From Acidobacteriota bacterium (lineage in GTDB: Bacteria; Acidobacteriota; Terriglobia; UBA7540), in assembly GCA_021838785.1 (NCBI GenBank), contig JAKCCV010000018.1:1-64000 (forward strand): a DNA stretch of 64,000 nucleotides, in the 5' to 3' direction. Numbering within the stretch: the stretch's first letter is position 1; each line of letters opens with the position of its first letter. Shown piece after piece: positions 1-64,000 of this stretch. Below the pieces are notes generated by a model, which had not been told where the DNA came from, made no database searches, and saw only the letters and a list, made by a program, of their open reading frames with translations. The translations under genes and the position numbers were made by a program.

Positions 1-126
1 GACCTGGTCAGCAAACTGATGGCCTATGTCCGGCTCTACAACCGCCAAGCCCAGCCTTTTCGCTGGACGTACCGCAATCCTCGGAGGCGAATCCATGTTT
101 CACCTATTTCGGTAACGCGACACTAG
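1..126 (+). mobile_element. C-terminal remnant of an IS630-type transposase
   Basis: Frame 1 is open from the first base to a TAG at 124-126, giving 42 codons. The peptide contains YNR followed by AQPFRWTY, which resembles the conserved C-terminus of IS630-family DDE transposases. After RWTY (about base 75) the reading frame no longer looks like transposase. The rest of the element lies outside the window, so I cannot tell whether it is intact upstream. The reading frame overlaps sequence in frame 3 that looks like the peptidase C26 gene that follows, which suggests the element joined or deleted the front of that gene. No terminal inverted repeat could be identified. Confidence 0.6.
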
Positions 127-161
127 TTGAAGCGGGAGCACCGCCGGAAGCCATCGAGCTT

Positions 162-773
162 GTGACCGCTGCCGACCGGTTTCGGCTGCAAAACGGCACC
201 TTTAGCGGTGTGCTGTTCACGGGCGGCGAGGATGTGGACCCGCAATTCTACGGGGAGCCCAAGAAATACGAGAATGTGCGTAGCAACCGTGAGCGCGACG
301 AATTTGAGTTTGAGTTGCTAGACCGCGCCCTCCAACAACGCCGTCCTCTGCTGGGCATTTGCCGGGGCGCGCAAATGATCAATGTGAAGTTCGGCGGGGC
401 GCTCTATCAGGATCTTAAAAATGATTTTACCCCAACTATCCCTACGGGCGTCGAGCATCGGCAGGCTGGCAGCCGCAGCGCGGTGACCCATGCCGTGACG
501 GTCACCGAGCCGGCATCCAAGCTGGCAGAAATTTTTACCGGGAACTGCCGCGTGAATAGCCTTCATCATCAGGCAATCAAACGGGTGGGGCGTGGGTTGA
601 AGGTCACCGCCTATTCCGAAGACGGCCTCCCCGAAGCCATCGAGGCCGCTGATCCTTATCCTTTTTTGATGGCCGTACAATGGCACCCGGAAGAATTGAC
701 GGATCACCCCGAACAACTTCAAATTCTTCGAGAGTTTGTTCGAAAATGCCACGAAGTTGCCGGAGCCGGTTAA
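162..773 (+). pseudogene. Class I glutamine amidotransferase-like peptidase C26, 5'-truncated
   Basis: Encodes 203 residues from a GTG. It carries the GATase class I hydrolase core of the gamma-glutamyl-GABA hydrolase (PuuD-like) family: GGEDVDP at 21-27, the nucleophile Cys67 in GICRGAQ, and the His175/Glu177 pair in QWHPE. Family members are usually about 230-260 residues with an N-terminal strand-helix unit that is missing here. The same frame stays open upstream and still reads like the family (TLVEAGAPPEA, bases 120-152) until it meets the transposase remnant near base 75-90. The catalytic residues survive, so a truncated active protein is possible, but a gene broken at its 5' end is the simpler reading. 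Cleavage of gamma-glutamyl amides is inferred from the family. Confidence 0.65.
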
Positions 774-855
774 GCACGCGCGCTCCGCGAGCCTCACGAC
801 CACCCGGCGGTGCCATCATCGCAAGGCCCGGTGCGCGTGGGAGGGCAAGTATTCC

Positions 856-1410
856 ATGCCAGCGCGAATTTTCTTCACCCAAGGCGACCTGACGGAAGCT
901 CCCGTGGACGCCATTGTCAATGCCGCGAACACCGACTTAATGCTCGGCGCGGGAGTAGCCGGAGCCATTCGCCGCAAGGGGGGGCCAACCATTCAGGAAG
1001 AGTGTGACCGCCTCGGCCCCATTCCGCTGGGTGAGGCCGCCGTAACTTCCGCCGGCCAGCTCAAGGCACGCTACGTCATCCATGCGGCCGGCATGAGGCT
1101 GGGAGGAAGCGTAACGGCAAACTCACTTCGCTCAGCTACCCGCCACAGCCTCCAGCGCGCCGAGGAGCTCAAAATCCAGAGCATGGCCTTTCCGGCCATC
1201 GGGACCGGCGTGGGAGGCTTTCCACCCGCGCAGTGCGCGGAAATCATGATCGGGCAAGTGCTGGAGCATCTTGCGGCTGGCAGTCATCTTAAGGAAGTCC
1301 ATTTTGTTTTATTTGATGCGGCCACGCTCCAAATATTCCAGGAGACCTACCACCGCTTGGCGCCGGCGATGCGGAACGGGAAAATTGCGCTCGACGGTCA
1401 AAATCCATGA
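856..1410 (+). CDS. Macro-domain (ADP-ribose-binding) protein
   Basis: A 184-residue single-domain protein. The ligand-loop signatures are plain: NAAN at 22-25, GAGVAGAI at 31-38, and GTGVGGFP at 116-123. Macro domains bind ADP-ribose or remove it (or O-acetyl groups on it) from proteins and metabolites. The substrate cannot be read from sequence. The frame is open further upstream (from 736), but similarity begins with MPARIFFTQGDLT, so the ATG at 856 is chosen. It follows the truncated amidotransferase by 82 bases on the same strand, with no sign that the two are functionally linked. Confidence 0.85.
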   Translation: MPARIFFTQGDLTEAPVDAIVNAANTDLMLGAGVAGAIRRKGGPTIQEECDRLGPIPLGEAAVTSAGQLKARYVIHAAGMRLGGSVTANSLRSATRHSLQRAEELKIQSMAFPAIGTGVGGFPPAQCAEIMIGQVLEHLAAGSHLKEVHFVLFDAATLQIFQETYHRLAPAMRNGKIALDGQNP

Positions 1411-1460
1411 GAACTGATTAAAATGAGGTCCGCCGAGCATTTGGCAGACCTTCTCCGCCC

Positions 1461-2615
1461 TTGATAGACTCGCCGCTGAAATCGTTTCTCCTGCAAAACC
1501 TCCGCCGCCGCGGGCCCATCACTTTTGAGCAGTACATGACGCTCTGCCTTTATCATCCTCAACATGGCTATTATATGAGGGGCAGGGAACGTACGGGAGC
1601 GCGTGGAGATTATTTTACCAGCGCGGATCTCCACCCCGTCTTCGCTCGGCTGACGGCGCGACAGGTGGAGGAGATGTGGCAGCATCTTGGTCGGCCCGGC
1701 CGCTTCAGTTTGGTGGAAGTGGGAGCAGGACGAGGTTGGTTTGCCGTGGATTTTCTCACATGGACGCGACGCGCTTTCCCTGATTTCGCCGCGGCGCTCG
1801 ACTACGTGGCTATTGAGCCGTCACCTGCAACTCTCGAACGTCTCCGCCGGTGCTTAAGCGACGCCGGCATAGCTGAGCGCGTCCGTCTATTGTCCTCGCT
1901 CGAAGCGCTCGACCCCATCGAGGGTTGCTTCTTCTCCAACGAGTTCCTGGACGCATTGCCGGTCGCCGTAGTCACACGCGCCGCAGGGCGGTTGAAGGAA
2001 ATCTACGTGGAAGCTCGTGGGGAAGATCTCGTCGAAGCGCTGGGACCACTCAGCGATCCTTCCATCGCCGCTGCCGTCGCGCCTTTCGCCGAACGAGTGG
2101 AAGAAGGCCAACGAGTTGAAGTCTGCCGCGCCGTTAAGCGCTTTGCTAAGACGTTGGGGGAAAAGCTTCGGCGCGGATTTGTCATCACGGTGGATTACGG
2201 AGACCTGGCTGAGAATCTCTACACGCCGGATCGGCCCCGCGGGACGCTTCTCGCCTACCGTCGCCATAGACCGTCGGAAGAATTTTACGCGGACCCGGGC
2301 GAGCAGGACTTGACGGCCCACGTCAACTTCACGGCTGTGATCGAAGAAGGGCGGCGCGAGGGCCTCAGCCTCACCAGCTTTACGACCCAGGAAAGATGGC
2401 TGCTGGCGCTCGGCGAGACCAACCAATTTAACGATCTTTATGACGTAGGAGCGACCGAGAAGGAAAAACTGGTCGCCCGCCTCAAGCTGAAGCGCCTTCT
2501 CAACCCGGAAGGAATGGGGTCGGTTTATAAAGTCTTAGTTCAGCATCGCGGCATCGCCCCGCCACGTCTCACGGGATTGCGCTATGCCAGGTCTCAGCCG
2601 TTGCTGGGGGGTTGA
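1461..2615 (+). CDS. SAM-dependent methyltransferase, MidA/NDUFAF7 (DUF185) family
   Basis: A 384-residue protein with the DUF185/COG1565 layout. The N-terminal signature is FEQYMTLCLYHPQHGYYM (22-39), then GARGDYFTSADL, and the SAM-binding loop VEVGAGRGWFAVDF at 85-98. Mitochondrial relatives methylate an arginine of complex I subunit NDUFS2. Bacterial substrates are generally unknown, so the target here is open. The start is a TTG at 1461, the first start codon before the conserved region. The 3' end overlaps the convergent M1-like gene by 22 bases. Confidence 0.8.
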   Translation: MIDSPLKSFLLQNLRRRGPITFEQYMTLCLYHPQHGYYMRGRERTGARGDYFTSADLHPVFARLTARQVEEMWQHLGRPGRFSLVEVGAGRGWFAVDFLTWTRRAFPDFAAALDYVAIEPSPATLERLRRCLSDAGIAERVRLLSSLEALDPIEGCFFSNEFLDALPVAVVTRAAGRLKEIYVEARGEDLVEALGPLSDPSIAAAVAPFAERVEEGQRVEVCRAVKRFAKTLGEKLRRGFVITVDYGDLAENLYTPDRPRGTLLAYRRHRPSEEFYADPGEQDLTAHVNFTAVIEEGRREGLSLTSFTTQERWLLALGETNQFNDLYDVGATEKEKLVARLKLKRLLNPEGMGSVYKVLVQHRGIAPPRLTGLRYARSQPLLGG

Positions 2616-4639
2616 GTGTAGGGCTTTTGGATGTAACGATTAGCCAGGTCGAGGGCGCCTTGGGAGTTGTCGTGTGTCTGGAGCGCCTTCTGATACTCAT
2701 TGATGGCACGGTCGCGCTGGCCGGTCGCGTCAAAAATCTCGCCCAGCGTCAAATGGGCCCATACCCGAATCCAGTGCGGCTTTAGGTCCCCGTCCAGGGC
2801 CGCTCGCATTTCATCGGCGGCGGCGTTGTAGTTTCTCAGCAGGAAGTAAATTTGCCCCATGCGGTAATGCGCCAACGAATTGTTCTTATCAATCGCCACC
2901 ACCTTCTGGTACTGCTTGATGGCCTCGAGATAAGCCTGCTCCTCGCGGAGTTGGTCGCCGCGGGCAATTTCCACTTGCACTTTGAGCCGATTGTCCAGCT
3001 TGAGGATTTGGCTTCCGGGATCAATCACGACGTTGGTCGGGCGTGTCAAGGTGTTGATGGCGAAGTTAGCCCGCGTTCCTTCCATTTCGACCCGCGAGTC
3101 CACCGGGGGACGGCCCTCCGAGTAAACGCGAATCTCCACCGGCATTCGGAAGATATCCAGATCCTGATGAATGGTTCCCACCACCTGATAGTGATTGCCG
3201 ACGCGATAAATATCCCAGTTGTCGGTGAATTGCGGCACCCCGGTTGAGCTGACCCACTGCGCAAAGAAATAAGTTAAGGGCTGATGGCTCGCTGTTTCTG
3301 CCAGCTTCTGAAACTCCGCCGTGGTAATGGTTTTCCAGGCGCGCTGCTGGGCCATCATCTGGAGCGTCTTGAAGAAGGCATCGCTGCCAATCACGCCGCG
3401 CAACATGTGAAACACCATGGCGCCTTTCTGATAGACGATGGAGTGGTATTCGGGCGTAAAGTCTTGCAAACTTCCCGCCTCGCTGATCGGCGCAACTTCT
3501 TCATGGGTCAGCGCGCCGATCTCCGTCTGATGCATCAAGTCCTCGAAGGCCGCTTCACCTTCCGACGCCCGAACGTACAGCGCCGCCGAATAGGTGGCGA
3601 GGCCATCGTCAAGAAAGGCGTCATTGGGCGTGGCCGGGCTCACTAGACACGGCCACCACTGGCGGGCTATCTCCAGCGCTAACAGGCGCCGGTCCACCGG
3701 CTGCGTGAATCCCCGCTGGGCGAGGGCCACCACCCCGGGCGCCGCATAGCCTCCCACCGTGCCGTTGGGAATCTCGACGATATCCAAGTGTCCATTCGGT
3801 AGGGTGCCGAATTTTTCGGAGAAGAAGCTCAAAATATGAGTCGCCGTGTCTCCGTAACTTTTGGCGAGTTTATCCTCTCCGCTAAAGGTGTAAACCACAA
3901 TATTCCCATTGCTCGCAATGGAAGGGCGCGCCGTGTATTTGCCGGCCAAAACGGTTCCGGGAAACGAAGCTTGACCGTACTCAAAAGTATAGGTTTTGGT
4001 TCCCGTCTGCGCCACCGGCGTCGCCGCCATTCCCGAGGCAATCACGGTTTCGTCGTCAGGAACCGTCATATGAATGGTCGCGGCAAAACGGTCGAGGCCG
4101 GGCGGTCGCACCGGAAACCAATCCGAAGCATAGAGTAAGTAGGTGCCTTGACTCGACACGGAAGCAAGCTGCACCCCCTCGATCGGGCTTCCCGCCGCCG
4201 AACTGAGAGCACCTTTGTACGTGACCGTAATGCTGGTCGGCTGATCCGCAGGGAGGGGAGAAGAGAAATTCACTTGCAGGCTCAAGCCGTTCTGCTGGAA
4301 TTGCAGCGGGTTGCCCGCCGCGTCCGTAACCTTTTCCACCCGCAACGCACTGTCCAATTGAAAGCCGGCTGTCGAAAGGTCGCTGGTCGGCAAGAATCCG
4401 ATCTGGGCCGTTGCCGAAAGGATGTTGGCCGCAGGGAACAGCTCGGCGTTAATCGTATAACGCTGTACAGTAAAGTTGGCAGTCGTTTGCGCACGCGCCG
4501 AAAGCGGCAGCGAGAAAATGGACGCCGCCAGCGTCAGGAACGCAATCGCCACCCCTCCGAGCAGCTTCCTCGCCTCTCGCGTTGCCCCAAGCCCAGGATT
4601 GGGTTTGTTATTGGCCCACAGTAACTGTCTGCTCATCAA
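2594..4639 (-). CDS. Exported M1-peptidase-like protein with TPR tail, zinc site lost
   Basis: A 681-residue protein with a hydrophobic export signal at 27-50 (ends SARA-Q). A beta-rich N-terminal domain is followed by a gluzincin-like domain of the M1 aminopeptidase type and C-terminal TPR repeats (about 565-675). The M1 signature HExxH...(E)G is degenerate: at 322-326 the sequence is LEIAR, followed by QWW, and the downstream ligand region reads DDGLATY. Both histidine ligands are replaced (Leu, Arg) and the expected Glu is Asp, while the structural context (QWW, GLATY) is kept. A non-catalytic, binding or scaffold role is therefore likely. It is probably periplasmic. It is separated from lpxB by 85 bases. 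Confidence 0.75.
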   Translation of the reverse strand: MMSRQLLWANNKPNPGLGATREARKLLGGVAIAFLTLAASIFSLPLSARAQTTANFTVQRYTINAELFPAANILSATAQIGFLPTSDLSTAGFQLDSALRVEKVTDAAGNPLQFQQNGLSLQVNFSSPLPADQPTSITVTYKGALSSAAGSPIEGVQLASVSSQGTYLLYASDWFPVRPPGLDRFAATIHMTVPDDETVIASGMAATPVAQTGTKTYTFEYGQASFPGTVLAGKYTARPSIASNGNIVVYTFSGEDKLAKSYGDTATHILSFFSEKFGTLPNGHLDIVEIPNGTVGGYAAPGVVALAQRGFTQPVDRRLLALEIARQWWPCLVSPATPNDAFLDDGLATYSAALYVRASEGEAAFEDLMHQTEIGALTHEEVAPISEAGSLQDFTPEYHSIVYQKGAMVFHMLRGVIGSDAFFKTLQMMAQQRAWKTITTAEFQKLAETASHQPLTYFFAQWVSSTGVPQFTDNWDIYRVGNHYQVVGTIHQDLDIFRMPVEIRVYSEGRPPVDSRVEMEGTRANFAINTLTRPTNVVIDPGSQILKLDNRLKVQVEIARGDQLREEQAYLEAIKQYQKVVAIDKNNSLAHYRMGQIYFLLRNYNAAADEMRAALDGDLKPHWIRVWAHLTLGEIFDATGQRDRAINEYQKALQTHDNSQGALDLANRYIQKPYTQPPSNG

Positions 4640-4724
4640 TTGACCTATAAACTCTTGGATGCCGTTGCTTGCCGGGCAGGTGCATCGCCCTCCGCCCCCG
4701 TGGACGCTCTACCCAGTGGATGCA

Positions 4725-5900
4725 TTAAGCCGCTGACAGGGATGCCCCACCCAGTCCCAATTCGTGCCACACGGCGCTGGCGGCCCGTTCAATGGCGCCG
4801 CTCGGCCCCAGGCGCGCGCGCACTTCGCGCAGCCCTTCCACCATCCGAGCGCACGCCTCGGCGTGGTCCAACAAAAACTCAATCTCCTTGGCCAGCTTTT
4901 CCGCGGTCAAGTCGGCTTGGATCAATTCCGGCACCACGCGCCGGTTGGCGAGCAGGTTGACCATGCTGTAAAACGGAACCTTCACCAGCCGCCGCGCCAC
5001 CCAGGCCGTGGCAGGCGACACTCGGTAAATCACCACCATCGGCCGCTCGTGCAGTGCGGCCTCAAGGGTTGCGGTGCCGCTGGCAACCGCCGCCACGGCA
5101 GCATGCTCCAACGCCTCCTGCGAACGACCGGCAACGACCCTGAGCCGACCCCGCCCCTGATAGTGCTGCTGGACCAGAAGCTCAACCCTTGCGGTTTCCG
5201 CGGCCTGGGCCAGAGAAATCACAAACTGGACAGAACGTCGCGTGGCGATTTGGCTTGCCGCCGCCAGCATCACCGGCAGATGATGGCTCATTTCGCTTCG
5301 TCGGCTGCCGGGCAGCAGCGCTACCGTGGGGACTTCATCATCGAACCCCAAGGACTTTAAAAAATTTTCGCGCGATGAGTTAACCGTGGCCACGTCCACG
5401 AGGGGATGTCCCACAAATTCGACGGGAATGCCGGCCTTTCGGTAAATTTCCTGCTCAAAATCAAAAATACACAGCATCTTCTGAACGGTGGCTCGAAGCT
5501 GCTTGAGGCGACCGCGACGCCATGCCCAAATTTGAGGACTGACAAAGTAGATAACGGGAATCCCCAGCCGTCTGAGGCGGGCGGCCAGCCGAAGGTTAAA
5601 ATCGGGGAAATCAATCAGGACAGCGCCACGAGGGCGCCGGAGCATGGCCTCACGGGTCAGCCGCGCGAGGGCGCGCCAAGCGCGTGGCAACCCCGTGACA
5701 ACCTCGGTAATACCGATGGCCGAGACCTCGCGGGCATCCACCACCGTCTCAACTCCCGCCTCCCGCATCGCTTCTCCGGCGCACCCAAAGATTTCAAGCG
5801 AAGGATCCCTCCCCCGCAACGCGCGACACAAAGCGCCCCCATAAAAGTCTCCCGAGCTTTCTCCCGCCACCATCAGCAGGCTGTTTTTAGCCATGCTCAT
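4725..5900 (-). CDS. lpxB: Lipid-A-disaccharide synthase
   Basis: A 391-residue GT19 glycosyltransferase that joins UDP-2,3-diacylglucosamine and lipid X to form the lipid A disaccharide on the cytoplasmic face of the inner membrane. Diagnostic stretches are AGESSGD near the N-terminus, LIDFPDFNLRLA, YFVSPQIWAWR, GHPLVD and LLPGSRRSE. The length matches the family. The ATG overlaps the stop of the upstream ABC transporter gene as ATGA (5897-5900), so the two are probably translationally coupled. An in-frame ATG two codons later (5894) is an alternative start. Its presence supports an LPS-bearing, diderm cell. Confidence 0.95.
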   Translation of the reverse strand: MSMAKNSLLMVAGESSGDFYGGALCRALRGRDPSLEIFGCAGEAMREAGVETVVDAREVSAIGITEVVTGLPRAWRALARLTREAMLRRPRGAVLIDFPDFNLRLAARLRRLGIPVIYFVSPQIWAWRRGRLKQLRATVQKMLCIFDFEQEIYRKAGIPVEFVGHPLVDVATVNSSRENFLKSLGFDDEVPTVALLPGSRRSEMSHHLPVMLAAASQIATRRSVQFVISLAQAAETARVELLVQQHYQGRGRLRVVAGRSQEALEHAAVAAVASGTATLEAALHERPMVVIYRVSPATAWVARRLVKVPFYSMVNLLANRRVVPELIQADLTAEKLAKEIEFLLDHAEACARMVEGLREVRARLGPSGAIERAASAVWHELGLGGASLSAA

Positions 5901-7801
5901 CCCCCGGCGCCTTGCGGCTCGGGGTCCGCTTCAAGCGCGGCGGCCACCACGGAAGCCGATTCCCGGTCCACCGTGATTTCTTGGTCTTTGTACTGAAGCT
6001 GATACAGCTTGTAATAGATGCCTCGCCGCGCCAGCAGTTCCTGATGCGTTCCGATTTCCCTCACTCGACCCTTGTGCATGACAATGATCTTGGAGGCATT
6101 TTGGATGGTGGAGAGACGATGCGCGATGATAAGGGAGGTCCGATTCTCCAAAAGCCCGCGCAGGCCCTCCCGAATCTGGCTTTCGGTTTCCGGGTCCACG
6201 CTCGAGGTCGCTTCGTCCAGAATCAGAATGCGAGGATTGTGCGCCAGGGCGCGAGCGAAAGAGAGCAACTGTTTTTGCCCCGTGGAGAGCGTCGAGCCCC
6301 GCTCGCGCACCGGCTCGTTGAATCCGTGGGGAAGGCTCTCGATGAAGTCCAGGATGTTGACCCGCCGCGCCGCCGCGCGCACCTGCTCGTCGGTGATGGT
6401 TTTCGTCCCTAGGCGGATGTTGCTGGCAATGGTTCCTGAAAACAAGAAGGGGTCCTGCAAGACGACGGCAAAGTTTCTTCGCAAATCGTGTAGTCGAAGC
6501 TCGGAAAGTTTTTCCCCGTCAAACAAAATCTCCCCTTCCTGAATATCGTAGAACCTCAGCAGGAGACTGGTCAGGGTGGTTTTGCCGGCCCCGGTGTGCC
6601 CGACTACGGCCACGGTTTCCCCCGGCTCGATGGTAAAGGAAACGTTCTCGACGACTCGATGTTGGTCGCGATACGCAAAGCTGACTTGACGAAACTCCAC
6701 GTGGCCTTGAGGATCGGAGAGCAACTTCGGGTGCGGGGGATCCGTGATGGCCACCGGCGTGTCGAGCAGTCGGAAGATGCGTTCCGAGCTGGCCATCGCC
6801 GACTGCAAGATGTTGTATTTGTCACTGAGGTCCTGAATGGGGCGGAAAAAGCGCTGCGAATATTGAATAAAAGCAATCGCGGTTCCGACCGTCAGCATCC
6901 CGCGGAGTGCCATCCCGCCGCCGTAATAAAGGATGATGGCGATGGCCAACACTCCCAGAAATTCCACGGCGGGGTAGAAAAGCCCATAGGCCATGATGGA
7001 GTCTTTATAGGCTTCCATGTGGCTACGATTGATTTGGTCAAACTCCTCGAAGCTCTTCTCCTCGTGGTTGAAAAGCTGCACCACGCTCATGCCGGTGAGG
7101 TGTTCCTGCAAGTAGGTGTTAATCCGCGCGATGGCAATCCGAATGCGCCGGTAGGATTCCCGAACGGCCTTGCGGAAAGCGGCCGTCACCAACACAATCA
7201 GCGGCAGCACCGTAAACGTCAAAAGCGCCAGCTTCCAACTCAAGACCAGCATTACCCCCACAATGCTGAGCAGGGTGAAGAAATCTCCGAAGATGGCCAC
7301 CACCCCCGACGCGAACAGATCATTCAGAACGTCCACGTCGGTCGTGACCCGCGTGACCAGCCGACCGACAGGATTGCGGTCAAAGTAACTCATCTCCAGC
7401 CGTTGCAAATGTCCGAAGATCTGCTTGCGAAGGTCGTACATGACTTTTTGCCCCACCATCTGCATGGCATAGGTCTGGGCAAACTGCAGCGCAAAGGTCA
7501 ACAAAACCGTCGGCAAAAAGAACAAGAAAGCGAGTTGGCCAATGCCGATGAGCGGATGAGGGCTTAAGAACCGCGATAAAAACGCCGGAATTGGATTGCG
7601 GTGCGTCGGGTCAAGGTAGCGATCCACCTCGATTTTTAACAAATAGGGCGGAACGGCCTGCAGAATTCCGTAAAAGAAAATCGCAATGAGCGCAAAAACA
7701 ACGGTCTTGCGGTAAGGGCGCAGGTAACTGAGCAGCCGCCGCATGAGGCGACCGTCATACGCTTTTCCGAGAACGTCCTCTTCGTGAAAACCGTCTGGCA
7801 T
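5897..7801 (-). CDS. ABC exporter half-transporter, canonical Walker B subunit
   Basis: A type IV (MsbA/BmrA-like) half-transporter with six predicted membrane helices followed by an ATPase domain. The ATPase has Walker A GHTGAGKTT, a variant signature LSTGQ and the canonical catalytic Walker B DEA. The ATG at 7801 (634 residues) is preferred. A TTG at 7900 would overlap the upstream gene by 29 bases and add an Arg-rich extension (MRKRSRKRRR) unlike the family. Its partner is the upstream ABC gene, and the stop overlaps the start of lpxB. A LSTGQ signature in this subunit and a DDA Walker B in the partner is the pattern expected of a heterodimer with one degenerate ATP site. Lipid A or another lipid is a reasonable substrate guess from the lpxB linkage, but drug export cannot be excluded. 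Confidence 0.88.
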   Translation of the reverse strand: MPDGFHEEDVLGKAYDGRLMRRLLSYLRPYRKTVVFALIAIFFYGILQAVPPYLLKIEVDRYLDPTHRNPIPAFLSRFLSPHPLIGIGQLAFLFFLPTVLLTFALQFAQTYAMQMVGQKVMYDLRKQIFGHLQRLEMSYFDRNPVGRLVTRVTTDVDVLNDLFASGVVAIFGDFFTLLSIVGVMLVLSWKLALLTFTVLPLIVLVTAAFRKAVRESYRRIRIAIARINTYLQEHLTGMSVVQLFNHEEKSFEEFDQINRSHMEAYKDSIMAYGLFYPAVEFLGVLAIAIILYYGGGMALRGMLTVGTAIAFIQYSQRFFRPIQDLSDKYNILQSAMASSERIFRLLDTPVAITDPPHPKLLSDPQGHVEFRQVSFAYRDQHRVVENVSFTIEPGETVAVVGHTGAGKTTLTSLLLRFYDIQEGEILFDGEKLSELRLHDLRRNFAVVLQDPFLFSGTIASNIRLGTKTITDEQVRAAARRVNILDFIESLPHGFNEPVRERGSTLSTGQKQLLSFARALAHNPRILILDEATSSVDPETESQIREGLRGLLENRTSLIIAHRLSTIQNASKIIVMHKGRVREIGTHQELLARRGIYYKLYQLQYKDQEITVDRESASVVAAALEADPEPQGAGG

Positions 7802-7871
7802 AAAACTCGCTCGGCCGATGACCTCAAAAGCCGGAACTCGATCCCGGGCCGCAGCGGGGCGACGACCGGCC

Positions 7872-9617
7872 CTACGCCTCTTTCTCGAGCGCTTCCTCAA
7901 TCAACTGCTTGTTGTAAAGCTCGGCGTAGTAGCCCTGCCGAGCCAGCAACTGCTCGTGCGTCCCTTTTTCGACAATTCGACCCTGATCCACCACCACAAT
8001 TTCATCGGCGTTCCGAATCGTGGAGATGCGATGTGAAATCAGGAGCGTGGTGCGGCCTGCAAGGACGCCGGTCAGTTGATTGAGAATCCTCTCCTCCGTG
8101 CCCGTGTCCACGCTGGAAAGCGCGTCATCAAGAATCAGGATGCGAGGATCCCGCAATATTGCGCGGGAGATGGTGATCCGCTGCTTCTGGCCTCCTGAAA
8201 GCGTCAGCCCGCGCTCGCCCACCATGGTCTCAAAGCCTTTCGGAAAGCCCTCGATTTCCGACAAAATATTCGAGATTTCGGCTGCCCGAACTACTTCCGT
8301 GTCGCCGGCCTCGGGCACGCCGAACTTGATATTGCCCCGCACCGTCTCGCTAAATAAAAAGGGTTCTTGTGAAACAAAACCGATCTGCTGTCGCAACGTG
8401 GACAAGGGAATTTGTTGAATCGGAACGCCGTCAATGAGGATCGTGCCGGGCGGGGAATCGTAAAGCCGCGGGATGAGGCTCACCAAGGTGGTTTTGCCCG
8501 ATCCGGTCGCCCCCACAATGGCCACGGTCCGCCCCGCGGGGATGTGCAAATTGATGTCGTTGAGCACCGGCTTTCCGTTGTAACTGAAGCTCAAATGCCG
8601 AAACTCGATTTCGCCCCGGATGTTCGAGAGGGCGTCCGGTCGCGCCGCGCGGTCATCAATCTGCGGCTCGGCCCGAAAAATGGTCCATAACCTTCCGAGC
8701 GACGCCAAGCCGCGCTGCACGATGTTGGTCACCCAGCCGAGCGCAATGATGGGCCAAATCAAGTACATAAGGTAAATGTTGAACGCCGTAAAGCTGCCGA
8801 TGGAAATCTGACCTCGAAGCACCGCTCGCCCGCCCGACACCATGATCAACAGAAACGAGATGGCAAACAGCAGAGCCAATGCGGGCCATAGGAAGCTTTG
8901 AATCCAGATGAGCTGCCGATTGCTGCCCACGTAACGTTGGTTCATGTTGTCGAAGGAGGCGGCTTCCGCCTCCTCCTGGCAAAAGGCACGCACCACCCGC
9001 ACCCCGGAAAGGCTCTCGCGCACACGTTCCATCAACTCGGAATGCAGAGCCTGCACTTTCTCAAACTGCTCGTGAATCCTTTGCCCAAAAAACTTCACCG
9101 TCAGCGAAGCGATCGGCAAGGGCAATAGGCACAGCAGCGTCAGCCGAGGGTCAATATGAATCATCAGCGCGATCGTGGCCACTCCCATCACCAAAGTGTT
9201 GGCGGAATACATGATCCCCGGCCCCACCATGTTGCGCACCGCACTCAAATCGTTAGTCATCTTCGACATCAGGTCGCCGGTTCGATTCTCCGTGTAATAC
9301 CGCGGCTCTAAGCGCATCAGATGTCGAAACAGATCGTTGCGCAGGTCGTATTCCACGTCCCGCGAGATTCCGATCAGGATCCATCGCATCGCGTACTGGA
9401 ACACAGCCTTCGTCAGCGCCACGCCCAGCAGTAGCGCCGCAAAAAACAGCAGCCGCTCGCGCGTGACGTTGTGGCTCAAACCGTCAATTGCATCCTTGAC
9501 GAGGAGGGGAATGGTCACCCCAACAAGTTGGGTGATGACCAAGGCCGCCAAACCCACCACGTACCGCTTTTTGTAGCGGGCAAGATACGGCAACAGAGGC
9601 TGCAATCGCTTCAGCAT
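7872..9617 (-). CDS. ABC exporter half-transporter, degenerate Walker B subunit
   Basis: A 581-residue half-transporter with an N-terminal six-helix domain beginning LPYLARYKKRYVVG and a C-terminal ATPase. The ATPase has Walker A GATGSGKTT, a canonical LSGGQ signature and a Walker B reading LILDDALSSVD, so the catalytic Glu is replaced by Asp. That is the hallmark of the inactive-site subunit in heterodimeric exporters such as TM287/288. It is the first gene of an operon with the second half-transporter and lpxB, read from a good promoter at 9682-9711. It probably works as the obligate partner of the next gene. Confidence 0.88.
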   Translation of the reverse strand: MLKRLQPLLPYLARYKKRYVVGLAALVITQLVGVTIPLLVKDAIDGLSHNVTRERLLFFAALLLGVALTKAVFQYAMRWILIGISRDVEYDLRNDLFRHLMRLEPRYYTENRTGDLMSKMTNDLSAVRNMVGPGIMYSANTLVMGVATIALMIHIDPRLTLLCLLPLPIASLTVKFFGQRIHEQFEKVQALHSELMERVRESLSGVRVVRAFCQEEAEAASFDNMNQRYVGSNRQLIWIQSFLWPALALLFAISFLLIMVSGGRAVLRGQISIGSFTAFNIYLMYLIWPIIALGWVTNIVQRGLASLGRLWTIFRAEPQIDDRAARPDALSNIRGEIEFRHLSFSYNGKPVLNDINLHIPAGRTVAIVGATGSGKTTLVSLIPRLYDSPPGTILIDGVPIQQIPLSTLRQQIGFVSQEPFLFSETVRGNIKFGVPEAGDTEVVRAAEISNILSEIEGFPKGFETMVGERGLTLSGGQKQRITISRAILRDPRILILDDALSSVDTGTEERILNQLTGVLAGRTTLLISHRISTIRNADEIVVVDQGRIVEKGTHEQLLARQGYYAELYNKQLIEEALEKEA

Positions 9618-9987
9618 GGCAGGCTGTCACGCCCGGCGCCGAGCCGGGACGCCGCCGCTCGACCGCCGCTTGCGAGCCTTCATTATAGCGGATAGACTCT
9701 AGGCCCGCCAAGCTGCCGAGGCCCGGCAAAGTCGTTCAACCCATCCTGACCGAACTCGCGGAGGGCAGAGGGCCTGAGCGCAACCATCCGCCGAGGGAAG
9801 GGCTAGGAGATTCAGCGGCGGCAGCTTCTCGCCTTGCGTTGCGTCTCGGCAGGCTTTAGTATGCTGTGCGAAACAACAATCGAACGGCAAGGGCGGAGTC
9901 ACTCCCCCAGCCGGACCGCGACCCTGCCACCACGGAGGCTAGTCTCAGCCTATGGCTCGTGGGGCGGCGCCGGCCGTGAAAGGACCT
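9618..9987. other. Divergent intergenic region, no gene seen
   Basis: These 370 bases separate the minus-strand exporter operon from the plus-strand dehydratase. They hold the minus promoter at 9682-9711. On the plus strand there is a weaker candidate, TTGCGT (9834-9839), then 17 bases, then TAGTAT (9857-9862). I see no convincing open frame or operator palindrome. Confidence 0.5.
9682..9711 (-). promoter_or_regulatory. Predicted sigma70 promoter for the ABC-ABC-lpxB operon
   Basis: On the minus strand there is a perfect -10 TATAAT (9682-9687) and a -35 TTGGCG (9706-9711, four of six consensus bases) with an 18-base spacer. It lies 65 bases upstream of the ATG at 9617. Confidence 0.6.
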
Positions 9988-11739
9988 ATGAAAACATCGA
10001 AGGACGCATCCGAACTCCGCAGCCGGGCGTGGTTCGGGAAGAACGACCGCTGGGGCATGGCGCACCGCGCCTGGCTGCGCGCCGAAGGTTTTAGCGAAAT
10101 CGTCTTCCAATCGAAGCCCGTTATCGGCATCTGCAACTCGTGGAGCGAACTAAACAATTGCAACGCCCATTTGCGCCAGGTGGCCGAGGCGGTAAAGCGC
10201 GGCGTGTGGGAAGCGGGCGGTTTTCCGCTCGAATTTCCTACCATCTCGCTCGGCGAGATGCTGATGAAACCGACCACCATGCTCTACCGCAACCTGATGG
10301 CGATGGACGTGGAAGAGTGCATCACGGCTTATCCGCTCGATGGCGTGGTGCTGCTTTGCGGGTGCGACAAAACCACCCCGGCGCAACTGATGGGCGCGGC
10401 CAGCGCCGACATCCCGGCGCTGATGGTTCCGGGAGGGCCGATGTTGCGCGGGATGTGCCGCGGCAAGGAAATCGGCGCCGGCACGGACATCCGCCGCTTG
10501 TGGGAGCAGGTGCGCGCCGGGCGGCTGAGCGAGGAAGAATGGTGCGAAGTGGAGTCGTGTGTTTCCCGCAGCGCGGGCCACTGCGGCGTCATGGGCACGG
10601 CATCCACCATGGCCTGCATCGCCGAAGCGCTGGGCATGACGCTTTCCGGCGCGGCCGACCTCCCGGCCAGTGATTCGCGCCGATTGGCGCTCGCGGAACG
10701 AAGCGGCCGCCGCATCGTGGAGATGATTCGAGAAGATTTGCGCCCCTCGCGCCTGATGACGCGCGAGGCTTTGGAAAACGCCCTTCGCGCCGACATGGCC
10801 ATTGGCGGCTCGACGAACGCGATCGTTCATTTGGTGGCGCTGGCCGGGCGGCTGGGAATAGATTTGCCGCTTGAAACCTTCGACACATTTTCCCGAACCA
10901 CCCCCGTGGTCGCCAACGTCCGGCCGTCGGGGAAATTTTTGATGGAAGATTTCTGCTACGCGGGCGGCCTGCGGGCGGTCCTCAAGGAGATTGCGCCGCT
11001 GCTGCACCGCGATGCCCTGACCGCAACGGGCAAAACGGTAGCGGAAAACTTGGCCGATGCCGCCTGCTTCAATCGCGAAGTCATCAAACGACTCGACCAG
11101 CCGCTTAAGCCGGAGGGCGGCACGGTCATCCTGCGCGGCAATCTGGCCCCGGCGGGCGCAGTCATCAAGCAATCGGCTGTCTCGCCGCACTTAACGCACC
11201 ACAAAGGGCGAGCCGTGGTCTTCGAGAATAATCTCGACCTGCTGGAGCGGATTGACGATCCGAAACTCGACGTGGATGAAGCCAGCATTTTAGTGCTGAA
11301 GAACTCTGGGCCGAAAGGCGCCCCCGGCATGCCCGAGTGGGGACACTTGCCGATTCCGGCCAAGTTGCTTTCTGCCGGAGTCACGGACATGGTCCGTGTG
11401 AGCGACGCCCGCATCAGCGGCACCAGCTTTGGGACTATCGTGGTCCATGTCGCGCCGGAAGCGGCAGTGGGCGGGCCGTTAGCGGTGGTTCGAAGCGGCG
11501 ACGAAATTGAACTCGATATCAAGAACCGCCGTCTGGAGTTGTTAATTCCCGAAGGCGAAATTAAAAAGCGTCTGGCGGCTTGGCGCCCGCCTCAGCCCCA
11601 TTACACGCGCGGCTACGGACGAATGTTCCTCGACCACATTTTGCAAGCGGATCAGGGGTGCGATTTCGATTTTCTGCGCGGCCGCAACGCCGCCGACCGC
11701 ACTCCGCCGCCGGAACGTTTCAAAAATCCGGCGCTCTAA
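9988..11739 (+). CDS. IlvD/Edd-family dehydratase (probable sugar-acid dehydratase)
   Basis: A 583-residue Fe-S dehydratase. The cluster-binding cysteines sit in NSWSELNNCNAH, CGCDKTTPAQ and SAGHCGVMGTASTM, and the C-terminal Mg/substrate region reads SDARISGTSFG. The HCGVMGTAST motif and N-terminus (RSRAWFG, DRWGMAHR) look more like the arabinonate/xylonate/galactonate dehydratase branch than biosynthetic IlvD. The enzyme would turn an aldonate into a 2-keto-3-deoxy acid. The ATG at 9988 has a good ribosome site (AAAGGA) seven bases upstream. The frame is open from 9952, but that extension looks unrelated to the family. Neighbouring sugar genes support a catabolic role. Confidence 0.85.
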   Translation: MKTSKDASELRSRAWFGKNDRWGMAHRAWLRAEGFSEIVFQSKPVIGICNSWSELNNCNAHLRQVAEAVKRGVWEAGGFPLEFPTISLGEMLMKPTTMLYRNLMAMDVEECITAYPLDGVVLLCGCDKTTPAQLMGAASADIPALMVPGGPMLRGMCRGKEIGAGTDIRRLWEQVRAGRLSEEEWCEVESCVSRSAGHCGVMGTASTMACIAEALGMTLSGAADLPASDSRRLALAERSGRRIVEMIREDLRPSRLMTREALENALRADMAIGGSTNAIVHLVALAGRLGIDLPLETFDTFSRTTPVVANVRPSGKFLMEDFCYAGGLRAVLKEIAPLLHRDALTATGKTVAENLADAACFNREVIKRLDQPLKPEGGTVILRGNLAPAGAVIKQSAVSPHLTHHKGRAVVFENNLDLLERIDDPKLDVDEASILVLKNSGPKGAPGMPEWGHLPIPAKLLSAGVTDMVRVSDARISGTSFGTIVVHVAPEAAVGGPLAVVRSGDEIELDIKNRRLELLIPEGEIKKRLAAWRPPQPHYTRGYGRMFLDHILQADQGCDFDFLRGRNAADRTPPPERFKNPAL

Positions 11740-11793
11740 GGACGAAGCGCCAGCCAAAACAGGCGGCCAACTCGCCGGCTCGGGCAACACAGA

Positions 11794-12729
11794 CTAGGCG
11801 GAGGCATCTTGCCGGGCAGACGCATAGGCCCGCAAGGCTTGCTCGCGCGCGATGCGCAGCGTTCGGACCGGATCGCGCCGAGGGAGAAATTCCATCGCCA
11901 AATAGCGTGGGTAGTTCAACCGGCCGAGCGTTTTGTAAATGTTGATGTAGTCAATCTCGCCCGTGCCAGGTTCGTGACGGCCGGGAACATCCGCCACGTG
12001 GCACACGCCCACCAAGTCAATGTTCTGTTCCAACTTTTGAATTAAATTCCCTTCCGCAATCTGCTCGTGGTAAAAGTCGTAAAGGAAACGCACGCGCGGG
12101 TGATTGACGGCACGTATGATCTTAAATCCTTCGGCCACCGAGGTCAGGAAATACCGCGGATCCTCTTCCGGGTCAATGTTCTCAACCAGCAGCTCATAGT
12201 CCTTTCCCTCCACAATTTCCGCGGCGCGTTTGAGACCTTCAATGCAACTTTGAACTTGCTGTTCGTGGCTGAGGCCGGGCACTATGTTGCCGGAGAGCAG
12301 GATGATGCGACGGCATTCCAAGCGCTCGCAGGCGGGAAGGATATTCCGAAGGTCGTTCAGCATGGCTTGGCGCGCTGCGGGATCGGCGAGACCGCTTTTC
12401 TCGCTGGCATGACGAAGGCCGCCCGTCGTGTCAAAGGTCAGTCCGAGTTCACGCTTCTTGCGAAGCGCGTTGCGCCAATCGGCCTCCGACCATTTCTCAA
12501 ACTCGCCGACCAATTCCACATTGCGGTAACCTGCCTCGTAAACTTTTTCCAGGCGCTCCTCGAAGGGCAACCGCTGAAAGACCGTCCACAGCATGATGGA
12601 AACATTCAACGGCGCCGGTTGGGATGGGGCGCTTGAGGAAGAAGAGACCTGGGCCGAGCTTGCCGCAGGTGCCAGCGCTCCTGCCATGGCCGCGCCCGCC
12701 AATTTTCGATGAAATTCCCGCCGATTCAT
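11794..12729 (-). CDS. Tat-exported TIM-barrel sugar isomerase/epimerase-like protein (hydroxypyruvate isomerase type)
   Basis: A 311-residue protein with a twin-arginine signal (MNRREFHRK followed by an Ala-rich hydrophobic stretch to ASSAQ) and an AP-endonuclease-2/xylose-isomerase TIM barrel. The barrel keeps metal-ligand-type segments: LLVENIDPEED, FLYDFYHEQIAEG, GVCHVADVPGRHEPGTGEIDY and AMEFLPRRD. These are typical of hydroxypyruvate isomerase-like proteins. Exported family members are common in Acidobacteriota and Planctomycetota, usually with unknown substrates. It lies 54 bases downstream of the ROK kinase, and probably shares a transcript with it. Confidence 0.78.
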   Translation of the reverse strand: MNRREFHRKLAGAAMAGALAPAASSAQVSSSSSAPSQPAPLNVSIMLWTVFQRLPFEERLEKVYEAGYRNVELVGEFEKWSEADWRNALRKKRELGLTFDTTGGLRHASEKSGLADPAARQAMLNDLRNILPACERLECRRIILLSGNIVPGLSHEQQVQSCIEGLKRAAEIVEGKDYELLVENIDPEEDPRYFLTSVAEGFKIIRAVNHPRVRFLYDFYHEQIAEGNLIQKLEQNIDLVGVCHVADVPGRHEPGTGEIDYINIYKTLGRLNYPRYLAMEFLPRRDPVRTLRIAREQALRAYASARQDASA

Positions 12730-12782
12730 TTTGCTTCACCTCCCCTGGATGCTTTCGCCGCCGAGCCGAATTGACCCCAATC

Positions 12783-13694
12783 TCAAAAATCGTTGGTCTT
12801 CGTAGTCGCCTCCGCGCGCTGGGCAAGCGCAATCGCGCCGAGCACGCCGGCGTTGTCACCGAGCCTGGGAGGAACAATGTACTCGTCTATTCCTTGGATG
12901 ACTTCGTGGATCTGGATATATCCGTTCAGCAATTCTAACGTTTGGCGCCGTACCAGCGGGAACAGGCCCGCCTGCCGCATCACCCCTCCTCCCATGATGA
13001 TTCTCTGGGGTGAAAGCGCGCAAATGAGATTCATTACCCCAAGCGCAAGGTAGTGTGCTTCAAACTTCCAGGCGGGGTGATCGCCGGGCAAATGTTCCGC
13101 CTTCTCCTTCCATCGCGCTTCCATTGCCGGGCCGCTTGACAGTCCTTCCCAACAATCGCCGTGAAACGGGCAAACACCTGCAAAGGGATCTTTTCGCCAG
13201 TCGTGCGCCACGTTCATATGACCCATCTCGGGATGGAGCGCTCCGTGAATCAGCCCTTTCTCCATCACTCCGCCGCCGCCGATTCCGGTGCCGATCGTCA
13301 AATAGACAAAGCTATCCAGGCCCTGCGCCGCGCCCCACATCCCTTCCGCTAGCGCCGCCCCATTCACGTCCGTATCAAAGCCAATAGGCACGCCGAACGC
13401 TCGGCGGATGGGGCCCACCAAATCGGTATTCCGCCAGCCGGGCTTGGGCGTTGAGGTGATGTGCCCAAAGTTCGGAGATCGGGGGTGCAAGTCAATCGGC
13501 CCGAACGATGCAATGCCGATGGCCGAGAGTTTTTCCTGCCGAGTTTGTTCGCGAAAGAATTCCACCACACGTCGGAGCGTCTCCTCGGGTGCGGTTGTGG
13601 GAAACTCAACCCGCGCTCGCAAATCTTGTGGGCCCGTGCCCACCGCGCAAACAAATTTCGTTCCACCGGATTCGATGCCACCCCACAGTGCCAT
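12783..13694 (-). CDS. ROK-family fructokinase
   Basis: A 303-residue sugar kinase. The ATP-binding ROK motif is [10 protein letters not shown] (5-14), the catalytic Asp109 lies in [13 protein letters not shown], and TIGTGIGGG is at 133-141. The zinc-binding segment has ligands of the type HPEMGH (154-159) and C175/H178/C181 in [10 protein letters not shown]. This variant is typical of the fructokinase/YdhR branch, which phosphorylates fructose (sometimes mannose) with ATP. It precedes the Tat isomerase-like gene and follows the RhaT-like permease by about 110 bases, so the three may serve one sugar route. Confidence 0.82.
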
Positions 13695-13802
13695 GCTGAC
13701 TCCTCGTTTGGCCGCCGGTTAAAGCCGCCACTCCCTCAAACCGTCCCTGCTGCGACCCCAGCCGGGTTCGCAACGGAAGACCGTCTCTTCTCAGACTCCC
13801 GA

Positions 13803-14840
13803 CTAACTCAACGTCCCGCTGTAGGCCAGCGTGCAAAATCCCAAAACAAGCAAGCCGATGGCCACCAGCATGGCTCTTACTGCCTTACTCCCCGCGCCTC
13901 GCCACTCACCCGTCAAAAATCCCCACCCGCTCGACGTGACAATGATGACGGACATAAACAGCGGCCATCCCAGCACGGGCCCCATGTCGCCAATGCGGGC
14001 CATCGCGACACCGTAAATCGCCGAGCTTCCCATCCACAAAGCCGCCATGATAAAACCAAAAACCCAGTTCAACGTCGAACCTGGAGCGGCAAAGACACGG
14101 AAGCTCCGGTTCTTTCTCCAGAGATAGATGCAGTAAATCAGATAGGGCACCAACGAAGCGGTGTACAGCGGCGCCCAGATGACGTTGTATTTGTTGATCG
14201 GGCTGGCTCCGACTTGGACCGCACGTTCGACCGTCGGCGTGCAGAACGCGGCACCAAAGTTGCCCAGCGGAGAACCCAGCCCGGCCAGAATGCAAAGCGT
14301 CAGCCCGGCAGCAAAGCTCATTCTTTTCTCATGAGCCTCTGTGGCCGCAGTGGTGTTTCGCCGAAGTTGTTTTTCCTTTTCGCGCCCCGCCACCGCCGAA
14401 ATTACAATGCCCGCCAGCACCAACCCGATGCCCACAAAAAAAAACAAGCCTTCTCGCGTAAAGATCTTATCCGAATGCTGCGAGATAAACGGCACGAGCG
14501 AACCAAAGGCGGTCGAAATCCCAATCGCAATCGCGAAATTGAGCGCAATGCCCACCGCGGCAATCCCCAAACCAAAAAAGATTTGGGCCAGCCCGAAGCC
14601 GATTCCAAAAAGAATCAGCAAGGACCACTGATGCGGTGGCGTCTGCTCAAAAAATGCCACGGCGTGAGGAATCGTGGCAAAAACCAGCGCCCACGGCAAA
14701 ATCAACATTGCCCAAACGGCCCATACCGACCAGATATTTTCCCAACGCCAAGCCCGCGCGTATTTGGTCGGCGTGGCAAAACTTCCATTCAGCAGCCCTG
14801 CCAAAATCGAAAGCGCAACTCCTGCTAACACATCGGGCAT
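13803..14840 (-). CDS. RhaT-like sugar:proton symporter
   Basis: A 345-residue polytopic membrane protein with about ten hydrophobic helices. The start MPDVLAGVALSILAGLLNGSFATPTKYARAW contains the GLLNGSFATPTKY region characteristic of the L-rhamnose/H+ symporter (RhaT) family, and the length matches the family (about 344). Rhamnose is released from rhamnogalacturonan, which fits the pectinase genes elsewhere in the window. No rhamnose isomerase or kinase is seen here, so the actual substrate is unproved. The ribosome site (GAGGTG) is nine bases before the ATG. Confidence 0.78.
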   Translation of the reverse strand: MPDVLAGVALSILAGLLNGSFATPTKYARAWRWENIWSVWAVWAMLILPWALVFATIPHAVAFFEQTPPHQWSLLILFGIGFGLAQIFFGLGIAAVGIALNFAIAIGISTAFGSLVPFISQHSDKIFTREGLFFFVGIGLVLAGIVISAVAGREKEKQLRRNTTAATEAHEKRMSFAAGLTLCILAGLGSPLGNFGAAFCTPTVERAVQVGASPINKYNVIWAPLYTASLVPYLIYCIYLWRKNRSFRVFAAPGSTLNWVFGFIMAALWMGSSAIYGVAMARIGDMGPVLGWPLFMSVIIVTSSGWGFLTGEWRGAGSKAVRAMLVAIGLLVLGFCTLAYSGTLS

Positions 14841-15178
14841 GTTTTCTTCACCTCGTAGAACCTGAACACTTGAGCACGGCGCCGCTGGGCCTCGGTTGCT
14901 TTGACCCTCGGACTCCCTCTTGCGATTCCCGGCTGGACAGTCTATTGCAAAGCTTCTCGGCCTGCAACGGAATATCTCGGATCAGTGACGATGAGCTAAA
15001 CCGGCCCGCGGTGTGGCTCAAAGGTGGGAACGTGGCTCAGCAGCCAAGGCGAGGCGGCCCCGCCGAATGGCGAATTGGGCGGCGAAGCGGGAGCCTCATG
15101 CGCGTTCGCGGTTGCAAAGGATTCGTTTTCGCAGTCCAGGCGCAAAGGGACGATGATTGGCCGTGCGAAGCGTAAGTT
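14841..15178. other. Intergenic region upstream of the RhaT-like gene
   Basis: These 338 bases lie between the start of the RhaT-like gene and the end of the GGDEF/HD-GYP gene, both on the minus strand. I see no coding frame with protein-like character, no strong promoter and no clear terminator hairpin. Confidence 0.4.
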
Positions 15179-18058
15179 TCAATTGGGAGCCGACTCGGAA
15201 GGCCGGCCGGCGTTGGGAGCGACGCACTGAATGAAAGCTTGAACCAAGGGTGCATCGAAGTGGCTGCCGGCACAGCGTTCGAGCTCTGCGAGCGCCGCCT
15301 CGACGGTTCGACCGTGCTTGTAGGCGCGGCTGGAAACCATCGTGTCAAAAGAGTCGGCTACCGTCAGGATGCGCGCGCCCAGCGGGATGTCTTCGCCGCG
15401 CAGACCGTCGGGATAACCTCGCCCGTCCACCGTCTCGTGATGGTGACGAACCATGCGGCGAATGCGATTCATCCCTTTGCCCTTGAGCGGTCCCAGGATC
15501 TTTTCGCCCAGGATGGTGTGGGATTTGACAATTTCGTATTCATCCTCCGTCAGGCGTGACGGCTTGTTGAGGACTTGTTCGGGAATGCCAATCTTGCCGA
15601 TGTCATGGAGGATGCCTGCCAGACGAATTTCCTCAATTTCCGCTTCCGGCAATCCAAGATGGCGCGCCAATTGGACGGCGAAGCGAGAGACCGATTGCGA
15701 GTGGCCTTGCGTATAGTGGTCCTTGGCGTCAATGGCGAAGGCCAGGGCCGTGACGGTGTCCATCAGCGATGTGGCCTGACCGGAGGCGGAAGGCGCCGCC
15801 TCCTCAATTCGCTTTAGATACTGCTCGAAGGCATCAGGGCCGGTGGAAAACAGCCGCTTGACTGTCACCCCCAAATAGGCTTCGAGGAGCTTTTGCTCCC
15901 ACCCTGCCTGCCCGGCAGCGCCGGCCCGCGCCGCGACCCGCACGCTGTTGCCCTTGTCATGCTTGGCCAAGAACATGCCGCCGCCGGCAATACGCAAGAG
16001 CTCATCGGGAGTTGCGCCGTGCGCCGGGAAGGTGGCGATTCCGAGGCTGGCGGTAACGCCGTGGCTGGCCAGGTAGGGGTCCGAGGCGAAACTTGACCGG
16101 AGCCGTTCAGCCAAAATTTCAGCCTGCTCCGTCGTCGCCTCTGGCATCAGGACAGCAAACTCGTCCCCCCCATAACGAGCCACGGCGTTCACTTGGCGCG
16201 TTCGGGACGCTAGTAGGCGGCCCACAGCCACCAACACGCGATCCCCTTCCAGATGGCCAAAACGGTCGTTCACGCCCTTAAATCCATCGAGATCCAACAT
16301 GATAATCGAGAAGGGCCGGCCGGAGCGGGGAGCCCGTCGCCATTCGGCCTCGAGCGCCTCCATAAAAAAGCGATGCGTCTTCAGACCCGTCAACCCGTCA
16401 GTAATCGCTTGTTCCTGTGCAACCTGGAACGAACGGGCGTTGTGAAGCGCAACGGCCAACTGATCCCCCAGGGTTCGAAGCGTTAAAACATCCTGCTGGG
16501 AGAAACTGTCTTCGCGAAGACTTTCCACGCTGAGCACGCCAAGCACCTCGGCGCCGTACTTGACCGGCAAGGCCAGCGCGGAGCGCACTCGCGCATCCAC
16601 CGGCACATACCGCGATTCCTTCTCCACTTGGTTGGCAAGAACAAGCTCCCCGGTTTCGGCTGCGGCACCGGAAAGGCCGTGGCCGAGCGGGAAGGCGCGG
16701 CCGCAGAGGTTTTCGGCGTAACCCTCCTGCGCTTCCACCGCCAGCCCCTCACGCTTGGCGTCGAGCCTCTCAAACCGCACCATGTCGTAGCCAAAGGTGG
16801 TACGGATTTGATGACAGAGGCTGGCGGGGAGCTCCTGCGGATCGAGGACTGCGGCAGCCTGACGGCTCAGTTCGCTCAACAAAACAATATGTCGGGCACG
16901 CCGTTGCTCGCGCTCACAGAGGCGAGCGTTTTCCAGCGCGGCCCCGGCCTGACGAGCCAGGACTTGCAACAAATGAAGCTGCCGATCATCCAAAACCTCT
17001 TCGCGCTCATAATCCGCGACCGCCAACACCCCCGCGGAGCCATCGGAAAAATGCATGGGGACGCCGCACCAGAAGCGGAGCTGAGGGTCGGCGTGAGGGA
17101 TGCCGAGCCGGGTCGCCGCGTTGCGGACGTCACGGCCCAGCATCAGTGTCGCCCCGGAACGTAACACATGCTCTGTCAAGCCCTTGCCGCTGAGTTCCTT
17201 CCGCAAGCGCTCCTCGGCCTGGCCCTCGACCGCGGCCAAGCTCTCCATGCGTCCGTCGGCCCCGTCCCGAAAAACGATCCAAAAGTTTCGGACTCCCAAA
17301 AGCGCGGGTAATTCACGCTTGAGCACACTGAACTGCTGGCGCAGGTCCGAGGTGGCGCTGAGGGCTTCACCGATTCGGCGCAGAATCTCAAGTTCCTCAT
17401 TCTGCCGCTCAGTGATTCGTTGCAGGATGAGCTTTTCCACCCCGGCCGTCATCTGTTCCGCGACGGATTCGAGCAACCGCAATTCGCTCGGCGCGAACCG
17501 ATGGGACCCTTCACTGCCCAAAATCAGCAGGCCGCGGGACCGGTTCTCGGCTTGCAGACTTAGGGCAACGAGGGAGCCGAAGCCCTCCCGCAACAGCCAC
17601 TCGTTGAACGCAGAAAAACCCGAGTCGAGTTGCCAAGATTCCAAAGCCTCCTGACGCCGGAGGTCAGGGACCACCATCACTCGGCCCCAGCGTTCGGCGC
17701 CGGCCAAGAGCACATCGCGCAATCGAGGTTCGGAAAACTGCGCAGCGGCCGAATCTGAGAGCCCGTGACAGCCGACATAGCTCAACTCGTGGCCCTCGGA
17801 GAGGTCCACAAGGATCAGGCCACGGTCCAGCCCCATGGTCTCTAAGGCGGCACGGAGGATTTCATCTAGCGACTGGCGCAAATCGCCAGAGGTTGAGATA
17901 CGGTCGGTCAAGTGGTGAAGTTTGGCAAACTTGCGAATCACGGCGTCATCGCGGCGCGCTTGCCGTTTTGCGCTCAGCCAGCGCGTGACGCCATAAACGA
18001 TTGCGCCACCACAGCCCAGAATGAAAAGAACAGTGATTGGGGAAATACAGTTAATCAT
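15179..18058 (-). CDS. Membrane-anchored GAF(3)-GGDEF-HD-GYP c-di-GMP signalling protein
   Basis: A 959-residue protein with one N-terminal membrane helix (8-27) and three GAF-like sensor domains (about 50-210, 225-380, 390-545). A GGDEF domain follows (550-710; intact RYGGDEF at 628-634), then an HD-GYP phosphodiesterase domain (775-940; HD 818-819 in HDIGKIGIPE, GYP 881-883). Both the synthesis and the hydrolysis site look intact. The RxxD inhibitory site is not visible just before GGDEF (the local sequence is RQVN), so feedback inhibition may be absent. GGDEF joined to HD-GYP is less common than GGDEF-EAL. The ATG at 18058 is preferred over a GTG at 18067. It is preceded by its own promoter and structured leader. 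Confidence 0.9.
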   Translation of the reverse strand: MINCISPITVLFILGCGGAIVYGVTRWLSAKRQARRDDAVIRKFAKLHHLTDRISTSGDLRQSLDEILRAALETMGLDRGLILVDLSEGHELSYVGCHGLSDSAAAQFSEPRLRDVLLAGAERWGRVMVVPDLRRQEALESWQLDSGFSAFNEWLLREGFGSLVALSLQAENRSRGLLILGSEGSHRFAPSELRLLESVAEQMTAGVEKLILQRITERQNEELEILRRIGEALSATSDLRQQFSVLKRELPALLGVRNFWIVFRDGADGRMESLAAVEGQAEERLRKELSGKGLTEHVLRSGATLMLGRDVRNAATRLGIPHADPQLRFWCGVPMHFSDGSAGVLAVADYEREEVLDDRQLHLLQVLARQAGAALENARLCEREQRRARHIVLLSELSRQAAAVLDPQELPASLCHQIRTTFGYDMVRFERLDAKREGLAVEAQEGYAENLCGRAFPLGHGLSGAAAETGELVLANQVEKESRYVPVDARVRSALALPVKYGAEVLGVLSVESLREDSFSQQDVLTLRTLGDQLAVALHNARSFQVAQEQAITDGLTGLKTHRFFMEALEAEWRRAPRSGRPFSIIMLDLDGFKGVNDRFGHLEGDRVLVAVGRLLASRTRQVNAVARYGGDEFAVLMPEATTEQAEILAERLRSSFASDPYLASHGVTASLGIATFPAHGATPDELLRIAGGGMFLAKHDKGNSVRVAARAGAAGQAGWEQKLLEAYLGVTVKRLFSTGPDAFEQYLKRIEEAAPSASGQATSLMDTVTALAFAIDAKDHYTQGHSQSVSRFAVQLARHLGLPEAEIEEIRLAGILHDIGKIGIPEQVLNKPSRLTEDEYEIVKSHTILGEKILGPLKGKGMNRIRRMVRHHHETVDGRGYPDGLRGEDIPLGARILTVADSFDTMVSSRAYKHGRTVEAALAELERCAGSHFDAPLVQAFIQCVAPNAGRPSESAPN

Positions 18059-18164
18059 GCCACCCACCGGACGCCCTCCAGTTTAGAGCGCGATCCTTGC
18101 GCCTTTCAGCTCGAGTTGAAAAGCCAGGAACCCTCCTCCGACTGGCGTTGATCCGATGAGGACC

Positions 18165-18187
18165 GTGAGGAGCATGTCTTTCCTCAC
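18165..18187 (-). promoter_or_regulatory. Leader stem-loop 2 of the c-di-GMP gene
   Basis: The perfect 7-base inverted repeat GTGAGGA/TCCTCAC has a nine-base loop. It lies four bases downstream of stem-loop 1 in the same leader. Two adjacent stems within a 180-base leader suggest a structured regulatory RNA. I could not match them to a known riboswitch consensus. Confidence 0.45.
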
Positions 18188-18191
18188 ACAC

Positions 18192-18220
18192 GCGGGCTTG
18201 CCCCTACCTGCAAGTCCCGC
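18192..18220 (-). promoter_or_regulatory. Leader stem-loop 1 of the c-di-GMP gene
   Basis: On the minus strand GCGGG, a bulged A and CTTGC pair with GCAAG-CCCGC around an eight-base loop (AGGTAGGG). That is a ten-pair GC-rich stem just after the predicted transcript start. No U tract follows, so it is not an obvious terminator. Riboswitch, attenuator or RNA-stability roles are all possible. Confidence 0.45.
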
Positions 18221-18243
18221 ATCTACCAAGCAGCGTTGAAGTG

Positions 18244-18272
18244 ACTTTACACGCCCCGCGGAGCGTTGTCAA
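18244..18272 (-). promoter_or_regulatory. Strong predicted sigma70 promoter for the c-di-GMP gene
   Basis: On the minus strand there is a perfect -35 TTGACA (18267-18272), exactly 17 bases of spacer and a -10 TAAAGT (18244-18249, four of six bases). It is one of the best promoters in the window. It lies about 186 bases before the ATG at 18058. Confidence 0.65.
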
Positions 18273-18450
18273 TAGCCATCTGCGCCATTACCCAAGCGAT
18301 CACCCATTGCGCCTCTGGAGCTCTCGGTCGAAACAGCTTGCCTTTCGGATGGTCCCGAATCAGGGCTGGAATGAGGGATCATCCAGATTTTCCCAAGGCG
18401 GCCTGCGCATGAGGTCGGGGAAGCTGCTTGCCCCGCGGCCTTCCGTCGGT

Positions 18451-19299
18451 TTATCCGAACATGCGGTGATAGTTCTCTAAGCACAGCCGAGCGGTTTTAA
18501 GTTCCGAGTAGCGGCTGCCTTCCTGCTCGATCAGGAGATATTCCGCGCCTCCCACGCTTTCAGCGGCCGCGATCAGTTTTTTCCACGGGGTCACGCCCTC
18601 GCCAAACAGAACGGAGTACCCCCCCTTCGGCGACCAGTCCTTAAGGTGCATGGAGCGAATGCGTCCCGGCTGGCTTCTAACCCAAGCCACAGGATTTGCT
18701 CCGGCGGCCACACAGGTTCCCACATCGAGCTGGAGCATGATGCTTTTTTCGGTGTTTTTAGCGATCACGTCCATGGGCCGTTGTCCCTCGATCGGTTTCC
18801 ATTCGGCGTCGTGGTTGTGATAGCCGGCGTGAAAGCCGTGGCGCTTCATCGTGTCGTTGGCCCGATTGAGCATCTCCGCCAGCTCTTTCCAGCCGTCAAG
18901 CGTGGTGATGTTTCCGGGCCAAGCCAGCACAATAAACCGTGTGCCCAAAATATGATTAAGCTCCATCGCCTTGCCGATGCCTTGTGGAGTAAATGACACT
19001 TTGTTGTTGTGCGTTGAGTAACACGGCATGTGGAGCCGGTCAAGTTGCCGGCGCACCTGCCGCGCGTAGGCCGGTGTCCACTGATAATAGGGCGCGAAAA
19101 ACTCCACGCACTGGTAGCCCATCTTGGCCACCGCGTCCACCGTGCCTGGCAGATTTTTTGCCAGGTCGTGACGAACAGTGTAAAGCTCCAGCCCAATCGG
19201 TACATGCCTGGTGGCCGCGCTGAGTGCCGCCGCTCCCAACGGGGCGGCCGCCAAAGACTCCAAGAATGAACGTCGCGACAAACGATTCTCTGATTTCAT
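18451..19299 (-). CDS. Tat-exported TIM-barrel sugar isomerase/epimerase-like protein
   Basis: A 282-residue protein with a twin-arginine signal (LSRRSFLESLAAAP) and a xylose-isomerase-like TIM barrel. The barrel shows IGLELYTVRH, GYQCVEFF, GFHAGYHNHDAEW, MLQLDVGTCVAAG, SMHLKDWSPKGG and LLIEQEGS, with His, Asp and Glu in metal-ligand-like positions. It differs clearly from the other Tat TIM-barrel protein at 11794-12729. The family includes sugar epimerases and 3-keto-glycoside-processing enzymes, and the substrate is not predictable. The ribosome site GAGGAGG lies shortly before the ATG. Confidence 0.78.
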   Translation of the reverse strand: MKSENRLSRRSFLESLAAAPLGAAALSAATRHVPIGLELYTVRHDLAKNLPGTVDAVAKMGYQCVEFFAPYYQWTPAYARQVRRQLDRLHMPCYSTHNNKVSFTPQGIGKAMELNHILGTRFIVLAWPGNITTLDGWKELAEMLNRANDTMKRHGFHAGYHNHDAEWKPIEGQRPMDVIAKNTEKSIMLQLDVGTCVAAGANPVAWVRSQPGRIRSMHLKDWSPKGGYSVLFGEGVTPWKKLIAAAESVGGAEYLLIEQEGSRYSELKTARLCLENYHRMFG

Positions 19300-19498
19300 A
19301 GCCTCCTCACTGTATCATAGGGTAGGCGCAAAAGTTACTAAGCCCGCAATCCCCTCATCCCGCGGACTCTGGGGGTTCCTTGGTGCCGTGCTTCGCCTCG
19401 GCGACCTTTCAGTCTTATGGCTGAAACGACTGGGACGCGCAGACCTCACCTGATGAACGGAGGTGAATCCCCCCGTCGAGACTTCGAAAGGAAGCGGC

Positions 19499-19523
19499 AC
19501 GGGCCGCGGAGGCTGCGGCCCGT
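19499..19523. terminator. GC-rich perfect stem-loop downstream of the porin gene
   Basis: The 9-base perfect inverted repeat ACGGGCCGC/GCGGCCCGT has a seven-base loop. It lies about 60 bases past the stop of the minus-strand porin gene. It lacks a clean U run on either strand, so it may act as a Rho-assisted or weak terminator or as a 3'-end stability element. Confidence 0.4.
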
Positions 19524-19581
19524 AAAGGTCTGCGCCAGCCGCTAAGAAAGCTGCCGCAGCCTCACCGCGATAGCCTGGCGC

Positions 19582-21090
19582 TCAGAATTGGTAGGCGAGC
19601 GCCAGGTTAAAGACGTTGCCCCGGCCCGATGGACCCTTCGGACCCGGGACGTTATTGACGAATCCCTTGGTCAGAAACTGCCAGTTGCTCCACTCGAAGG
19701 CAAGCGTGATCTGGTTCGTCAGCTTGTGGAAGTAGCTCGCCCAGACAAAGGAGTTCTTGGAGCGGCTCGTGCCCGGCAATAAGTCAGCGTCGGTGGGATC
19801 GTCCGTCCCCCCGCCGACGTAGAAGACGTTCTTGTAGTCGAGGGTGGCGGGAATGGTGAACTCCGCCCAACCGCCTGCGTCGTGGATGGGCCGGATTTCG
19901 GTGAAGGGCGGGTTGGCAGGAATAGCCGCAACACCTTGCAGGATGCCGCCGCCGAAAGGCACCAAATTGCTTCCAAAATAGCCCTCGCCTCGGAAGGTAA
20001 GGCGAGAAACGATGGGAACGTCGGCGTCAAATGCGGCCGCCCAGGAGTTGATCGTGTGGTTGACACCTACCCGTTCCTTGCCGTAATGCACGCCTGCCCC
20101 CCAAGTGACTGCGGAGCCCCGCCAAGGGTGGGAGACCGAGATGTGCCCCTGATAAAACGGCCAACCCGATCGCTCGCCGTAACCGGAAAAAACGGCGTTG
20201 ACGGAGCTGCCCGGAACCGGCAGATCGTTGAGGCGCGGGTCTCCGAAGGAGGGGCGCAGAACCCCGCCCTGCAAGAGCACGGAGGTCTTGCCGAATTTGC
20301 GGCTGTAGTCCACGCGCACCTGCGGAAACCAGCCCCAAAGGTCACCCGCCGTGTACCCTAGAGGCACGGCGACGTGAGAGAGGGAGATTGGATCAAAGGG
20401 GGAAAGAATAATGCGGTCCTGGCCCGCGAGTATCTTCCAATTTCCTTTCGCAATTTGGAAGTAGGCAAGGCGCAGACGCGGCTGATTGAGGATGCGGCCC
20501 TGGGGCAACAGAGTGTCCACCGGCTGCGTGCCAAAGAAGTCGAACTCCACCAAGGCGGAAGGGGTCCATCCACTGGCAAGCGGCTTGGTGCGGGTGATAG
20601 TGAAACCAAAAACACTCTGTCGGGCACTAAAGATGGTGTCGTGAATATGGCCGGCAGGCTCCTTCGAGCCGTCGGGGAAAGTCACCGGGATCGCGCCGGG
20701 CAACGGCCACAGCGGGATATCCTGACCAACTTCGTCAGAATCGGAGGTTGAAGCATTGAACAACACCGTTCCGTAAAAGCGCAGGGTGTAAGGTCCGACG
20801 GAAGTCTGTAACGGGGGGCTGCTTGGACCGAGGCCGGGATAGACAGGTTGCGCCCCGACCGCGCCCGGCTGCGGGGCAGCGTAAGCAGAAGTTGCAGCCT
20901 CCTTCTTTGCAGGATATTGGGGGCTCGGGTCTGAAGACGAACGGCCGGCGTTCGGGACGCTTGCGGGCGGGGTCGCAGCCGACGGGTCCGATTGAGCTCG
21001 AAGCAGGATCGGCATCGAGGTCATTACGGCTACGACGAGAAACGGAACGATTCTTCCGGGATGGAGTGACTGGAGGTTTGCGTTGGTCAT
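19582..21090 (-). CDS. DcaP-like outer-membrane porin
   Basis: A 502-residue exported protein. The signal peptide is about 1-32 (hydrophobic core VPFLVVAVMTSMPILL, cleavage near RAQ-S). A Pro/Ala-rich linker follows, then a long beta-barrel domain beginning YTLRFYGTVLFNAS. Alternating amphipathic strands and the C-terminal aromatic (LALAYQF) are what BAM-dependent barrels end with. The pattern of the barrel's first strands (SARQSVFGFTI, GQDRIILSPFDP) resembles DcaP-type trimeric porins that pass small organic acids. The ligand cannot be assigned. The ribosome site AAGGAGAG is next to the start. Confidence 0.68.
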   Translation of the reverse strand: MTNANLQSLHPGRIVPFLVVAVMTSMPILLRAQSDPSAATPPASVPNAGRSSSDPSPQYPAKKEAATSAYAAPQPGAVGAQPVYPGLGPSSPPLQTSVGPYTLRFYGTVLFNASTSDSDEVGQDIPLWPLPGAIPVTFPDGSKEPAGHIHDTIFSARQSVFGFTITRTKPLASGWTPSALVEFDFFGTQPVDTLLPQGRILNQPRLRLAYFQIAKGNWKILAGQDRIILSPFDPISLSHVAVPLGYTAGDLWGWFPQVRVDYSRKFGKTSVLLQGGVLRPSFGDPRLNDLPVPGSSVNAVFSGYGERSGWPFYQGHISVSHPWRGSAVTWGAGVHYGKERVGVNHTINSWAAAFDADVPIVSRLTFRGEGYFGSNLVPFGGGILQGVAAIPANPPFTEIRPIHDAGGWAEFTIPATLDYKNVFYVGGGTDDPTDADLLPGTSRSKNSFVWASYFHKLTNQITLAFEWSNWQFLTKGFVNNVPGPKGPSGRGNVFNLALAYQF

Positions 21091-21420
21091 TGGGAGCTCT
21101 CCTTGTTGTTAAGTTGTTAAGCGAGTTACACCCAAGTGCCGACGCACCTTGTTAGACGCCGATCGGTAGTCAATGGTTGGCCGCGTTGAATGGGACGTCA
21201 CACCTATGGAAAAATGTGTTGCCCTTCAGTATCTGCACGTTCAGGGCTGCAAGGCCTACGCCAGGGACGCTCTGCCCAAAGGGGCGAGGTGAGCGAAAAG
21301 GGGCGCGGTTAAAAAAGAGCAGGGGCTTGCGATTGGCGCGGCGCGGCTCTACAATCCCCTCGCGCTTTTCCGGGCGCCTGCGACTCTGTGAAACGGCGGC
21401 GCGAGAAGCCAGAGTCACCC
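21091..21420. other. Divergent intergenic region between porin and DUF202 gene
   Basis: These 330 bases hold the plus-strand promoter at 21327-21355. On the minus side there is an A/T-rich 5' leader of the porin gene, with the repeated sequence GTTGTTAAGTTGTTAAG just before its ribosome site. No gene is seen. Confidence 0.4.
21327..21355 (+). promoter_or_regulatory. Predicted sigma70 promoter for the DUF202 gene
   Basis: The -35 is TTGCGA (21327-21332), the spacer is 17 bases and the -10 is TACAAT (21350-21355, five of six bases). It lies 65 bases upstream of the ATG. Confidence 0.5.
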
Positions 21421-21798
21421 ATGGCAGAAATCCCTCCCAAAGCCGGCGACCATCTTGCCAACGAGCGGACGTTTCTCGCTTGGATTCGCACCAGCATCAG
21501 CATCATTGTGTTTGGGTTCGTGGTGGCCAAATTCGGCATTACGCTGCGAGAATTTCTGCGCCTCCAGGGACATGCGCGTCAGGAAAGCGGACTCTCACTC
21601 GGCATGGGCGTCGCGTTCATGGCGATGGGCGTCTTCATGGCCATCGTCGCGCTGGTTCGTTATCGCATCACCGAGCGGCGCCTGGAGGCGGGCGACTTTA
21701 AGCCTGCCAAGGCGGTCATTGTCTTTCTTGGAGTGGTGACGGCGCTGTTTGGGGTGATTCTGGCCGCATACCTCGTCCTCACCGCCAGCAGGCTTTAG
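21421..21798 (+). CDS. DUF202 (YidH-like) inner-membrane protein
   Basis: A 125-residue protein with the DUF202 signature LANERTFLAWIRTSI at its N-terminus and three membrane helices (about 24-46, 60-82, 102-124). The family is widespread in bacteria and fungi. Fungal relatives sit in the vacuolar transporter chaperone complex, but bacterial roles are unknown. The ATG at 21421 fits the conserved start; the frame is open from 21388. It stands alone between a divergent porin gene and a convergent barrel gene. Confidence 0.8.
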   Translation: MAEIPPKAGDHLANERTFLAWIRTSISIIVFGFVVAKFGITLREFLRLQGHARQESGLSLGMGVAFMAMGVFMAIVALVRYRITERRLEAGDFKPAKAVIVFLGVVTALFGVILAAYLVLTASRL

Positions 21799-21826
21799 TG
21801 ACGGCGACCAACCGGGCGCCGATCTC

Positions 21827-22717
21827 TTAGTGGACCATCTTGGCGAAGCGGCCTATATCGAACCCAAACCCAAACGAAAAGATGTTAAGGTTGTAACGAA
21901 CGCTGCGAGTGTATCCTGCCTGAGCTTGGATAAACCGGCCCAATCCTACTGTCGCCCATACAGAAACACCATTGTCGCGCGCCAGCGCCGCTGGCCCCAC
22001 CGTCTCCTGAGCGCTTTGGAAGAAGTGCGGATTGTGTGGACGTGAGACGACAAACGCGGTGCCCGATTTCGGATTGAAGCGCGAGAAAATCTTCTGCGTG
22101 CCGAACGGGATGATGTCGTAAGCCGAGGCGCCGACCGAGACGAAGGGGAGAAGGCCGGCTGCGAGTCCGCCCTCCAAGTGGGTCACATCGCCGAAGGTCG
22201 TGAAGGGGCGCGTAAAAAGTGGCGTATCGGAGACGGTGTTGGCGAGGCCGACATTGGCGAAGGGCGTCAACCGGAAAAAACTTCGTTGGAAGTGGTTGTT
22301 CCAATCGTAGGTGAAGCGGCCCGTGGTCAAGCCAAGCCGTTTGTCGCCTGTGGGAGCTGTGCCCTCTAGAGTTGCCGCATAATCGAGCAGAGGATTGTTG
22401 AGGGTGAAATTAAGGTCGAGATAGGCATTGCCGATGCCGGTTCCGGATTGATAGCCTGCCAGCGACGAGGTGGAAGATGGGTTCACAAAATAAATCGGCA
22501 CGCCGCCGTCAATTCCGAACCAGCGATTGAAGTTGTAACCGAGGGTTGAATCAAGTTTGTAAACTTGACCCAGTTCGCTCGCGCTGCCGTAAAAACCCTC
22601 GTAAAACGTAACTCCCCTTTCCGAGGAACCGGCGCCTCCCGCTGCCGCAGAAGAGTTTTGGGCTTTTAAGGGCACGGCAAAAAGCACGATGACCAGGATC
22701 CAGATCAAATTCCGCAT
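21827..22717 (-). CDS. Outer-membrane beta-barrel protein of unknown function
   Basis: A 296-residue protein with a signal peptide (MRNLIWILVIVLFAVPLKA-Q). After it come repeated amphipathic strands rich in Tyr, Phe and Gly: YDWNNHFQRSFFRLTPFANVGLANT, ARFTYDW-type turns, and an ending SFGFGFDIGRFAKMVH. The layout, about 12 short strands with LEGTAPTGDKRLG in the middle, recalls the MetA-pathway/phenol-type transporter barrels, but I cannot confirm a family. The ribosome site AGGAG lies 11 bases before the ATG. Confidence 0.6.
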   Translation of the reverse strand: MRNLIWILVIVLFAVPLKAQNSSAAAGGAGSSERGVTFYEGFYGSASELGQVYKLDSTLGYNFNRWFGIDGGVPIYFVNPSSTSSLAGYQSGTGIGNAYLDLNFTLNNPLLDYAATLEGTAPTGDKRLGLTTGRFTYDWNNHFQRSFFRLTPFANVGLANTVSDTPLFTRPFTTFGDVTHLEGGLAAGLLPFVSVGASAYDIIPFGTQKIFSRFNPKSGTAFVVSRPHNPHFFQSAQETVGPAALARDNGVSVWATVGLGRFIQAQAGYTRSVRYNLNIFSFGFGFDIGRFAKMVH

Positions 22718-22973
22718 TGACTCACGCTCCTATGTTTTCGTTTCGGCGCGCATTTGCCGACGCGAACTGCATAACACATTGCAAGTAACGTGCCAGGATC
22801 GCGGGAGAATAGAAATGGAGCTATCTAAATGAAACCACTAGCGATAACTCGATGTTAACTCTTCAATCGCGCTTCCAAGCAGGAACAGAGGCCCCTTACG
22901 TATGTCGAAAGTACAGCCATGTGGCCAGAAGCCTCCTGGTGCCTCAGAAGCATCATCCGAGGTCGGAGACGAT

Positions 22974-23990
22974 CTAAGGGTGATGGTTTTGAACGGCGAG
23001 CGGATTCCACCCATCTTTCCCGCGCAGGAACGTCTGAGGGAAGAAATGTCGCGCCTGCTGCCGTGTAAGCTGATGGGCCCATGGTACCCGCTTGCGGGGA
23101 TGAGCGCCCGGACCGAAGGAGCCATACTCGGCGTACCAGGCCGTCTTTTCCTTGCCGACGCTATTCCAATTGTTCCACCCGGCGGGGCGGATTTGAGGTC
23201 CCATCCAGCAGTCAATATAGACGACGCGAGCGTATCGTCTCCACGGGCGGCCCAAAAAAACTTTGGCTGCGGTGTGGGAACCGGTTAAGCGGCAATGATA
23301 GAAAACGTATCCGCCCTGACCCTGCGGGCGGCGGCGACTCTGAGCGGTGATGTATCCGGGACCGACGCTGCGGATGAGGCAGCGGTCGAAGACGGCGCGG
23401 GCGTTCCCAAAAATGAAGTCCACCGCTCCCTCGATGGTGCACTTATAGTAGAATTGTCGGCCCATGGCGGCGAACAGGGTGTCCTGATATCCAATAAACC
23501 GGCAGTGGCGAAACACGGCTCGGTCGGAGTGGATAGCCAAGGCCACCGCCTGCGACCCCGGCCCGTAGGAATTCTCGAACGTCACGTTGCGAGCGTGAAA
23601 CGCCACGCCGTTGATTTCAACCGTGCTGCTGAAGAAGGTTCCTCCGGCAGCCTTGGCGCTCATATTGTAGGTGATGACCGTGTCTTGCGGGCGTTTGCCC
23701 AAGCCCACGAGCGTCACCCGTGGACGATCCTGGGGAATGATGACCCTCTCGTGATAGACGCCGGGCTGAATCTCGATAATAAGGCGGCCGGAACCTTCAA
23801 CCGGCGCATGGTCCACGGCTTCCTGGATGGCCGTAAAGTTGCCAGAGCCGTTGGGCGCGACAACCACTCGAACGACGCGCCGCGCCCTGCCCGACACCCC
23901 GGGCGAGCGGGCCGCCTGAACTTTGGCGCCGAGCGCCAGCCACGCCATGCCCAGGCCGACGATGCTCATCATGGTCCGTTCTGTTTTCAT
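22974..23990 (-). CDS. Secreted pectinesterase (CE8)
   Basis: A 338-residue enzyme that removes methyl esters from homogalacturonan. The right-handed beta-helix family motifs are all present: GSGNFTAIQEAVD at the start of the helix, GYQDTL with Asp170, DFIFG with the nucleophile Asp191, and LGRPWR with Arg248. The predicted signal peptide ends near KVQAA. The ATG at 23990 follows a GAGAGG ribosome site; an in-frame start at 24014 would only add eight residues. It lies downstream of the polygalacturonase gene on the same strand. The pair forms a sequential demethylation and cleavage unit for pectin. Confidence 0.92.
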   Translation of the reverse strand: MKTERTMMSIVGLGMAWLALGAKVQAARSPGVSGRARRVVRVVVAPNGSGNFTAIQEAVDHAPVEGSGRLIIEIQPGVYHERVIIPQDRPRVTLVGLGKRPQDTVITYNMSAKAAGGTFFSSTVEINGVAFHARNVTFENSYGPGSQAVALAIHSDRAVFRHCRFIGYQDTLFAAMGRQFYYKCTIEGAVDFIFGNARAVFDRCLIRSVGPGYITAQSRRRPQGQGGYVFYHCRLTGSHTAAKVFLGRPWRRYARVVYIDCWMGPQIRPAGWNNWNSVGKEKTAWYAEYGSFGPGAHPRKRVPWAHQLTRQQARHFFPQTFLRGKDGWNPLAVQNHHP

Positions 23991-24073
23991 TGAGCCTCTC
24001 TCACTCCAATCCAAACCAGCTTGCGAACGGATTCCCCACTTGGTTTGCTCGAGCCTTTCGCGCGGCGTTGCGG

Positions 24074-25465
24074 CTACGGGTGGCTCGGCATGGGCTTAAA
24101 TCGTCCCTGGCAAGGGTAGGGACGGCCCTGGCCGGGCATCCCGAGGATGGTGACATCGTTGCCCGAGGGCAGAAAATTAACCGGCCCTGGACCTAGGCGA
24201 ATGCGCGCATAATCGGCGCGGAAGCGAACTCGAGTCGGCGCTTCTAGAATCACGTCATCGAAGGTCACGCGGAGACGATGCGTGGCATCGTAGCCGTCAA
24301 GAAGAATTCGTCCCGGGCCGAAAATGTGGATGTCGCGCAGGACAATATCGGTGAACGTGGGAATTTCGTCCCTCCGCGAGCCGTAAAACGAGTAGTGAGA
24401 ATCCATCACAATGGGCCGAGGGGTTCGCCGGATGCAGACGTCCTGATACAGAACGTTTTCGACGCGGCCGCCGCGGCTCGAATTCGATTTGATCCGCAGA
24501 CCGTTGTTCGCCCCATCAATGGTGAGGCGGCGCACGCGGATGTCACGCACTCCGCCGTTGGTGTTGCTGCCGATGGACATGCCGTGGCCCGTGTAGAAAT
24601 GATTGTCTGCCACTGTGATGTGGGAAGACGGCCCCGCCGAGCCCGCCTTGATGGCGACGTCGTCGTCGCCGGCATGAATAAAGCAATGGGTGATGGTCAC
24701 GTCGGTGGCCGATGAAGGGTCAATGCCGTCCGTGTTGCGCGCCGTGCCCGGCGTATCAATGATGACGCCCCAGGCGGTGAATCCCTTGCCGTCCCGATAA
24801 AGCACATGAAAGTTGGGAGAATTCCTGAGCAGGATGCGATAGAGCGTAAAGTTATCGGAGTGCGAAATCTCAATCAAGCGGGGGCAGTTTTGGTGGAGGT
24901 TTCGGACTTGCGCTTGGCGGGCAAGCTGCCACCAGGAAAAGGTTTTGCCCATTAGAGTCGCTCCGCCCCGCCCGTCAATGGTTCCCGGCCCCATGAGGGC
25001 GGCGTTTGGAGCGTAATCGGCCAGAATAAGAGGCCGGCACCCGGTGCCGCGGCGCGACAGAACCCCGCAGCCACCCGGCCAGCGGTCGTAGTCACGCGGA
25101 TTCCTGGACCCAAACAGAATGGCACCTTGAGCAATGCGCAAGGTGACTCCGGGTCGAAGACGCAGCGGACCCGAAAGAAACGCCTTGCGGACACCGTCAG
25201 GCACCAATTCGACGGCCCGACCGGGCGGACAATGATTCAAGGCGTTCTGAATGCGTGCCGTGTCGAGCTTGCTTTCATCGCGGGCCGACAGAGTTCGGCC
25301 GCCTTGAACCGCCACTAACCGAGCCCGCAGCCGCAAAGCGGTCGGCGGAAACACCGGCTCGCTCACCTGCCGCAAGTCTTGGGCGTGAAGCGTCCCTACA
25401 GCCAAAGCGGTCACGGTCCAGAAGCCTAAAAGGGTATGTCGCACGCCCCTCGGCGATGACCTCAT
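24074..25465 (-). CDS. Glycoside hydrolase family 28 (polygalacturonase-like)
   Basis: A 463-residue exported beta-helix enzyme hydrolysing galacturonan-type polymers. All four GH28 signatures are seen: NTDG (Asp246), GDD (Asp267/Asp268), GHG (His294) and RIK (Arg324, Lys326). The N-terminal signal runs about 10-29 (LLGFWTVTALAVGTLHAQ). The ATG overlaps the stop of plsC as ATGA (25462-25465), which is unusual because plsC encodes a membrane phospholipid enzyme. It is followed by pectinesterase. Endo versus exo action cannot be decided from sequence. Confidence 0.92.
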   Translation of the reverse strand: MRSSPRGVRHTLLGFWTVTALAVGTLHAQDLRQVSEPVFPPTALRLRARLVAVQGGRTLSARDESKLDTARIQNALNHCPPGRAVELVPDGVRKAFLSGPLRLRPGVTLRIAQGAILFGSRNPRDYDRWPGGCGVLSRRGTGCRPLILADYAPNAALMGPGTIDGRGGATLMGKTFSWWQLARQAQVRNLHQNCPRLIEISHSDNFTLYRILLRNSPNFHVLYRDGKGFTAWGVIIDTPGTARNTDGIDPSSATDVTITHCFIHAGDDDVAIKAGSAGPSSHITVADNHFYTGHGMSIGSNTNGGVRDIRVRRLTIDGANNGLRIKSNSSRGGRVENVLYQDVCIRRTPRPIVMDSHYSFYGSRRDEIPTFTDIVLRDIHIFGPGRILLDGYDATHRLRVTFDDVILEAPTRVRFRADYARIRLGPGPVNFLPSGNDVTILGMPGQGRPYPCQGRFKPMPSHP

Positions 25466-26208
25466 TCTGATTCTCCATCTTCGGCAGGCGGCAAATCCAA
25501 GGGCCTCTCATCCTCCCCCAGGCCGGAAATTATGGCTTGCCGAACCGCCGCCATCAAGCGGTCGAGCGCTTCAACGGTCATGCCCTGGGTCGGGACGGGG
25601 CGATGCAAGGTCAGTCGGATTGTCCCCGGGTGAATGCGCCGCTTGCCTTTTTGCAGCAGCTTGGATGAGCCGGAAACGGAAATAGGAACAATCGGCGCTC
25701 CCGCTTGAATCGCCATGCGAAAAACGCCCTTTTTGAAGGGCTGCAGGCGGCCGTCGGGGCTGCGAGTGCCTTCCGGATAGGCAAGAAGCGACTGGCCGGC
25801 GCGGAGCTTGGCGACGGCTTGGTTGAGCGCCACCAGCGCCTGCTCGCGGTGCTGCCGGTCAATGGAAATGAAACCCCGGACTTTCATGGCCGGGCCCAAG
25901 AGAGGAACTCGGAAGAATTCCTTTTTCACCAAAACGAGCACGGGCGGCAACACCGAAAGCACGGCCGCGGGATCGGAATTGCTTTGATGGTTCGCCATAT
26001 AGACAGCCGATGACCCGCGCACAACGTTTTCAAGGCCCTGCGCTTCAACTTTTATCCCGCTAATCCAGAGCGCCAGCCTCGCGCCGGCGAGACCCGCTTT
26101 GTAGAGTGCGGTGGTGCGGTGCGTCAAGAGCGCGAAAAGAAGCAGCGGCCCCCCAACTAGGGTCATATACACGGGAAGAACGATCGCTAAAAGAAAGGTC
26201 CGAATCAT
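25462..26208 (-). CDS. plsC: 1-acyl-sn-glycerol-3-phosphate acyltransferase
   Basis: A 248-residue PlsC-family enzyme. The catalytic NHxxxxD motif is NHQSNSD (His74, Asp79), and the substrate motif is YPEGTRS (Glu146-Arg149). An N-terminal membrane helix (about 4-28) anchors it to the inner membrane. It adds the second acyl chain to lysophosphatidate to give phosphatidate. Upstream is dapF (105 bases). Downstream the polygalacturonase start overlaps its stop codon. Confidence 0.88.
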   Translation of the reverse strand: MIRTFLLAIVLPVYMTLVGGPLLLFALLTHRTTALYKAGLAGARLALWISGIKVEAQGLENVVRGSSAVYMANHQSNSDPAAVLSVLPPVLVLVKKEFFRVPLLGPAMKVRGFISIDRQHREQALVALNQAVAKLRAGQSLLAYPEGTRSPDGRLQPFKKGVFRMAIQAGAPIVPISVSGSSKLLQKGKRRIHPGTIRLTLHRPVPTQGMTVEALDRLMAAVRQAIISGLGEDERPLDLPPAEDGESE

Positions 26209-26313
26209 GGGATGTCACGTCGGGGCCGGTCACCGGCCTCAACCCCCCAAAGCCACGGATTTGCTCGGCATCGTCCAAAAAGCGAACCAGGCAGCAAGGA
26301 CCCTCCACGTGGG

Positions 26314-27186
26314 CTATGTTTCCCAATAGTATTTTCCCTCCGCAATGGCAATGGCCGGTCCCGTCAAGGTCACTTCTCCGTCCTCCGGCCAAGTGATGAG
26401 TAGCGAGCCGGCGGAGGTTTGGACACGAACCGTCCGGTCGGTGCGCCCGTTCAGAATCGAGGCCACCGCCGCGCCGCAAGAACCCGTCCCGGAAGAGGCC
26501 GTTTCGCCAACTCCACGCTCCCAGAAACGCACTTCAATTTCTCGCCTCGAGATCACTTTGATGAACTCGACGTTGGTGCGGCGAGGGAAAAACCTGCTGC
26601 GCTCTATCTCTTGGCCCAAGGCTCGCCAGTCGAGTGATTCGAAATCATCCACAAAGATCGAGCAATGAGGATTGCCCATGGAAGTCACCGTGACGCGCAG
26701 GGTGCGATGTCGCAATGCCAGCGGGAAATCCATGATGGGCGGAGCCGTCTGCGCCGCTCGGAAGGGAATGCGCGCCGGGTCGAAAATCGGCTGCCCCATC
26801 GAGACGCGGAAAGTCCATTCCAACGGGCCCCGCTTCGAAGGCACTCGAACCGGCTCCAGGGTTTTGATTCCCGCCCGGGTTTCAATCTGTAAGCGGCGCG
26901 GCTTGCGGCCGGGCGGCAACAAAAGGGCCCCGACACAACGAATGCCATTGCCGGACATTTCAGCTTCGCTACCGTCGGCGTTAAAGAACCGCACACGGGC
27001 GTCATGGGAGGGGTGGCGCGGCTCATGGACCACCAGGAAGCCATCGGCGCCGATGCCGGCATGACGGTGGGTGATCGCTTGCGCCAATCGGGAGAGTGGG
27101 CGCGGCAGATGCCTCGCCCGCGCAACGATAAAATCATTGTGAAGGCCGTGAAATTTGGCAAAACGAATGGCAATTTGCTGGGGCAT
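26314..27186 (-). CDS. dapF: Diaminopimelate epimerase
   Basis: A 290-residue enzyme converting LL- to meso-diaminopimelate for lysine and peptidoglycan. Both catalytic cysteines are in place: Cys84 in GNGIRC and Cys237 in SGTGSCGAA. KFHGLHNDFI near the N-terminus and GNPHC at 171-175 are also typical. The length matches the family. It lies in the middle of a long minus-strand array between a membrane glycosyltransferase and plsC. Confidence 0.94.
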   Translation of the reverse strand: MPQQIAIRFAKFHGLHNDFIVARARHLPRPLSRLAQAITHRHAGIGADGFLVVHEPRHPSHDARVRFFNADGSEAEMSGNGIRCVGALLLPPGRKPRRLQIETRAGIKTLEPVRVPSKRGPLEWTFRVSMGQPIFDPARIPFRAAQTAPPIMDFPLALRHRTLRVTVTSMGNPHCSIFVDDFESLDWRALGQEIERSRFFPRRTNVEFIKVISRREIEVRFWERGVGETASSGTGSCGAAVASILNGRTDRTVRVQTSAGSLLITWPEDGEVTLTGPAIAIAEGKYYWET

Positions 27187-27346
27187 GGTGTGGGTTGGTG
27201 TCGGCGCGCGGCCGCTGGCTAATCGAATGCTTCACCTTCCTTTGCCGCGTCGTCGCAGGTTGCCCCACCCTCGGGCGAGGCAAGCCGCTCCGTCGCCGCT
27301 ACGTCTCATAGTGTGGCCGCTAACCTGCCTTTATCACAAGGGCAAT

Positions 27347-28930
27347 TTAAGGCGCTTGATGATGGTAGATCGAAACCGTGGTCTTGCTGAGCCTCACGTG
27401 CAGCACGCGCGTAAAATGCCGGAACGCCCCGGGATAGGCGCGCATGAGTTGGCTGACCGCGTCTCCCGTTCGGCACACAATCCACTCCACCCATTGTCCG
27501 GGATGCTGTGAGAGCTTCCGCCAGTAGCGGCGATTGTCCTGGTTAAGAATGTTGCGATAATCAATCCCAACGCGGGGCGCAACACACGGCCACTTGCCGG
27601 AGGCCATCAAGATGGTGCCGCCGTGGTAGTGAGCTCGAAGGAAGGAGGTCACTGCTGTTTCCGCAGGGGATTTGCACGGCGTGTTGAGGATGCTCTCACG
27701 GACGATGGGTAAGGCGCGCGCGCCGTGAAGAATCTGTCCCACATCCTGAACCACCAATAACATGACGAATCCGGCGGCAAGGCGATGCCGCGCCGTTCCT
27801 GAAAGGCTCGGCGAAATCACAAAGGAGGGTAGCAAGGCAAGGGCCGGCGCCAGTTCCAACCCGTAGCGCAAGTTATAGTAGGTGAAAGGAAACAAGGTGG
27901 GAACGTAAAGGGGAATCGCAGCGTGAGCCATGGCTTGAACGTAGAATGGCAAGGCCACGAGGAACAAAAGCCCCGCAGAGCGTCGGGAGCGGAGCCGGCG
28001 ATCGGCCAAAAAGGCCACCAGGCCTAAGACCGCCAGCCCCATCGCCCAGGGTCCAACCACCAGTCGCACATCCCCCAGGTAGTAACGCGCGGAGAGCACC
28101 ATGCTGCCATCGGTCGGATATCGAAAACCCGTGGTGGCAAGCTGGTGCGCGTAGATGGCTTTGGCGGAGGAGGGACCGTTATAGAACTCAAGCGGGTTCC
28201 CAAAGCGATAAGCGTTATGCGCGAACCACAGAACCGGCCCAGCGCCCGCAATCAATGAAAACAGCGCAAGGTGACGGAAGCGCTTCGGCCAAGGCTCCGA
28301 GCGCGCCCAGAAAACAAAGGCGGCGGCAAAGGGCAGCGCGTACCACTCATCATACCGGGTGAGGGTTCCCGCGAACGCCGCGAGCCCCGCGAGCGCGGCG
28401 GTGCCGGCCCTTCCGCTTTGCTGATATCGAAATAGTCCGTAAACGGTCAGCACGGACCAGAAAATGGCCATGGATTCCGTCATCGGCATGCTGGCGAGAT
28501 AGAGCATACTCGGACATAGCGCGAATCCGGCCAGCGTCACCCAGCCCGCCGCCAGGCTGCCATTCATCTCATAGCTCAGCCGAAACAGAAACCACGCCGC
28601 CCCTGCAAAGCAGGCCATCGAAACCAGACTGCCGGCCAACCCGGACCTCCAGAGGAAATCGTTGAGGGCCAACGGCGAAACCAGCAGATGAAAAAGAGGA
28701 AGCCACACCGTGCCAATTTCCGGATATCCCGGCGTTAGCGAATCGAAAATGCGCCGCGCGCCCTCCATGTGGGCCAGAGCGTCGCCATAAATATCCGTCA
28801 CGCCGAGACGGTAAAACCCGGCAAGGGCGAAGGCGGAAAGCGCGAGGAGAAAAATCCAGATGGCTAAAATGGTTCGGCGCGGCAGGGGAGCGGCGGGCGA
28901 GGAAGGATCAAAGTCCGAATTAAACATCAA
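27347..28930 (-). CDS. GT-C-type membrane glycosyltransferase (ArnT/GT39-like)
   Basis: A 527-residue polytopic protein with about 10-12 membrane helices. The first periplasmic loop after helix 1 carries acidic residues Asp46 and Asp50 (VTDIYGDALAHMEGARR), in the place where GT-C enzymes bind the lipid-phosphate sugar donor. It presumably transfers a sugar or related group from a polyprenyl-phosphate donor at the outer face of the inner membrane. The acceptor (lipid A, protein or glycan) is unknown. Its start overlaps the end of the PfkB-type kinase gene by 11 bases. Confidence 0.72.
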   Translation of the reverse strand: MMFNSDFDPSSPAAPLPRRTILAIWIFLLALSAFALAGFYRLGVTDIYGDALAHMEGARRIFDSLTPGYPEIGTVWLPLFHLLVSPLALNDFLWRSGLAGSLVSMACFAGAAWFLFRLSYEMNGSLAAGWVTLAGFALCPSMLYLASMPMTESMAIFWSVLTVYGLFRYQQSGRAGTAALAGLAAFAGTLTRYDEWYALPFAAAFVFWARSEPWPKRFRHLALFSLIAGAGPVLWFAHNAYRFGNPLEFYNGPSSAKAIYAHQLATTGFRYPTDGSMVLSARYYLGDVRLVVGPWAMGLAVLGLVAFLADRRLRSRRSAGLLFLVALPFYVQAMAHAAIPLYVPTLFPFTYYNLRYGLELAPALALLPSFVISPSLSGTARHRLAAGFVMLLVVQDVGQILHGARALPIVRESILNTPCKSPAETAVTSFLRAHYHGGTILMASGKWPCVAPRVGIDYRNILNQDNRRYWRKLSQHPGQWVEWIVCRTGDAVSQLMRAYPGAFRHFTRVLHVRLSKTTVSIYHHQAP

Positions 28931-29825
28931 AATGAGTTAGGCGCGTGAATTGGTGGACTCTCTCTTCGATGTCCTGGCGGGTGACGGTCAAAAGGCGGCG
29001 GAGACCAAAATCCTCCACGGCAAAGCTGGCCATCACGGCCCCATACACCACGGCCCGACGCAAATTCGCGTCAGAAAGATCTTGGCTGCGCGCCAGATGG
29101 CCCATAAAGCCGCCCGCGAAGGTGTCTCCAGCACCGGTGGGATCCCGAAACCCCTCGAGCAGAAGCGCAGGAATCGAGAAGACTTCCTCGCCGTTAAACA
29201 GGGTCACGCCATGTTCGCCGCGTTTCACCACCACCCTGCGCGGCCCCATGGCCTGAATGGCCCGCGCGGCTTGCCACAGGTTCTGGCGACCCGAGAGCAT
29301 TTTGGCTTCGCCCTCATTGATGATCAGCGTGTCCACTTCCTTGAGGGTTTGGCCGAGTTCGCCGGGTGTGTTGGCAATCCAAAAATTCATCGAATCGGCG
29401 GCCGCAAACTTGGCGCCCGATAATTGCCGCCGTACGTGGAGCTGCAACGCCGGATGGATATTGCCGAGAAAGAGAAATTCGGCGGAGACAAGGTGTTCGG
29501 GAATTTTGGGCTGAAAGCCTTCAAACACGTTGAGCTGCGTGTCGAGCGTGCGCGCCTCGTTCATGTCCCGCCCGTATTCGCCTTGCCAGCGGAACGTGCG
29601 GCCCGAGGCGCGTTCCAGACCCGAGGTGTCAATGCCACGGGCGTGGAAGATCTGCTGGTGGTGTTCTTCAAAGTCTTCCCCCACCACCGCGACAATGGCG
29701 ACCTGCGTGAACCAGCTCGCGGCGACGGAAAAATATGTTGCCGAACCGCCCAGGATGTTCTTTTCTTCCCCGTAAGGCGTACGAATCGAGTCAAACGCGA
29801 TGGAACCGACAGCCAACAGAGACAT
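28920..29825 (-). CDS. PfkB-family carbohydrate/nucleoside kinase
   Basis: A 301-residue ribokinase-fold kinase. The N-terminal glycine motif is GGSATYFSVAAS (26-37). NEGEAKML (170-177) is the conserved N-x-x-E region. The anion hole and catalytic base are in DPTGAGDTFAGG (228-239; Asp234). The substrate is not obvious. Placement 24 bases after mtnP suggests a role near purine or methylthio-ribose salvage, for example a ribose or nucleoside substrate, but this is inference from position only. Confidence 0.82.
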   Translation of the reverse strand: MSLLAVGSIAFDSIRTPYGEEKNILGGSATYFSVAASWFTQVAIVAVVGEDFEEHHQQIFHARGIDTSGLERASGRTFRWQGEYGRDMNEARTLDTQLNVFEGFQPKIPEHLVSAEFLFLGNIHPALQLHVRRQLSGAKFAAADSMNFWIANTPGELGQTLKEVDTLIINEGEAKMLSGRQNLWQAARAIQAMGPRRVVVKRGEHGVTLFNGEEVFSIPALLLEGFRDPTGAGDTFAGGFMGHLARSQDLSDANLRRAVVYGAVMASFAVEDFGLRRLLTVTRQDIEERVHQFTRLTHFDV

Positions 29826-29849
29826 AACACCGCCTGCTTTCTCCAGCCA

Positions 29850-30728
29850 CTAAGGTTTTCTTCCGTCTTTAAGATACTTGGCCAGCAACAACGCCAGCCG
29901 CTTCCGAGTGCGGGCAGGAATCTTTTTGGGGTCGGTCAGAATGGCGTGAGCGAGCGCCTGGCCGCACTTGCAACGCCGTTCCCGCGGCAGGGCCTGGACA
30001 GCGGCCCGCAAAATCTTTTGGGCGTTGGCGGCGTTGCGGTTCAAGTATCCGATGATTTGCTCCACCGTCACCGCATCGTGATCCGGATGCCAGCAATCGT
30101 AGTCCGTTACCATGGCGAGCGTGGCGTAACAGATTTCGGCTTCACGGGCCAGCTTCGCTTCCTGCAGGTTGGTCATGCCGATGATATCCATCCCCCATGC
30201 CCGGTAGGTGATGGACTCCGCCTTCGTCGAGAAGGCCGGACCCTCCATGCAAAGATACGTTCCTCCCCGATGGAACACCACGCCCGATTCTTCGCAGCCA
30301 TGGGCAAGCGCCGCCACGACCTCGCCACAAACCGGGTCGGCAAAACCAATGTGCGCCACCACGCCGCCGCCAAAGAAGGTGGAGACCCGCTGGCGTGTCC
30401 GGTCAAAAAACTGCAAAGGGAGAACCATCTCTCCTGGCCGCAATTCCTCACGCAACGAGCCGACCGCGCTGACGGAGAGAATTCTTTCCACACCCAATTT
30501 TTTCATGGCGTAGATGTTGGCGCGGAAATTGATTTCCGAGGGAGAAAGAGTGTGACCGCGCCCGTGCCGCGCCAGAAAGGCTACCTTGCGGCCCTCCAGC
30601 GTGCCCAAGCGGAAAGCATCCGACGGTCGGCCGAAGGGCGTGGTGAGGGAAACGGACCTCGCCGCCTCCAGGCCCGCCATCTGGTAAAGGCCGCTTCCCC
30701 CGATGATGCCAACCTCTGCTTGAGCCAT
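29850..30728 (-). CDS. mtnP: S-methyl-5'-thioadenosine phosphorylase
   Basis: A 292-residue PNP/MTAP-family enzyme. It splits methylthioadenosine with phosphate into adenine and methylthioribose-1-phosphate. The family start IGGSGLY (9-15), phosphate-site FLARHGRGH, the base-binding region [13 protein letters not shown] and [14 protein letters not shown] are all clear. The C-terminal [15 protein letters not shown] is also typical of bacterial MtnP. Flanked by an MBL hydrolase upstream and a PfkB kinase downstream, with short gaps suggesting one transcript. Confidence 0.9.
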
Positions 30729-30746
30729 CTCAGCCTCCGCCGGTGT

Positions 30747-31592
30747 CTAATGAGCCTCACTCGCCGCCCCGCGCTGTTGGATGCGAATTTCGCCTTCCAC
30801 TTCGACTAGGCGCGCCACGGGCGTTCGGTCATCGTGAGGGAAAATGACGTAGGTTCCTTGCTTCGCGAGCAGCGGCAGCAAACGCTTTTTGCCAGCCAGC
30901 GTCTCCAAAGGATACAGATCAAACGACATCATCCAGGGATAGCGAAGGTGAGGCGTCATCGGAACCAGGTCGGAAATAAAGCAGGCCGATTCTCCTTCGG
31001 ACTCCAGCCACACGCACTGCAGATCCCTCACGTGCCCGGGAACAACTTCCACCCGCAATCCGGGAAGAATCTCGGCGTTTCCATCCAGAAATTCCGTTTG
31101 GTTCTCCGCTTCCACGAAGAAATCCTCCCGATAGCTTCCGCGGTCCCGCTCGTTGGGGTTTAAGGCGTGATCCCACTCGCCGCGTTGAATGAAGTAGCGC
31201 GCTTTGGGAAAAGTTGGAACGGTCTTGCCGTTTTCTCTTCGCGTATTCCATCCGCAGTGATCAAAGTGGAGGTGGGTGTTGATCACGATATCCACATCGT
31301 CGGGGCGCACGCCGCATCGCGCCAACTCGCTCGGCAAGCTCTTAAAATGATCAACGGCGTAGATATCGGCGAACTTGGCGTCAAATTGCTCCCCGATGCC
31401 CGTTTCAATCAGGACCGTCTTATCGCCGACCTTCACCAATAGACAGATTAAGCCCAAACGCACGCGGTTGCGGTTGTCGGATGGAAGTTCCTTTTCCCAC
31501 AAAGGCTTCGGGACAACACCAAACATCTGTCCACCGTCCAGCGCAAAGGCTCCGTCCGAAAGCACTTCTAACTGAAGGCGCCCCAGCTTCAT
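30747..31592 (-). CDS. MBL-fold metallo-hydrolase
   Basis: A 281-residue metallo-beta-lactamase-fold hydrolase. The metal motif HxHxDH is NTHLHFDHCGWN (His107, His109, Asp111, His112), with a further ligand region VVPGHVRDLQ and ACFISDLVP. The overall layout resembles N-acyl-homoserine lactonases of the AiiA/AttM sort, but many other hydrolases share it, so the substrate is not assigned. It lies 25 bases downstream of the MeaB-epimerase gene. Confidence 0.8.
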   Translation of the reverse strand: MKLGRLQLEVLSDGAFALDGGQMFGVVPKPLWEKELPSDNRNRVRLGLICLLVKVGDKTVLIETGIGEQFDAKFADIYAVDHFKSLPSELARCGVRPDDVDIVINTHLHFDHCGWNTRRENGKTVPTFPKARYFIQRGEWDHALNPNERDRGSYREDFFVEAENQTEFLDGNAEILPGLRVEVVPGHVRDLQCVWLESEGESACFISDLVPMTPHLRYPWMMSFDLYPLETLAGKKRLLPLLAKQGTYVIFPHDDRTPVARLVEVEGEIRIQQRGAASEAH

Positions 31593-31617
31593 GAATCTCT
31601 CTCCTCCTCAAGATTTT

Positions 31618-33000
31618 TCACTCCTGCATCAACTCTACCAAAACTCCCGCCGCGCTGGTGGGGTGGAGAAAGGCGATTTTCTTCCCCTCCGCGCCGCACC
31701 GAGGCTCTGGGTCCACCAGCCGAAATCCCTCACGCTCCAGCGCCTGCAGGGTCTCGGCCAGGTTGCTGACGCTGAGCGCCAGGTGATGGATGCCAGGCCC
31801 CCGCTTGGATAGAAACCGCGCAATCGGCGATTCAGGCGAAGTCGGCTCGAGCAGTTCAATCCGGCTGGAGCCGTCAAAAAAGGAAACGGCGCGAACGTGT
31901 TGGTCCGGAATTAATTCCTCAGCCGAGGGCTTCGCTCCCAATAGCCGCTCAAAGATCGGAACCGCGTCGTCCAGCGAGCTTACCGCAATGCCAAGATGAT
32001 CAAGGCGGGCGCCCACGGGCAGCGCAGAGCGCGAAACGCCGTCCAGGAGAGATGCCGCCTGTGCGGCCGCGAAAGAGTCGGCTGGAGGGGCCGAACCCAC
32101 GGTCTGCTCTTGGCCCAAAGCGCCCGTTTGCACGGCGGGTGGCCTCCCGCGGGCGCGACGCTCGGCGAATTCCGTCAAGCGAGCCTTCAACGCAACCTTC
32201 TTTGGTCCGGCGTGGGAGGCTTCCCGAGCCTGAAACGCCGCCAAAGCTTCCCGCAGTTCAACAATTCCCTGGCCAGTCGTTCCGACCGTCTTGAGGATGG
32301 GAACGCGCTCCCGCTCCGCGCTGGGCGACGTGGCCTGCATGGCCAACAATTGCTCCACCATGATGTCGGAGCCCGGCAAGTCCGCTTTATTCACCACCAA
32401 GACATCAGCAATTTCCATCACGCCAGCTTTGAAGGCTTGAATCTCATCCCCAAGACCCGGGGCGAGCACTAAAACAATGACGTCCGCGAGGCGAGCGATC
32501 TCCACCTCGTCCTGACCGACGCCGACGGTTTCAATCAAGATGACGTTAAAGCCAGCCGCCTCCAAGATGGTTGCCACATCGCCGGTCGCCGCCGCCAACC
32601 CACCCCACTGGCCTCGCGTTGCCATGCTGCGAATGAAAACTTGCGGATCGGTTGACAACGCCTGCATGCGGAGGCGGTCCCCCAGCAGGGCGCCTCCTGA
32701 AAATGGGCTCGTCGGATCTGCCGCAATAATCCCCACGGAAAGCCCCTCGCGGCGTAATGCCGACGCCAATTTTTCGAGCACCGTGCTTTTGCCCACCCCG
32801 GGCGCCCCGGTTAGGCCGACCACCAATCCGTGGCGTCGCTTGGAAGAAAGCGCGTTAAGGAGCGGCGCCGCGAGCGGTGATTGGTTTTCAACCGCCGAAA
32901 TGGCGCGCGCCAGGGCGCGGCGGTCGCCGGAGCAAATCTGTTCGGCCCAACCTTCGACCGAGCCGGATGTAACCGGAAAAACTGTCCTCATTTCAGTCAT
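31618..33000 (-). CDS. MeaB-type G-protein chaperone fused to methylmalonyl-CoA epimerase
   Basis: A 460-residue two-domain protein. Residues 1 to about 285 are an ArgK/MeaB GTPase: Walker [13 protein letters not shown] (62-73), [19 protein letters not shown] and NKAD (204-207). This protein protects and reloads B12-dependent methylmalonyl-CoA mutase. After a low-complexity Ala/Pro linker (about 286-330), residues 332-460 form a methylmalonyl-CoA epimerase of the glyoxalase fold. It has LDHLGIAV (His335), GIHHLALSV (His405) and a C-terminal VLVELMQE (Glu456) as metal ligands. The reading frame is continuous with no sign of error. Upstream acyl-CoA dehydrogenase overlaps its start by 8 bases. 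A mutase gene is not in this window. Confidence 0.9.
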
Positions 33001-34168
33001 GGCCGAGCAGTTCGCGGGCGATGACCAAGCGCTGTATCTCGCTTGTGCCCTCGCCGATGGTGCATAGCTTCACGTCACGGTAATATTTCTCAACCGGATA
33101 ATCACGGATGAATCCGTAGCCGCCGTGGATTTGCACAGCCTCATTGGCCACTCGAACCGCCGCCTCGCCAGCGAAGAGCTTGGCCATGGCGCTTTCCCGG
33201 GCGATGGGCAAGCCGAGGTCCGCGCGCGCTGCCGCCCGGCGAGTGAGCCCGCGCGCCGCCTCAATTTCCGTCGCCATGTCCGCCAGCTTGAAGCGGATGG
33301 CCTGAAACTTGGCAATCGGTTGACCAAATTGCCGCCGCTGGCGCGCGTATTGGAGCGCTGCCTCGAATGCGCCTTGCGCCATGCCGACGGCCAGGGCGGC
33401 AATTGAAATGCGCCCGCCGTCAAGAACCGTCAAACTGTCCCTGAAACCTCGTCCGGGCTCCCCGAGGCAGTTCTCGAGTGGCACCCGGCAGTCCTCGAAG
33501 ATAACCTCTCCGGTATCGCTCGCTCGAAGCCCCAGCTTGGATTCCTTCTTTCCCAAACGGAAGCCAGGTGTGCCGCGCTCGATGATGAAGGCGGAAATGC
33601 CATGCTTGCCTTGGCTACGGTCGGTTACGGCCATGGCCACACAGACGTCCGCATAATGGCTGTTGGTGGTGAAGGTTTTGGCGCCGTTCAGGACCCAATA
33701 GTCACCGCGCCGCTCCGCCGTCGTCCGCGTGCCGCCGGCGTCGGAGCCGGCCTCGGGCTCCGTCAAGCTCCAACAGCCGAGCTTCTCACCCCGCGCCAGG
33801 GGAACCAGATACTTCCTCTTCTGTTCTTCCGTCCCCGCCAGATAAATGTGGTTGGCGCAGAGAGAATTGTGCGCCGCAACCAGCAAGCCCACTGACCCGT
33901 CCACGCGCGCCAGCTCTTCAATGATGAGCGTGTAATCCACATAGCTGAGGCCGGCGCCGCCGTATTCGGGCGGAAAGGTGACCCCCATCCATCCGAGCTC
34001 CGCCAGTTTGGGAAGCAGCTCAGCCGGAAAGCGCTCGGCTTCATCCCACTCCCGCACGTGGGGCCGGATCTCTCGTTCGGCAAATTCTCGCACCGACCGC
34101 TGGATTTCTTTCTGTTCTTCTGTCAGCTCAAAGTCCAGCAGACACCCCCCGGAGAGCCTCCACGTCAA
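32993..34168 (-). CDS. Acyl-CoA dehydrogenase (short/branched-chain type)
   Basis: A 391-residue FAD enzyme that desaturates acyl-CoA and passes electrons to ETF. It has the N-terminal helical domain [17 protein letters not shown], the FAD/substrate loop [38 protein letters not shown] and the catalytic Glu in GEGTSEIQ. The annotated start is a TTG (34168). Similarity begins at [10 protein letters not shown], so the true start may be a few codons later (a CTG after GGGG). The stop overlaps the MeaB-epimerase start, which points to joint branched-chain amino acid or odd-chain catabolism into propionyl/methylmalonyl-CoA. Confidence 0.9.
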
Positions 34169-34270
34169 GGCTAACTTACATCGCCCACACGGTCAAGAAA
34201 CGCCGCCCGACGGTGCCGATAAGCTGTCTTTCCCCTGGCTTCTTTTCCTGTGCTACGATGACGAGTTCCG

Positions 34271-35035
34271 ATGCGTCGCATTGGCTTCCTCGACCTTTTT
34301 CTGGTAAGCACCCTCGGCTGCGGGCCGGCCGTACGGTGGGTGAAAGCTCATCCGATGTTCAAGCACAAGCCAACCGCCCGAGCGGCGCAGGTCACAATTC
34401 TATCGGGAGCGGCGGGATGCCGGGTGGACCAAGACGGCGTCCCGATGGGGAAGACCGGGGCGTCAGGCAATCTGGTTCTTCGGAGCGTCAGCCTCGGCGA
34501 CCACTACTTTCATGTGGACTGCCCCGGCCAGACGGAGGTCACGGGCTTTTTGTCGCTGCGAGCGGGAGAAAAGTCGGTCATGGCTGTGGCGGCCCTCCGC
34601 GCCCAAAGCATCGCCTCAATGACGCCGCTCCAGGCTGCCGCCGCCCGCATGCGCCTCCGGCACATGGTCGAGCGGGCCATTGAGTCCCGCTCCCAGGGCC
34701 AGTTTGACCAGGCGGTCAGCCTCTTGCGGCAAGCCACACAACTTGACCCAAACAATCCGGACTTGCACCGGGAACTGGGCATCACCTTCTTGTTAAATCA
34801 CGATTGGGCCGAAGCGCGGATTGAACTGATCGAAGCCTTGCGGCATGAACCGAACAGCGCCGACGCTCACAACGATCTCGGTTATTCCTTGGAAAAGCTC
34901 GGCCGACTGCGAGCCGCGCTGGCCCAATATCGCGTGGCGCATCGGCTGGATCCCGCCAACGCCACCTATCGGAAGCACTATTTCGACCTTCTCGCGCAAT
35001 TACCCGAGCAGCCCCAAAAAAGAATGAAAAAGTAG
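34271..35035 (+). CDS. PEGA-like/TPR repeat protein, probably exported
   Basis: A 254-residue protein. A short hydrophobic N-terminus (FLDLFLVSTLGCG) may be a signal or anchor; the Cys is not in a good lipobox. A small beta domain (about 40-110; VTILSGAAGCRVDQDGVPMG ... YFHVDCPG) resembles PEGA-type surface modules. Three TPR units run about 135-245 (QFDQAVSLLRQATQLDPNNPDLH, then the next two). It probably scaffolds protein contacts in the envelope. It is a lone plus-strand gene between two minus-strand arrays. Confidence 0.6.
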   Translation: MRRIGFLDLFLVSTLGCGPAVRWVKAHPMFKHKPTARAAQVTILSGAAGCRVDQDGVPMGKTGASGNLVLRSVSLGDHYFHVDCPGQTEVTGFLSLRAGEKSVMAVAALRAQSIASMTPLQAAAARMRLRHMVERAIESRSQGQFDQAVSLLRQATQLDPNNPDLHRELGITFLLNHDWAEARIELIEALRHEPNSADAHNDLGYSLEKLGRLRAALAQYRVAHRLDPANATYRKHYFDLLAQLPEQPQKRMKK

Positions 35036-35072
35036 AACCCGCTTTCCGCCATCCGCGCGGCATCGCCCTCGG

Positions 35073-36134
35073 TTAAGCAACTTCCGCCCGGGGACGAGCC
35101 GGAAGCACCTCGCGCATCACCTGCAGGGCACGCTCGCAGCCGCGCCGATCCACATCCAGATGGGTTACGATGCGCATGGTGGACGGCGTGACGCCATTGA
35201 TGAGGACGTTGCGTGCCGCCAAACGCTTGGAAATTTCAAATGAGGTGAGGCCCGTGCCCAAGACGTCCACGAAAAAGATGTTGGTCACGACTTTGTCGGG
35301 GTTGAGGCTCAGGCCGGGAATCTCCGCCAATTCCTGGGCGAGGAATTTGGCGTTGGCGTGGTCGGTGGCTAACCGCGCGGGACCTTCCTCGAGCGCCACC
35401 AGTCCGGCCGCCGCCAACACGCCCGCCTGCCGCATCCCGCCGCCCAGCATCTTGCGGATCAGGCGCGCTTCCTCGATCAATTCCTTGCTGCCCACGAGCA
35501 TCGAGCCAACCGGCGCGCCCAATCCTTTGGAGAGACAAAACATCACCGAATCGAACGGTTGCGACAATTCCCTCACATCGCGCCCGAGCGCCACGGCCGC
35601 ATTGAAGATGCGCGCCCCGTCCAGGTGAACAGGCAAGCCGGCGGCGTGGGCGCGCTCGCAAATATCGCGAGAAATCTCCGGCGGGTAAACGGTTCCTCCG
35701 GCCAAGTTGGAACTGTTCTCAAGCTCAATCAAGCCGGTTCGAGCGCGATGGTCGCTCCGGCCGCGAATCCAAGGCGCGATGAGGTCCCACGTGAGGAGGC
35801 CATCCTCGGCTCGAATCGTGCGCGGCACCAGACCCGAAAACGCGCACAGGGCGCCCATTTCGTGGTTGTAAATGTGGGCCCGCTCTTCACAAATGACTTC
35901 CTGGCCGTGGTGCGTGTGAAGCTTCAGGGCAATCTGATTGCCCATGCTGCCGGAGGGAACAAATAAGGCAGCGGCTCGGCCAAAAATCTCCGCCGCCCGC
36001 TCCTGAAGGCGGTTGACGCTCGGATCCTCGCGATAAACGTCGTCGCCCACCTCCGCCTCCGCCATCGCGCGCCGCATTTTAGCGGAAGGCCGGGTCACGG
36101 TATCGCTCCGCAAGTCCACGATCGGCTCATGCAT
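35073..36134 (-). CDS. ltaE: Low-specificity L-threonine aldolase
   Basis: A 353-residue fold-type I PLP enzyme that cleaves L-threonine or L-allo-threonine to glycine and acetaldehyde. The N-terminal [45 protein letters not shown] (Asp172) and the PLP-lysine region [13 protein letters not shown] (Lys203) are all present, and the length is typical. It lies 24 bases after hemW on the same strand. Confidence 0.9.
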
Positions 36135-36158
36135 GGGTTTGACCTCGCCGACAAAATA

Positions 36159-37349
36159 TCATGCCGTGATAAATTCCTGAAAAATCTCGTTGGACACCAA
36201 AACGGCCGGCGGCGACAGGCGTACACGCGAGTTGGCCCGCTCCAGCCAACCGTCGGAAATCAAAGCCTCGAGGGTCCTTCGCCAGGGTTGCAAGGCGCCC
36301 GCCCCCCAGCGTTCCGTCGCCTCGGTCAAGTCAATCCCTTCTTGCCGGCGCAAGCCCAGAAAGAAAAATTCCTCAACTTGCTCGGACAAGGAGAGCCGGC
36401 GAAGCTGCGCCAGGGGAGGTTCCCCGGATTCAAGACAGCTTTCGTAGTGGGCGACCTCCACACGATTCGACCATCGCCTTTCGCCGTCGAACGAATGAGC
36501 GCCCGCCCCCAAACCGACGTAGGGTTGAAGTCGCCAATACTTCAAATTGTGGCGTGATTCAAAACCGGGCAGGGCAAAGTTGGAAATTTCATAGGGCGCG
36601 TAACCTGCCGCGGCCAACTGCTCGCGGGCCCACTCGTACGCCCAAACGACGAACGCTTCCCCCGGCAATTGATCGGCGTGGTAGCGCGTCCCCTGCTGCA
36701 AGGCCTCTTGCCCCAGCCGGCTGTGCTCATCAAGCTCGTAGAGATAAACGGAAACGTGACTCGGCGCGGCCTGCAAAGCGCGCTCCACGGTTTTGCGCCA
36801 CGAGGCTTCGGTTTGGTAGGGAAGGCCGGCGATAAGGTCCAGGCTAATGTTGGTGAAGCCGGCGCGGCCGGCCAACCGCACTTGCGCCGTAATCTCCTCC
36901 GCCGAATGGAGCCGGCCCACGGCGCGGAGCTCGCGGTCATTGAAGGTTTGCGCGCCGAGGCTGAGGCGGTTGATACCCAGCTTTCGCATGGCCTGGAGCA
37001 AGGGTTCGCCGGCCGAGCCGGGAGTCAACTCGATGGTAAACTCTTCCACGGCGTCGGCCAAAAACGCCGCTCGGAGCGCTCCTACCACCTCGGCAAGCCC
37101 TTCTTCGCCCAACAAGGTGGGCGTTCCGCCGCCGAAATAAATCGTATCCACCGGCGCGGAGAGGACGTCGGTGGGAAGGCCCCGAGCGCGGTAAAACTCG
37201 GGTAGATGGGAGATCTCCTGTCCCAGGGCTTGGGTGTAGCGAACGAGGTCCGACGGACGCCCCACACGCGAGCTAAAATTACAGAACGTACACTTGGCTT
37301 CGCAGAAGGGCACCTGGAGATAAACGCCGAGTTGGCGCGGCTGAATCAA
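36159..37349 (-). CDS. hemW: Radical SAM protein HemW (heme chaperone, CPO-III-like)
   Basis: A 396-residue radical SAM protein. Cys16, Cys20 and Cys23 in PFCEAKCTFC bind the 4Fe-4S cluster. YFGGGTPTLL, GINRLSLGAQTF and the HemW C-terminal domain (RHNLKYWRLQPYVGLGAGAHS) follow. HemW, unlike coproporphyrinogen dehydrogenase HemN, inserts heme into respiratory enzymes. The start is a TTG overlapping the TGA of the yjbQ-like gene (TTGA), so translation is probably coupled. Confidence 0.88.
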   Translation of the reverse strand: MIQPRQLGVYLQVPFCEAKCTFCNFSSRVGRPSDLVRYTQALGQEISHLPEFYRARGLPTDVLSAPVDTIYFGGGTPTLLGEEGLAEVVGALRAAFLADAVEEFTIELTPGSAGEPLLQAMRKLGINRLSLGAQTFNDRELRAVGRLHSAEEITAQVRLAGRAGFTNISLDLIAGLPYQTEASWRKTVERALQAAPSHVSVYLYELDEHSRLGQEALQQGTRYHADQLPGEAFVVWAYEWAREQLAAAGYAPYEISNFALPGFESRHNLKYWRLQPYVGLGAGAHSFDGERRWSNRVEVAHYESCLESGEPPLAQLRRLSLSEQVEEFFFLGLRRQEGIDLTEATERWGAGALQPWRRTLEALISDGWLERANSRVRLSPPAVLVSNEIFQEFITA

Positions 37350-37789
37350 TCTGGAATAACCTTGACGCGAAGTTCGCGCCGCCGAGGGCCGTCGAACTCA
37401 CAAAAGAAGACCCCTTGCCATCGTCCGAGCACGAGGCGCCCATTTTCAATGAGCAGGGTTTTCGAAGCTCCGATCAGCGCCGCCTTGAGATGGGCGTCAC
37501 AATTGCCGTCACTATGATGATAATCCTTGTCGGGAGGTGCCAGGCGCTTCAAAAAGTCATCAAAATCCATCTGCAGATGCGGATCGTCATTTTCGTTGAT
37601 TAGGATTCCGGCCGTGGTGTGCGGAGCAAACACTACCAGCGTTCCGCTCGCGACGCCGGATTCAAGAATAAGCTTTTCGAGCAGGCCTGTGATGTCCTTA
37701 AACTCCACCCGCGACCGCGTTTCGAATCGCAACAGATGCGCCGAAGGTCGGCGCTGCTGTTCCACACCGCGGCTTCTCTCATCGGTCAT
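37346..37789 (-). CDS. YjbQ/UPF0047 family protein
   Basis: A 147-residue member of the UPF0047 family. It shows FAPHTTAGILINEND and HSDGNCDAHLKAALIG (conserved His and Asp residues lining the trimer cavity), then GRLVLGRWQGVFFCEFDGPRRREL. Some relatives have weak thiamine-phosphate synthase activity. The ATG at 37789 has a good GGGAG site nine bases upstream, so it is preferred to a GTG at 37852 that would add 21 unconserved residues. The stop overlaps the hemW start by four bases. Confidence 0.85.
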   Translation of the reverse strand: MTDERSRGVEQQRRPSAHLLRFETRSRVEFKDITGLLEKLILESGVASGTLVVFAPHTTAGILINENDDPHLQMDFDDFLKRLAPPDKDYHHSDGNCDAHLKAALIGASKTLLIENGRLVLGRWQGVFFCEFDGPRRRELRVKVIPD

Positions 37790-37898
37790 GAGGGGTTTCT
37801 CCCGATCGCCCGCCGTGTGCTCCTTGCGCAGCCCCGAACCTTCGCCCGCCACCTCATTATAATAACAAAGCGATGCGGCGGCTGGGCGCGCGCCTGAA

Positions 37899-39536
37899 TC
37901 AAATCATCAACAGTTGATGGTCAAAGGACTCGAACCCAATGCGCTCCAGGATGCGATCTAGCAACGTATAGCCGGCCCGGCCGAGAAAATAGACGCCGCC
38001 AATTTCTCGTTCCTGCAGGTTTTGGCGCGGCATCAGAAACCGCTGCAACATCTGGCGATGGCGGCTCAGCAACTCCGACCGCTCGAGCGCCGCCCGGGCC
38101 ATCTTGCCCTTCAAGCGGTCCACTTGATAGTTGATTTTTTCTTCCACGTGTCGGAGCGCATCGAACAGCGTGGGGTCGAGCTTGGCAACGTCCGAACGGA
38201 GGTCCTCGATGACGCGCTTGAGTTCCTGTTCCCGTTGCTCAAATCGCTCCCCCCACCCGGCCGCGAAGCCCGTAGCGCCGATTTTCTGCGTCAGATGCTC
38301 TTCGCCACGCCAGACGTCTTCGACCGTTAGCTGGTACTTTTCGAGCAGGCGGCGACATCGGGCATCTACCAGGGTGAACGCTGCGCGGGGAAAAAGCGTC
38401 GGCATGGGGCGGCCCAGCGCCGCATAAAGCACCTGGGCTTGGCCAAAATAGGCGAGCTCGCTGGGCCCGGCCACATAGGCGAGCGTTGGGAGCAGGCAGT
38501 CTTGGACAATCGGACGCAGCAGGACGTTCGGGGAAAATGCCAACGGCTCGGCCTCGACTTTCCTTTCAAGTTCGGCATGAGACCAATCGTCGTCCCCGTT
38601 CACAAAATAGCCTCTTCCCTGTTGACCATCCCGATGATGCAGCGGTCGCCGCGAGCCTTCTTGCTCGATAAACACCAACGTGGAATCCGCCGCCAAATGA
38701 ACTTGAGCGTGGTAGCCGGCCTGAATCAACCGTTGAGATCGCTCCGTCAATTGTCGGCGAAATTCGTCGGCGCGCGCCATCGCCTCGAGATAGATGTGCG
38801 CGCTGAGGCGATGAATCTCCTTATCCAGCGGGTCGAGCAAAATAACGCCCCAGCGCGAGAATAGGCGCGTCATGAATTGGGCAAACGCCCGCGGCCAGGT
38901 TTCTCCAGGGCGATAGGAAGCCCGGAGATCCGCCAGCAAACCATCTCTCGATTCTCCTGGCGGGAGCAACGATTCCAGCCGTTCCAGGGCCGTCGTCACG
39001 CCTGCCGACAATCGGACATAACCGACCGAGGGTTGCAAGCTGCCACGCTCGCCGTCGTCCCCAACATCAATCAGCTCATCCTGGTCGTTTAATAAGTTCG
39101 TGCGGGCCACCTCCGCCAGATCATGGTCTTCCGACGCCAGCCAGAAAACCGGCGCAGCCTCGAATCCCTTTTCCCGCAGCCACTCGACGAGCTTCACCGT
39201 GGTGAGCGCCTTATAAAGCGTAAATGCCGGGCCGGAGAAAAAGCCGGCCTGTTGCCCCGTCACCACAGCGACCGCGCCAGGCTGCGCCAGCCGTTCAATA
39301 TTGCGCACCGTTTCCGCCCCGCAGCCCAGCGCTTGATTTTGCCGAAGCAGAATCCGCGACACTTGCCCGCGCCGTTCACCCCACCGGCTGAGTTGCTCAG
39401 CCAATCCGCGAAGGCGATCCGTATCCCTCGGGGAGGCATCGTAGAAGCGGGAAACTCGCTCGAAGTGATAGAGATAATCGAGAAGGAGAGCGCTCGATTT
39501 CGGGACCTGCGTGTACGGAATGGCGTCCGATTGCAT
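37899..39536 (-). CDS. bshC: Bacillithiol biosynthesis cysteine-adding enzyme BshC
   Basis: A 545-residue protein. It adds cysteine to glucosaminyl-malate, the last step of bacillithiol synthesis. Diagnostic stretches are VTGQQAGFFSGPAFTLYKALT and FWLASEDHDLAEV (HxGH-like region), FPRAAFTLVD, and a long coiled-coil tail ending in the SFDHQLLMI region. The ATG at 39536 gives the conserved start MQSDAIPYTQ; a GTG at 39551 is five codons earlier. BshA and BshB are not in the window. Confidence 0.9.
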   Translation of the reverse strand: MQSDAIPYTQVPKSSALLLDYLYHFERVSRFYDASPRDTDRLRGLAEQLSRWGERRGQVSRILLRQNQALGCGAETVRNIERLAQPGAVAVVTGQQAGFFSGPAFTLYKALTTVKLVEWLREKGFEAAPVFWLASEDHDLAEVARTNLLNDQDELIDVGDDGERGSLQPSVGYVRLSAGVTTALERLESLLPPGESRDGLLADLRASYRPGETWPRAFAQFMTRLFSRWGVILLDPLDKEIHRLSAHIYLEAMARADEFRRQLTERSQRLIQAGYHAQVHLAADSTLVFIEQEGSRRPLHHRDGQQGRGYFVNGDDDWSHAELERKVEAEPLAFSPNVLLRPIVQDCLLPTLAYVAGPSELAYFGQAQVLYAALGRPMPTLFPRAAFTLVDARCRRLLEKYQLTVEDVWRGEEHLTQKIGATGFAAGWGERFEQREQELKRVIEDLRSDVAKLDPTLFDALRHVEEKINYQVDRLKGKMARAALERSELLSRHRQMLQRFLMPRQNLQEREIGGVYFLGRAGYTLLDRILERIGFESFDHQLLMI

Positions 39537-39634
39537 GATTGACCATCCCACTCTGCACGCACGGGCTGCTCAACTCCGGCGTGCTGACGGGAAATGCGCT
39601 TCCCTTGCAAGATGCTTCGCGCCAGCGTAAGGAT

Positions 39635-40549
39635 TCAGCTTTTAAGAGCGGCCAGAGCGCGCGAGAGGACAGCGGCGATTTGTCGGCGTTGTTTTGCCGT
39701 CACCGGCAAGAGCGGCAATCGAGGCTGGCCCCCGCGATATCCGCGCTCATCCATCGCTGCCTTAATGCCCGCGATCCCAAACGGATTCGCAATGTCGGTG
39801 ACCAAAGATGCGAGGGCTGACTGGAGCTTCGCCGCGCGTTCTCCATCCCTGGCGGCCAGCGCTTGCACAAGGCCCACGCAGAGTTCCGTAGCATAATCGG
39901 CCGGCCCCAAAACCGCCCCCGCCGCGCCGGCCTTCAATCCCTCCAACACAATCAGAGCCGAGCCGATCAGGACGCGGAAGCCGGCTTGAGAGGCCGCAAG
40001 CACCTCACGAACAAAGGCCAAGTTTCCCGAACTCTCCTTGAGGCCGACGATATTCCGGTGGCGCGACAGCCTGGCAATCGTCTCCGCGCTGATGTTGACG
40101 CCGGTAAATTGAGGGATGGAGTAGATCAACACCGGCCGGCTGACGGCGTCGGCAACGGCTCGATAGTGCGCCATCAGAGTGGGCGAATCCATGCGTGGCT
40201 TGTAATAGCTCGGCGTCACGATGAGCAGCGCATCCGCGCCGCGGCGGATAGCTTCGCGGCTCAGGCGGATGGTCTCGCGCGTGCTCTCTAGACCAGTGCC
40301 CGCCAACAGCAACATGGGTGGTCGAATGAGGCTCCGCGCCAGCTCCAGGCAGCGCAGGCGCTCGCGCTCCGTCAAATACGGCGCTTCGCCCGTCGAGCCG
40401 GCCACCAACAACCCGCTGAGCCCCGCGTTTTGGTAGGCTCGCAGGTTCGAGACGAAACCGCGCTCATCCAACTCCCCTCGCCGGTTAAAGGGCGTGACCA
40501 CGGGAGCGAACACCCCCCGGAGGTGGTGAAGAATTTGTTGCCGCGTCAT
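39635..40549 (-). CDS. DHDPS/N-acetylneuraminate lyase superfamily aldolase
   Basis: A 304-residue Schiff-base aldolase fold. The catalytic Lys171 is in IVGLKESSGN and the Tyr143 in LIYSIPQFTG. The substrate loop is AGSTGEAPYL. True dihydrodipicolinate synthases have an Arg shortly after the Tyr (YNVPGRTG) to bind the substrate carboxylate. Here the position is Phe, and the segment YSIPQFTGV is more like NAL or keto-deoxy-sugar-acid aldolases. I therefore do not call it dapA. It starts three bases after carB ends. With sugar-acid dehydratases elsewhere in the window, a KDG-type aldolase role is possible. Confidence 0.78.
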   Translation of the reverse strand: MTRQQILHHLRGVFAPVVTPFNRRGELDERGFVSNLRAYQNAGLSGLLVAGSTGEAPYLTERERLRCLELARSLIRPPMLLLAGTGLESTRETIRLSREAIRRGADALLIVTPSYYKPRMDSPTLMAHYRAVADAVSRPVLIYSIPQFTGVNISAETIARLSRHRNIVGLKESSGNLAFVREVLAASQAGFRVLIGSALIVLEGLKAGAAGAVLGPADYATELCVGLVQALAARDGERAAKLQSALASLVTDIANPFGIAGIKAAMDERGYRGGQPRLPLLPVTAKQRRQIAAVLSRALAALKS

Positions 40550-40552
40550 CCG

Positions 40553-43500
40553 TCAGCTCCGGGGCGCCGCCGCCGATTGGCCCTCCGGCTTGCGCGGTGC
40601 CCTCCAGTGCAACTCTTGAAGGCTCGCCACCTCAATCCCCTTTTCCCGCTGCGCGCGAATGCCATGCACGGCCGCCTGCGCCGCCGACATCGTGGTGATG
40701 CAGGTGATGCCGTGCTGCACCGCAGCCCGGCGAATGGCCTTCTCGTCAAATCGAGAGGCGCGGCCGAGCGGGGTGTTGATAATCAGACTGACCGAGCCGT
40801 TTTTAATCAAATCCACGACGTTCGGTCTTCCCTCCTCCACCTTGAAAACCGTGTCGGCTTGCAGGCCGGCCCGAGCCAACGCCGCCGCTGTCCCGCGCGT
40901 TGCCACCAACTGAAAGCCGAGCTCCGCCAGCTCGCGCGCCAGCGTCACCGCCTGAGGTTTATCTTGATGGTTCACGGAGATAAACACCCGGCCCTGCAAG
41001 GGGATTTTTTGCCCGGCGGCCAACTGGGCCTTAAAAAACGCCAGACCGAAGCTGCTCCCCGATCCCATCACTTCCCCCGTGGATTTCATCTCCGGCCCGA
41101 GCACCGTATCCACGCCTTGGAACTTCTGAAAAGGAAACACCGGAGACTTGACAAAGTAAGGATGAACCGGAAGTTCCGGCGGAAGGCCGAAGGAGGCGAG
41201 TGGCCGCCCGACCATCAGTTTGGCCGCAATCTTGGCCAGCGGCACGCCCGTCGCCTTGCTGACATAAGGAATGGTCCGCGAAGCGCGAGGATTCACCTCC
41301 AACACATACACCTTGCCATTCTGGATGGCATATTGCGCATTCATCAATCCCACCACGTGCAGTTCGCGCGCCAGCTTCACGGTGTATTCCTTGAGCGTCT
41401 GGCGCACTTCGGCGGACAGGCTGACCGACGGCAGCACACAGGAGCTGTCGCCCGAGTGGATGCCCGCTTCTTCAATGTGTTGCATGATGCCGGCCACCAC
41501 GACGTCGCGCCCATCGCTCAGCGCGTCCACGTCAATCTCCATCGCATTCTCCAAGAAACGATCCACCAGAACGGGAAACGCCCCTTCCAGCTCTTCGGCG
41601 CGCCGGACGTAGTTGATAAGATGCGCCTCGTCGTAGGCGATGACCATGGCGCGGCCGCCCAGCACGTAGGAAGGCCGAACCAGCACCGGATAGCCTATGC
41701 GCCGTCCAATTTCCACCGCTTCCTCGACGGTCATGGCCGCGCCGTTCTCCGGCTGGGGAATGCCGAGGCGCTCCAGCAGTCGGCCGAAATGCTTTCGGTC
41801 TTCCGCCAAGTCAATGGATTCGGGCGAGGTTCCAATCACGGGAGCACCCGCCGCCTTGAGGCGGCAGGCTAAATTCAGTGGCGTTTGTCCGCCAAACTGG
41901 ACAATCATCCCTTTCGGCTTTTCTTTGTCCACAATGGCGAGGACGTCTTCAAGCGTCAACGGCTCAAAATAGAGGCGGTCGGACGTGTCGTAGTCGGTCG
42001 AGACGGTCTCGGGATTGCAGTTCACCATAATCGTCTCGTAGCCTTCTTCTTTAAGTGAGTAGGCGGCGTGGACACAGCAATAATCAAACTCGATGCCCTG
42101 TCCAATCCGGTTGGGGCCGCTGCCCAGGATGATAATTTTTTGCTGCTCGGTGGGTTCGGCTTCATCCTCCGCTTCATAGGTCGAATAGAGGTACGGCGTA
42201 AAAGACTCGAACTCCGCCGAGCAAGTATCCACGCGCTTGTACACGGGACGGACATCCATCTCCAGCCGCTTTTGACGGACTTCGGCCTCGCTCACCTTCC
42301 ATAATTCCGCCAACTGAAGGTCTGAAAGGCCCATGCGTTTGGCCTCCCTCAGCACCGCGGGCGTGACGGAGGCCGGTTGGAAGCGCTTCAACTCATCCTG
42401 CATCACCACGATCTGGTGAAGCTGGTCGAGGAACCAAGGGTCAATCTTGGTAATGTCCGCCAGCGTTTCCACGCTTTCGCCCGCCGCCAAGGCGTACAGC
42501 AGATGCCACAGCCGCTCGGGATGGGGTGTGGCCACGCGCCGCAACATTTCATCGCGCTCGCCCGGGACTGGAGGGGGTTTGCGCCCCGATTCGAGCGACC
42601 GCAGGCCTTTCAGGAACGCTTCCTTAAACGTCCGGCCAATGGCCATCACTTCGCCCACGGATTTCATCTGTGTTCCCAAACGCGGATCGGCTTCGGGAAA
42701 CTTTTCGTTGGCCCACTTGGGAATTTTGACGACCACGTAATCAATCGTCGGCTCAAAGCACGAGGGCGTTTTCTGGGTAATGTCGTTCGGAATTTCATCC
42801 AACCGATAGCCGACCGCCAAGCGGGCCGCAATCTTGGCGATGGGGAAACCCGTGGCTTTCGACGCCAGCGCCGAACTGCGCGAAACGCGCGGATTCATTT
42901 CAATCACGACCATGCGCCCGCTTTGAGGCTCAACGGCAAATTGAATGTTGGAGCCTCCGGTTTCCACTCCCACGGCGCGGATCACCTTGAACGCCGCATC
43001 GCGCATTCGCTGATATTCCTTGTCGGTCAACGTTTGCTGCGGCGCTACCGTCACCGAGTCCCCGGTGTGAACGCCCATCGGATCAACGTTCTCAATCGAG
43101 CAGACGATGACGGCGTTGTCAGCGTGGTCGCGCATCACCTCGAGTTCGAATTCCTTCCATCCAAGAACGGATTCTTCCACCAGAACTTCATGCACCGGGC
43201 TTAAATCGAGCCCAAAGCGCACCCGCTCAGCCAATTCCTCGCGGTTATAGGCGATGCCCGAGCCGGTGCCGCCGAGCGTGAAGGAGGGGCGCAAGATCAA
43301 CGGGAAGCCAATCTGTTCGGAGGCCTTGAGCGCCGCCTCAACCGAGTTCACCAGCACGCTGCGCGGCACCTCCAGACCAATCTCAATCATCGCGTCCTTG
43401 AACCACAGCCGGTCTTCGGCGATTTTGATGGCTTTGAGCGACGCCCCAATCAGCTCCGCGTGATGGCGATCCAGAATGCCTTTTTCCGCCAGCTCGACCG

Positions 43501-43795
43501 CCAGGTTGAGCGCCGTTTGACCGCCCACCGTGGGCAAAACAGCATCCGGCTTCTCACGCGCCAGAATGGCGTCCAGATATTCGGCGGTCAGCGGCTCAAT
43601 GTAGGTGCGGTCGGCAAATTCCGGGTCGGTCATGATGGTCGCCGGATTTGAATTCACCAGCACCACTTCGTAACCCTCGGCCTTCAGCGCCTTGCACGCC
43701 TGCGTGCCCGAATAGTCAAACTCGCACGCCTGGCCGATCACAATCGGCCCCGAGCCAATAATCAGAATTTTGCGTAAGTCAGTGCGTTTCGGCAT
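40553..43795 (-). CDS. carB: Carbamoyl-phosphate synthase large subunit
   Basis: A 1,080-residue enzyme with two ATP-grasp halves and a C-terminal MGS-like allosteric domain. It makes carbamoyl phosphate from bicarbonate, ammonia (from CarA) and two ATP, for pyrimidines and arginine. It starts [30 protein letters not shown] (ATG at 43795). The repeated signature [19 protein letters not shown] marks the second half. The frame is open to 43906, but that extension is basic and unconserved. The three genes between it and carA are unrelated. Confidence 0.95.
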
Positions 43796-43968
43796 ATCGC
43801 TAGGCCGCGCCCTGCCTTTCTGCCCCGGAGGGGCTGATCGTGTGTCCTTTGTCCTTGATCGGCCTCTCCCTGTCCTGGGCAATCGCCAGGGACGAAAAAT
43901 CGACACCGGTTACTTTGCAAAGCATTCTGCACGCCTCTCGCGAGAGTTGGAGCGAATCCTCGAATGAG

Positions 43969-44493
43969 TCACCTAAGCCTTTTCAGTACTTGCCTGGCGG
44001 TCTCCTCGTTCTCCTTCTGTTCCGCGTCCCTTCCGTCCCTACTCGCGACTTGCATACGCTCGTACGACTTTGCATAAACCAGCATTCGGGACTGATATGA
44101 CTCGGCGGCGTCATAGAAGCGGATGACCTTCTCGACAACGCCGTCATCGAGGCAGCCGAGCTTACTGGCGGTAGCGGCGTACAGTACAAATGTTTTGGGG
44201 CCGATGATCTTCAACGGCACGAGCGGCGCTACCGACGGATCGAGTGCTTCAAAATACTTTGGAGGGCCGCCGATGTAGTGTTTATAAAAATCATCTATCT
44301 CGTAAAGGAGAGCCTTTGCAACTGCCTGCTCCTGCCTTGTCTGCTCATCCCTTCGCGCCTGCTTTTCGGTGTCGAGCTGCTTCTGCAGACCCCGCGAGGC
44401 GGACCGCGTCTGTATCATGACCGCGAGAAAGGCGAGCGTCCCGCCCGCAAGGGCCAGCAGGCCGTCGCCCGTGAATGTCCAGGTCACATGCAT
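43969..44493 (-). CDS. Hypothetical membrane protein with coiled coil
   Basis: A 174-residue protein of unknown function. One N-terminal membrane helix (about 8-29, LLALAGGTLAFLAVMI) is followed by a short basic/acidic coiled coil (QKQLDTEKQARRDEQTRQEQ) and a cytosolic domain (LYEIDDFYKHYIGG ... VVEKVIRFYDAAESYQSRML). I do not recognise a family. The ATG at 44493 places the helix at the N-terminus; the open frame extends to 44589 with unconserved sequence. It is part of the block inserted between carA and carB. Confidence 0.6.
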   Translation of the reverse strand: MHVTWTFTGDGLLALAGGTLAFLAVMIQTRSASRGLQKQLDTEKQARRDEQTRQEQAVAKALLYEIDDFYKHYIGGPPKYFEALDPSVAPLVPLKIIGPKTFVLYAATASKLGCLDDGVVEKVIRFYDAAESYQSRMLVYAKSYERMQVASRDGRDAEQKENEETARQVLKRLR

Positions 44494-44527
44494 CGTCTTG
44501 GTGCTCCCAAGCCAGGTCAGGCCGTGG

Positions 44528-45136
44528 CTATTCGGTCTCCCGCACGTGTTGAAGTCTTGCCCGCAGCGGTTCCGGCAGTCCGCGCTCAATCTCGGGTGTA
44601 ATCAAGCCGGCGGCGTCGAGGCTTCGGATGTGGACGCGGTCCTTGTCCCGATTCGCGCTGAGCTTCATCTTCACCAAATGAGCGAGTGGAATCACCTGAA
44701 CTTCTTGCCCCTTGCTGAATCTTCGCTCCGGCGCGAGGTCGGGATTAGGAACCGTCTGGCTCTGCTTCATCTTCTCGCCGGTAAAAACGAGACGAACCGC
44801 GATTGCGGCCTTCTCACCGTAGAGAAGCATGTCAACGCCCGCCACATGACGAAACCGGAATCCTTGCGGTTCCACCGCCGCGATGACCGACTCCAAATCG
44901 GAACGGCGAATGAGAATATCCACGTCCCGCGTCAGGACGGAATGCGTCGGGTCAGATTCCTCGACGTAGATCAGCACGGCCAGCCCGCCGACCACCTCAT
45001 AGGGGATATTCGCCGCACTCAAGGGATCGGCAATCTTCCCGAGGATGCCAACCAGCTTGAACAGGCGCTCTTCAAACACGAGGTTAACCGCCTCCCCTTT
45101 TGCAGCCCTTTCCTCAAGGAACTCGCGGAAGTGCAC
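44528..45136 (-). CDS. Nucleotidyltransferase-fold protein (AbiEii/MNT-like)
   Basis: A 202-residue protein with a pol-beta-type nucleotidyltransferase core: YEVVGGLAVLIY followed by TRDVDILI, the GG...DxD arrangement with Asp residues for metal and nucleotide. The C-terminal part (KGQEVQVIPLAHLVKMKLSANRDKDRVHIRSLDAAG) matches the helical region common to AbiEii-like and other minimal transferases. Such proteins can be toxins that modify tRNA or protein partners, or housekeeping enzymes of unknown role. The start is GTG with a GAGG site. It is 35 bases upstream of the membrane protein gene and 48 bases after the coiled-coil gene. Confidence 0.65.
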   Translation of the reverse strand: MHFREFLEERAAKGEAVNLVFEERLFKLVGILGKIADPLSAANIPYEVVGGLAVLIYVEESDPTHSVLTRDVDILIRRSDLESVIAAVEPQGFRFRHVAGVDMLLYGEKAAIAVRLVFTGEKMKQSQTVPNPDLAPERRFSKGQEVQVIPLAHLVKMKLSANRDKDRVHIRSLDAAGLITPEIERGLPEPLRARLQHVRETE

Positions 45137-45184
45137 CGCAACCTCACGGCCTACAGTCGAAGGGCAGACTGGGCTTGCGATCCC

Positions 45185-45508
45185 TCATTGCCCTTCGCGG
45201 CGGAGCAGCGCCTCAACCAGCCGGTCGAGCTTTTGATTTGTTGAGGCGGAAACGTCGGCCAGCTTATCAATCTTGTCCCCGAGACGGTCGAGCTTCTGCT
45301 CGGTGCGTGTGGAGAGTTCCGCAAGGCGGTCGAGTTTTAGTTCCGTGCCTGTCGCTAAGTCCGCCAGTTTGTCAACCTTATCCGACAGCCGGTCGAGCTT
45401 TTTGCCCAGAAGCAGGTTTATGTCTGCGACCTGATTGAGCTTCGTGCCCGTGTTCACCATCAGGTGCGTCATCTGAATCGTCCAATGATCAACCTCCTGC
45501 AAGGTCAC
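45185..45508 (-). CDS. Small heptad-repeat coiled-coil protein
   Basis: A 107-residue protein dominated by a repeat of the type KLDRLxDKxDKLAD...KLDRLAEL...KLDRL. The spacing of the KLDRL units is 21, 14 and 21 residues, all multiples of seven, which is a canonical long coiled coil or trimeric fibre. The GTG at 45508 has GGAGG five bases upstream; a GTG two codons earlier (45514) lies too close to the same site. No enzyme domain is visible. It may oligomerise or bind the nucleotidyltransferase encoded by the next gene. Other proteins of this composition are of unknown function. Confidence 0.6.
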   Translation of the reverse strand: MTLQEVDHWTIQMTHLMVNTGTKLNQVADINLLLGKKLDRLSDKVDKLADLATGTELKLDRLAELSTRTEQKLDRLGDKIDKLADVSASTNQKLDRLVEALLRREGQ

Positions 45509-45549
45509 ATTCACCTCCGTGTATCAGTTCTCTGGCGGCAAGGGGCCCC

Positions 45550-46674
45550 TTACTTTTTGAACTCTTCCATCGTACTTACAAACCGCTCAAACAAATATAC
45601 CGAATCGTGCGGGCCGGGCGAAGCCTCGGGGTGGTACTGCACGCTCAAGAGCGGCAGCGAGCGATGCCGCAAGCCTTCGAGCGTGTCGTCGTTCAAGTTG
45701 CGGTGCGTCAGAATCACCTCGCTCGCGGGCAGCGAATCGGGATCCACCGCAAAACCATGGTTCTGCGCCGTGATTTCAACTTTCTGAGTCTCCAGGTTGA
45801 GCACGGGATGATTGCCGCCGTGATGCCCGAATTTCAATTTGTAGGTTTTGCCGCCAAGCGCCAAGCCAATGATTTGGTGGCCCAAGCAGATTCCAAAGAT
45901 GGGCACGCGGCCCATCAGGGCGCGCACGTCTCGCACTGCGTAGCGAAGGGGTTCCGGGTCGCCCGGGCCATTGGAAAGGAAAACGCCGTCCGGCTTCAGA
46001 GCCAGCACGTCTTCAGCGGAAGTTTTTGCCGGCACCACGGTCACCCGGCAACCGTGGTCCGCCAAGCGCCGGAGGATATTGTGCTTGATGCCGTAGTCGT
46101 AGGCAACGACGTGGTATTGCGCCGGCAGCACCGGGCCGGTCGCCGGGCTCGAGAGCGGGCCAGAGCGTTCAGCCCATTCATACGGCGCGGCAACGCTGAC
46201 GCGGCTGGCCAGGTCGAGCCCCACCATCTTGGGCGATGCCTTCGCTTTTCGCACCAGGCTTTCCGCGTCCGTGTCCACAGTCGAGAGAACCGCCCGCATC
46301 GCGCCGTAGCTCCGCAGATGCCGAACCAAGGCCCGCGTGTCAATGTCGGAAATAGCCGGAAGCCCGTAATGCGCCAGATATTCCGAGATGTCCTCGACCG
46401 AGCGCCAATTGCTGGCCAACTCCGAAATCTCGCGCACCACCAGGCCCTCCGCGAAGGGGCGGACGGACTCCGAATCGAGAGGATTCGTGCCGTAGTTGCC
46501 AATGTGAGGATAAGTCAGGACGACAATCTGACCGGCATAGGAAGGATCGGTCAGGATTTCCTGATAACCGGAAAGAGAGGTGTTGAAAACGACTTCACCT
46601 GAGCGTTCGCCCGCGGCCCCGTAGCCGCGTCCGCGGAAGACCCTGCCATCTTCTAGGGCGAGGATTGCCTGCAC
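45550..46674 (-). CDS. carA: Carbamoyl-phosphate synthase small subunit
   Basis: A 374-residue glutaminase subunit that releases ammonia from glutamine for CarB. The N-terminal domain begins [15 protein letters not shown]. The class I GATase triad region is [16 protein letters not shown] (nucleophile Cys) and [15 protein letters not shown] (His, Glu). The start is GTG. It is normally adjacent to carB; here about 1.75 kb of accessory genes separates them. Confidence 0.95.
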
Positions 46675-46793
46675 AGATTCTCCGGTCGTAGGCTTCGGTC
46701 ACGCATGGTTTGCCTCTTTGGACACCGGCTCGGCCAGGCATTCTTCCGTGGCTTCATCGCGCCGGCTCATCTGCCTTCAACCGACAGGCCGAT

Positions 46794-47375
46794 TTACCGG
46801 ACGGCTCCAGCCTCACTCAGCGGCCAATACGCAAACGCTGCTTTTCCGATAATCAATCTTCGGGGGACGGTTCCCCACACGCGGCTGTCGCTAGAGTCAT
46901 CGCGGTGGTCCCCTAATACGTAATAACGATGCGGGGGAACGTGAACCGTCGGATAGTTACTCGGGTCCGCGTAGGAACGAGGCACGTAAGGCTCATGCAG
47001 CCTTCGCCCGTTGATATAGACGTGCCCTCCCCGGATGCTCACCCAATCGCCCGGCAGACCGATGACCCGCTTAATGAAGATCTTCGCCGGGTCGCGCGGG
47101 TAACGAAACACAATAATATCGCCACGGTGAATCGGCTCGATCCGATAAATAAACTTGTTGACGAAAATCCGCTCGTGGCTCTCGATGCCCGGCAACATGC
47201 TGCTGCCCCGGACCTCGACGGGCTGGTAAAAGAAAAAAATGAGGATAAAGGCTAACAGCGTTGAAAGAACAACGTCCCGCAGCCAGTACCGGCTCTCCCA
47301 AAACCCGCCTTTGCGGCCGCCGCTCGCTTCCCGCGCTCCCTTCAAATCTTCCCAAGCCTCCCCGCCGTGTCCCAT
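46794..47375 (-). CDS. lepB: Signal peptidase I
   Basis: A 193-residue inner-membrane serine protease that removes signal peptides of exported proteins. One N-terminal membrane anchor (about 33-50) is followed by the catalytic Ser59 in RGSSMLP and Lys102 in IKRVIGLPGD. The C-terminal box GDHRDDSSDSR is intact. It lies 120 bases upstream of carA on the same strand. Confidence 0.93.
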   Translation of the reverse strand: MGHGGEAWEDLKGAREASGGRKGGFWESRYWLRDVVLSTLLAFILIFFFYQPVEVRGSSMLPGIESHERIFVNKFIYRIEPIHRGDIIVFRYPRDPAKIFIKRVIGLPGDWVSIRGGHVYINGRRLHEPYVPRSYADPSNYPTVHVPPHRYYVLGDHRDDSSDSRVWGTVPRRLIIGKAAFAYWPLSEAGAVR

Positions 47376-47452
47376 TGCCAGCGCCTGTCACAATTTATAG
47401 CATATTTCTTCCAAGCTCACTAGACTTCACCCCGTGCGCCGAATTCGTCGGG

Positions 47453-47481
47453 TTGACAACCCGCGCTGCGGATGCTAATAG
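47453..47481 (+). promoter_or_regulatory. Predicted promoter of the tRNA-Glu gene
   Basis: A perfect -35 TTGACA (47453-47458) is followed by a 17-base spacer and TAATAG (47476-47481). The tRNA begins 22 bases downstream. Confidence 0.5.
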
Positions 47482-47503
47482 TCGTTTCATGCCGTATTGC
47501 CCC

Positions 47504-47578
47504 GGCGCTATCGTCTAGGGGTTAGGACGTCAGATTCTCAATCTGAAAACCCGGGTTCGATTCCCGGTAGCGCTACCA
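47504..47578 (+). tRNA. tRNA-Glu (anticodon CTC)
   Basis: A full cloverleaf is seen by eye: a 7-base acceptor stem (first pair G-U), D-arm with GGTTA loop, anticodon arm TCAGA-TTCTCAA-TCTGA (CTC at 47537-47539) and T-arm CCGGG-TTCGATT-CCCGG. The discriminator A is followed by an encoded CCA (47576-47578). CTC reads the GAG codon, which is used heavily at this GC content. Confidence 0.93.
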
Positions 47579-47652
47579 AGCATAAGCCTGCCGACGGGGC
47601 TTCAGCAAAATCCGACTCTGAAGCTGTGCTCTATTCCACGCTCATAAGCGGG

Positions 47653-47681
47653 TTGACAAGCGCCATGGTTTTTCGCCTAAT
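47653..47681 (+). promoter_or_regulatory. Predicted promoter for the GH3-PA14 gene
   Basis: A perfect -35 TTGACA (47653-47658) is followed by a 17-base spacer and a weak -10 CCTAAT (47676-47681). It is 60 bases upstream of the TTG start. The surrounding CGGGTTGACAA repeats that of the tRNA promoter 200 bases earlier. Confidence 0.45.
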
Positions 47682-47741
47682 TAGGAGCTTCGGCGCCAGT
47701 GAAAGCGTGGCACAAGAACAAGACGCCGCAGGAGGGATGCC

Positions 47742-50438
47742 TTGAAAATTTTTATAACCCCGCGGATGAGGAAAGGGATTTTCCACGGACTGGTGGTGGC
47801 TTGCCTCCTCGCCGGATGGTCCCGGGTGGCGAGAGCGCAAGCGCAACCGAAGCCAGCGGTCCCTCCTTATCTCAATCCTACTCTTCCCATCCGGCAACGC
47901 GTGGACGATTTGGTCTCCCGCATGACGCTGCGAGAGAAAGTGCTGCAAATGCAGCACACGGCGCCGGCCATCCCGCGGCTAAAGATTCCGGCGTACGACT
48001 GGTGGAGCGAGGCGTTGCACGGCGTGGCGCGAGCCGGCATCGCCACCATGTTTCCGCAAGCTATCGGCATGGCAGCCACTTGGGACGCGCCGCTTATCTA
48101 CCGCGAAGGGCGCGTCATCGCCACCGAAGCCCGCGCCAAATACAACCAAGCCATGCGCGAGGGTCTGCATAGCATGTACTTTGGTCTCGACTTCTGGGCC
48201 CCCAATATCAACATTGTGCGAGACCCGCGTTGGGGTCGCGGCCAGGAAACTTACGGTGAAGACCCCTTCCTGACGGGAACCCTGGCCACGGCCTATGTGC
48301 GCGGCATGCAAGGCAACAACCCCAAATATTTCGAGGTGATTGCCACCCCCAAACACTTTGACGCCTACAGTGGGCCAGAACCGTTGCGGCACCGCTTCAG
48401 CGCCACCGTTTCGCCGCACGCCTTTGAGGACACTTACCTCCCGGCCTTTCGCGCCGCCGTGGTTCACGGACATGCCGACTCGGTCATGTGCTCCTACAAT
48501 GCTATCAACGGCGTGCCCTCTTGCGCCAATCCGTTTTTGCTAAAGACCATGTTGCGCCAGGCGTGGCATTTTCAGGGTTATGTGACCTCGGACTGCGGCG
48601 CCGTGGCGGATATTGCCTTTGGCCATCATTATGCCCCGAACCTCGAACAGGCCTCGGCCGACGCTGTGAAGGCCGGAACCGACACCACCTGTGGCAATGA
48701 ATACGTGACCCTCGTCAAAGCCGTCCATGACCGCCTGGTCAAGGAAAGCGTGATTGATCGAGCCGTTCGCAGGCTGTTTACGGCCCGCATGAAGTTGGGG
48801 ATGTTCGATCCGCCCAGGATGGTTCCTTTTAGCAAAATCCCCATGTCGGAGGTTAACTCGCCGGCGCATCGGGCGTTGGCACTCCGAGCGGCGCGCGAAT
48901 CCATGGTCCTGCTTAAGAATGACGGCATTCTCCCTCTGAAGCCGAACCTGCGCACCCTGGCCGTGATTGGGCCCGAGGCCACGCTCTTGCGCGCCCTTGA
49001 AGGGAATTATCACGGCGTCGCCTCGGACCCCGTGCTGCCGCTCGACGGCATGATTCGGCAATTTTCGGGCAAGGCGCGCATTCTCTACGCGCAAGGCTCG
49101 CCGCTCGTCTCCGAGCTGCCCGTGCCCGTTCCTCGCACCGTTTTCCATCCGCGAAAAGGCTCACCGGTCGTGGGACTCCACGCCGAATATTTTGCCAATG
49201 CCCATTTTTCCGGTTTGCCGGTCCTCGTCCGCACGGACCCCGAGATTCAATTCGATTGGAATGCCGCTCGACCGGCGCCGAATATTCCTATGAAAACTTT
49301 TTCGGTCCGATGGACCGGCACCTTGACGCCGCCCGGCCCCGGCGACTACACCTTCTCCCTTGCTCAGCCCCATTGTTATCCGTGCGGCGACCACGAGAGC
49401 TTTGCGGTTTATCTGGATGGCAAGCTGGTCGCGCAGGGCTCCAACTTCAGCCGCCGGCCCGCGCCGCCGTCGTTTCAGGTTCATTTCAACACCGGGCGGC
49501 CTCACGCCTTTCGCCTGGACTACACGCACCGCGCGCCGCTGTTTGGCGCCGGAATCACCTTCGAGTGGAAACCGCCTTTGTCGGTGCTGCGCCAGCAAGC
49601 CGTTGCAACCGCCCAGCGCGCCGACGCCGTCATAGCCTTTGTGGGGTTGTCGCCGGACCTCGAAGGCGAGGAAATGCCGCTTAGAATCCACGGCTTTGAC
49701 GGAGGTGACCGAACGTCCATCCGCCTCCCGCAGGTTCAGCGGCAACTGCTGCGGGCTCTTGCCTCAACCGGCAAGCCTTTGGTCGTGGTGCTGATGAGCG
49801 GCAGTGGCGTTGCCGTGAATTGGGCCGAGCGCCATGCCAACGCGATTCTTGAAGCTTGGTATCCCGGCGAGGCGGGCGGCGAAGCTATCGCGGAAACCTT
49901 GGCAGGGCAAAACAATCCTGCTGGGCGGCTGCCTATCACTTTCTACGCCTCGCTGAGTCAGCTTCCCCCATTCACGGACTATTCCATGCAAAACCGCACC
50001 TACCGCTATTTCCACGGTCGGCCGCTGTTCGGTTTCGGCTATGGCCTTAGCTACTCGACCTTCGCCTACCGCCATTTGACGCTCTCCTCGAACGTCGTCC
50101 CGGCCGGCCAACCGCTGACGGTGACGGCGGAGGTGCAGAATACCTCGAAGATTCCGGGTGATGAAGTGGCAGAGTTGTACATTGAATATCCGCCGGCTCC
50201 TGGCAATCCGATCCGCGCCCTCAAAGGTTTTGAGCGAATGCATTTGGCGCCGGGCGAGACGCGCCGGGTCCGCTTCACGTTGACGCCGCGCGACCTCAGC
50301 GTGGTCAACGAAAAAGGGCAGCCGCTGGATCGCGCCGGAACCTACACCGTCTTTGTGGGGGGTCGCCAGCCCGCTCCGGGCGCCCCGGGCGTCGAGGCCA
50401 AGTTCCGAATCACTGGCGAGAAAAAACTCCCTCGCTAG
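47742..50438 (+). CDS. Exported GH3 glycosidase with PA14 insert (beta-xylosidase/glucosidase type)
   Basis: An 898-residue enzyme with a signal peptide (hydrophobic core about 12-26, cleaved near RAQA). The GH3 N-terminal barrel has HGVARAG, DPRWGRGQETYGEDPFL and KHFDAYSGPE. The nucleophile Asp284 is in GYVTSDCGAV. The second GH3 domain is interrupted by a PA14 carbohydrate-binding module (about 478-612; AEYFANAHFSG), then resumes before an FnIII-like C-terminus. It is most like the plant and fungal xylosidase branch. The TTG start has GGAGG upstream (47731-47735); an ATG at 47766 is an alternative that would shorten the signal. Confidence 0.88.
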   Translation: MKIFITPRMRKGIFHGLVVACLLAGWSRVARAQAQPKPAVPPYLNPTLPIRQRVDDLVSRMTLREKVLQMQHTAPAIPRLKIPAYDWWSEALHGVARAGIATMFPQAIGMAATWDAPLIYREGRVIATEARAKYNQAMREGLHSMYFGLDFWAPNINIVRDPRWGRGQETYGEDPFLTGTLATAYVRGMQGNNPKYFEVIATPKHFDAYSGPEPLRHRFSATVSPHAFEDTYLPAFRAAVVHGHADSVMCSYNAINGVPSCANPFLLKTMLRQAWHFQGYVTSDCGAVADIAFGHHYAPNLEQASADAVKAGTDTTCGNEYVTLVKAVHDRLVKESVIDRAVRRLFTARMKLGMFDPPRMVPFSKIPMSEVNSPAHRALALRAARESMVLLKNDGILPLKPNLRTLAVIGPEATLLRALEGNYHGVASDPVLPLDGMIRQFSGKARILYAQGSPLVSELPVPVPRTVFHPRKGSPVVGLHAEYFANAHFSGLPVLVRTDPEIQFDWNAARPAPNIPMKTFSVRWTGTLTPPGPGDYTFSLAQPHCYPCGDHESFAVYLDGKLVAQGSNFSRRPAPPSFQVHFNTGRPHAFRLDYTHRAPLFGAGITFEWKPPLSVLRQQAVATAQRADAVIAFVGLSPDLEGEEMPLRIHGFDGGDRTSIRLPQVQRQLLRALASTGKPLVVVLMSGSGVAVNWAERHANAILEAWYPGEAGGEAIAETLAGQNNPAGRLPITFYASLSQLPPFTDYSMQNRTYRYFHGRPLFGFGYGLSYSTFAYRHLTLSSNVVPAGQPLTVTAEVQNTSKIPGDEVAELYIEYPPAPGNPIRALKGFERMHLAPGETRRVRFTLTPRDLSVVNEKGQPLDRAGTYTVFVGGRQPAPGAPGVEAKFRITGEKKLPR

Positions 50439-50841
50439 CCCGACGCAGGGAAGCCCTTCCGAGAACGTTTGCAAACCGTGTCGCGCTCTTTGCGCTTCAA
50501 GCACGACCCCGTAGCGGATTCGGCCCTTACCTGCCCGGGTGTGTTGGCCCGCTCGCGCTCCACCCTGTGCTTGGTTGGCGGGGAACGCAATAGTTAATGC
50601 TTGGGTTCCGGTTGGGCCGACTCGGGTTTGGCTTCGCAGCCTTCGTGGTGCTGTTCTTGCCCCGACGGGGCATGGGTGCGCGGCGCTCACGTAAACCGGC
50701 TCATCCCCGGCAAGCGCGGCAGCAACAGAAAAACCACCACAAAAACCGCCACCAAAAGCAGGACGTTTATCATGGAGCCATCATACCACGGCGCGTGGTT
50801 TCCTGTGCGCTCGCCCCGTCCCTTGGAGCGCTCGTCCCGGC
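50439..50841. other. Convergent intergenic region
   Basis: These 403 bases separate two genes reading toward each other. Apart from the tiny minus-strand frame at 50687-50773, I see no gene. Long open frames here on the plus strand look like compositional shadows. No clear terminator with a U tract. Confidence 0.4.
50687..50773 (-). CDS. Possible 28-residue single-helix membrane peptide
   Basis: A 28-codon frame encoding MINVLLLVAVFVVVFLLLPRLPGMSRFT, one strong hydrophobic helix (residues 4-18) with a basic tail. No good ribosome site is visible, so it may be chance in GC-rich DNA. It lies after the UxaA gene, in the same direction. Confidence 0.2.
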   Translation of the reverse strand: MINVLLLVAVFVVVFLLLPRLPGMSRFT

Positions 50842-52413
50842 TTACAGGGAGGGCCAGAGGGATTCCCAGATTTTGAATTCGTAATGGACGCCGCTCTGCT
50901 CGGCGCGGGTGAATTTGCGGCCGCTCGCCACGTCGAGGGTTTCCTGAAAGATTTTGCGCCCTACCTCTTCGGTGGTTTCCGCGCGGTCGAGGATCGTTCC
51001 AGCGTTGATATCGAGGTCGGCGTAGCTTCGGGCGAGTTGCGAGTTGGAGCCGATTTTCACCACCGGCCCAAGCGCGCAGCCGGTGCCGGTGCCGCGCCCG
51101 GTGGTAAACAGCGCCACTTGTGCTCCACTCAGAAATAAGGCGCTTGTGGAAATCTGGTCGTAGCCAGGCGTATAAAGCACGTAAAGGCCTTTGCGGTTGC
51201 CCAACCACTCGCCGTACTCAAGCAAATCCTCGACGATGGACGTACCACCCTTGGCTTTGACTCCGCTCGATTTCAAATAAATGTTATAGAGTCCGCCCTT
51301 GATGTTACCGGGCGAAGGGTTGTCGCGAAAGTCGTCGCCGAATTTTTTGACGTAAGCTTCGTACCGGCGGAGCGCCTGCATCAGCTTCTTGCCGACGGCC
51401 CGCGTGCGGGCGCGGCGGGCCAAGTCCACCATGGCGGCGCCTTGCAGCTCCGGCACTTCCGGCAGCAGCACCGCCGCTCCGGCCTTCACGAAGAGATCCG
51501 CGGCGACGCCCACCGCCGGATTGGCCGTCACTCCCGACCAGCGATCCGAGCCGCCGCACTTGGTTCCCACCACAAGCTCGGAAATCGGCACGGGCTGCCG
51601 CTTGAAGCGATTGGCGGCCTCGAGCATTTTTTCCACCACCTGCAATCCCCGCTCGATGGTCGCTTGGCTGCCGCCCAATTGTTGAATGGTCAAGTTAACG
51701 ACGCGCCCCTGGTAATCGGGCACAACCTCGCGGAAAATCGGCGCCGAGCACTCCACGCACGTCTTGCCGCAGCCGAGGTCAATGTAAATCGTCGCCCCCA
51801 GGTTCGGATGCCGCAATGAATCGGCCAGCAGCTGATTGAGAACGGCCACCGCGTGTCCGTCCGGCATCCCGCAGCCCGATTCGTGAATGATCGGCACCAC
51901 GCCGTCCACGTGGGGATAGCGCTCGCGCGAATAAAGCTCGCGCATAGCGCGCGATGCAATCTCCCGCACCTCCGCCGCCGAGCACATGCCGGAGGTAATC
52001 AGGCCCACGTAATTCCGCGTGCCCACCAAGCCGTCCGGGCGCCGATAGCCGTCAAAGGTCAGCGCCGCCAACTTGGGATCGAGCGGCGCGCGCGTTGGGT
52101 TGTCGCGGTAGCGGACAGCCAGGCGCGGCAGACGGTTTTCGAGATTCGTTTCATTGATGGGATCGCCCGGCTCAACCGCCCGCGAAGCCACGCCAATCGG
52201 GTCGCCCAGCGAAACGTAAGCTCCGCCTCGCGGAATCGCTTGCACGGCAAAACTCTGGCCGCGCAACACCCGCCCCGCCAGCCTCACCACCCGGCCGCCG
52301 TATTCGAGCTCCGTTCCCGCTTCAACAAAATCTTCGGTCACCACCGCCACGTTGTCCTTCTCCGGACGGATGACGATGGCGACCTCTTCCAGGCGCTTCA
52401 CAGCTTCTTCCAT
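50842..52413 (-). CDS. UxaA-family dehydratase (altronate/galactarate type)
   Basis: A 523-residue protein with an N-terminal SAF-like domain (about 1-85) and the large dehydratase domain. Conserved metal-binding cysteine motifs are ESGCGMPDGH, DLGCGKTCVECSAP and GTKCGGSDRWSG. Family members dehydrate altronate or galactarate to keto-deoxy acids. Altronate would come from galacturonate released by the pectinases in this window, though a role in another hexarate path is equally consistent. It is divergent from the aldo/keto reductase gene. Confidence 0.85.
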   Translation of the reverse strand: MEEAVKRLEEVAIVIRPEKDNVAVVTEDFVEAGTELEYGGRVVRLAGRVLRGQSFAVQAIPRGGAYVSLGDPIGVASRAVEPGDPINETNLENRLPRLAVRYRDNPTRAPLDPKLAALTFDGYRRPDGLVGTRNYVGLITSGMCSAAEVREIASRAMRELYSRERYPHVDGVVPIIHESGCGMPDGHAVAVLNQLLADSLRHPNLGATIYIDLGCGKTCVECSAPIFREVVPDYQGRVVNLTIQQLGGSQATIERGLQVVEKMLEAANRFKRQPVPISELVVGTKCGGSDRWSGVTANPAVGVAADLFVKAGAAVLLPEVPELQGAAMVDLARRARTRAVGKKLMQALRRYEAYVKKFGDDFRDNPSPGNIKGGLYNIYLKSSGVKAKGGTSIVEDLLEYGEWLGNRKGLYVLYTPGYDQISTSALFLSGAQVALFTTGRGTGTGCALGPVVKIGSNSQLARSYADLDINAGTILDRAETTEEVGRKIFQETLDVASGRKFTRAEQSGVHYEFKIWESLWPSL

Positions 52414-52882
52414 GGTGCTCCGACGGGCGAGGAGCTCGGTGGCGCGCGGCTACCTACGTTTTCCGCGCCCGCTTCCGCCCGGTCAACATTCTACCTGACT
52501 CGCCTCCGGCCAACAATGCGTGCTCATGCCGTGGGGCCCGAGGTCTATGGACGGCGGCTCAGAAGCAGCCGCCCCCGCCTCCCGGCGGGATCGTCCGACC
52601 TTCCTGTTTATCGGTCACAAGTGAGTCGGGCACAGCAAGTAGCCGCGACGGTGTTGTTTTCGTCGCCGATATTTCGGGCGACGGTGATTCCCCAGTTGCG
52701 GGTCCGATAGGGAGATCCAACGGCACACAGAACGGTGTCGCGGTTACCGATCGTGCAGGGCTTGTCGCCATGCGATGGACGTGCTAACTTGCCAGGGGCG
52801 GCGGGCCGGTCAAGCTCGACCGCAACCGAAGGCGCAAGCACGGGCCGCTTTGGCGGCGAAAAGAACTCTTACGGAGAATCTT
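52414..52882. other. Divergent intergenic region with a degraded-looking frame
   Basis: These 469 bases lie between uxaA-like and aldo/keto reductase genes. The minus strand holds two overlapping frames in different phases. The first (52608-52841) carries protein-like sequence (GNRDTVLCAVGSPY, ITVARNIGDENN). The second ends GRTIPPGGGGGCF (52559-52771). They may be pieces of one decayed gene. A perfect 7-base hairpin, CGTCGCC/GGCGACG, sits at 52661-52683. Confidence 0.35.
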
Positions 52883-53869
52883 ATGGATCCCCTGAGCAAA
52901 GTGCCGTTGGGCAAAACCAACCTACGGGTTACTCGATTGGGTCTCGGAGGCGCCCCCCTTGGCGGGCTGTTCCAAGACGTGGCGGAAAGCGAGGCCCTGG
53001 CCACCATTCGGCGCGCGCTCGAGATGGGAATCAACTTATTCGACACGGCGCCGCTGTACGGTCACGGGAAAAGCGAAAGGCGCATGGGCCGCGCTCTGGC
53101 CGGCACGGAACGCAGCCGGTTTGTCCTGGCCACCAAAGTGGGCCGGCTGCTCGTGCCCGTGGCGCCTGGCGAACTCCCGCCGGATGAGTTTGACCGTCCC
53201 GAACCGTTTCGACCGGTGTTTGACTTCAGCTACGAAGGGGTGATGCGCTCGTTCGAGGAGAGTCGGAAACGGCTCAACCTGGAGCGCATTGACATTCTGC
53301 ACATTCATGACCCTGACGACCATTATGAAGAGGCGATAAAGGGCGCCTACCCGGCGCTTGCCGAGCTGCGCCGACAGGGCCGGATTGGTGCGGTGGGCGC
53401 AGGCATGAACCAGGCGGAGATGCTGGCCCGCTTTGCCCGCGAAGGCGAATTTGACTGCTTTTTATTGGCCGGGCGTTACACCTTGATTGACCACACAGGC
53501 CTCCAAGAATTGTTGCCCTTGTGCGTAGAGAAACGCATCAGCATCATCCTCGGCGGTCCGTACAACAGCGGCATCCTGGCGACGGGTGCGCGGCCGGGCG
53601 CAAAATTCAACTACGCTGACGCGCCGCCCGAGGTGATGGAAAAGGCGCGTCGGGTCGAACAAGTCTGCCAGCAGTTTTCGGTGCCGCTGCGCGCGGCGGC
53701 GCTGCAATTTCCGCTGGCGCATCCGGCGGTGGCCTCGGTGATTCCGGGCGCGCGCTCGTTAGCGGAGCTGGAAGAGAATTTTCGGCTAATGAGCTATCCG
53801 ATTCCGGCGGCATTCTGGGCAGCGCTCCGCAAGGCGCAGCTTATCCCCGCCGACGCGCCCACGCCGTGA
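52883..53869 (+). CDS. Aldo/keto reductase
   Basis: A 328-residue NAD(P)-dependent AKR. The catalytic tetrad is Asp54 and Tyr59 (FDTAPLYGHG), Lys85 (ATKVG) and His142 (DILHIHDPD). The insert after Lys85 (LLVPVAPGELPPDEF) is like that in aldose 1-dehydrogenase/fucose dehydrogenase relatives, so an aldose-to-lactone oxidation is plausible. The ATG at 52883 has a GGAG site nine bases before it; the frame is open from 52775 with unconserved basic sequence. It overlaps the next gene by four bases (GTGA). Confidence 0.82.
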   Translation: MDPLSKVPLGKTNLRVTRLGLGGAPLGGLFQDVAESEALATIRRALEMGINLFDTAPLYGHGKSERRMGRALAGTERSRFVLATKVGRLLVPVAPGELPPDEFDRPEPFRPVFDFSYEGVMRSFEESRKRLNLERIDILHIHDPDDHYEEAIKGAYPALAELRRQGRIGAVGAGMNQAEMLARFAREGEFDCFLLAGRYTLIDHTGLQELLPLCVEKRISIILGGPYNSGILATGARPGAKFNYADAPPEVMEKARRVEQVCQQFSVPLRAAALQFPLAHPAVASVIPGARSLAELEENFRLMSYPIPAAFWAALRKAQLIPADAPTP

Positions 53870-54309
53870 GCAACCGGCCCACGCAGATGACCAACGGCCA
53901 GGACAACTCGACCCCTCTGCCTCGCCCCGCCGCCATGGGAAAAGCGGTAAGACTGGCGGTGGGTATCGCTCTCCTTTTTTTCTTCGCCCAGGTCATCCGT
54001 CAGACACCAGCCTTCCTTGCGGTCGAAACACGCTGGCGCATTCCTGGCGGCGAATGGTGGATTGCAGCGATAGGGTGTTTTTGGGCGTTACCGCGGGTTG
54101 TCAACGACGGCTTGGGGCGAGCGTGGGGGCACCGACCACAGTGGGTCTATCTGGCAATGGTTTTGGTGGCGGCTGGTTCCGATTTACTAATCTACAAGGC
54201 TTTGTGGGCGAAGCCCTTGGGTATGCTCGTGCTGCTGATGGTGCTTTACGTGTTCGGCTTCGCGGGCATTTCATTTTTGGTGGCTGCCCTCGCTGCCGTG
54301 CCAGGCTGA
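53866..54309 (+). CDS. Hypothetical membrane protein
   Basis: A 147-residue protein starting at a GTG that overlaps the stop of the aldo/keto reductase gene (GTGA). About four hydrophobic helices are predicted (29-45, 65-77, 93-110, 115-143). No family recognised. Translational coupling to the reductase is the only functional hint. Confidence 0.55.
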   Translation: MSNRPTQMTNGQDNSTPLPRPAAMGKAVRLAVGIALLFFFAQVIRQTPAFLAVETRWRIPGGEWWIAAIGCFWALPRVVNDGLGRAWGHRPQWVYLAMVLVAAGSDLLIYKALWAKPLGMLVLLMVLYVFGFAGISFLVAALAAVPG

Positions 54310-54483
54310 GAGATGCGCGCGATTCCCCAGGTCGTGGGGCGCATCATCGGACGAACGGCCGCCGGCCATGCCTGACCCGTCGGGCTGACCCGCCTGGATC
54401 GGTGGGAAAATCGGCGGCGAACACAGTGACCTCGAAGTGGGCCAGCTTCCTTCGGCTGTGGTGCGTTGCCTGCCTCGTTACGC

Positions 54484-54489
54484 TATAAT
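54484..54489 (+). promoter_or_regulatory. Perfect -10 element for the ATPase gene (possible leaderless start)
   Basis: TATAAT (54484-54489) ends six bases before the GTG start at 54496, exactly where transcription would begin if the mRNA were leaderless. The -35 region (GTGCGT at the 17-base spacing) is poor, and no ribosome site precedes the GTG. Confidence 0.45.
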
Positions 54490-54495
54490 GCCAGC

Positions 54496-55899
54496 GTGCT
54501 AAAAAAGATTCGCCTCAAGAATTTTAAGCTCCACGAGAACACAGAAATCGAGGCCGGCCGGATTACCGTCTTCATCGGGCCAAATAACAGCGGCAAGTCG
54601 AGCATCTTTCAAGCGCTGCTGGCGCTGAAGACCGCTGCCAGGTCGGGCGGCGATGACCTTGTGCGCCGCCACCGCCGCGAAGCACCGCCCCCAGCGGCCC
54701 AGCCTGTCCAGGCCGAGTGGGGCCTCAACTCATTGGTTCGACCGACGGAGCTCCCGCCGTTCCTCTACGGCGCTGGCCAGCCAATCGTTGACTTGGGCGA
54801 AGAGTACGAGGAGTTGCTGCACGACCCCTCCCGCGAGCTGCAGGTCGGCGCAGACATCGAGCTGCCACCAGATGCCAACGCAACCACGGTCTTCCTTGCG
54901 ATGGGCGCGCTCAGGCTTAGCTTCGACACCTGGTTCCGCGAAAATCGCTTGGCCCGACACACCGGCTGGCTTGGGTGCAATTACGGCCAGACGGCTCCCT
55001 GGGCCTGGAAAGCGATGGACGCTCGTCCGGCGGAGACCGTAAGGCTGATGGTACCCCATTACGGGGGGGAACTGTATGTGAACCCGGGCAATAGTTTGGC
55101 GAACCCTTTCTTCTGCGGAGTCCAGTTCAAGCAGCCGCCGCTCGACACTGACCTTTTGCCGACCCAGAACGAGCTCAACAGGTTGCTCAACCTTTGGGGA
55201 CGATTTCTCGACTCGCTGCGGTTCATCCACCAGCTACGCGGCTTTGAGGAGTGGGGCTATCCGACGACGGAATATCCCGCGCACGAAAGCCTCGACCGGC
55301 TCGTGCTCAGCGACCGCGCCACCGCGCTGACAAACTTACTGGGAGCCAACGCCAGGCTGCGGACTCAGATTTCCGAGCGGCTCAAGAAGTTGGTCCACAT
55401 CGGTATTGAATTTGAAACGGCTTCGGCGCATCGGGGGAAGGTTTGGGCAACTGCCGAGACGGGCAGGCCGGAGACGCTCTTCGTGAACGAGGGCTCAGGC
55501 GCGAGCCAATTGCCTTTCATCCTGGTTCCCATTGCCCTCGCTCAGCCCGGAGATACCGTCATCGTGTCGGAGCCAGAAGCGCACCTGCATCCCAAGGCGC
55601 AGTCTCAACTCACGGCCATGCTGTTGGAGATATCGCGCAAGGCCGACTTACAATTTTTCATTGAAACCCACAGTGAGCACGTGCTGCACAGGCTCCTTCA
55701 CGCCGTCGCAAACGGTGAACTTGCTCATGACGACCTCACGATTTACTACTTCCCGGAGCCAGCGGAGGGCAAGGCCGGTCCGCGCCTGCTCAAGATTGAC
55801 GAGCAAGGCGGGGTCGAAGGCGGCCTGCCGGGATTTTTCGACCAAAGCTTGGATGAGCTGACGGAGTATCTTGAAGCGCTCAAGCAACCCAAGAAGTGA
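54496..55899 (+). CDS. RecF/SMC-like AAA ATPase without TOPRIM (DUF3696-like)
   Basis: A 467-residue ABC-type ATPase. The N-terminus IRLKNFKLHENTEI is typical of this clade. Walker A is GPNNSGKSS (28-36). The Walker B/D-loop region SEPEAHLHPKAQ is at about 358-369, and the H-loop is IETHSEH at about 389-395. A C-terminal segment, EGGLPGFFDQSLDEL, is seen in DUF3696 proteins. No TOPRIM nuclease domain follows, unlike OLD family members. Its partner gene begins three bases downstream and encodes a PIN-like protein. ATPase plus separate small nuclease is a recurrent antiphage architecture, so defence is inferred, not shown. Confidence 0.78.
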   Translation: MLKKIRLKNFKLHENTEIEAGRITVFIGPNNSGKSSIFQALLALKTAARSGGDDLVRRHRREAPPPAAQPVQAEWGLNSLVRPTELPPFLYGAGQPIVDLGEEYEELLHDPSRELQVGADIELPPDANATTVFLAMGALRLSFDTWFRENRLARHTGWLGCNYGQTAPWAWKAMDARPAETVRLMVPHYGGELYVNPGNSLANPFFCGVQFKQPPLDTDLLPTQNELNRLLNLWGRFLDSLRFIHQLRGFEEWGYPTTEYPAHESLDRLVLSDRATALTNLLGANARLRTQISERLKKLVHIGIEFETASAHRGKVWATAETGRPETLFVNEGSGASQLPFILVPIALAQPGDTVIVSEPEAHLHPKAQSQLTAMLLEISRKADLQFFIETHSEHVLHRLLHAVANGELAHDDLTIYYFPEPAEGKAGPRLLKIDEQGGVEGGLPGFFDQSLDELTEYLEALKQPKK

Positions 55900-55902
55900 C
55901 GC

Positions 55903-56388
55903 GTGCGCCAAACGTTCCTGCTCGACGAGAACATCATCTACCACGCCATCCGCGGAGTTGACGAGCACAACCAACCCGATACGACCACGGCGGAATTGCT
56001 GGTTGCGATCGCGAAGATCTGCCACGGCATTTTCGTTCATCAGCATCTGCTTGACGCCTACAACAAGGCTCTGAAAAGCTTACGGGATTATCCGCCGCGC
56101 TCGCCAATCGCCTTATTCTTCGTCAAGCAGCTCCTTTACAACAGCTCGAAGCGCGGGGCCGTCCGGCAAGGCGAGTTGCCCCCGCTGCCCCTCGCCGCTA
56201 GGAAACCACCTGCGGTGCCACGAGAAGACGAATGGGTCGTTCAAGCGGCGCTGATCTCCAGCCCCATCCTCGTTACTAATGAGGCCGGCCTCAGGGATTC
56301 TGTCAACGGGCACCGGGACGCTTTGGGCCTCAGGGCGATGGACGCGCGCGAGGCGCTGAATTTTGCGGAGTCCGAGCATGTGCCGTGA
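55903..56388 (+). CDS. PIN-like nuclease-fold protein partnered with the ATPase
   Basis: A 161-residue protein starting at a GTG three bases after the ATPase stop. The N-terminus FLLDENIIYHAI (Asp8, Glu9) and the C-terminal ILVTNEAGLRD (124-132) match the strand-acidic and TxD-type segments of PIN/PIN-like folds. Glu31 and EDE (108-110) supply further acidic residues for a metal site. PIN proteins are typically RNases or, in some contexts, DNases. The substrate is unknown. Tight spacing implies one transcript and probably one complex with the ATPase. Confidence 0.6.
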   Translation: MRQTFLLDENIIYHAIRGVDEHNQPDTTTAELLVAIAKICHGIFVHQHLLDAYNKALKSLRDYPPRSPIALFFVKQLLYNSSKRGAVRQGELPPLPLAARKPPAVPREDEWVVQAALISSPILVTNEAGLRDSVNGHRDALGLRAMDAREALNFAESEHVP

Positions 56389-56532
56389 GAGCTATGGGAA
56401 AGCGCGCTGACGAACCCCAGTTGTGCCGAGGCCAAGGGGATCACGGCATGCGGTTGGCGATGCCGAGCAGGGCGCAGGCAAGCATAAGGACGACGAAGCC
56501 GCCGGCCGAGTTGAGGACGTGGAGGAAAACGA

Positions 56533-57318
56533 ATGGGCAACCCGGATACGAACGCTGATCGGCTACTTGAAATGGTAGGGCAAATCCGGGCTTACGCCCG
56601 CGAGAGAGAACTCACCCTCTTCTATGGGTACGTCGGAGGCGGCGACGACGCGATCCAATGGAATGAGGAGCAAGGCGGAGGTTGGCGGGAGTTCGTCGAT
56701 TGCGCGAAATCGCTGGGCGCCCGTATCTTGTACCTGAACTGGGCCCCCTTTGAGGAATTTCAGGTGGCGGACGCACTGGAGGAAGCGCAGGCGCTCCCCG
56801 CCGCCGCTCCGGGTGCAGCGGCGCGCGACGCCGCATCGCTTAGCCAGGAGATTGAAGGTTACAGGGAGAAGGTCGGGCTTACCGCCGTAATTGACCTCGC
56901 GTTCCTTGCCGACGGTATTTTCCACACCCTTGAGATCGAAGCGGACTGGTTCCGCGCCTTCCAGGAGCTGCTGCCTGAGGGCGAAGGGGACGAAGGCGTC
57001 AACGACCAGGCGCGGGAGCAGCTCGTCCGAAAATGGGCCCCCAAGCTGGCCAGCGCCCCCGAGTACGCGAGATGCACGACGCGCGGGGAACAGAGGCATG
57101 TGCTGCGCAAGCTTGCCGGAGCCGAGTATGACGGCCCTGCCGCAGAGGAGATTCTCGACGAGGCGAAGGCTATTTATGAGCTCGAGGTATACCCTGAGAG
57201 GGCACGGCGCCTAGGCAAGGAAGCACGTGAGCTTAAGGCGCGCGGGGAAACCCTCCAAGGGATCGCCGCGAAGCTGGGCGTGTCGAACTGGCAGGTTCGA
57301 AAGTTGCTCGCCGAGTGA
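56533..57318 (+). CDS. Unknown protein with C-terminal HTH
   Basis: A 261-residue protein I do not recognise. The N-terminal half (LLEMVGQIRAYARERELTLFYGYVGGGDDAIQW ... WREFVDCAKSLGARILYLNWAPFEEF) looks alpha/beta. The centre is acidic and helical. The last 30 residues (ETLQGIAAKLGVSNWQVRKLLAE) form a helix-turn-helix of the resolvase/Sigma70-region-4 type, probably for DNA binding. A good GGAGG ribosome site lies seven bases before the ATG. It follows the ATPase/PIN pair by 144 bases, so it could be a regulator or third component. Confidence 0.55.
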   Translation: MGNPDTNADRLLEMVGQIRAYARERELTLFYGYVGGGDDAIQWNEEQGGGWREFVDCAKSLGARILYLNWAPFEEFQVADALEEAQALPAAAPGAAARDAASLSQEIEGYREKVGLTAVIDLAFLADGIFHTLEIEADWFRAFQELLPEGEGDEGVNDQAREQLVRKWAPKLASAPEYARCTTRGEQRHVLRKLAGAEYDGPAAEEILDEAKAIYELEVYPERARRLGKEARELKARGETLQGIAAKLGVSNWQVRKLLAE

Positions 57319-57462
57319 GCGGGGAGCCTGTAGCGCACTTCGCGGCTCCGAGCGCGCCTTGGCGCGCGCCGAAGACCGCGTGCCATGCTGGGAATTGGAG
57401 CTTACGCCGTCCCCATGGCTTACATCGAAGAAGTTCGCCCGGCTCGCCTTGTTGGACCGACG

Positions 57463-57483
57463 CCATGGCTCTTTGAGCCATGG
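57463..57483. terminator. Perfect 9-base hairpin between convergent genes
   Basis: The inverted repeat CCATGGCTC/GAGCCATGG has a three-base loop (TTT). It starts three bases past the stop of the minus-strand reductase gene and serves both converging transcripts by position. There is no U tract, so termination activity is uncertain. Confidence 0.4.
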
Positions 57484-57486
57484 GTC

Positions 57487-58395
57487 TTACGGCTCTGCCT
57501 TTTGCGAAGTTCTCACTTTCACTCCGGCTAATTCCTCAAGAAAGGTGACGACGACGGCGTAATCGAGGTCGCCTTTGCCCTGCGCCTTGGCGGCGGCATA
57601 CACTTCCTTGACGGCGGAGGCGGCGGGCATGGGAACGCCCTGCGCGTAAGCGGCTTCCATGGCGAGTTCCAAATCCTTGTGCATCCACTTGAGGGGGAAG
57701 TAAGGCGTGAAGTCGCCCTGGAAGATGAAAGGCGCTTTGAAGTCCGTAAGGGCGGCGCGGGCCAAGCTGGACTGGATGATTTCCATCATGGTCTCCGGTT
57801 TCACGCCCGCCTTGGCCGCCAGGACGAAGCCTTCGCAAAAAATCTCCACCATGGTGGACTGAATCGCGTTTTGCGCGAGCTTGGCGGAGAGTCCGGCGCC
57901 GTGCGGGCCGCAATAGATATGCTTTTTGCCCAAGACTTGGAGCAACGGCAAGGCGCGCTCAAAGTCTTCGCGGTGGCCGCCAATCATGAAGGTGAGTTCG
58001 CCTTTCTCCGCGCCGTGCTTCGAGCCGGTCACGGGCGCGTCGAGGAAGTTGGCGCCTTTGCCGGCCGTTTGGCACGCCAGCTTGCGGCTCACCGTAGGGC
58101 TGATGGTGCTGGAATCTATCAGCAACGCCCCGGGGCGTATCGCTTCCAAGATGCCGCTCTTCCCCAGCGTCACCTCTTCCATGGCAGCCGAGTCGCTCAG
58201 GATGGTATAGACGATGTCGGCTTCCCGCGCGGCTTCTGCGGGGCTGGAGGCGATTTTCGCGCCCGCCGCGCCGAGCGGCTCGGCTTTCCCAGCCGTGCGG
58301 TTGTACACGGCGACGCGATAGCCCTCCTTCACCAAATTCATGGCCATGGGCTGCCCCATGATCCCAAGCCCGATGAATCCGACCGATGATGTCAT
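57487..58395 (-). CDS. Beta-hydroxyacid dehydrogenase (tartronate-semialdehyde-reductase-like)
   Basis: A 302-residue NAD(P)-dependent reductase of the 3-hydroxyisobutyrate dehydrogenase/GarR family. The Rossmann motif is GFIGLGIMGQPMA (6-18), the substrate-binding segment is DAPVTGSKHGAEKGELTFMIGG, and the catalytic Lys172 is in GAGLSAKLAQN. The next upstream gene is glycerate 2-kinase, so reduction of tartronate semialdehyde to glycerate is the likely reaction, though other short hydroxyacids are used by relatives. Confidence 0.88.
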   Translation of the reverse strand: MTSSVGFIGLGIMGQPMAMNLVKEGYRVAVYNRTAGKAEPLGAAGAKIASSPAEAAREADIVYTILSDSAAMEEVTLGKSGILEAIRPGALLIDSSTISPTVSRKLACQTAGKGANFLDAPVTGSKHGAEKGELTFMIGGHREDFERALPLLQVLGKKHIYCGPHGAGLSAKLAQNAIQSTMVEIFCEGFVLAAKAGVKPETMMEIIQSSLARAALTDFKAPFIFQGDFTPYFPLKWMHKDLELAMEAAYAQGVPMPAASAVKEVYAAAKAQGKGDLDYAVVVTFLEELAGVKVRTSQKAEP

Positions 58396-58464
58396 AAAAC
58401 GCCTCCAGTGCTCGTGTGATGATGGGCTCCATCGCGCAAAACGACGGACGACGCGGCGACGCGC

Positions 58465-59811
58465 TCAGGGAAAGCCCAGCCAGATCCGCAAATCGCGCAC
58501 GTTGTTATCCGTGAATCCCACATCAATGGTATCGCCGAGGGTGCGGAAAAAATAATAAGAGTCGCTTTCCGCAAGGTAGCGCTCGGGGTCAAGGCCCAAG
58601 CTGCGAGCCCGCGAAGCGGTTTGGCCATCGGCGACGGCCCCGGCAGAAGGACTGTTGCCGTCGCGCCCATCCGTCCCTGCGCTCAGCACAACCCACTTGC
58701 GCCCGGCAATCTTCGTGGCCGCGTAAAGCACATAGGCTTGATTCCGCCCGCCCATGCCGGAACCGGTCACCGCGCAGGTCACCTCGCCGCCGGCAACCAA
58801 GGCCACCGGCTGATTCGAATGTTCGCGCGCCAATGATTCGAGCTGCGCCAGGTGACGATCGGCAATTTCTCGGAAGTCGCCGTCCCAGGGGCTGGGAGCG
58901 GAATGCGAAGAAAAGCCCGAGCGTTCCAATCTTGTCCGAGCCGCCTCGACGGCATCCCGGTCCGAAAGCACGCAGCCATAATGCGAGTTGCGAAAGCCCG
59001 CGTCCCCGGGCTTCGGCGTCTCGACCAGGGTTCGCTGCTCGAAGTGGCGACGAATCGAGGCTGGGAATTTCTCCATCAGGCCGTATCGTTGGGCGATTCC
59101 ATAGCAATCTTCCACCGAGGTCTCGTCCGGCATGGTTGGCCCCGAGGCCACAGCGGAAGCAAGGTTCTCGGGAACGTCGGAAACAAAAAGCGTCAGTTGC
59201 AACGCCGGAGCCGCCGCCAGCCCCAAGCGGCCGCCCTTGACTGCCGAGACATGCTTGCGGATGGCGTTCATTTCCTGAATGGGAAGCCCTCCCGTGACCA
59301 GCGCGCGGTGGAGTTCAACGAGATCCGACAGCGTCACGTCAGGGTCTAAAGGCTTTTCAAACAGGGCGGAGCCGCCTCCCGATATCAGGAAAATCACAAG
59401 ATTCTCCTCCGAAAGGCCGCTCACCAATTCGAGCGCGGCTTGGGCGCCTTCCAGGCTGCCAACCGTCGGATAAGGGTGCCCTGCCTCAACGTAACGAAAT
59501 GGCGAGAGTCGCCTAACTGGAGCGTGGGGCGAGATGACGATGCCCGCCTCGATGCGTCCCTCAAGCATCTCATGGAGCGCCGCGGCCATTCGGTTGGCCG
59601 CTTTGCCAATCGCCACGACCCGCGGCGGACGCGCAAGCGGCACGGATTCCGTCCCTACCCAAAGCCGGCCGCCTTCACGCCGCAGCTTGCGAAGCATTGC
59701 GCGGTGGATGTCAATCTCGCCTAGGGTCTGAAGGAAGGTCTGGGTCGCAACGTCTTTGCCCTCCAGCCAATTCGGTAGGGCAGGATGCGAGACCTGACTC
59801 TGCGTCGCCAT
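58465..59811 (-). CDS. Glycerate 2-kinase (GckA/MOFRL family)
   Basis: A 448-residue kinase that makes 2-phosphoglycerate from D-glycerate and ATP. It has the N-terminal GckA region AIGKAANRMAAAL, LISGGGSALFEKP and TGGLPIQEMNAIRKHVSAVKGGRL. The C-terminal MOFRL module reads GGEVTCAVTGSGMGGRNQAYVL and SAGTDGRDGNS. The ATG at 59811 has an AAGG site and a promoter just upstream; a TTG at 59862 is less likely. With the adjacent reductase it completes the route from hexarate or glyoxylate products to glycolysis. Confidence 0.9.
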   Translation of the reverse strand: MATQSQVSHPALPNWLEGKDVATQTFLQTLGEIDIHRAMLRKLRREGGRLWVGTESVPLARPPRVVAIGKAANRMAAALHEMLEGRIEAGIVISPHAPVRRLSPFRYVEAGHPYPTVGSLEGAQAALELVSGLSEENLVIFLISGGGSALFEKPLDPDVTLSDLVELHRALVTGGLPIQEMNAIRKHVSAVKGGRLGLAAAPALQLTLFVSDVPENLASAVASGPTMPDETSVEDCYGIAQRYGLMEKFPASIRRHFEQRTLVETPKPGDAGFRNSHYGCVLSDRDAVEAARTRLERSGFSSHSAPSPWDGDFREIADRHLAQLESLAREHSNQPVALVAGGEVTCAVTGSGMGGRNQAYVLYAATKIAGRKWVVLSAGTDGRDGNSPSAGAVADGQTASRARSLGLDPERYLAESDSYYFFRTLGDTIDVGFTDNNVRDLRIWLGFP

Positions 59812-60222
59812 GGGACCTTGAGATGACTCTTTAATTATCGGCGAGATGTTGCGGCAACGCAAGCCGCGGAATGGCTTGCCATCCCCCAGTTTTGAAGATG
59901 GACCACGGCGCAGCGCTTGGGCGGCGCAAGATGGCCAACATTTGTTTCATGATCTTGGTCGAGCGAGCCATTGTTCCATCCGCGAGGCAGGCAACCGGCT
60001 GATTGATCTCGCAACACTGCCCTGCCAACCTGAACGCCAAAACCCGCCGGAAGCCACTCAACGAGGTAATACGGTGTGCGGCAGCACAACGGTGCGCCAT
60101 CGCGGATTGAAAGAGACGGACAAACGGTTTCCTGTCGAGGCTCGCCCGCAGGGTTCTTTGGTGCTACCATAGCGCCCTTGCTCCTTGTGGGCGGTCGCTG
60201 AGAATCCATCGGGAGGTATCGA
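59812..60222. other. Divergent intergenic region
   Basis: These 411 bases carry the minus promoter at 59834-59862 and the ribosome site of the plus-strand GH36-like gene. I found no credible gene. Minus-strand frames of 89-147 codons here (59831-60278) show no family-like sequence. Confidence 0.4.
59834..59862 (-). promoter_or_regulatory. Predicted promoter for glycerate 2-kinase
   Basis: On the minus strand the -35 is TTGCGT (59857-59862), the spacer 17 bases and the -10 GATAAT (59834-59839, five of six bases). It predicts a leader of about 16 bases before the ATG at 59811. Confidence 0.5.
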
Positions 60223-62676
60223 ATGCGAAGGCTTAGCACGGTGGCGTTGCTGGCGATTTTAGGCGTTTCCTTCGGCAACGGCGCTCAGCCTCGGAGCGCC
60301 CCGCTGCTGCGGCGGCTCTCTCGGAGCTCCACGAGGGTTCCTCGCCCAGTTCAGCAGCCCGTTGTTCGCTCGCTTTGGACCGTGCATCGCTCTCGCGACC
60401 AGCGGACCGTTCGTTTGGAATATCAAGGCCACACTTGGGTCACGGGCTTGCGCGTAGAGGTGCGGGCCGGCAACCCTCGTTTTGCCTCGACAGCGCCGGG
60501 GGTTTTTCTGGCGCGAGTCGCCGCGCACCATTTGGGGGAAACGATTTTTCGCGTGCCCGGGCCTGCACCCTATGAGATGGTTTTTGACGCGGCGGGCTCC
60601 AGCGTGGCGGTGTCGGTTCGTGGCTTTCCCACTCAAGCGCAAGGCGCGCTCGTGGGTAGGATTCAGGCTGGCCCGGACGCCATCCAGGCGCGGCTCGATG
60701 GGCATGGCTCCAAAGTCTGGCAGATGGAGAGCGGCCCGGCGACGAGCCGTCTTAATCATTGCGTCTATGACCGCGTTCGCGACCAGGCGCTTCGCGTGCT
60801 GGCCCGGCAAACCCGCTTCACCGCCGTCCACGGGGGCTTTCGCGTGACTGCCACCGATCCCCTGGGCGGGGCTCTCGATTGCCGGTTTGAACTGGTCAAC
60901 CGCGTCTTCCGAAGGCGATTGCCTTTTTACAGACCGCTGAACAAGAGATTATGGCCTCATGCGCCGGTGGGCTGGTGCTCGTGGTATGACTATTTTGCTC
61001 GCGTCAACCAGCATGACATCCTGTCAAACGCTGACGCCTTAGCCGCCTTCTACAAACCTTTTGGGCTGAGCGTTTGCCTGATTGATGCGGGCTGGCAACA
61101 CGCCGGCAACGGCGAAGACAATTCCCCCATTGGCGGAAATTGGACCACGCCGAATCGTAAGTTCCCGCACGGCATGAAGTGGATGGCCCAGCAGATTCAC
61201 GCCCGCGGCCTGAAGGCCGGGCTATGGTTGGCGGTGTTTGGCAACGCGGATCGGGCCTTCTACGAGCGGCACCCTGCTTGGTTTCTCCACAATGCCAACG
61301 GGAGCGCCCGACTGGGCTCCTGGTTTGGTACTTACGTGGCTGATTTCTCAAATCCGCAACTTCAGCAATACCTTTACAACGTTTACCGGCAGCACACGCT
61401 CGCTTGGGGCTTTGACTACTTTAAGCTCGACGGCGAAAACGACACCCGCAATATCTGGGGACAAAATCGGGCTCGCGCTTACAATCCCACGCTGAGCGCC
61501 AATCAGGCGTTTCGGCAGGCTCTCCGGCGCATCCGCCAGGCGATGAACTCCAAGCCCGGTGTGTTCTTTTCCGCTTGTGGGCCGGCGTATCCCACCGAGG
61601 CCATGGGCATAGCGCAATCGGCGCGGCTGGGCGGCGACGTGGTGGGTGACGGCGAAGCTCCCTCATTTCGTGGCGTGCGGGCGGCGCTCGCCGGCATGCG
61701 GCGAGGCTATTACACCAACAACATCGCCTGGTACACCGACCCGGACGTGCTGGTGGTTCGCCCTCCCCTGACTCGTGACGAGGCTCGCACTTGGGCCACC
61801 ATCCTTGGGCTTTCAGGCCAGCTTCTGATGCTCGGGGACGACATGGCCACGTTGCCGGCCAGCCGCCGCGAGATTCTTCGCAAGGTGATGCCGGTCGCCG
61901 ACATCACGCCCATGGACCTATTTCCCATCTCTCAAAACCGGCCCATCTGGATGCTGCATATCGTTCGTCCGTATGGTTCCTGGGACGTGGCCGGGATTTT
62001 TAATTGGGGAATCGGCGCCGACGAAATGCCGACCGGCTCCCGTCACGACGCTTTTGACATTCTTTCGCGCGATGACGCCTTGCTGCGGACTTCAACCACC
62101 TGGGGCACCGAACTGGAGGCGTCATCGCGCATCAGCCAGGCTGAGGCGGAAAATCGCCTCCTCCGCGCTATGGCACAGAAACCCGCCGGGCTGGAGCTTC
62201 TGCCCGCGCCGGCATTTTTAGTCCCCCCGGGGCCGAAAACCCTCACGCTCAACTTTGCCGCCGCGGGGTTGAACCCAAAGCGCGGTTATCTTTTATTTGA
62301 TTTCTGGAAGCAGAAATTTTTGGGCAAGGTGCGCGGCACGTACTCGGTTCGCCTTCGCCCGCACCAGTGCGAGGTGATCTCGCTGCGGCCGGACGAGCAT
62401 CATCCCGAGCTGATTGGCACGGATCGCCACATCACCATGGGCGGCGTGGAACTTCAGAATGAGCAGTGGGACCCTCGCCTGAACGAATTGCGCGTGGTGG
62501 TTCGCTTGGTGAAGAATTACCCTACCACGCTGACGTTTTATACCGACGGCCGGCGGTTTGTGGGGGCCTATGCTCCCGGCGCCACGGCGACCTCCTCGAC
62601 GGCTCCCGAACTCGTTCGCGTCAAGGTGCGCAGCTCCATCTCCGGCCCCAAGGCGGTTTTCGTGCAGTTCAAGTGA
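60223..62676 (+). CDS. Exported GH36-like glycosidase (alpha-galactosidase type)
   Basis: An 817-residue enzyme. A signal peptide (about 1-22) precedes an N-terminal beta domain. The catalytic barrel follows: GWCSWYDYFARV, LSVCLIDAGWQ, GLKAGLWLAVF, and FDYFKLDGEND with the likely nucleophile Asp403 (codon 61429-61431). The acid/base is probably in RLGGDVVGDGEA. A C-terminal beta domain closes the protein. It belongs to the GH27/GH36 clan. Alpha-galactosidase is the default, but some relatives act on other alpha-linked sugars. A GGGAGG site precedes the ATG. Confidence 0.8.
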   Translation: MRRLSTVALLAILGVSFGNGAQPRSAPLLRRLSRSSTRVPRPVQQPVVRSLWTVHRSRDQRTVRLEYQGHTWVTGLRVEVRAGNPRFASTAPGVFLARVAAHHLGETIFRVPGPAPYEMVFDAAGSSVAVSVRGFPTQAQGALVGRIQAGPDAIQARLDGHGSKVWQMESGPATSRLNHCVYDRVRDQALRVLARQTRFTAVHGGFRVTATDPLGGALDCRFELVNRVFRRRLPFYRPLNKRLWPHAPVGWCSWYDYFARVNQHDILSNADALAAFYKPFGLSVCLIDAGWQHAGNGEDNSPIGGNWTTPNRKFPHGMKWMAQQIHARGLKAGLWLAVFGNADRAFYERHPAWFLHNANGSARLGSWFGTYVADFSNPQLQQYLYNVYRQHTLAWGFDYFKLDGENDTRNIWGQNRARAYNPTLSANQAFRQALRRIRQAMNSKPGVFFSACGPAYPTEAMGIAQSARLGGDVVGDGEAPSFRGVRAALAGMRRGYYTNNIAWYTDPDVLVVRPPLTRDEARTWATILGLSGQLLMLGDDMATLPASRREILRKVMPVADITPMDLFPISQNRPIWMLHIVRPYGSWDVAGIFNWGIGADEMPTGSRHDAFDILSRDDALLRTSTTWGTELEASSRISQAEAENRLLRAMAQKPAGLELLPAPAFLVPPGPKTLTLNFAAAGLNPKRGYLLFDFWKQKFLGKVRGTYSVRLRPHQCEVISLRPDEHHPELIGTDRHITMGGVELQNEQWDPRLNELRVVVRLVKNYPTTLTFYTDGRRFVGAYAPGATATSSTAPELVRVKVRSSISGPKAVFVQFK

Positions 62677-62758
62677 ACTCGGCATCTTGAGGCACAAATC
62701 ATTCGCCTTGCGCGCCGTGGAGGTATAGAATAGGCGAAGAAGGCAGGGCACTTAAACC

Positions 62759-64000
62759 ATGAATCGCCGTCATCGAACCCTCGGGACGGTCGTCATTCTC
62801 TTGCTGGCCTCCTTCTGCGTATCCGCCCGCAAGCGCAGCAAACCTCCCTTCGAGTTGCGCAGCCAAACGCAATTGGTGAATCTCACCATCGTAGCCACCA
62901 ATCGCAAGGGTCAGCCGGTGACCAACCTTAAGGCGAGTGACGTGGTGGTTCGCGAAGACGGCAAGCGCCAAACCTTGCTGAGCTTTGAGCCGGCGACGGC
63001 ATCTCAGCCGGCCGTTCATGTTCCTCCAGGCGCGGCCGCTCTGCCGACCCTTCCGTTGGCATCGCCCGTCCCCCAGAGTTTCCGCTACATTGTCTTTGTC
63101 ATGGATGACTCCTCCACCAGCTATGCGGATCTCCAGAGTTCCATCCATGCCGCCATGCACTGGGTCCGTAAGCATCTATCACCGACCGATCAAGTCGCGC
63201 TATTTTCGGTTGGTCTGGGCGTGAAGGTCTGGCAACCCTTTACTTCCAATCGCGCCTTGCTCCTCCGCCAGCTTCATGCCATGGAGCACGAGACGGCGGC
63301 GCCGAGCGACGACGAACGAATTAACGACCTCCTCTCGCATCTGCACGACTGCATGGATTTGCCTCAATTTAGCGCCCAACAAAATTGCGCCAAGGTCGAG
63401 GTGCACTACTTCTTCGAAGAAGAAACCGCTCTCTTGTCCCGACGCACGGCGCAACTACGCGCCCTCGTCAATATGCTGGGGCTTTTCCCGGGAGAAAAGC
63501 GGGTGATTTATTTTGGCGACGGCTTTCTGACGAACCCCGGCCGGCTGGCGTCTTACGCCTACGCCACGTATTTTGGGACTGACCGCGAGATGGAATCGCG
63601 TTTGAGCGATCCCAACGAATTTATCCGTCCGGTTACCGACGCGGCTCTGCGGGCGAACGTCACCTTTTACACGATTGACGCTCACGGCCTGCGCGCCAGC
63701 CCCATCATGGGCAACGCGACGGAGGTTCCCTCCAACATCCTCGGCCCCGAAGGGCCCACGAGCGCCGTCACCTTCAGCATCGAGCGGCAGTATGGGCCCG
63801 AAGATTCGCTGAACGAACTGGCTTGGGATACGGGCGGCCTTCCTTTTGGCGGTGACAATGACCTCGCGGCCTTCGCCAAGCGCGCTATCGGCGCGCTCGC
63901 CGGAACCTATTTTGCCTCTTACCAGCCGACCAATCAGCGCCTAGACGGCAGCTACCGCAGAATCACGATTCACTCGTTGCGCCGAGGCGTGCGCCTCCAC
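62759..64000 (+). CDS. VWFA-domain exported protein of acidobacterial type, 3'-partial
   Basis: The frame runs uninterrupted from the ATG to the window edge (414 codons), so the C-terminus is missing. A signal peptide (about 1-23, VVILLLASFCVSA) is followed by a beta-rich region (LVNLTIVATNRKGQPV) and a von Willebrand A domain. The MIDAS motif is FVMDDSSTS (DxSxS). The segment IYFGDGFLT and LAWDTGGLPF mark later strands. This arrangement is the VWFA-related domain described mainly in Acidobacteriota and is usually secreted or surface-exposed. The ligand is unknown. Confidence 0.85.
   Translation, partial: MNRRHRTLGTVVILLLASFCVSARKRSKPPFELRSQTQLVNLTIVATNRKGQPVTNLKASDVVVREDGKRQTLLSFEPATASQPAVHVPPGAAALPTLPLASPVPQSFRYIVFVMDDSSTSYADLQSSIHAAMHWVRKHLSPTDQVALFSVGLGVKVWQPFTSNRALLLRQLHAMEHETAAPSDDERINDLLSHLHDCMDLPQFSAQQNCAKVEVHYFFEEETALLSRRTAQLRALVNMLGLFPGEKRVIYFGDGFLTNPGRLASYAYATYFGTDREMESRLSDPNEFIRPVTDAALRANVTFYTIDAHGLRASPIMGNATEVPSNILGPEGPTSAVTFSIERQYGPEDSLNELAWDTGGLPFGGDNDLAAFAKRAIGALAGTYFASYQPTNQRLDGSYRRITIHSLRRGVRLH

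What the first reader, a model, noticed from the sequence alone, without database searches (positions are those of the whole stretch)
54484..56388. ATPase/PIN-like two-gene unit, candidate antiphage or abortive-infection system
A RecF/SMC-type ATPase (GPNNSGKS, SEPEAHLHP, ETHSEH) without its own nuclease domain is followed after three bases by a small acidic protein with PIN-like ends. Systems pairing an ABC-type ATPase with a separate effector (Septu, PARIS, PrrC-type) are established defence architectures. The PIN-like partner is, as far as I recall, not one of the standard effectors. The role in defence is inference.
Basis: partly seen in the sequence, partly recalled or inferred. Interest (0 to 1): 0.65.

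Follow-up and report, generated by a model that had tools for sequence, protein, structure and literature searches.

The report
ATPase sensor paired with PIN nuclease
Two neighbouring genes in an Acidobacteriota genome encode an SMC-like ATPase and a small PIN-fold (nuclease-type) protein that always occur together, and they are most likely an uncharacterised relative of known two-protein phage-defence switches whose effector part is swapped between close relatives.

Summary
The pair is real. ATPase: window 54496-55899 (GTG start, not 54484). Partner: 55903-56388, three bases downstream. The partner has no usable Pfam, PADLOC, NCBIfam or PDB sequence match. A predicted model (pLDDT 86.8) matches PIN structures (VapC-type, Z about 11), and profile searches reach authentic PIN proteins. 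In 13 of 13 distinct loci the partner lies beside the same ATPase clade; two clades (A, B) exist, and this genome carries one of each. The unit is patchy, absent from the same site in two congeners. Some relatives lie in a prophage or beside restriction-modification genes. The closest named system is PADLOC's candidate HEC-03 (PIN-like HEC-03A plus DUF3696 ATPase HEC-03B); this pair is a sister lineage whose PIN that model misses. In a congener with 94-98% identical flanks, the ATPase core is kept, but its middle insert, C-terminal tail and the whole PIN gene are replaced. Across clade A, PIN divergence tracks only the ATPase tail. I infer an ATPase sensor with a PIN effector docked on its tail and activated by infection, as in WonAB or PARIS. 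Defence, RNase activity and binding are untested. OLD-ABC plus PIN dyads are already mentioned in the literature: a new variant of a known kind.

The parts
54496..55899 (+). ABC/SMC-type ATPase (AAA_15/AAA_21, DUF3696 C-terminus), 467 aa, GTG start: proposed sensor/regulator
   Evidence: Pfam AAA_15 8.5e-25, AAA_21 8.9e-19, DUF3696 1.2e-4; PADLOC NsnB 7e-49, HEC-03B 1e-33; fused model resembles SMC, Rad50 and PtuA heads
54577..54600 (+). Walker A GPNNSGKS (aa 28-35)
   Evidence: sequence; G28, G33, K34, S35 invariant in 12 relatives
54850..55200 (+). Hypervariable middle insert of the ATPase (about aa 118-235): proposed recognition region
   Evidence: 45% aa identity to the congener allele L045 against 88-91% in the core; dS 1.24 against 0.22; beta-strand-rich in the model
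55567..55593 (+). Walker B with following motif (SEPEAHLHP, aa 358-366)
   Evidence: E359, P360, E361, H363, P366 invariant
55663..55680 (+). H-loop motif ETHSEH (aa 390-395)
   Evidence: H392, S393, E394 invariant
55708..55896 (+). C-terminal tail of the ATPase (DUF3696 region, aa 405-467): proposed dock for the PIN protein
   Evidence: replaced together with the PIN gene in L045; only segment whose divergence tracks the PIN (Mantel r 0.80, p 0.005)
55903..56388 (+). PIN-fold protein, 161 aa, GTG start: proposed nuclease effector; acidic positions D8, D51, D109, E127
   Evidence: model pLDDT 86.8, pTM 0.84; best PDB matches are PIN proteins, VapC11 Z 11.1; acidic positions
54420..56446 (.). 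Segment carrying the pair that is missing at the same site in congener G514 (92 bp instead)
   Evidence: L061 2214-2346 matches window 54287-54419 and L061 2062-2122 matches 56447-56507

Best explanation
A two-gene, patchily distributed unit in which an ABC/SMC-type ATPase dimer or oligomer holds a small PIN-fold nuclease on its C-terminal (DUF3696) tail and keeps it inactive. A cue from infection, probably read through the variable middle insert and coupled to ATP binding or hydrolysis, frees or activates the PIN protein, which then cleaves RNA (most likely tRNA or rRNA, the usual targets of VapC-type PIN enzymes) and halts growth: abortive infection. Shown here: ATPase and PIN folds (by prediction), obligatory linkage, tight gene coupling, presence/absence at one site, exchange of insert, tail and PIN as modules, kinship with HEC-03, prophage and RM contexts for some relatives. 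Inferred: complex formation, sensing, RNA cleavage, defence.
For: Fold: PIN model pLDDT 86.8 with PIN proteins as top PDB matches. PIN by sequence: the profile reaches canonical PIN proteins; a relative hits annotated PIN-family toxins on plasmids, E 6e-4. Acidic positions: D8 in 7/7 clade A rows, D109 and D/E127 in all rows that cover them. Linkage: 13/13; in 399 genomes of the class, all ATPases with E <= 1e-64 are those beside this PIN, and the seven next ATPases each precede another PIN-like protein. Co-exchange: dS jump, Mantel test. Presence/absence. Context: major head protein, tape measure, replication protein; HsdS/HsdR; type IIG RM enzyme. Kinship with HEC-03. Precedent: in WonAB, WonB is predicted to dock on dimerised C-terminal extensions of WonA, and activation aborts infection by blocking translation (PMC12137116); in PARIS, AriA sequesters and then releases AriB (PMC12409363).
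Against: No defence, nuclease or binding assay was done or found for any member. The window pair itself lies among metabolic genes, not in a defence island, and only 3 of 13 related loci show prophage or RM neighbours, without a measured background rate. The second acidic position is not strict (G or Q in two clade A rows), and clade B mostly has N at position 8, so some members may be weak or inactive nucleases. Co-divergence of tail and PIN could come from physical adjacency of one recombination tract. The fused model is only moderate (pLDDT 70, pTM 0.59), so it says nothing firm on docking.
Confidence: 0.55

Rival explanations
1. Toxin-antitoxin-like addiction module: the PIN protein is a toxin and the ATPase neutralises it, serving maintenance of the element rather than defence.
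For: PIN fold is that of VapC toxins; tight operon; patchy, insertion-like occurrence.
Against: Order is ATPase first and the partner is a 467-aa ABC ATPase, not a small DNA-binding antitoxin; the ATPase has a hypervariable insert, unexpected for a plain antitoxin. In the analogous WonAB the authors argue against a simple TA reading.
Confidence: 0.17
2. Restriction-type system: the pair recognises and cuts invading DNA (plasmid or phage) rather than host RNA, in the manner of Septu or Gabija.
For: ATPase head resembles SMC/Rad50, PtuA and OLD proteins that act on DNA; type I and IIG RM genes near two relatives.
Against: Bacterial PIN effectors are usually RNases (general knowledge); sister HEC-03 pairs are followed by an RNA ligase in three Acidobacteriota loci and on several plasmids, which points to RNA.
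Confidence: 0.12
3. Cellular housekeeping role (RNA processing or chromosome maintenance) unrelated to defence.
For: Window and several relatives sit between metabolic genes; one OLD-family ATPase in archaea has a cell-cycle role (PMC12796447, abstract).
Against: Found in only 6 of 39 genomes of the family and absent from the same site in two congeners; allele swapping is untypical for a housekeeping gene.
Confidence: 0.08
4. The PIN protein is not a nuclease any more (clade B in particular) and serves as a structural or RNA-binding partner of the ATPase.
For: Clade B has N at position 8 in four of five rows and usually no acid at position 51.
Against: Clade A, with the window, keeps D8, D109 and D/E127 throughout.
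Confidence: 0.08

Closest known systems
HEC-03 (PADLOC Hma-embedded candidate 03: HEC-03A PIN-like + HEC-03B DUF3696 ATPase)
   Same: Same gene order, same kind of ATPase (E 1e-33) and a PIN-like partner that is homologous by profile comparison (hhalign probability 92, E 6e-7).
   Different: Window PIN is not matched by HEC-03A; ATPases form a separate clade (100/98); no RNA ligase gene follows; the first motif is LLDEN or NEW, not VVDTN. HEC-03 itself is a candidate; no test of it was found in the library.
WonAB (Vibrio cholerae WASA-1 prophage, PMC12137116)
   Same: OLD-type ABC ATPase plus separate small nuclease; effector predicted to dock on C-terminal extensions; inserts vary among related operons; carried by a prophage, like one relative here (L043).
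   Different: WonB is a PD-(D/E)xK nuclease, not PIN; direct sequence comparison was not made here.
PARIS (AriA/AriB)
   Same: ABC ATPase sensor with a separately encoded nuclease effector that cleaves tRNA.
   Different: AriB is a Toprim nuclease; AriA models match the window ATPase less well (2e-29) than NsnB or HEC-03B.
Menshen (NsnA/NsnB/NsnC)
   Same: NsnB is the best single PADLOC model for the window ATPase (7e-49).
   Different: Menshen-like plasmid loci carry a DUF262 gene upstream and a third protein of about 240-320 aa; the window has neither, and the ATPases are a different clade.
VapC-type PIN toxins
   Same: PIN fold with matching acidic positions.
   Different: Antitoxin gene absent; partner is an ATPase.

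Membership tests
HEC-03 | ATPase matches HEC-03B as its best model over full length | tested here: not met
   E 1.1e-33 with NsnB scoring better, against 1e-207 for true HEC-03B relatives
HEC-03 | Partner matches the HEC-03A model | tested here: not met
   no match for window, L002, L003 and L016 partners; sister pairs match at 3e-66
HEC-03 | Partner homologous to HEC-03A at profile level | tested here: met
   hhalign probability 92, E 5.9e-7, 137 columns
PIN-domain superfamily | PIN fold | tested here: met
   model pLDDT 86.8; top matches PIN proteins, Z 11.1, 128 residues, rmsd 3.1 for VapC11
PIN-domain superfamily | Conserved acidic catalytic residues | tested here: inconclusive
   D8, D109, D/E127 kept in clade A; position 51 acidic in 5 of 7; clade B departs
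DUF3696/OLD-like ABC ATPases | Walker A, signature region, Walker B, H-loop and DUF3696 tail | tested here: met
   DUF3696 over its cut-off (22.6 against 22 bits)
Menshen | DUF262 NsnA and NsnC beside NsnB | tested here: not met
   neighbours are an aldo/keto reductase region and the PIN gene; plasmid Menshen-like loci differ
PARIS | Toprim effector AriB | tested here: not met
   effector has PIN fold
WonAB | PD-(D/E)xK effector | tested here: not met
   effector has PIN fold
VapBC | Small DNA-binding antitoxin gene next to the PIN gene | tested here: not met
   adjacent partner is the ATPase in 13 of 13 loci
Any antiphage system | Protection from phage | not testable with these tools
   needs an infection assay

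The most novel reading that the evidence does not exclude
A modular defence switch whose sensor insert and whose effector module (ATPase tail plus PIN nuclease) are exchanged as cassettes around a fixed ATPase core at one chromosomal site, so that close relatives carry alternative alleles with different specificity and effector.
Probability: 0.35. Interest if true: 0.65.

Novelty: new variant of a known kind. Interest (0 to 1): 0.45.

Why it matters
ATPase sensors paired with separate nucleases are a large and mostly uncharacterised group of bacterial immune systems. This pair adds two clades whose PIN partner the PADLOC and Pfam models miss, shows that PIN proteins are a regular partner of DUF3696-type ATPases in these genomes, and offers natural mosaic alleles that separate sensor, core and effector-docking segments, so domain-swap tests can be designed from what evolution already did. 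The RNA ligase beside the sister HEC-03 pairs suggests an RNA target and possibly an RNA-repair counterpart.

Tried and rejected
Direct family look-ups of the partner (Pfam, PADLOC, NCBIfam, PDB sequences) gave nothing usable. Searches of viral contigs, phage and plasmid records for clade A/B partners gave no true relative; a 12-row alignment was too diverse for the viral scan. Stop-codon readthrough (many pairs are in frame, separated by a stop and one or two codons) was considered and set aside: stop codons differ (TGA, TAA, TAG) and some pairs are not in frame. Horizontal origin by composition: GC of the pair (60.5%) equals the window's (60.3%), uninformative. The downstream ORF 56533-57318 was considered as a third component and rejected: absent in L045 and not among the genes beside L002 or L003. 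RNA ligase near clade A/B pairs: none found. Weak hits L022-L025 and L070 are other PIN proteins without this ATPase, not members; L026 and L027 are chance hits. The Krishnan et al. 2020 survey of ABC ATPases (PMC7544218) is not held, so whether this exact pair is listed there could not be checked.

Full report
OBSERVATION. The window lies in a 3.42-Mb genome (contig C3) whose nearest relatives are Acidobacteria MAGs. The ATPase gene runs 54496-55899 and the partner 55903-56388 on the + strand. The quoted motifs and the three-base gap are correct. The partner is not notably acidic (pI 6.65).

WHAT THE ATPASE IS. Pfam: AAA_15 (8.5e-25), AAA_21 (8.9e-19), DUF3696 just over its cut-off. PADLOC: NsnB of Menshen 7e-49, HEC-03B 1e-33, PDC-M55A 2e-30, AriA 2e-29. 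A predicted model of the ATPase and PIN read as one chain (stop read as a residue) has modest quality (pLDDT 70, pTM 0.59); its ATPase part resembles SMC heads (Z 18.3), retron PtuA (17.5) and Rad50. Catalytic motifs are invariant in twelve relatives.

WHAT THE PARTNER IS. No library named it. A model from a 12-row alignment is confident (pLDDT 86.8, pTM 0.84). Foldseek's leading matches are PIN proteins, with E about 1e-3; VIA-align gives VapC11 Z 11.1 (128 residues, rmsd 3.1), VapC4 10.8, and 88 chains at Z 8 or more. Independent sequence support: an early five-row profile picked up canonical PIN proteins (LDTNVFISSFFGG...TGD) in other genomes at E 5e-4 to 5e-3, and the relative in L042 hits plasmid genes annotated as PIN-family toxins at E 6e-4. 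Acidic positions D8, D109 and D/E127 hold throughout clade A; position 51 is acidic in five of seven; clade B mostly has N at 8 followed by invariant E9. I therefore call the fold PIN with confidence and nuclease activity likely for clade A, open for clade B.

LINKAGE. Profile searches found thirteen distinct partner genes: clade A in the window, L002/G512, L003/G592, L042, L043, L044, L045 and L073; clade B in this genome's contig C17 (L015), L016, L019, L020 and L021. All thirteen lie directly beside the same ATPase group. Conversely, an ATPase profile over 399 genomes of the class returned, at E <= 1e-64, only those loci, and the next seven ATPases (E 1e-31 to 1e-49) each precede a different PIN-like protein, VVDTNV or VIDTNVF type (L086 is cut by the locus end). 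So the pairing with a PIN protein is the rule for this wider ATPase group in these genomes, with several PIN clades.

PATCHINESS. Partner genes occur in 6 of 39 genomes of the family and in a few per cent or less of the sampled class and phylum genomes. At the window's own site, congener G512 has 128 bp between the flanking genes, and congener G514 keeps both short flanks (window 54287-54419 and 56447-56507) with 92 bp between them, so a segment of about 2.03 kb with the pair is present or absent as a unit.

MOSAIC ALLELES. Congener G513 (L045) carries the pair at the same site with flanks 94-98% identical. ATPase residues of the N-terminal and second core segments are 88-91% identical to the window's, but the middle (45%), the tail (59%) and the whole PIN (41%) are not. 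Synonymous divergence jumps too: dS 0.22-0.24 in the core, 1.24 in the middle, saturated in the tail, 1.87 in the PIN, which means replacement by different DNA rather than selection alone. Against L002 the PIN is the more recently shared part: PIN dS 0.59, ATPase 1.2-2.0. In clade A, PIN distances correlate with tail distances (Mantel r 0.80, p 0.005) and not with the other segments (r 0.18-0.26, not significant). This fits a tail that docks the PIN protein, but adjacency within one recombination tract could give the same pattern. Misassembly of a MAG contig cannot be excluded from sequence alone, though several switch points and an intact reading frame speak against it.

CONTEXT. The window surroundings are metabolic. 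Of the relatives, L043 sits among a phage major head protein, a tape measure, a replication protein and HNH; L049 (the L021 pair) next to HsdS and HsdR and a terminase-like gene; L047 (the L019 pair) between pyrB and pyrC with a type IIG restriction enzyme following. No background rate was measured, so this is suggestive only.

RELATION TO KNOWN SYSTEMS. The more distant ATPase-PIN pairs are PADLOC's candidate HEC-03 (HEC-03A 3e-66, HEC-03B 1e-207). The window's partner family is homologous to HEC-03A by profile comparison (probability 92, E 6e-7) but is not detected by that model. A maximum-likelihood tree puts clades A and B together (100/98), apart from HEC-03 and from Menshen ATPases. HEC-03 pairs are followed by an RNA ligase family gene in three Acidobacteriota loci and on Aeromonas, Azotobacter and Rhodococcus plasmids; none was found near clade A/B pairs. 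Literature: OLD-ABC ATPases paired with PIN endoRNases have been reported in BREX neighbourhoods (PMC12839542). Several HECs, HEC-06 among them, are reported to have antiviral activity (PMC12988326); HEC-03 is not named there. WonAB (PMC12137116) is described as part of a larger family of ABC-ATPase sensors paired with nucleases, differing in inserts and C-terminal extensions, and aborts infection by blocking translation. PARIS AriA sequesters AriB and releases it on a phage trigger (PMC12409363).

MECHANISM. Best reading: ATPase as sensor and keeper, PIN protein as effector docked on the tail, activation by an infection cue, cleavage of host RNA, growth arrest. Folds (predicted), linkage, module exchange and kinship are shown; sensing, docking, cleavage and defence are inferred. 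Verdict: a real and coherent system, a new variant of a known kind, of moderate interest mainly for its natural mosaic alleles.

Noticed in passing
L015 4441-6099 (G000 contig C17): The same genome carries a second, divergent ATPase-PIN pair (clade B) between housekeeping genes.
   Followed up: yes
L087, L089, L090, L093, L094, L096, L097: HEC-03-type ATPase-PIN pairs are followed by an RNA ligase family gene, suggesting an RNA target and possibly a repair partner.
   Followed up: partly
L088 2188-2667 with ATPase 745-2184: A further PIN-like partner (VIDTNVF type) of a DUF3696 ATPase that no PADLOC or Pfam model detects.
   Followed up: no
window 56533-57318: Unknown 261-aa ORF; absent from the congener allele L045; no significant Pfam, PADLOC, NCBIfam or PHROGs match.
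   Followed up: partly
L047 8196-9875 (G275): A clade B pair is inserted between pyrB and pyrC, followed by a type IIG restriction-modification gene.
   Followed up: partly
L095 (Acinetobacter soli plasmid) 4627-6516: HEC-03-like pair with a split ATPase annotation, inside a helicase/N6-methylase cluster and followed by an HNH gene instead of the RNA ligase.
   Followed up: no
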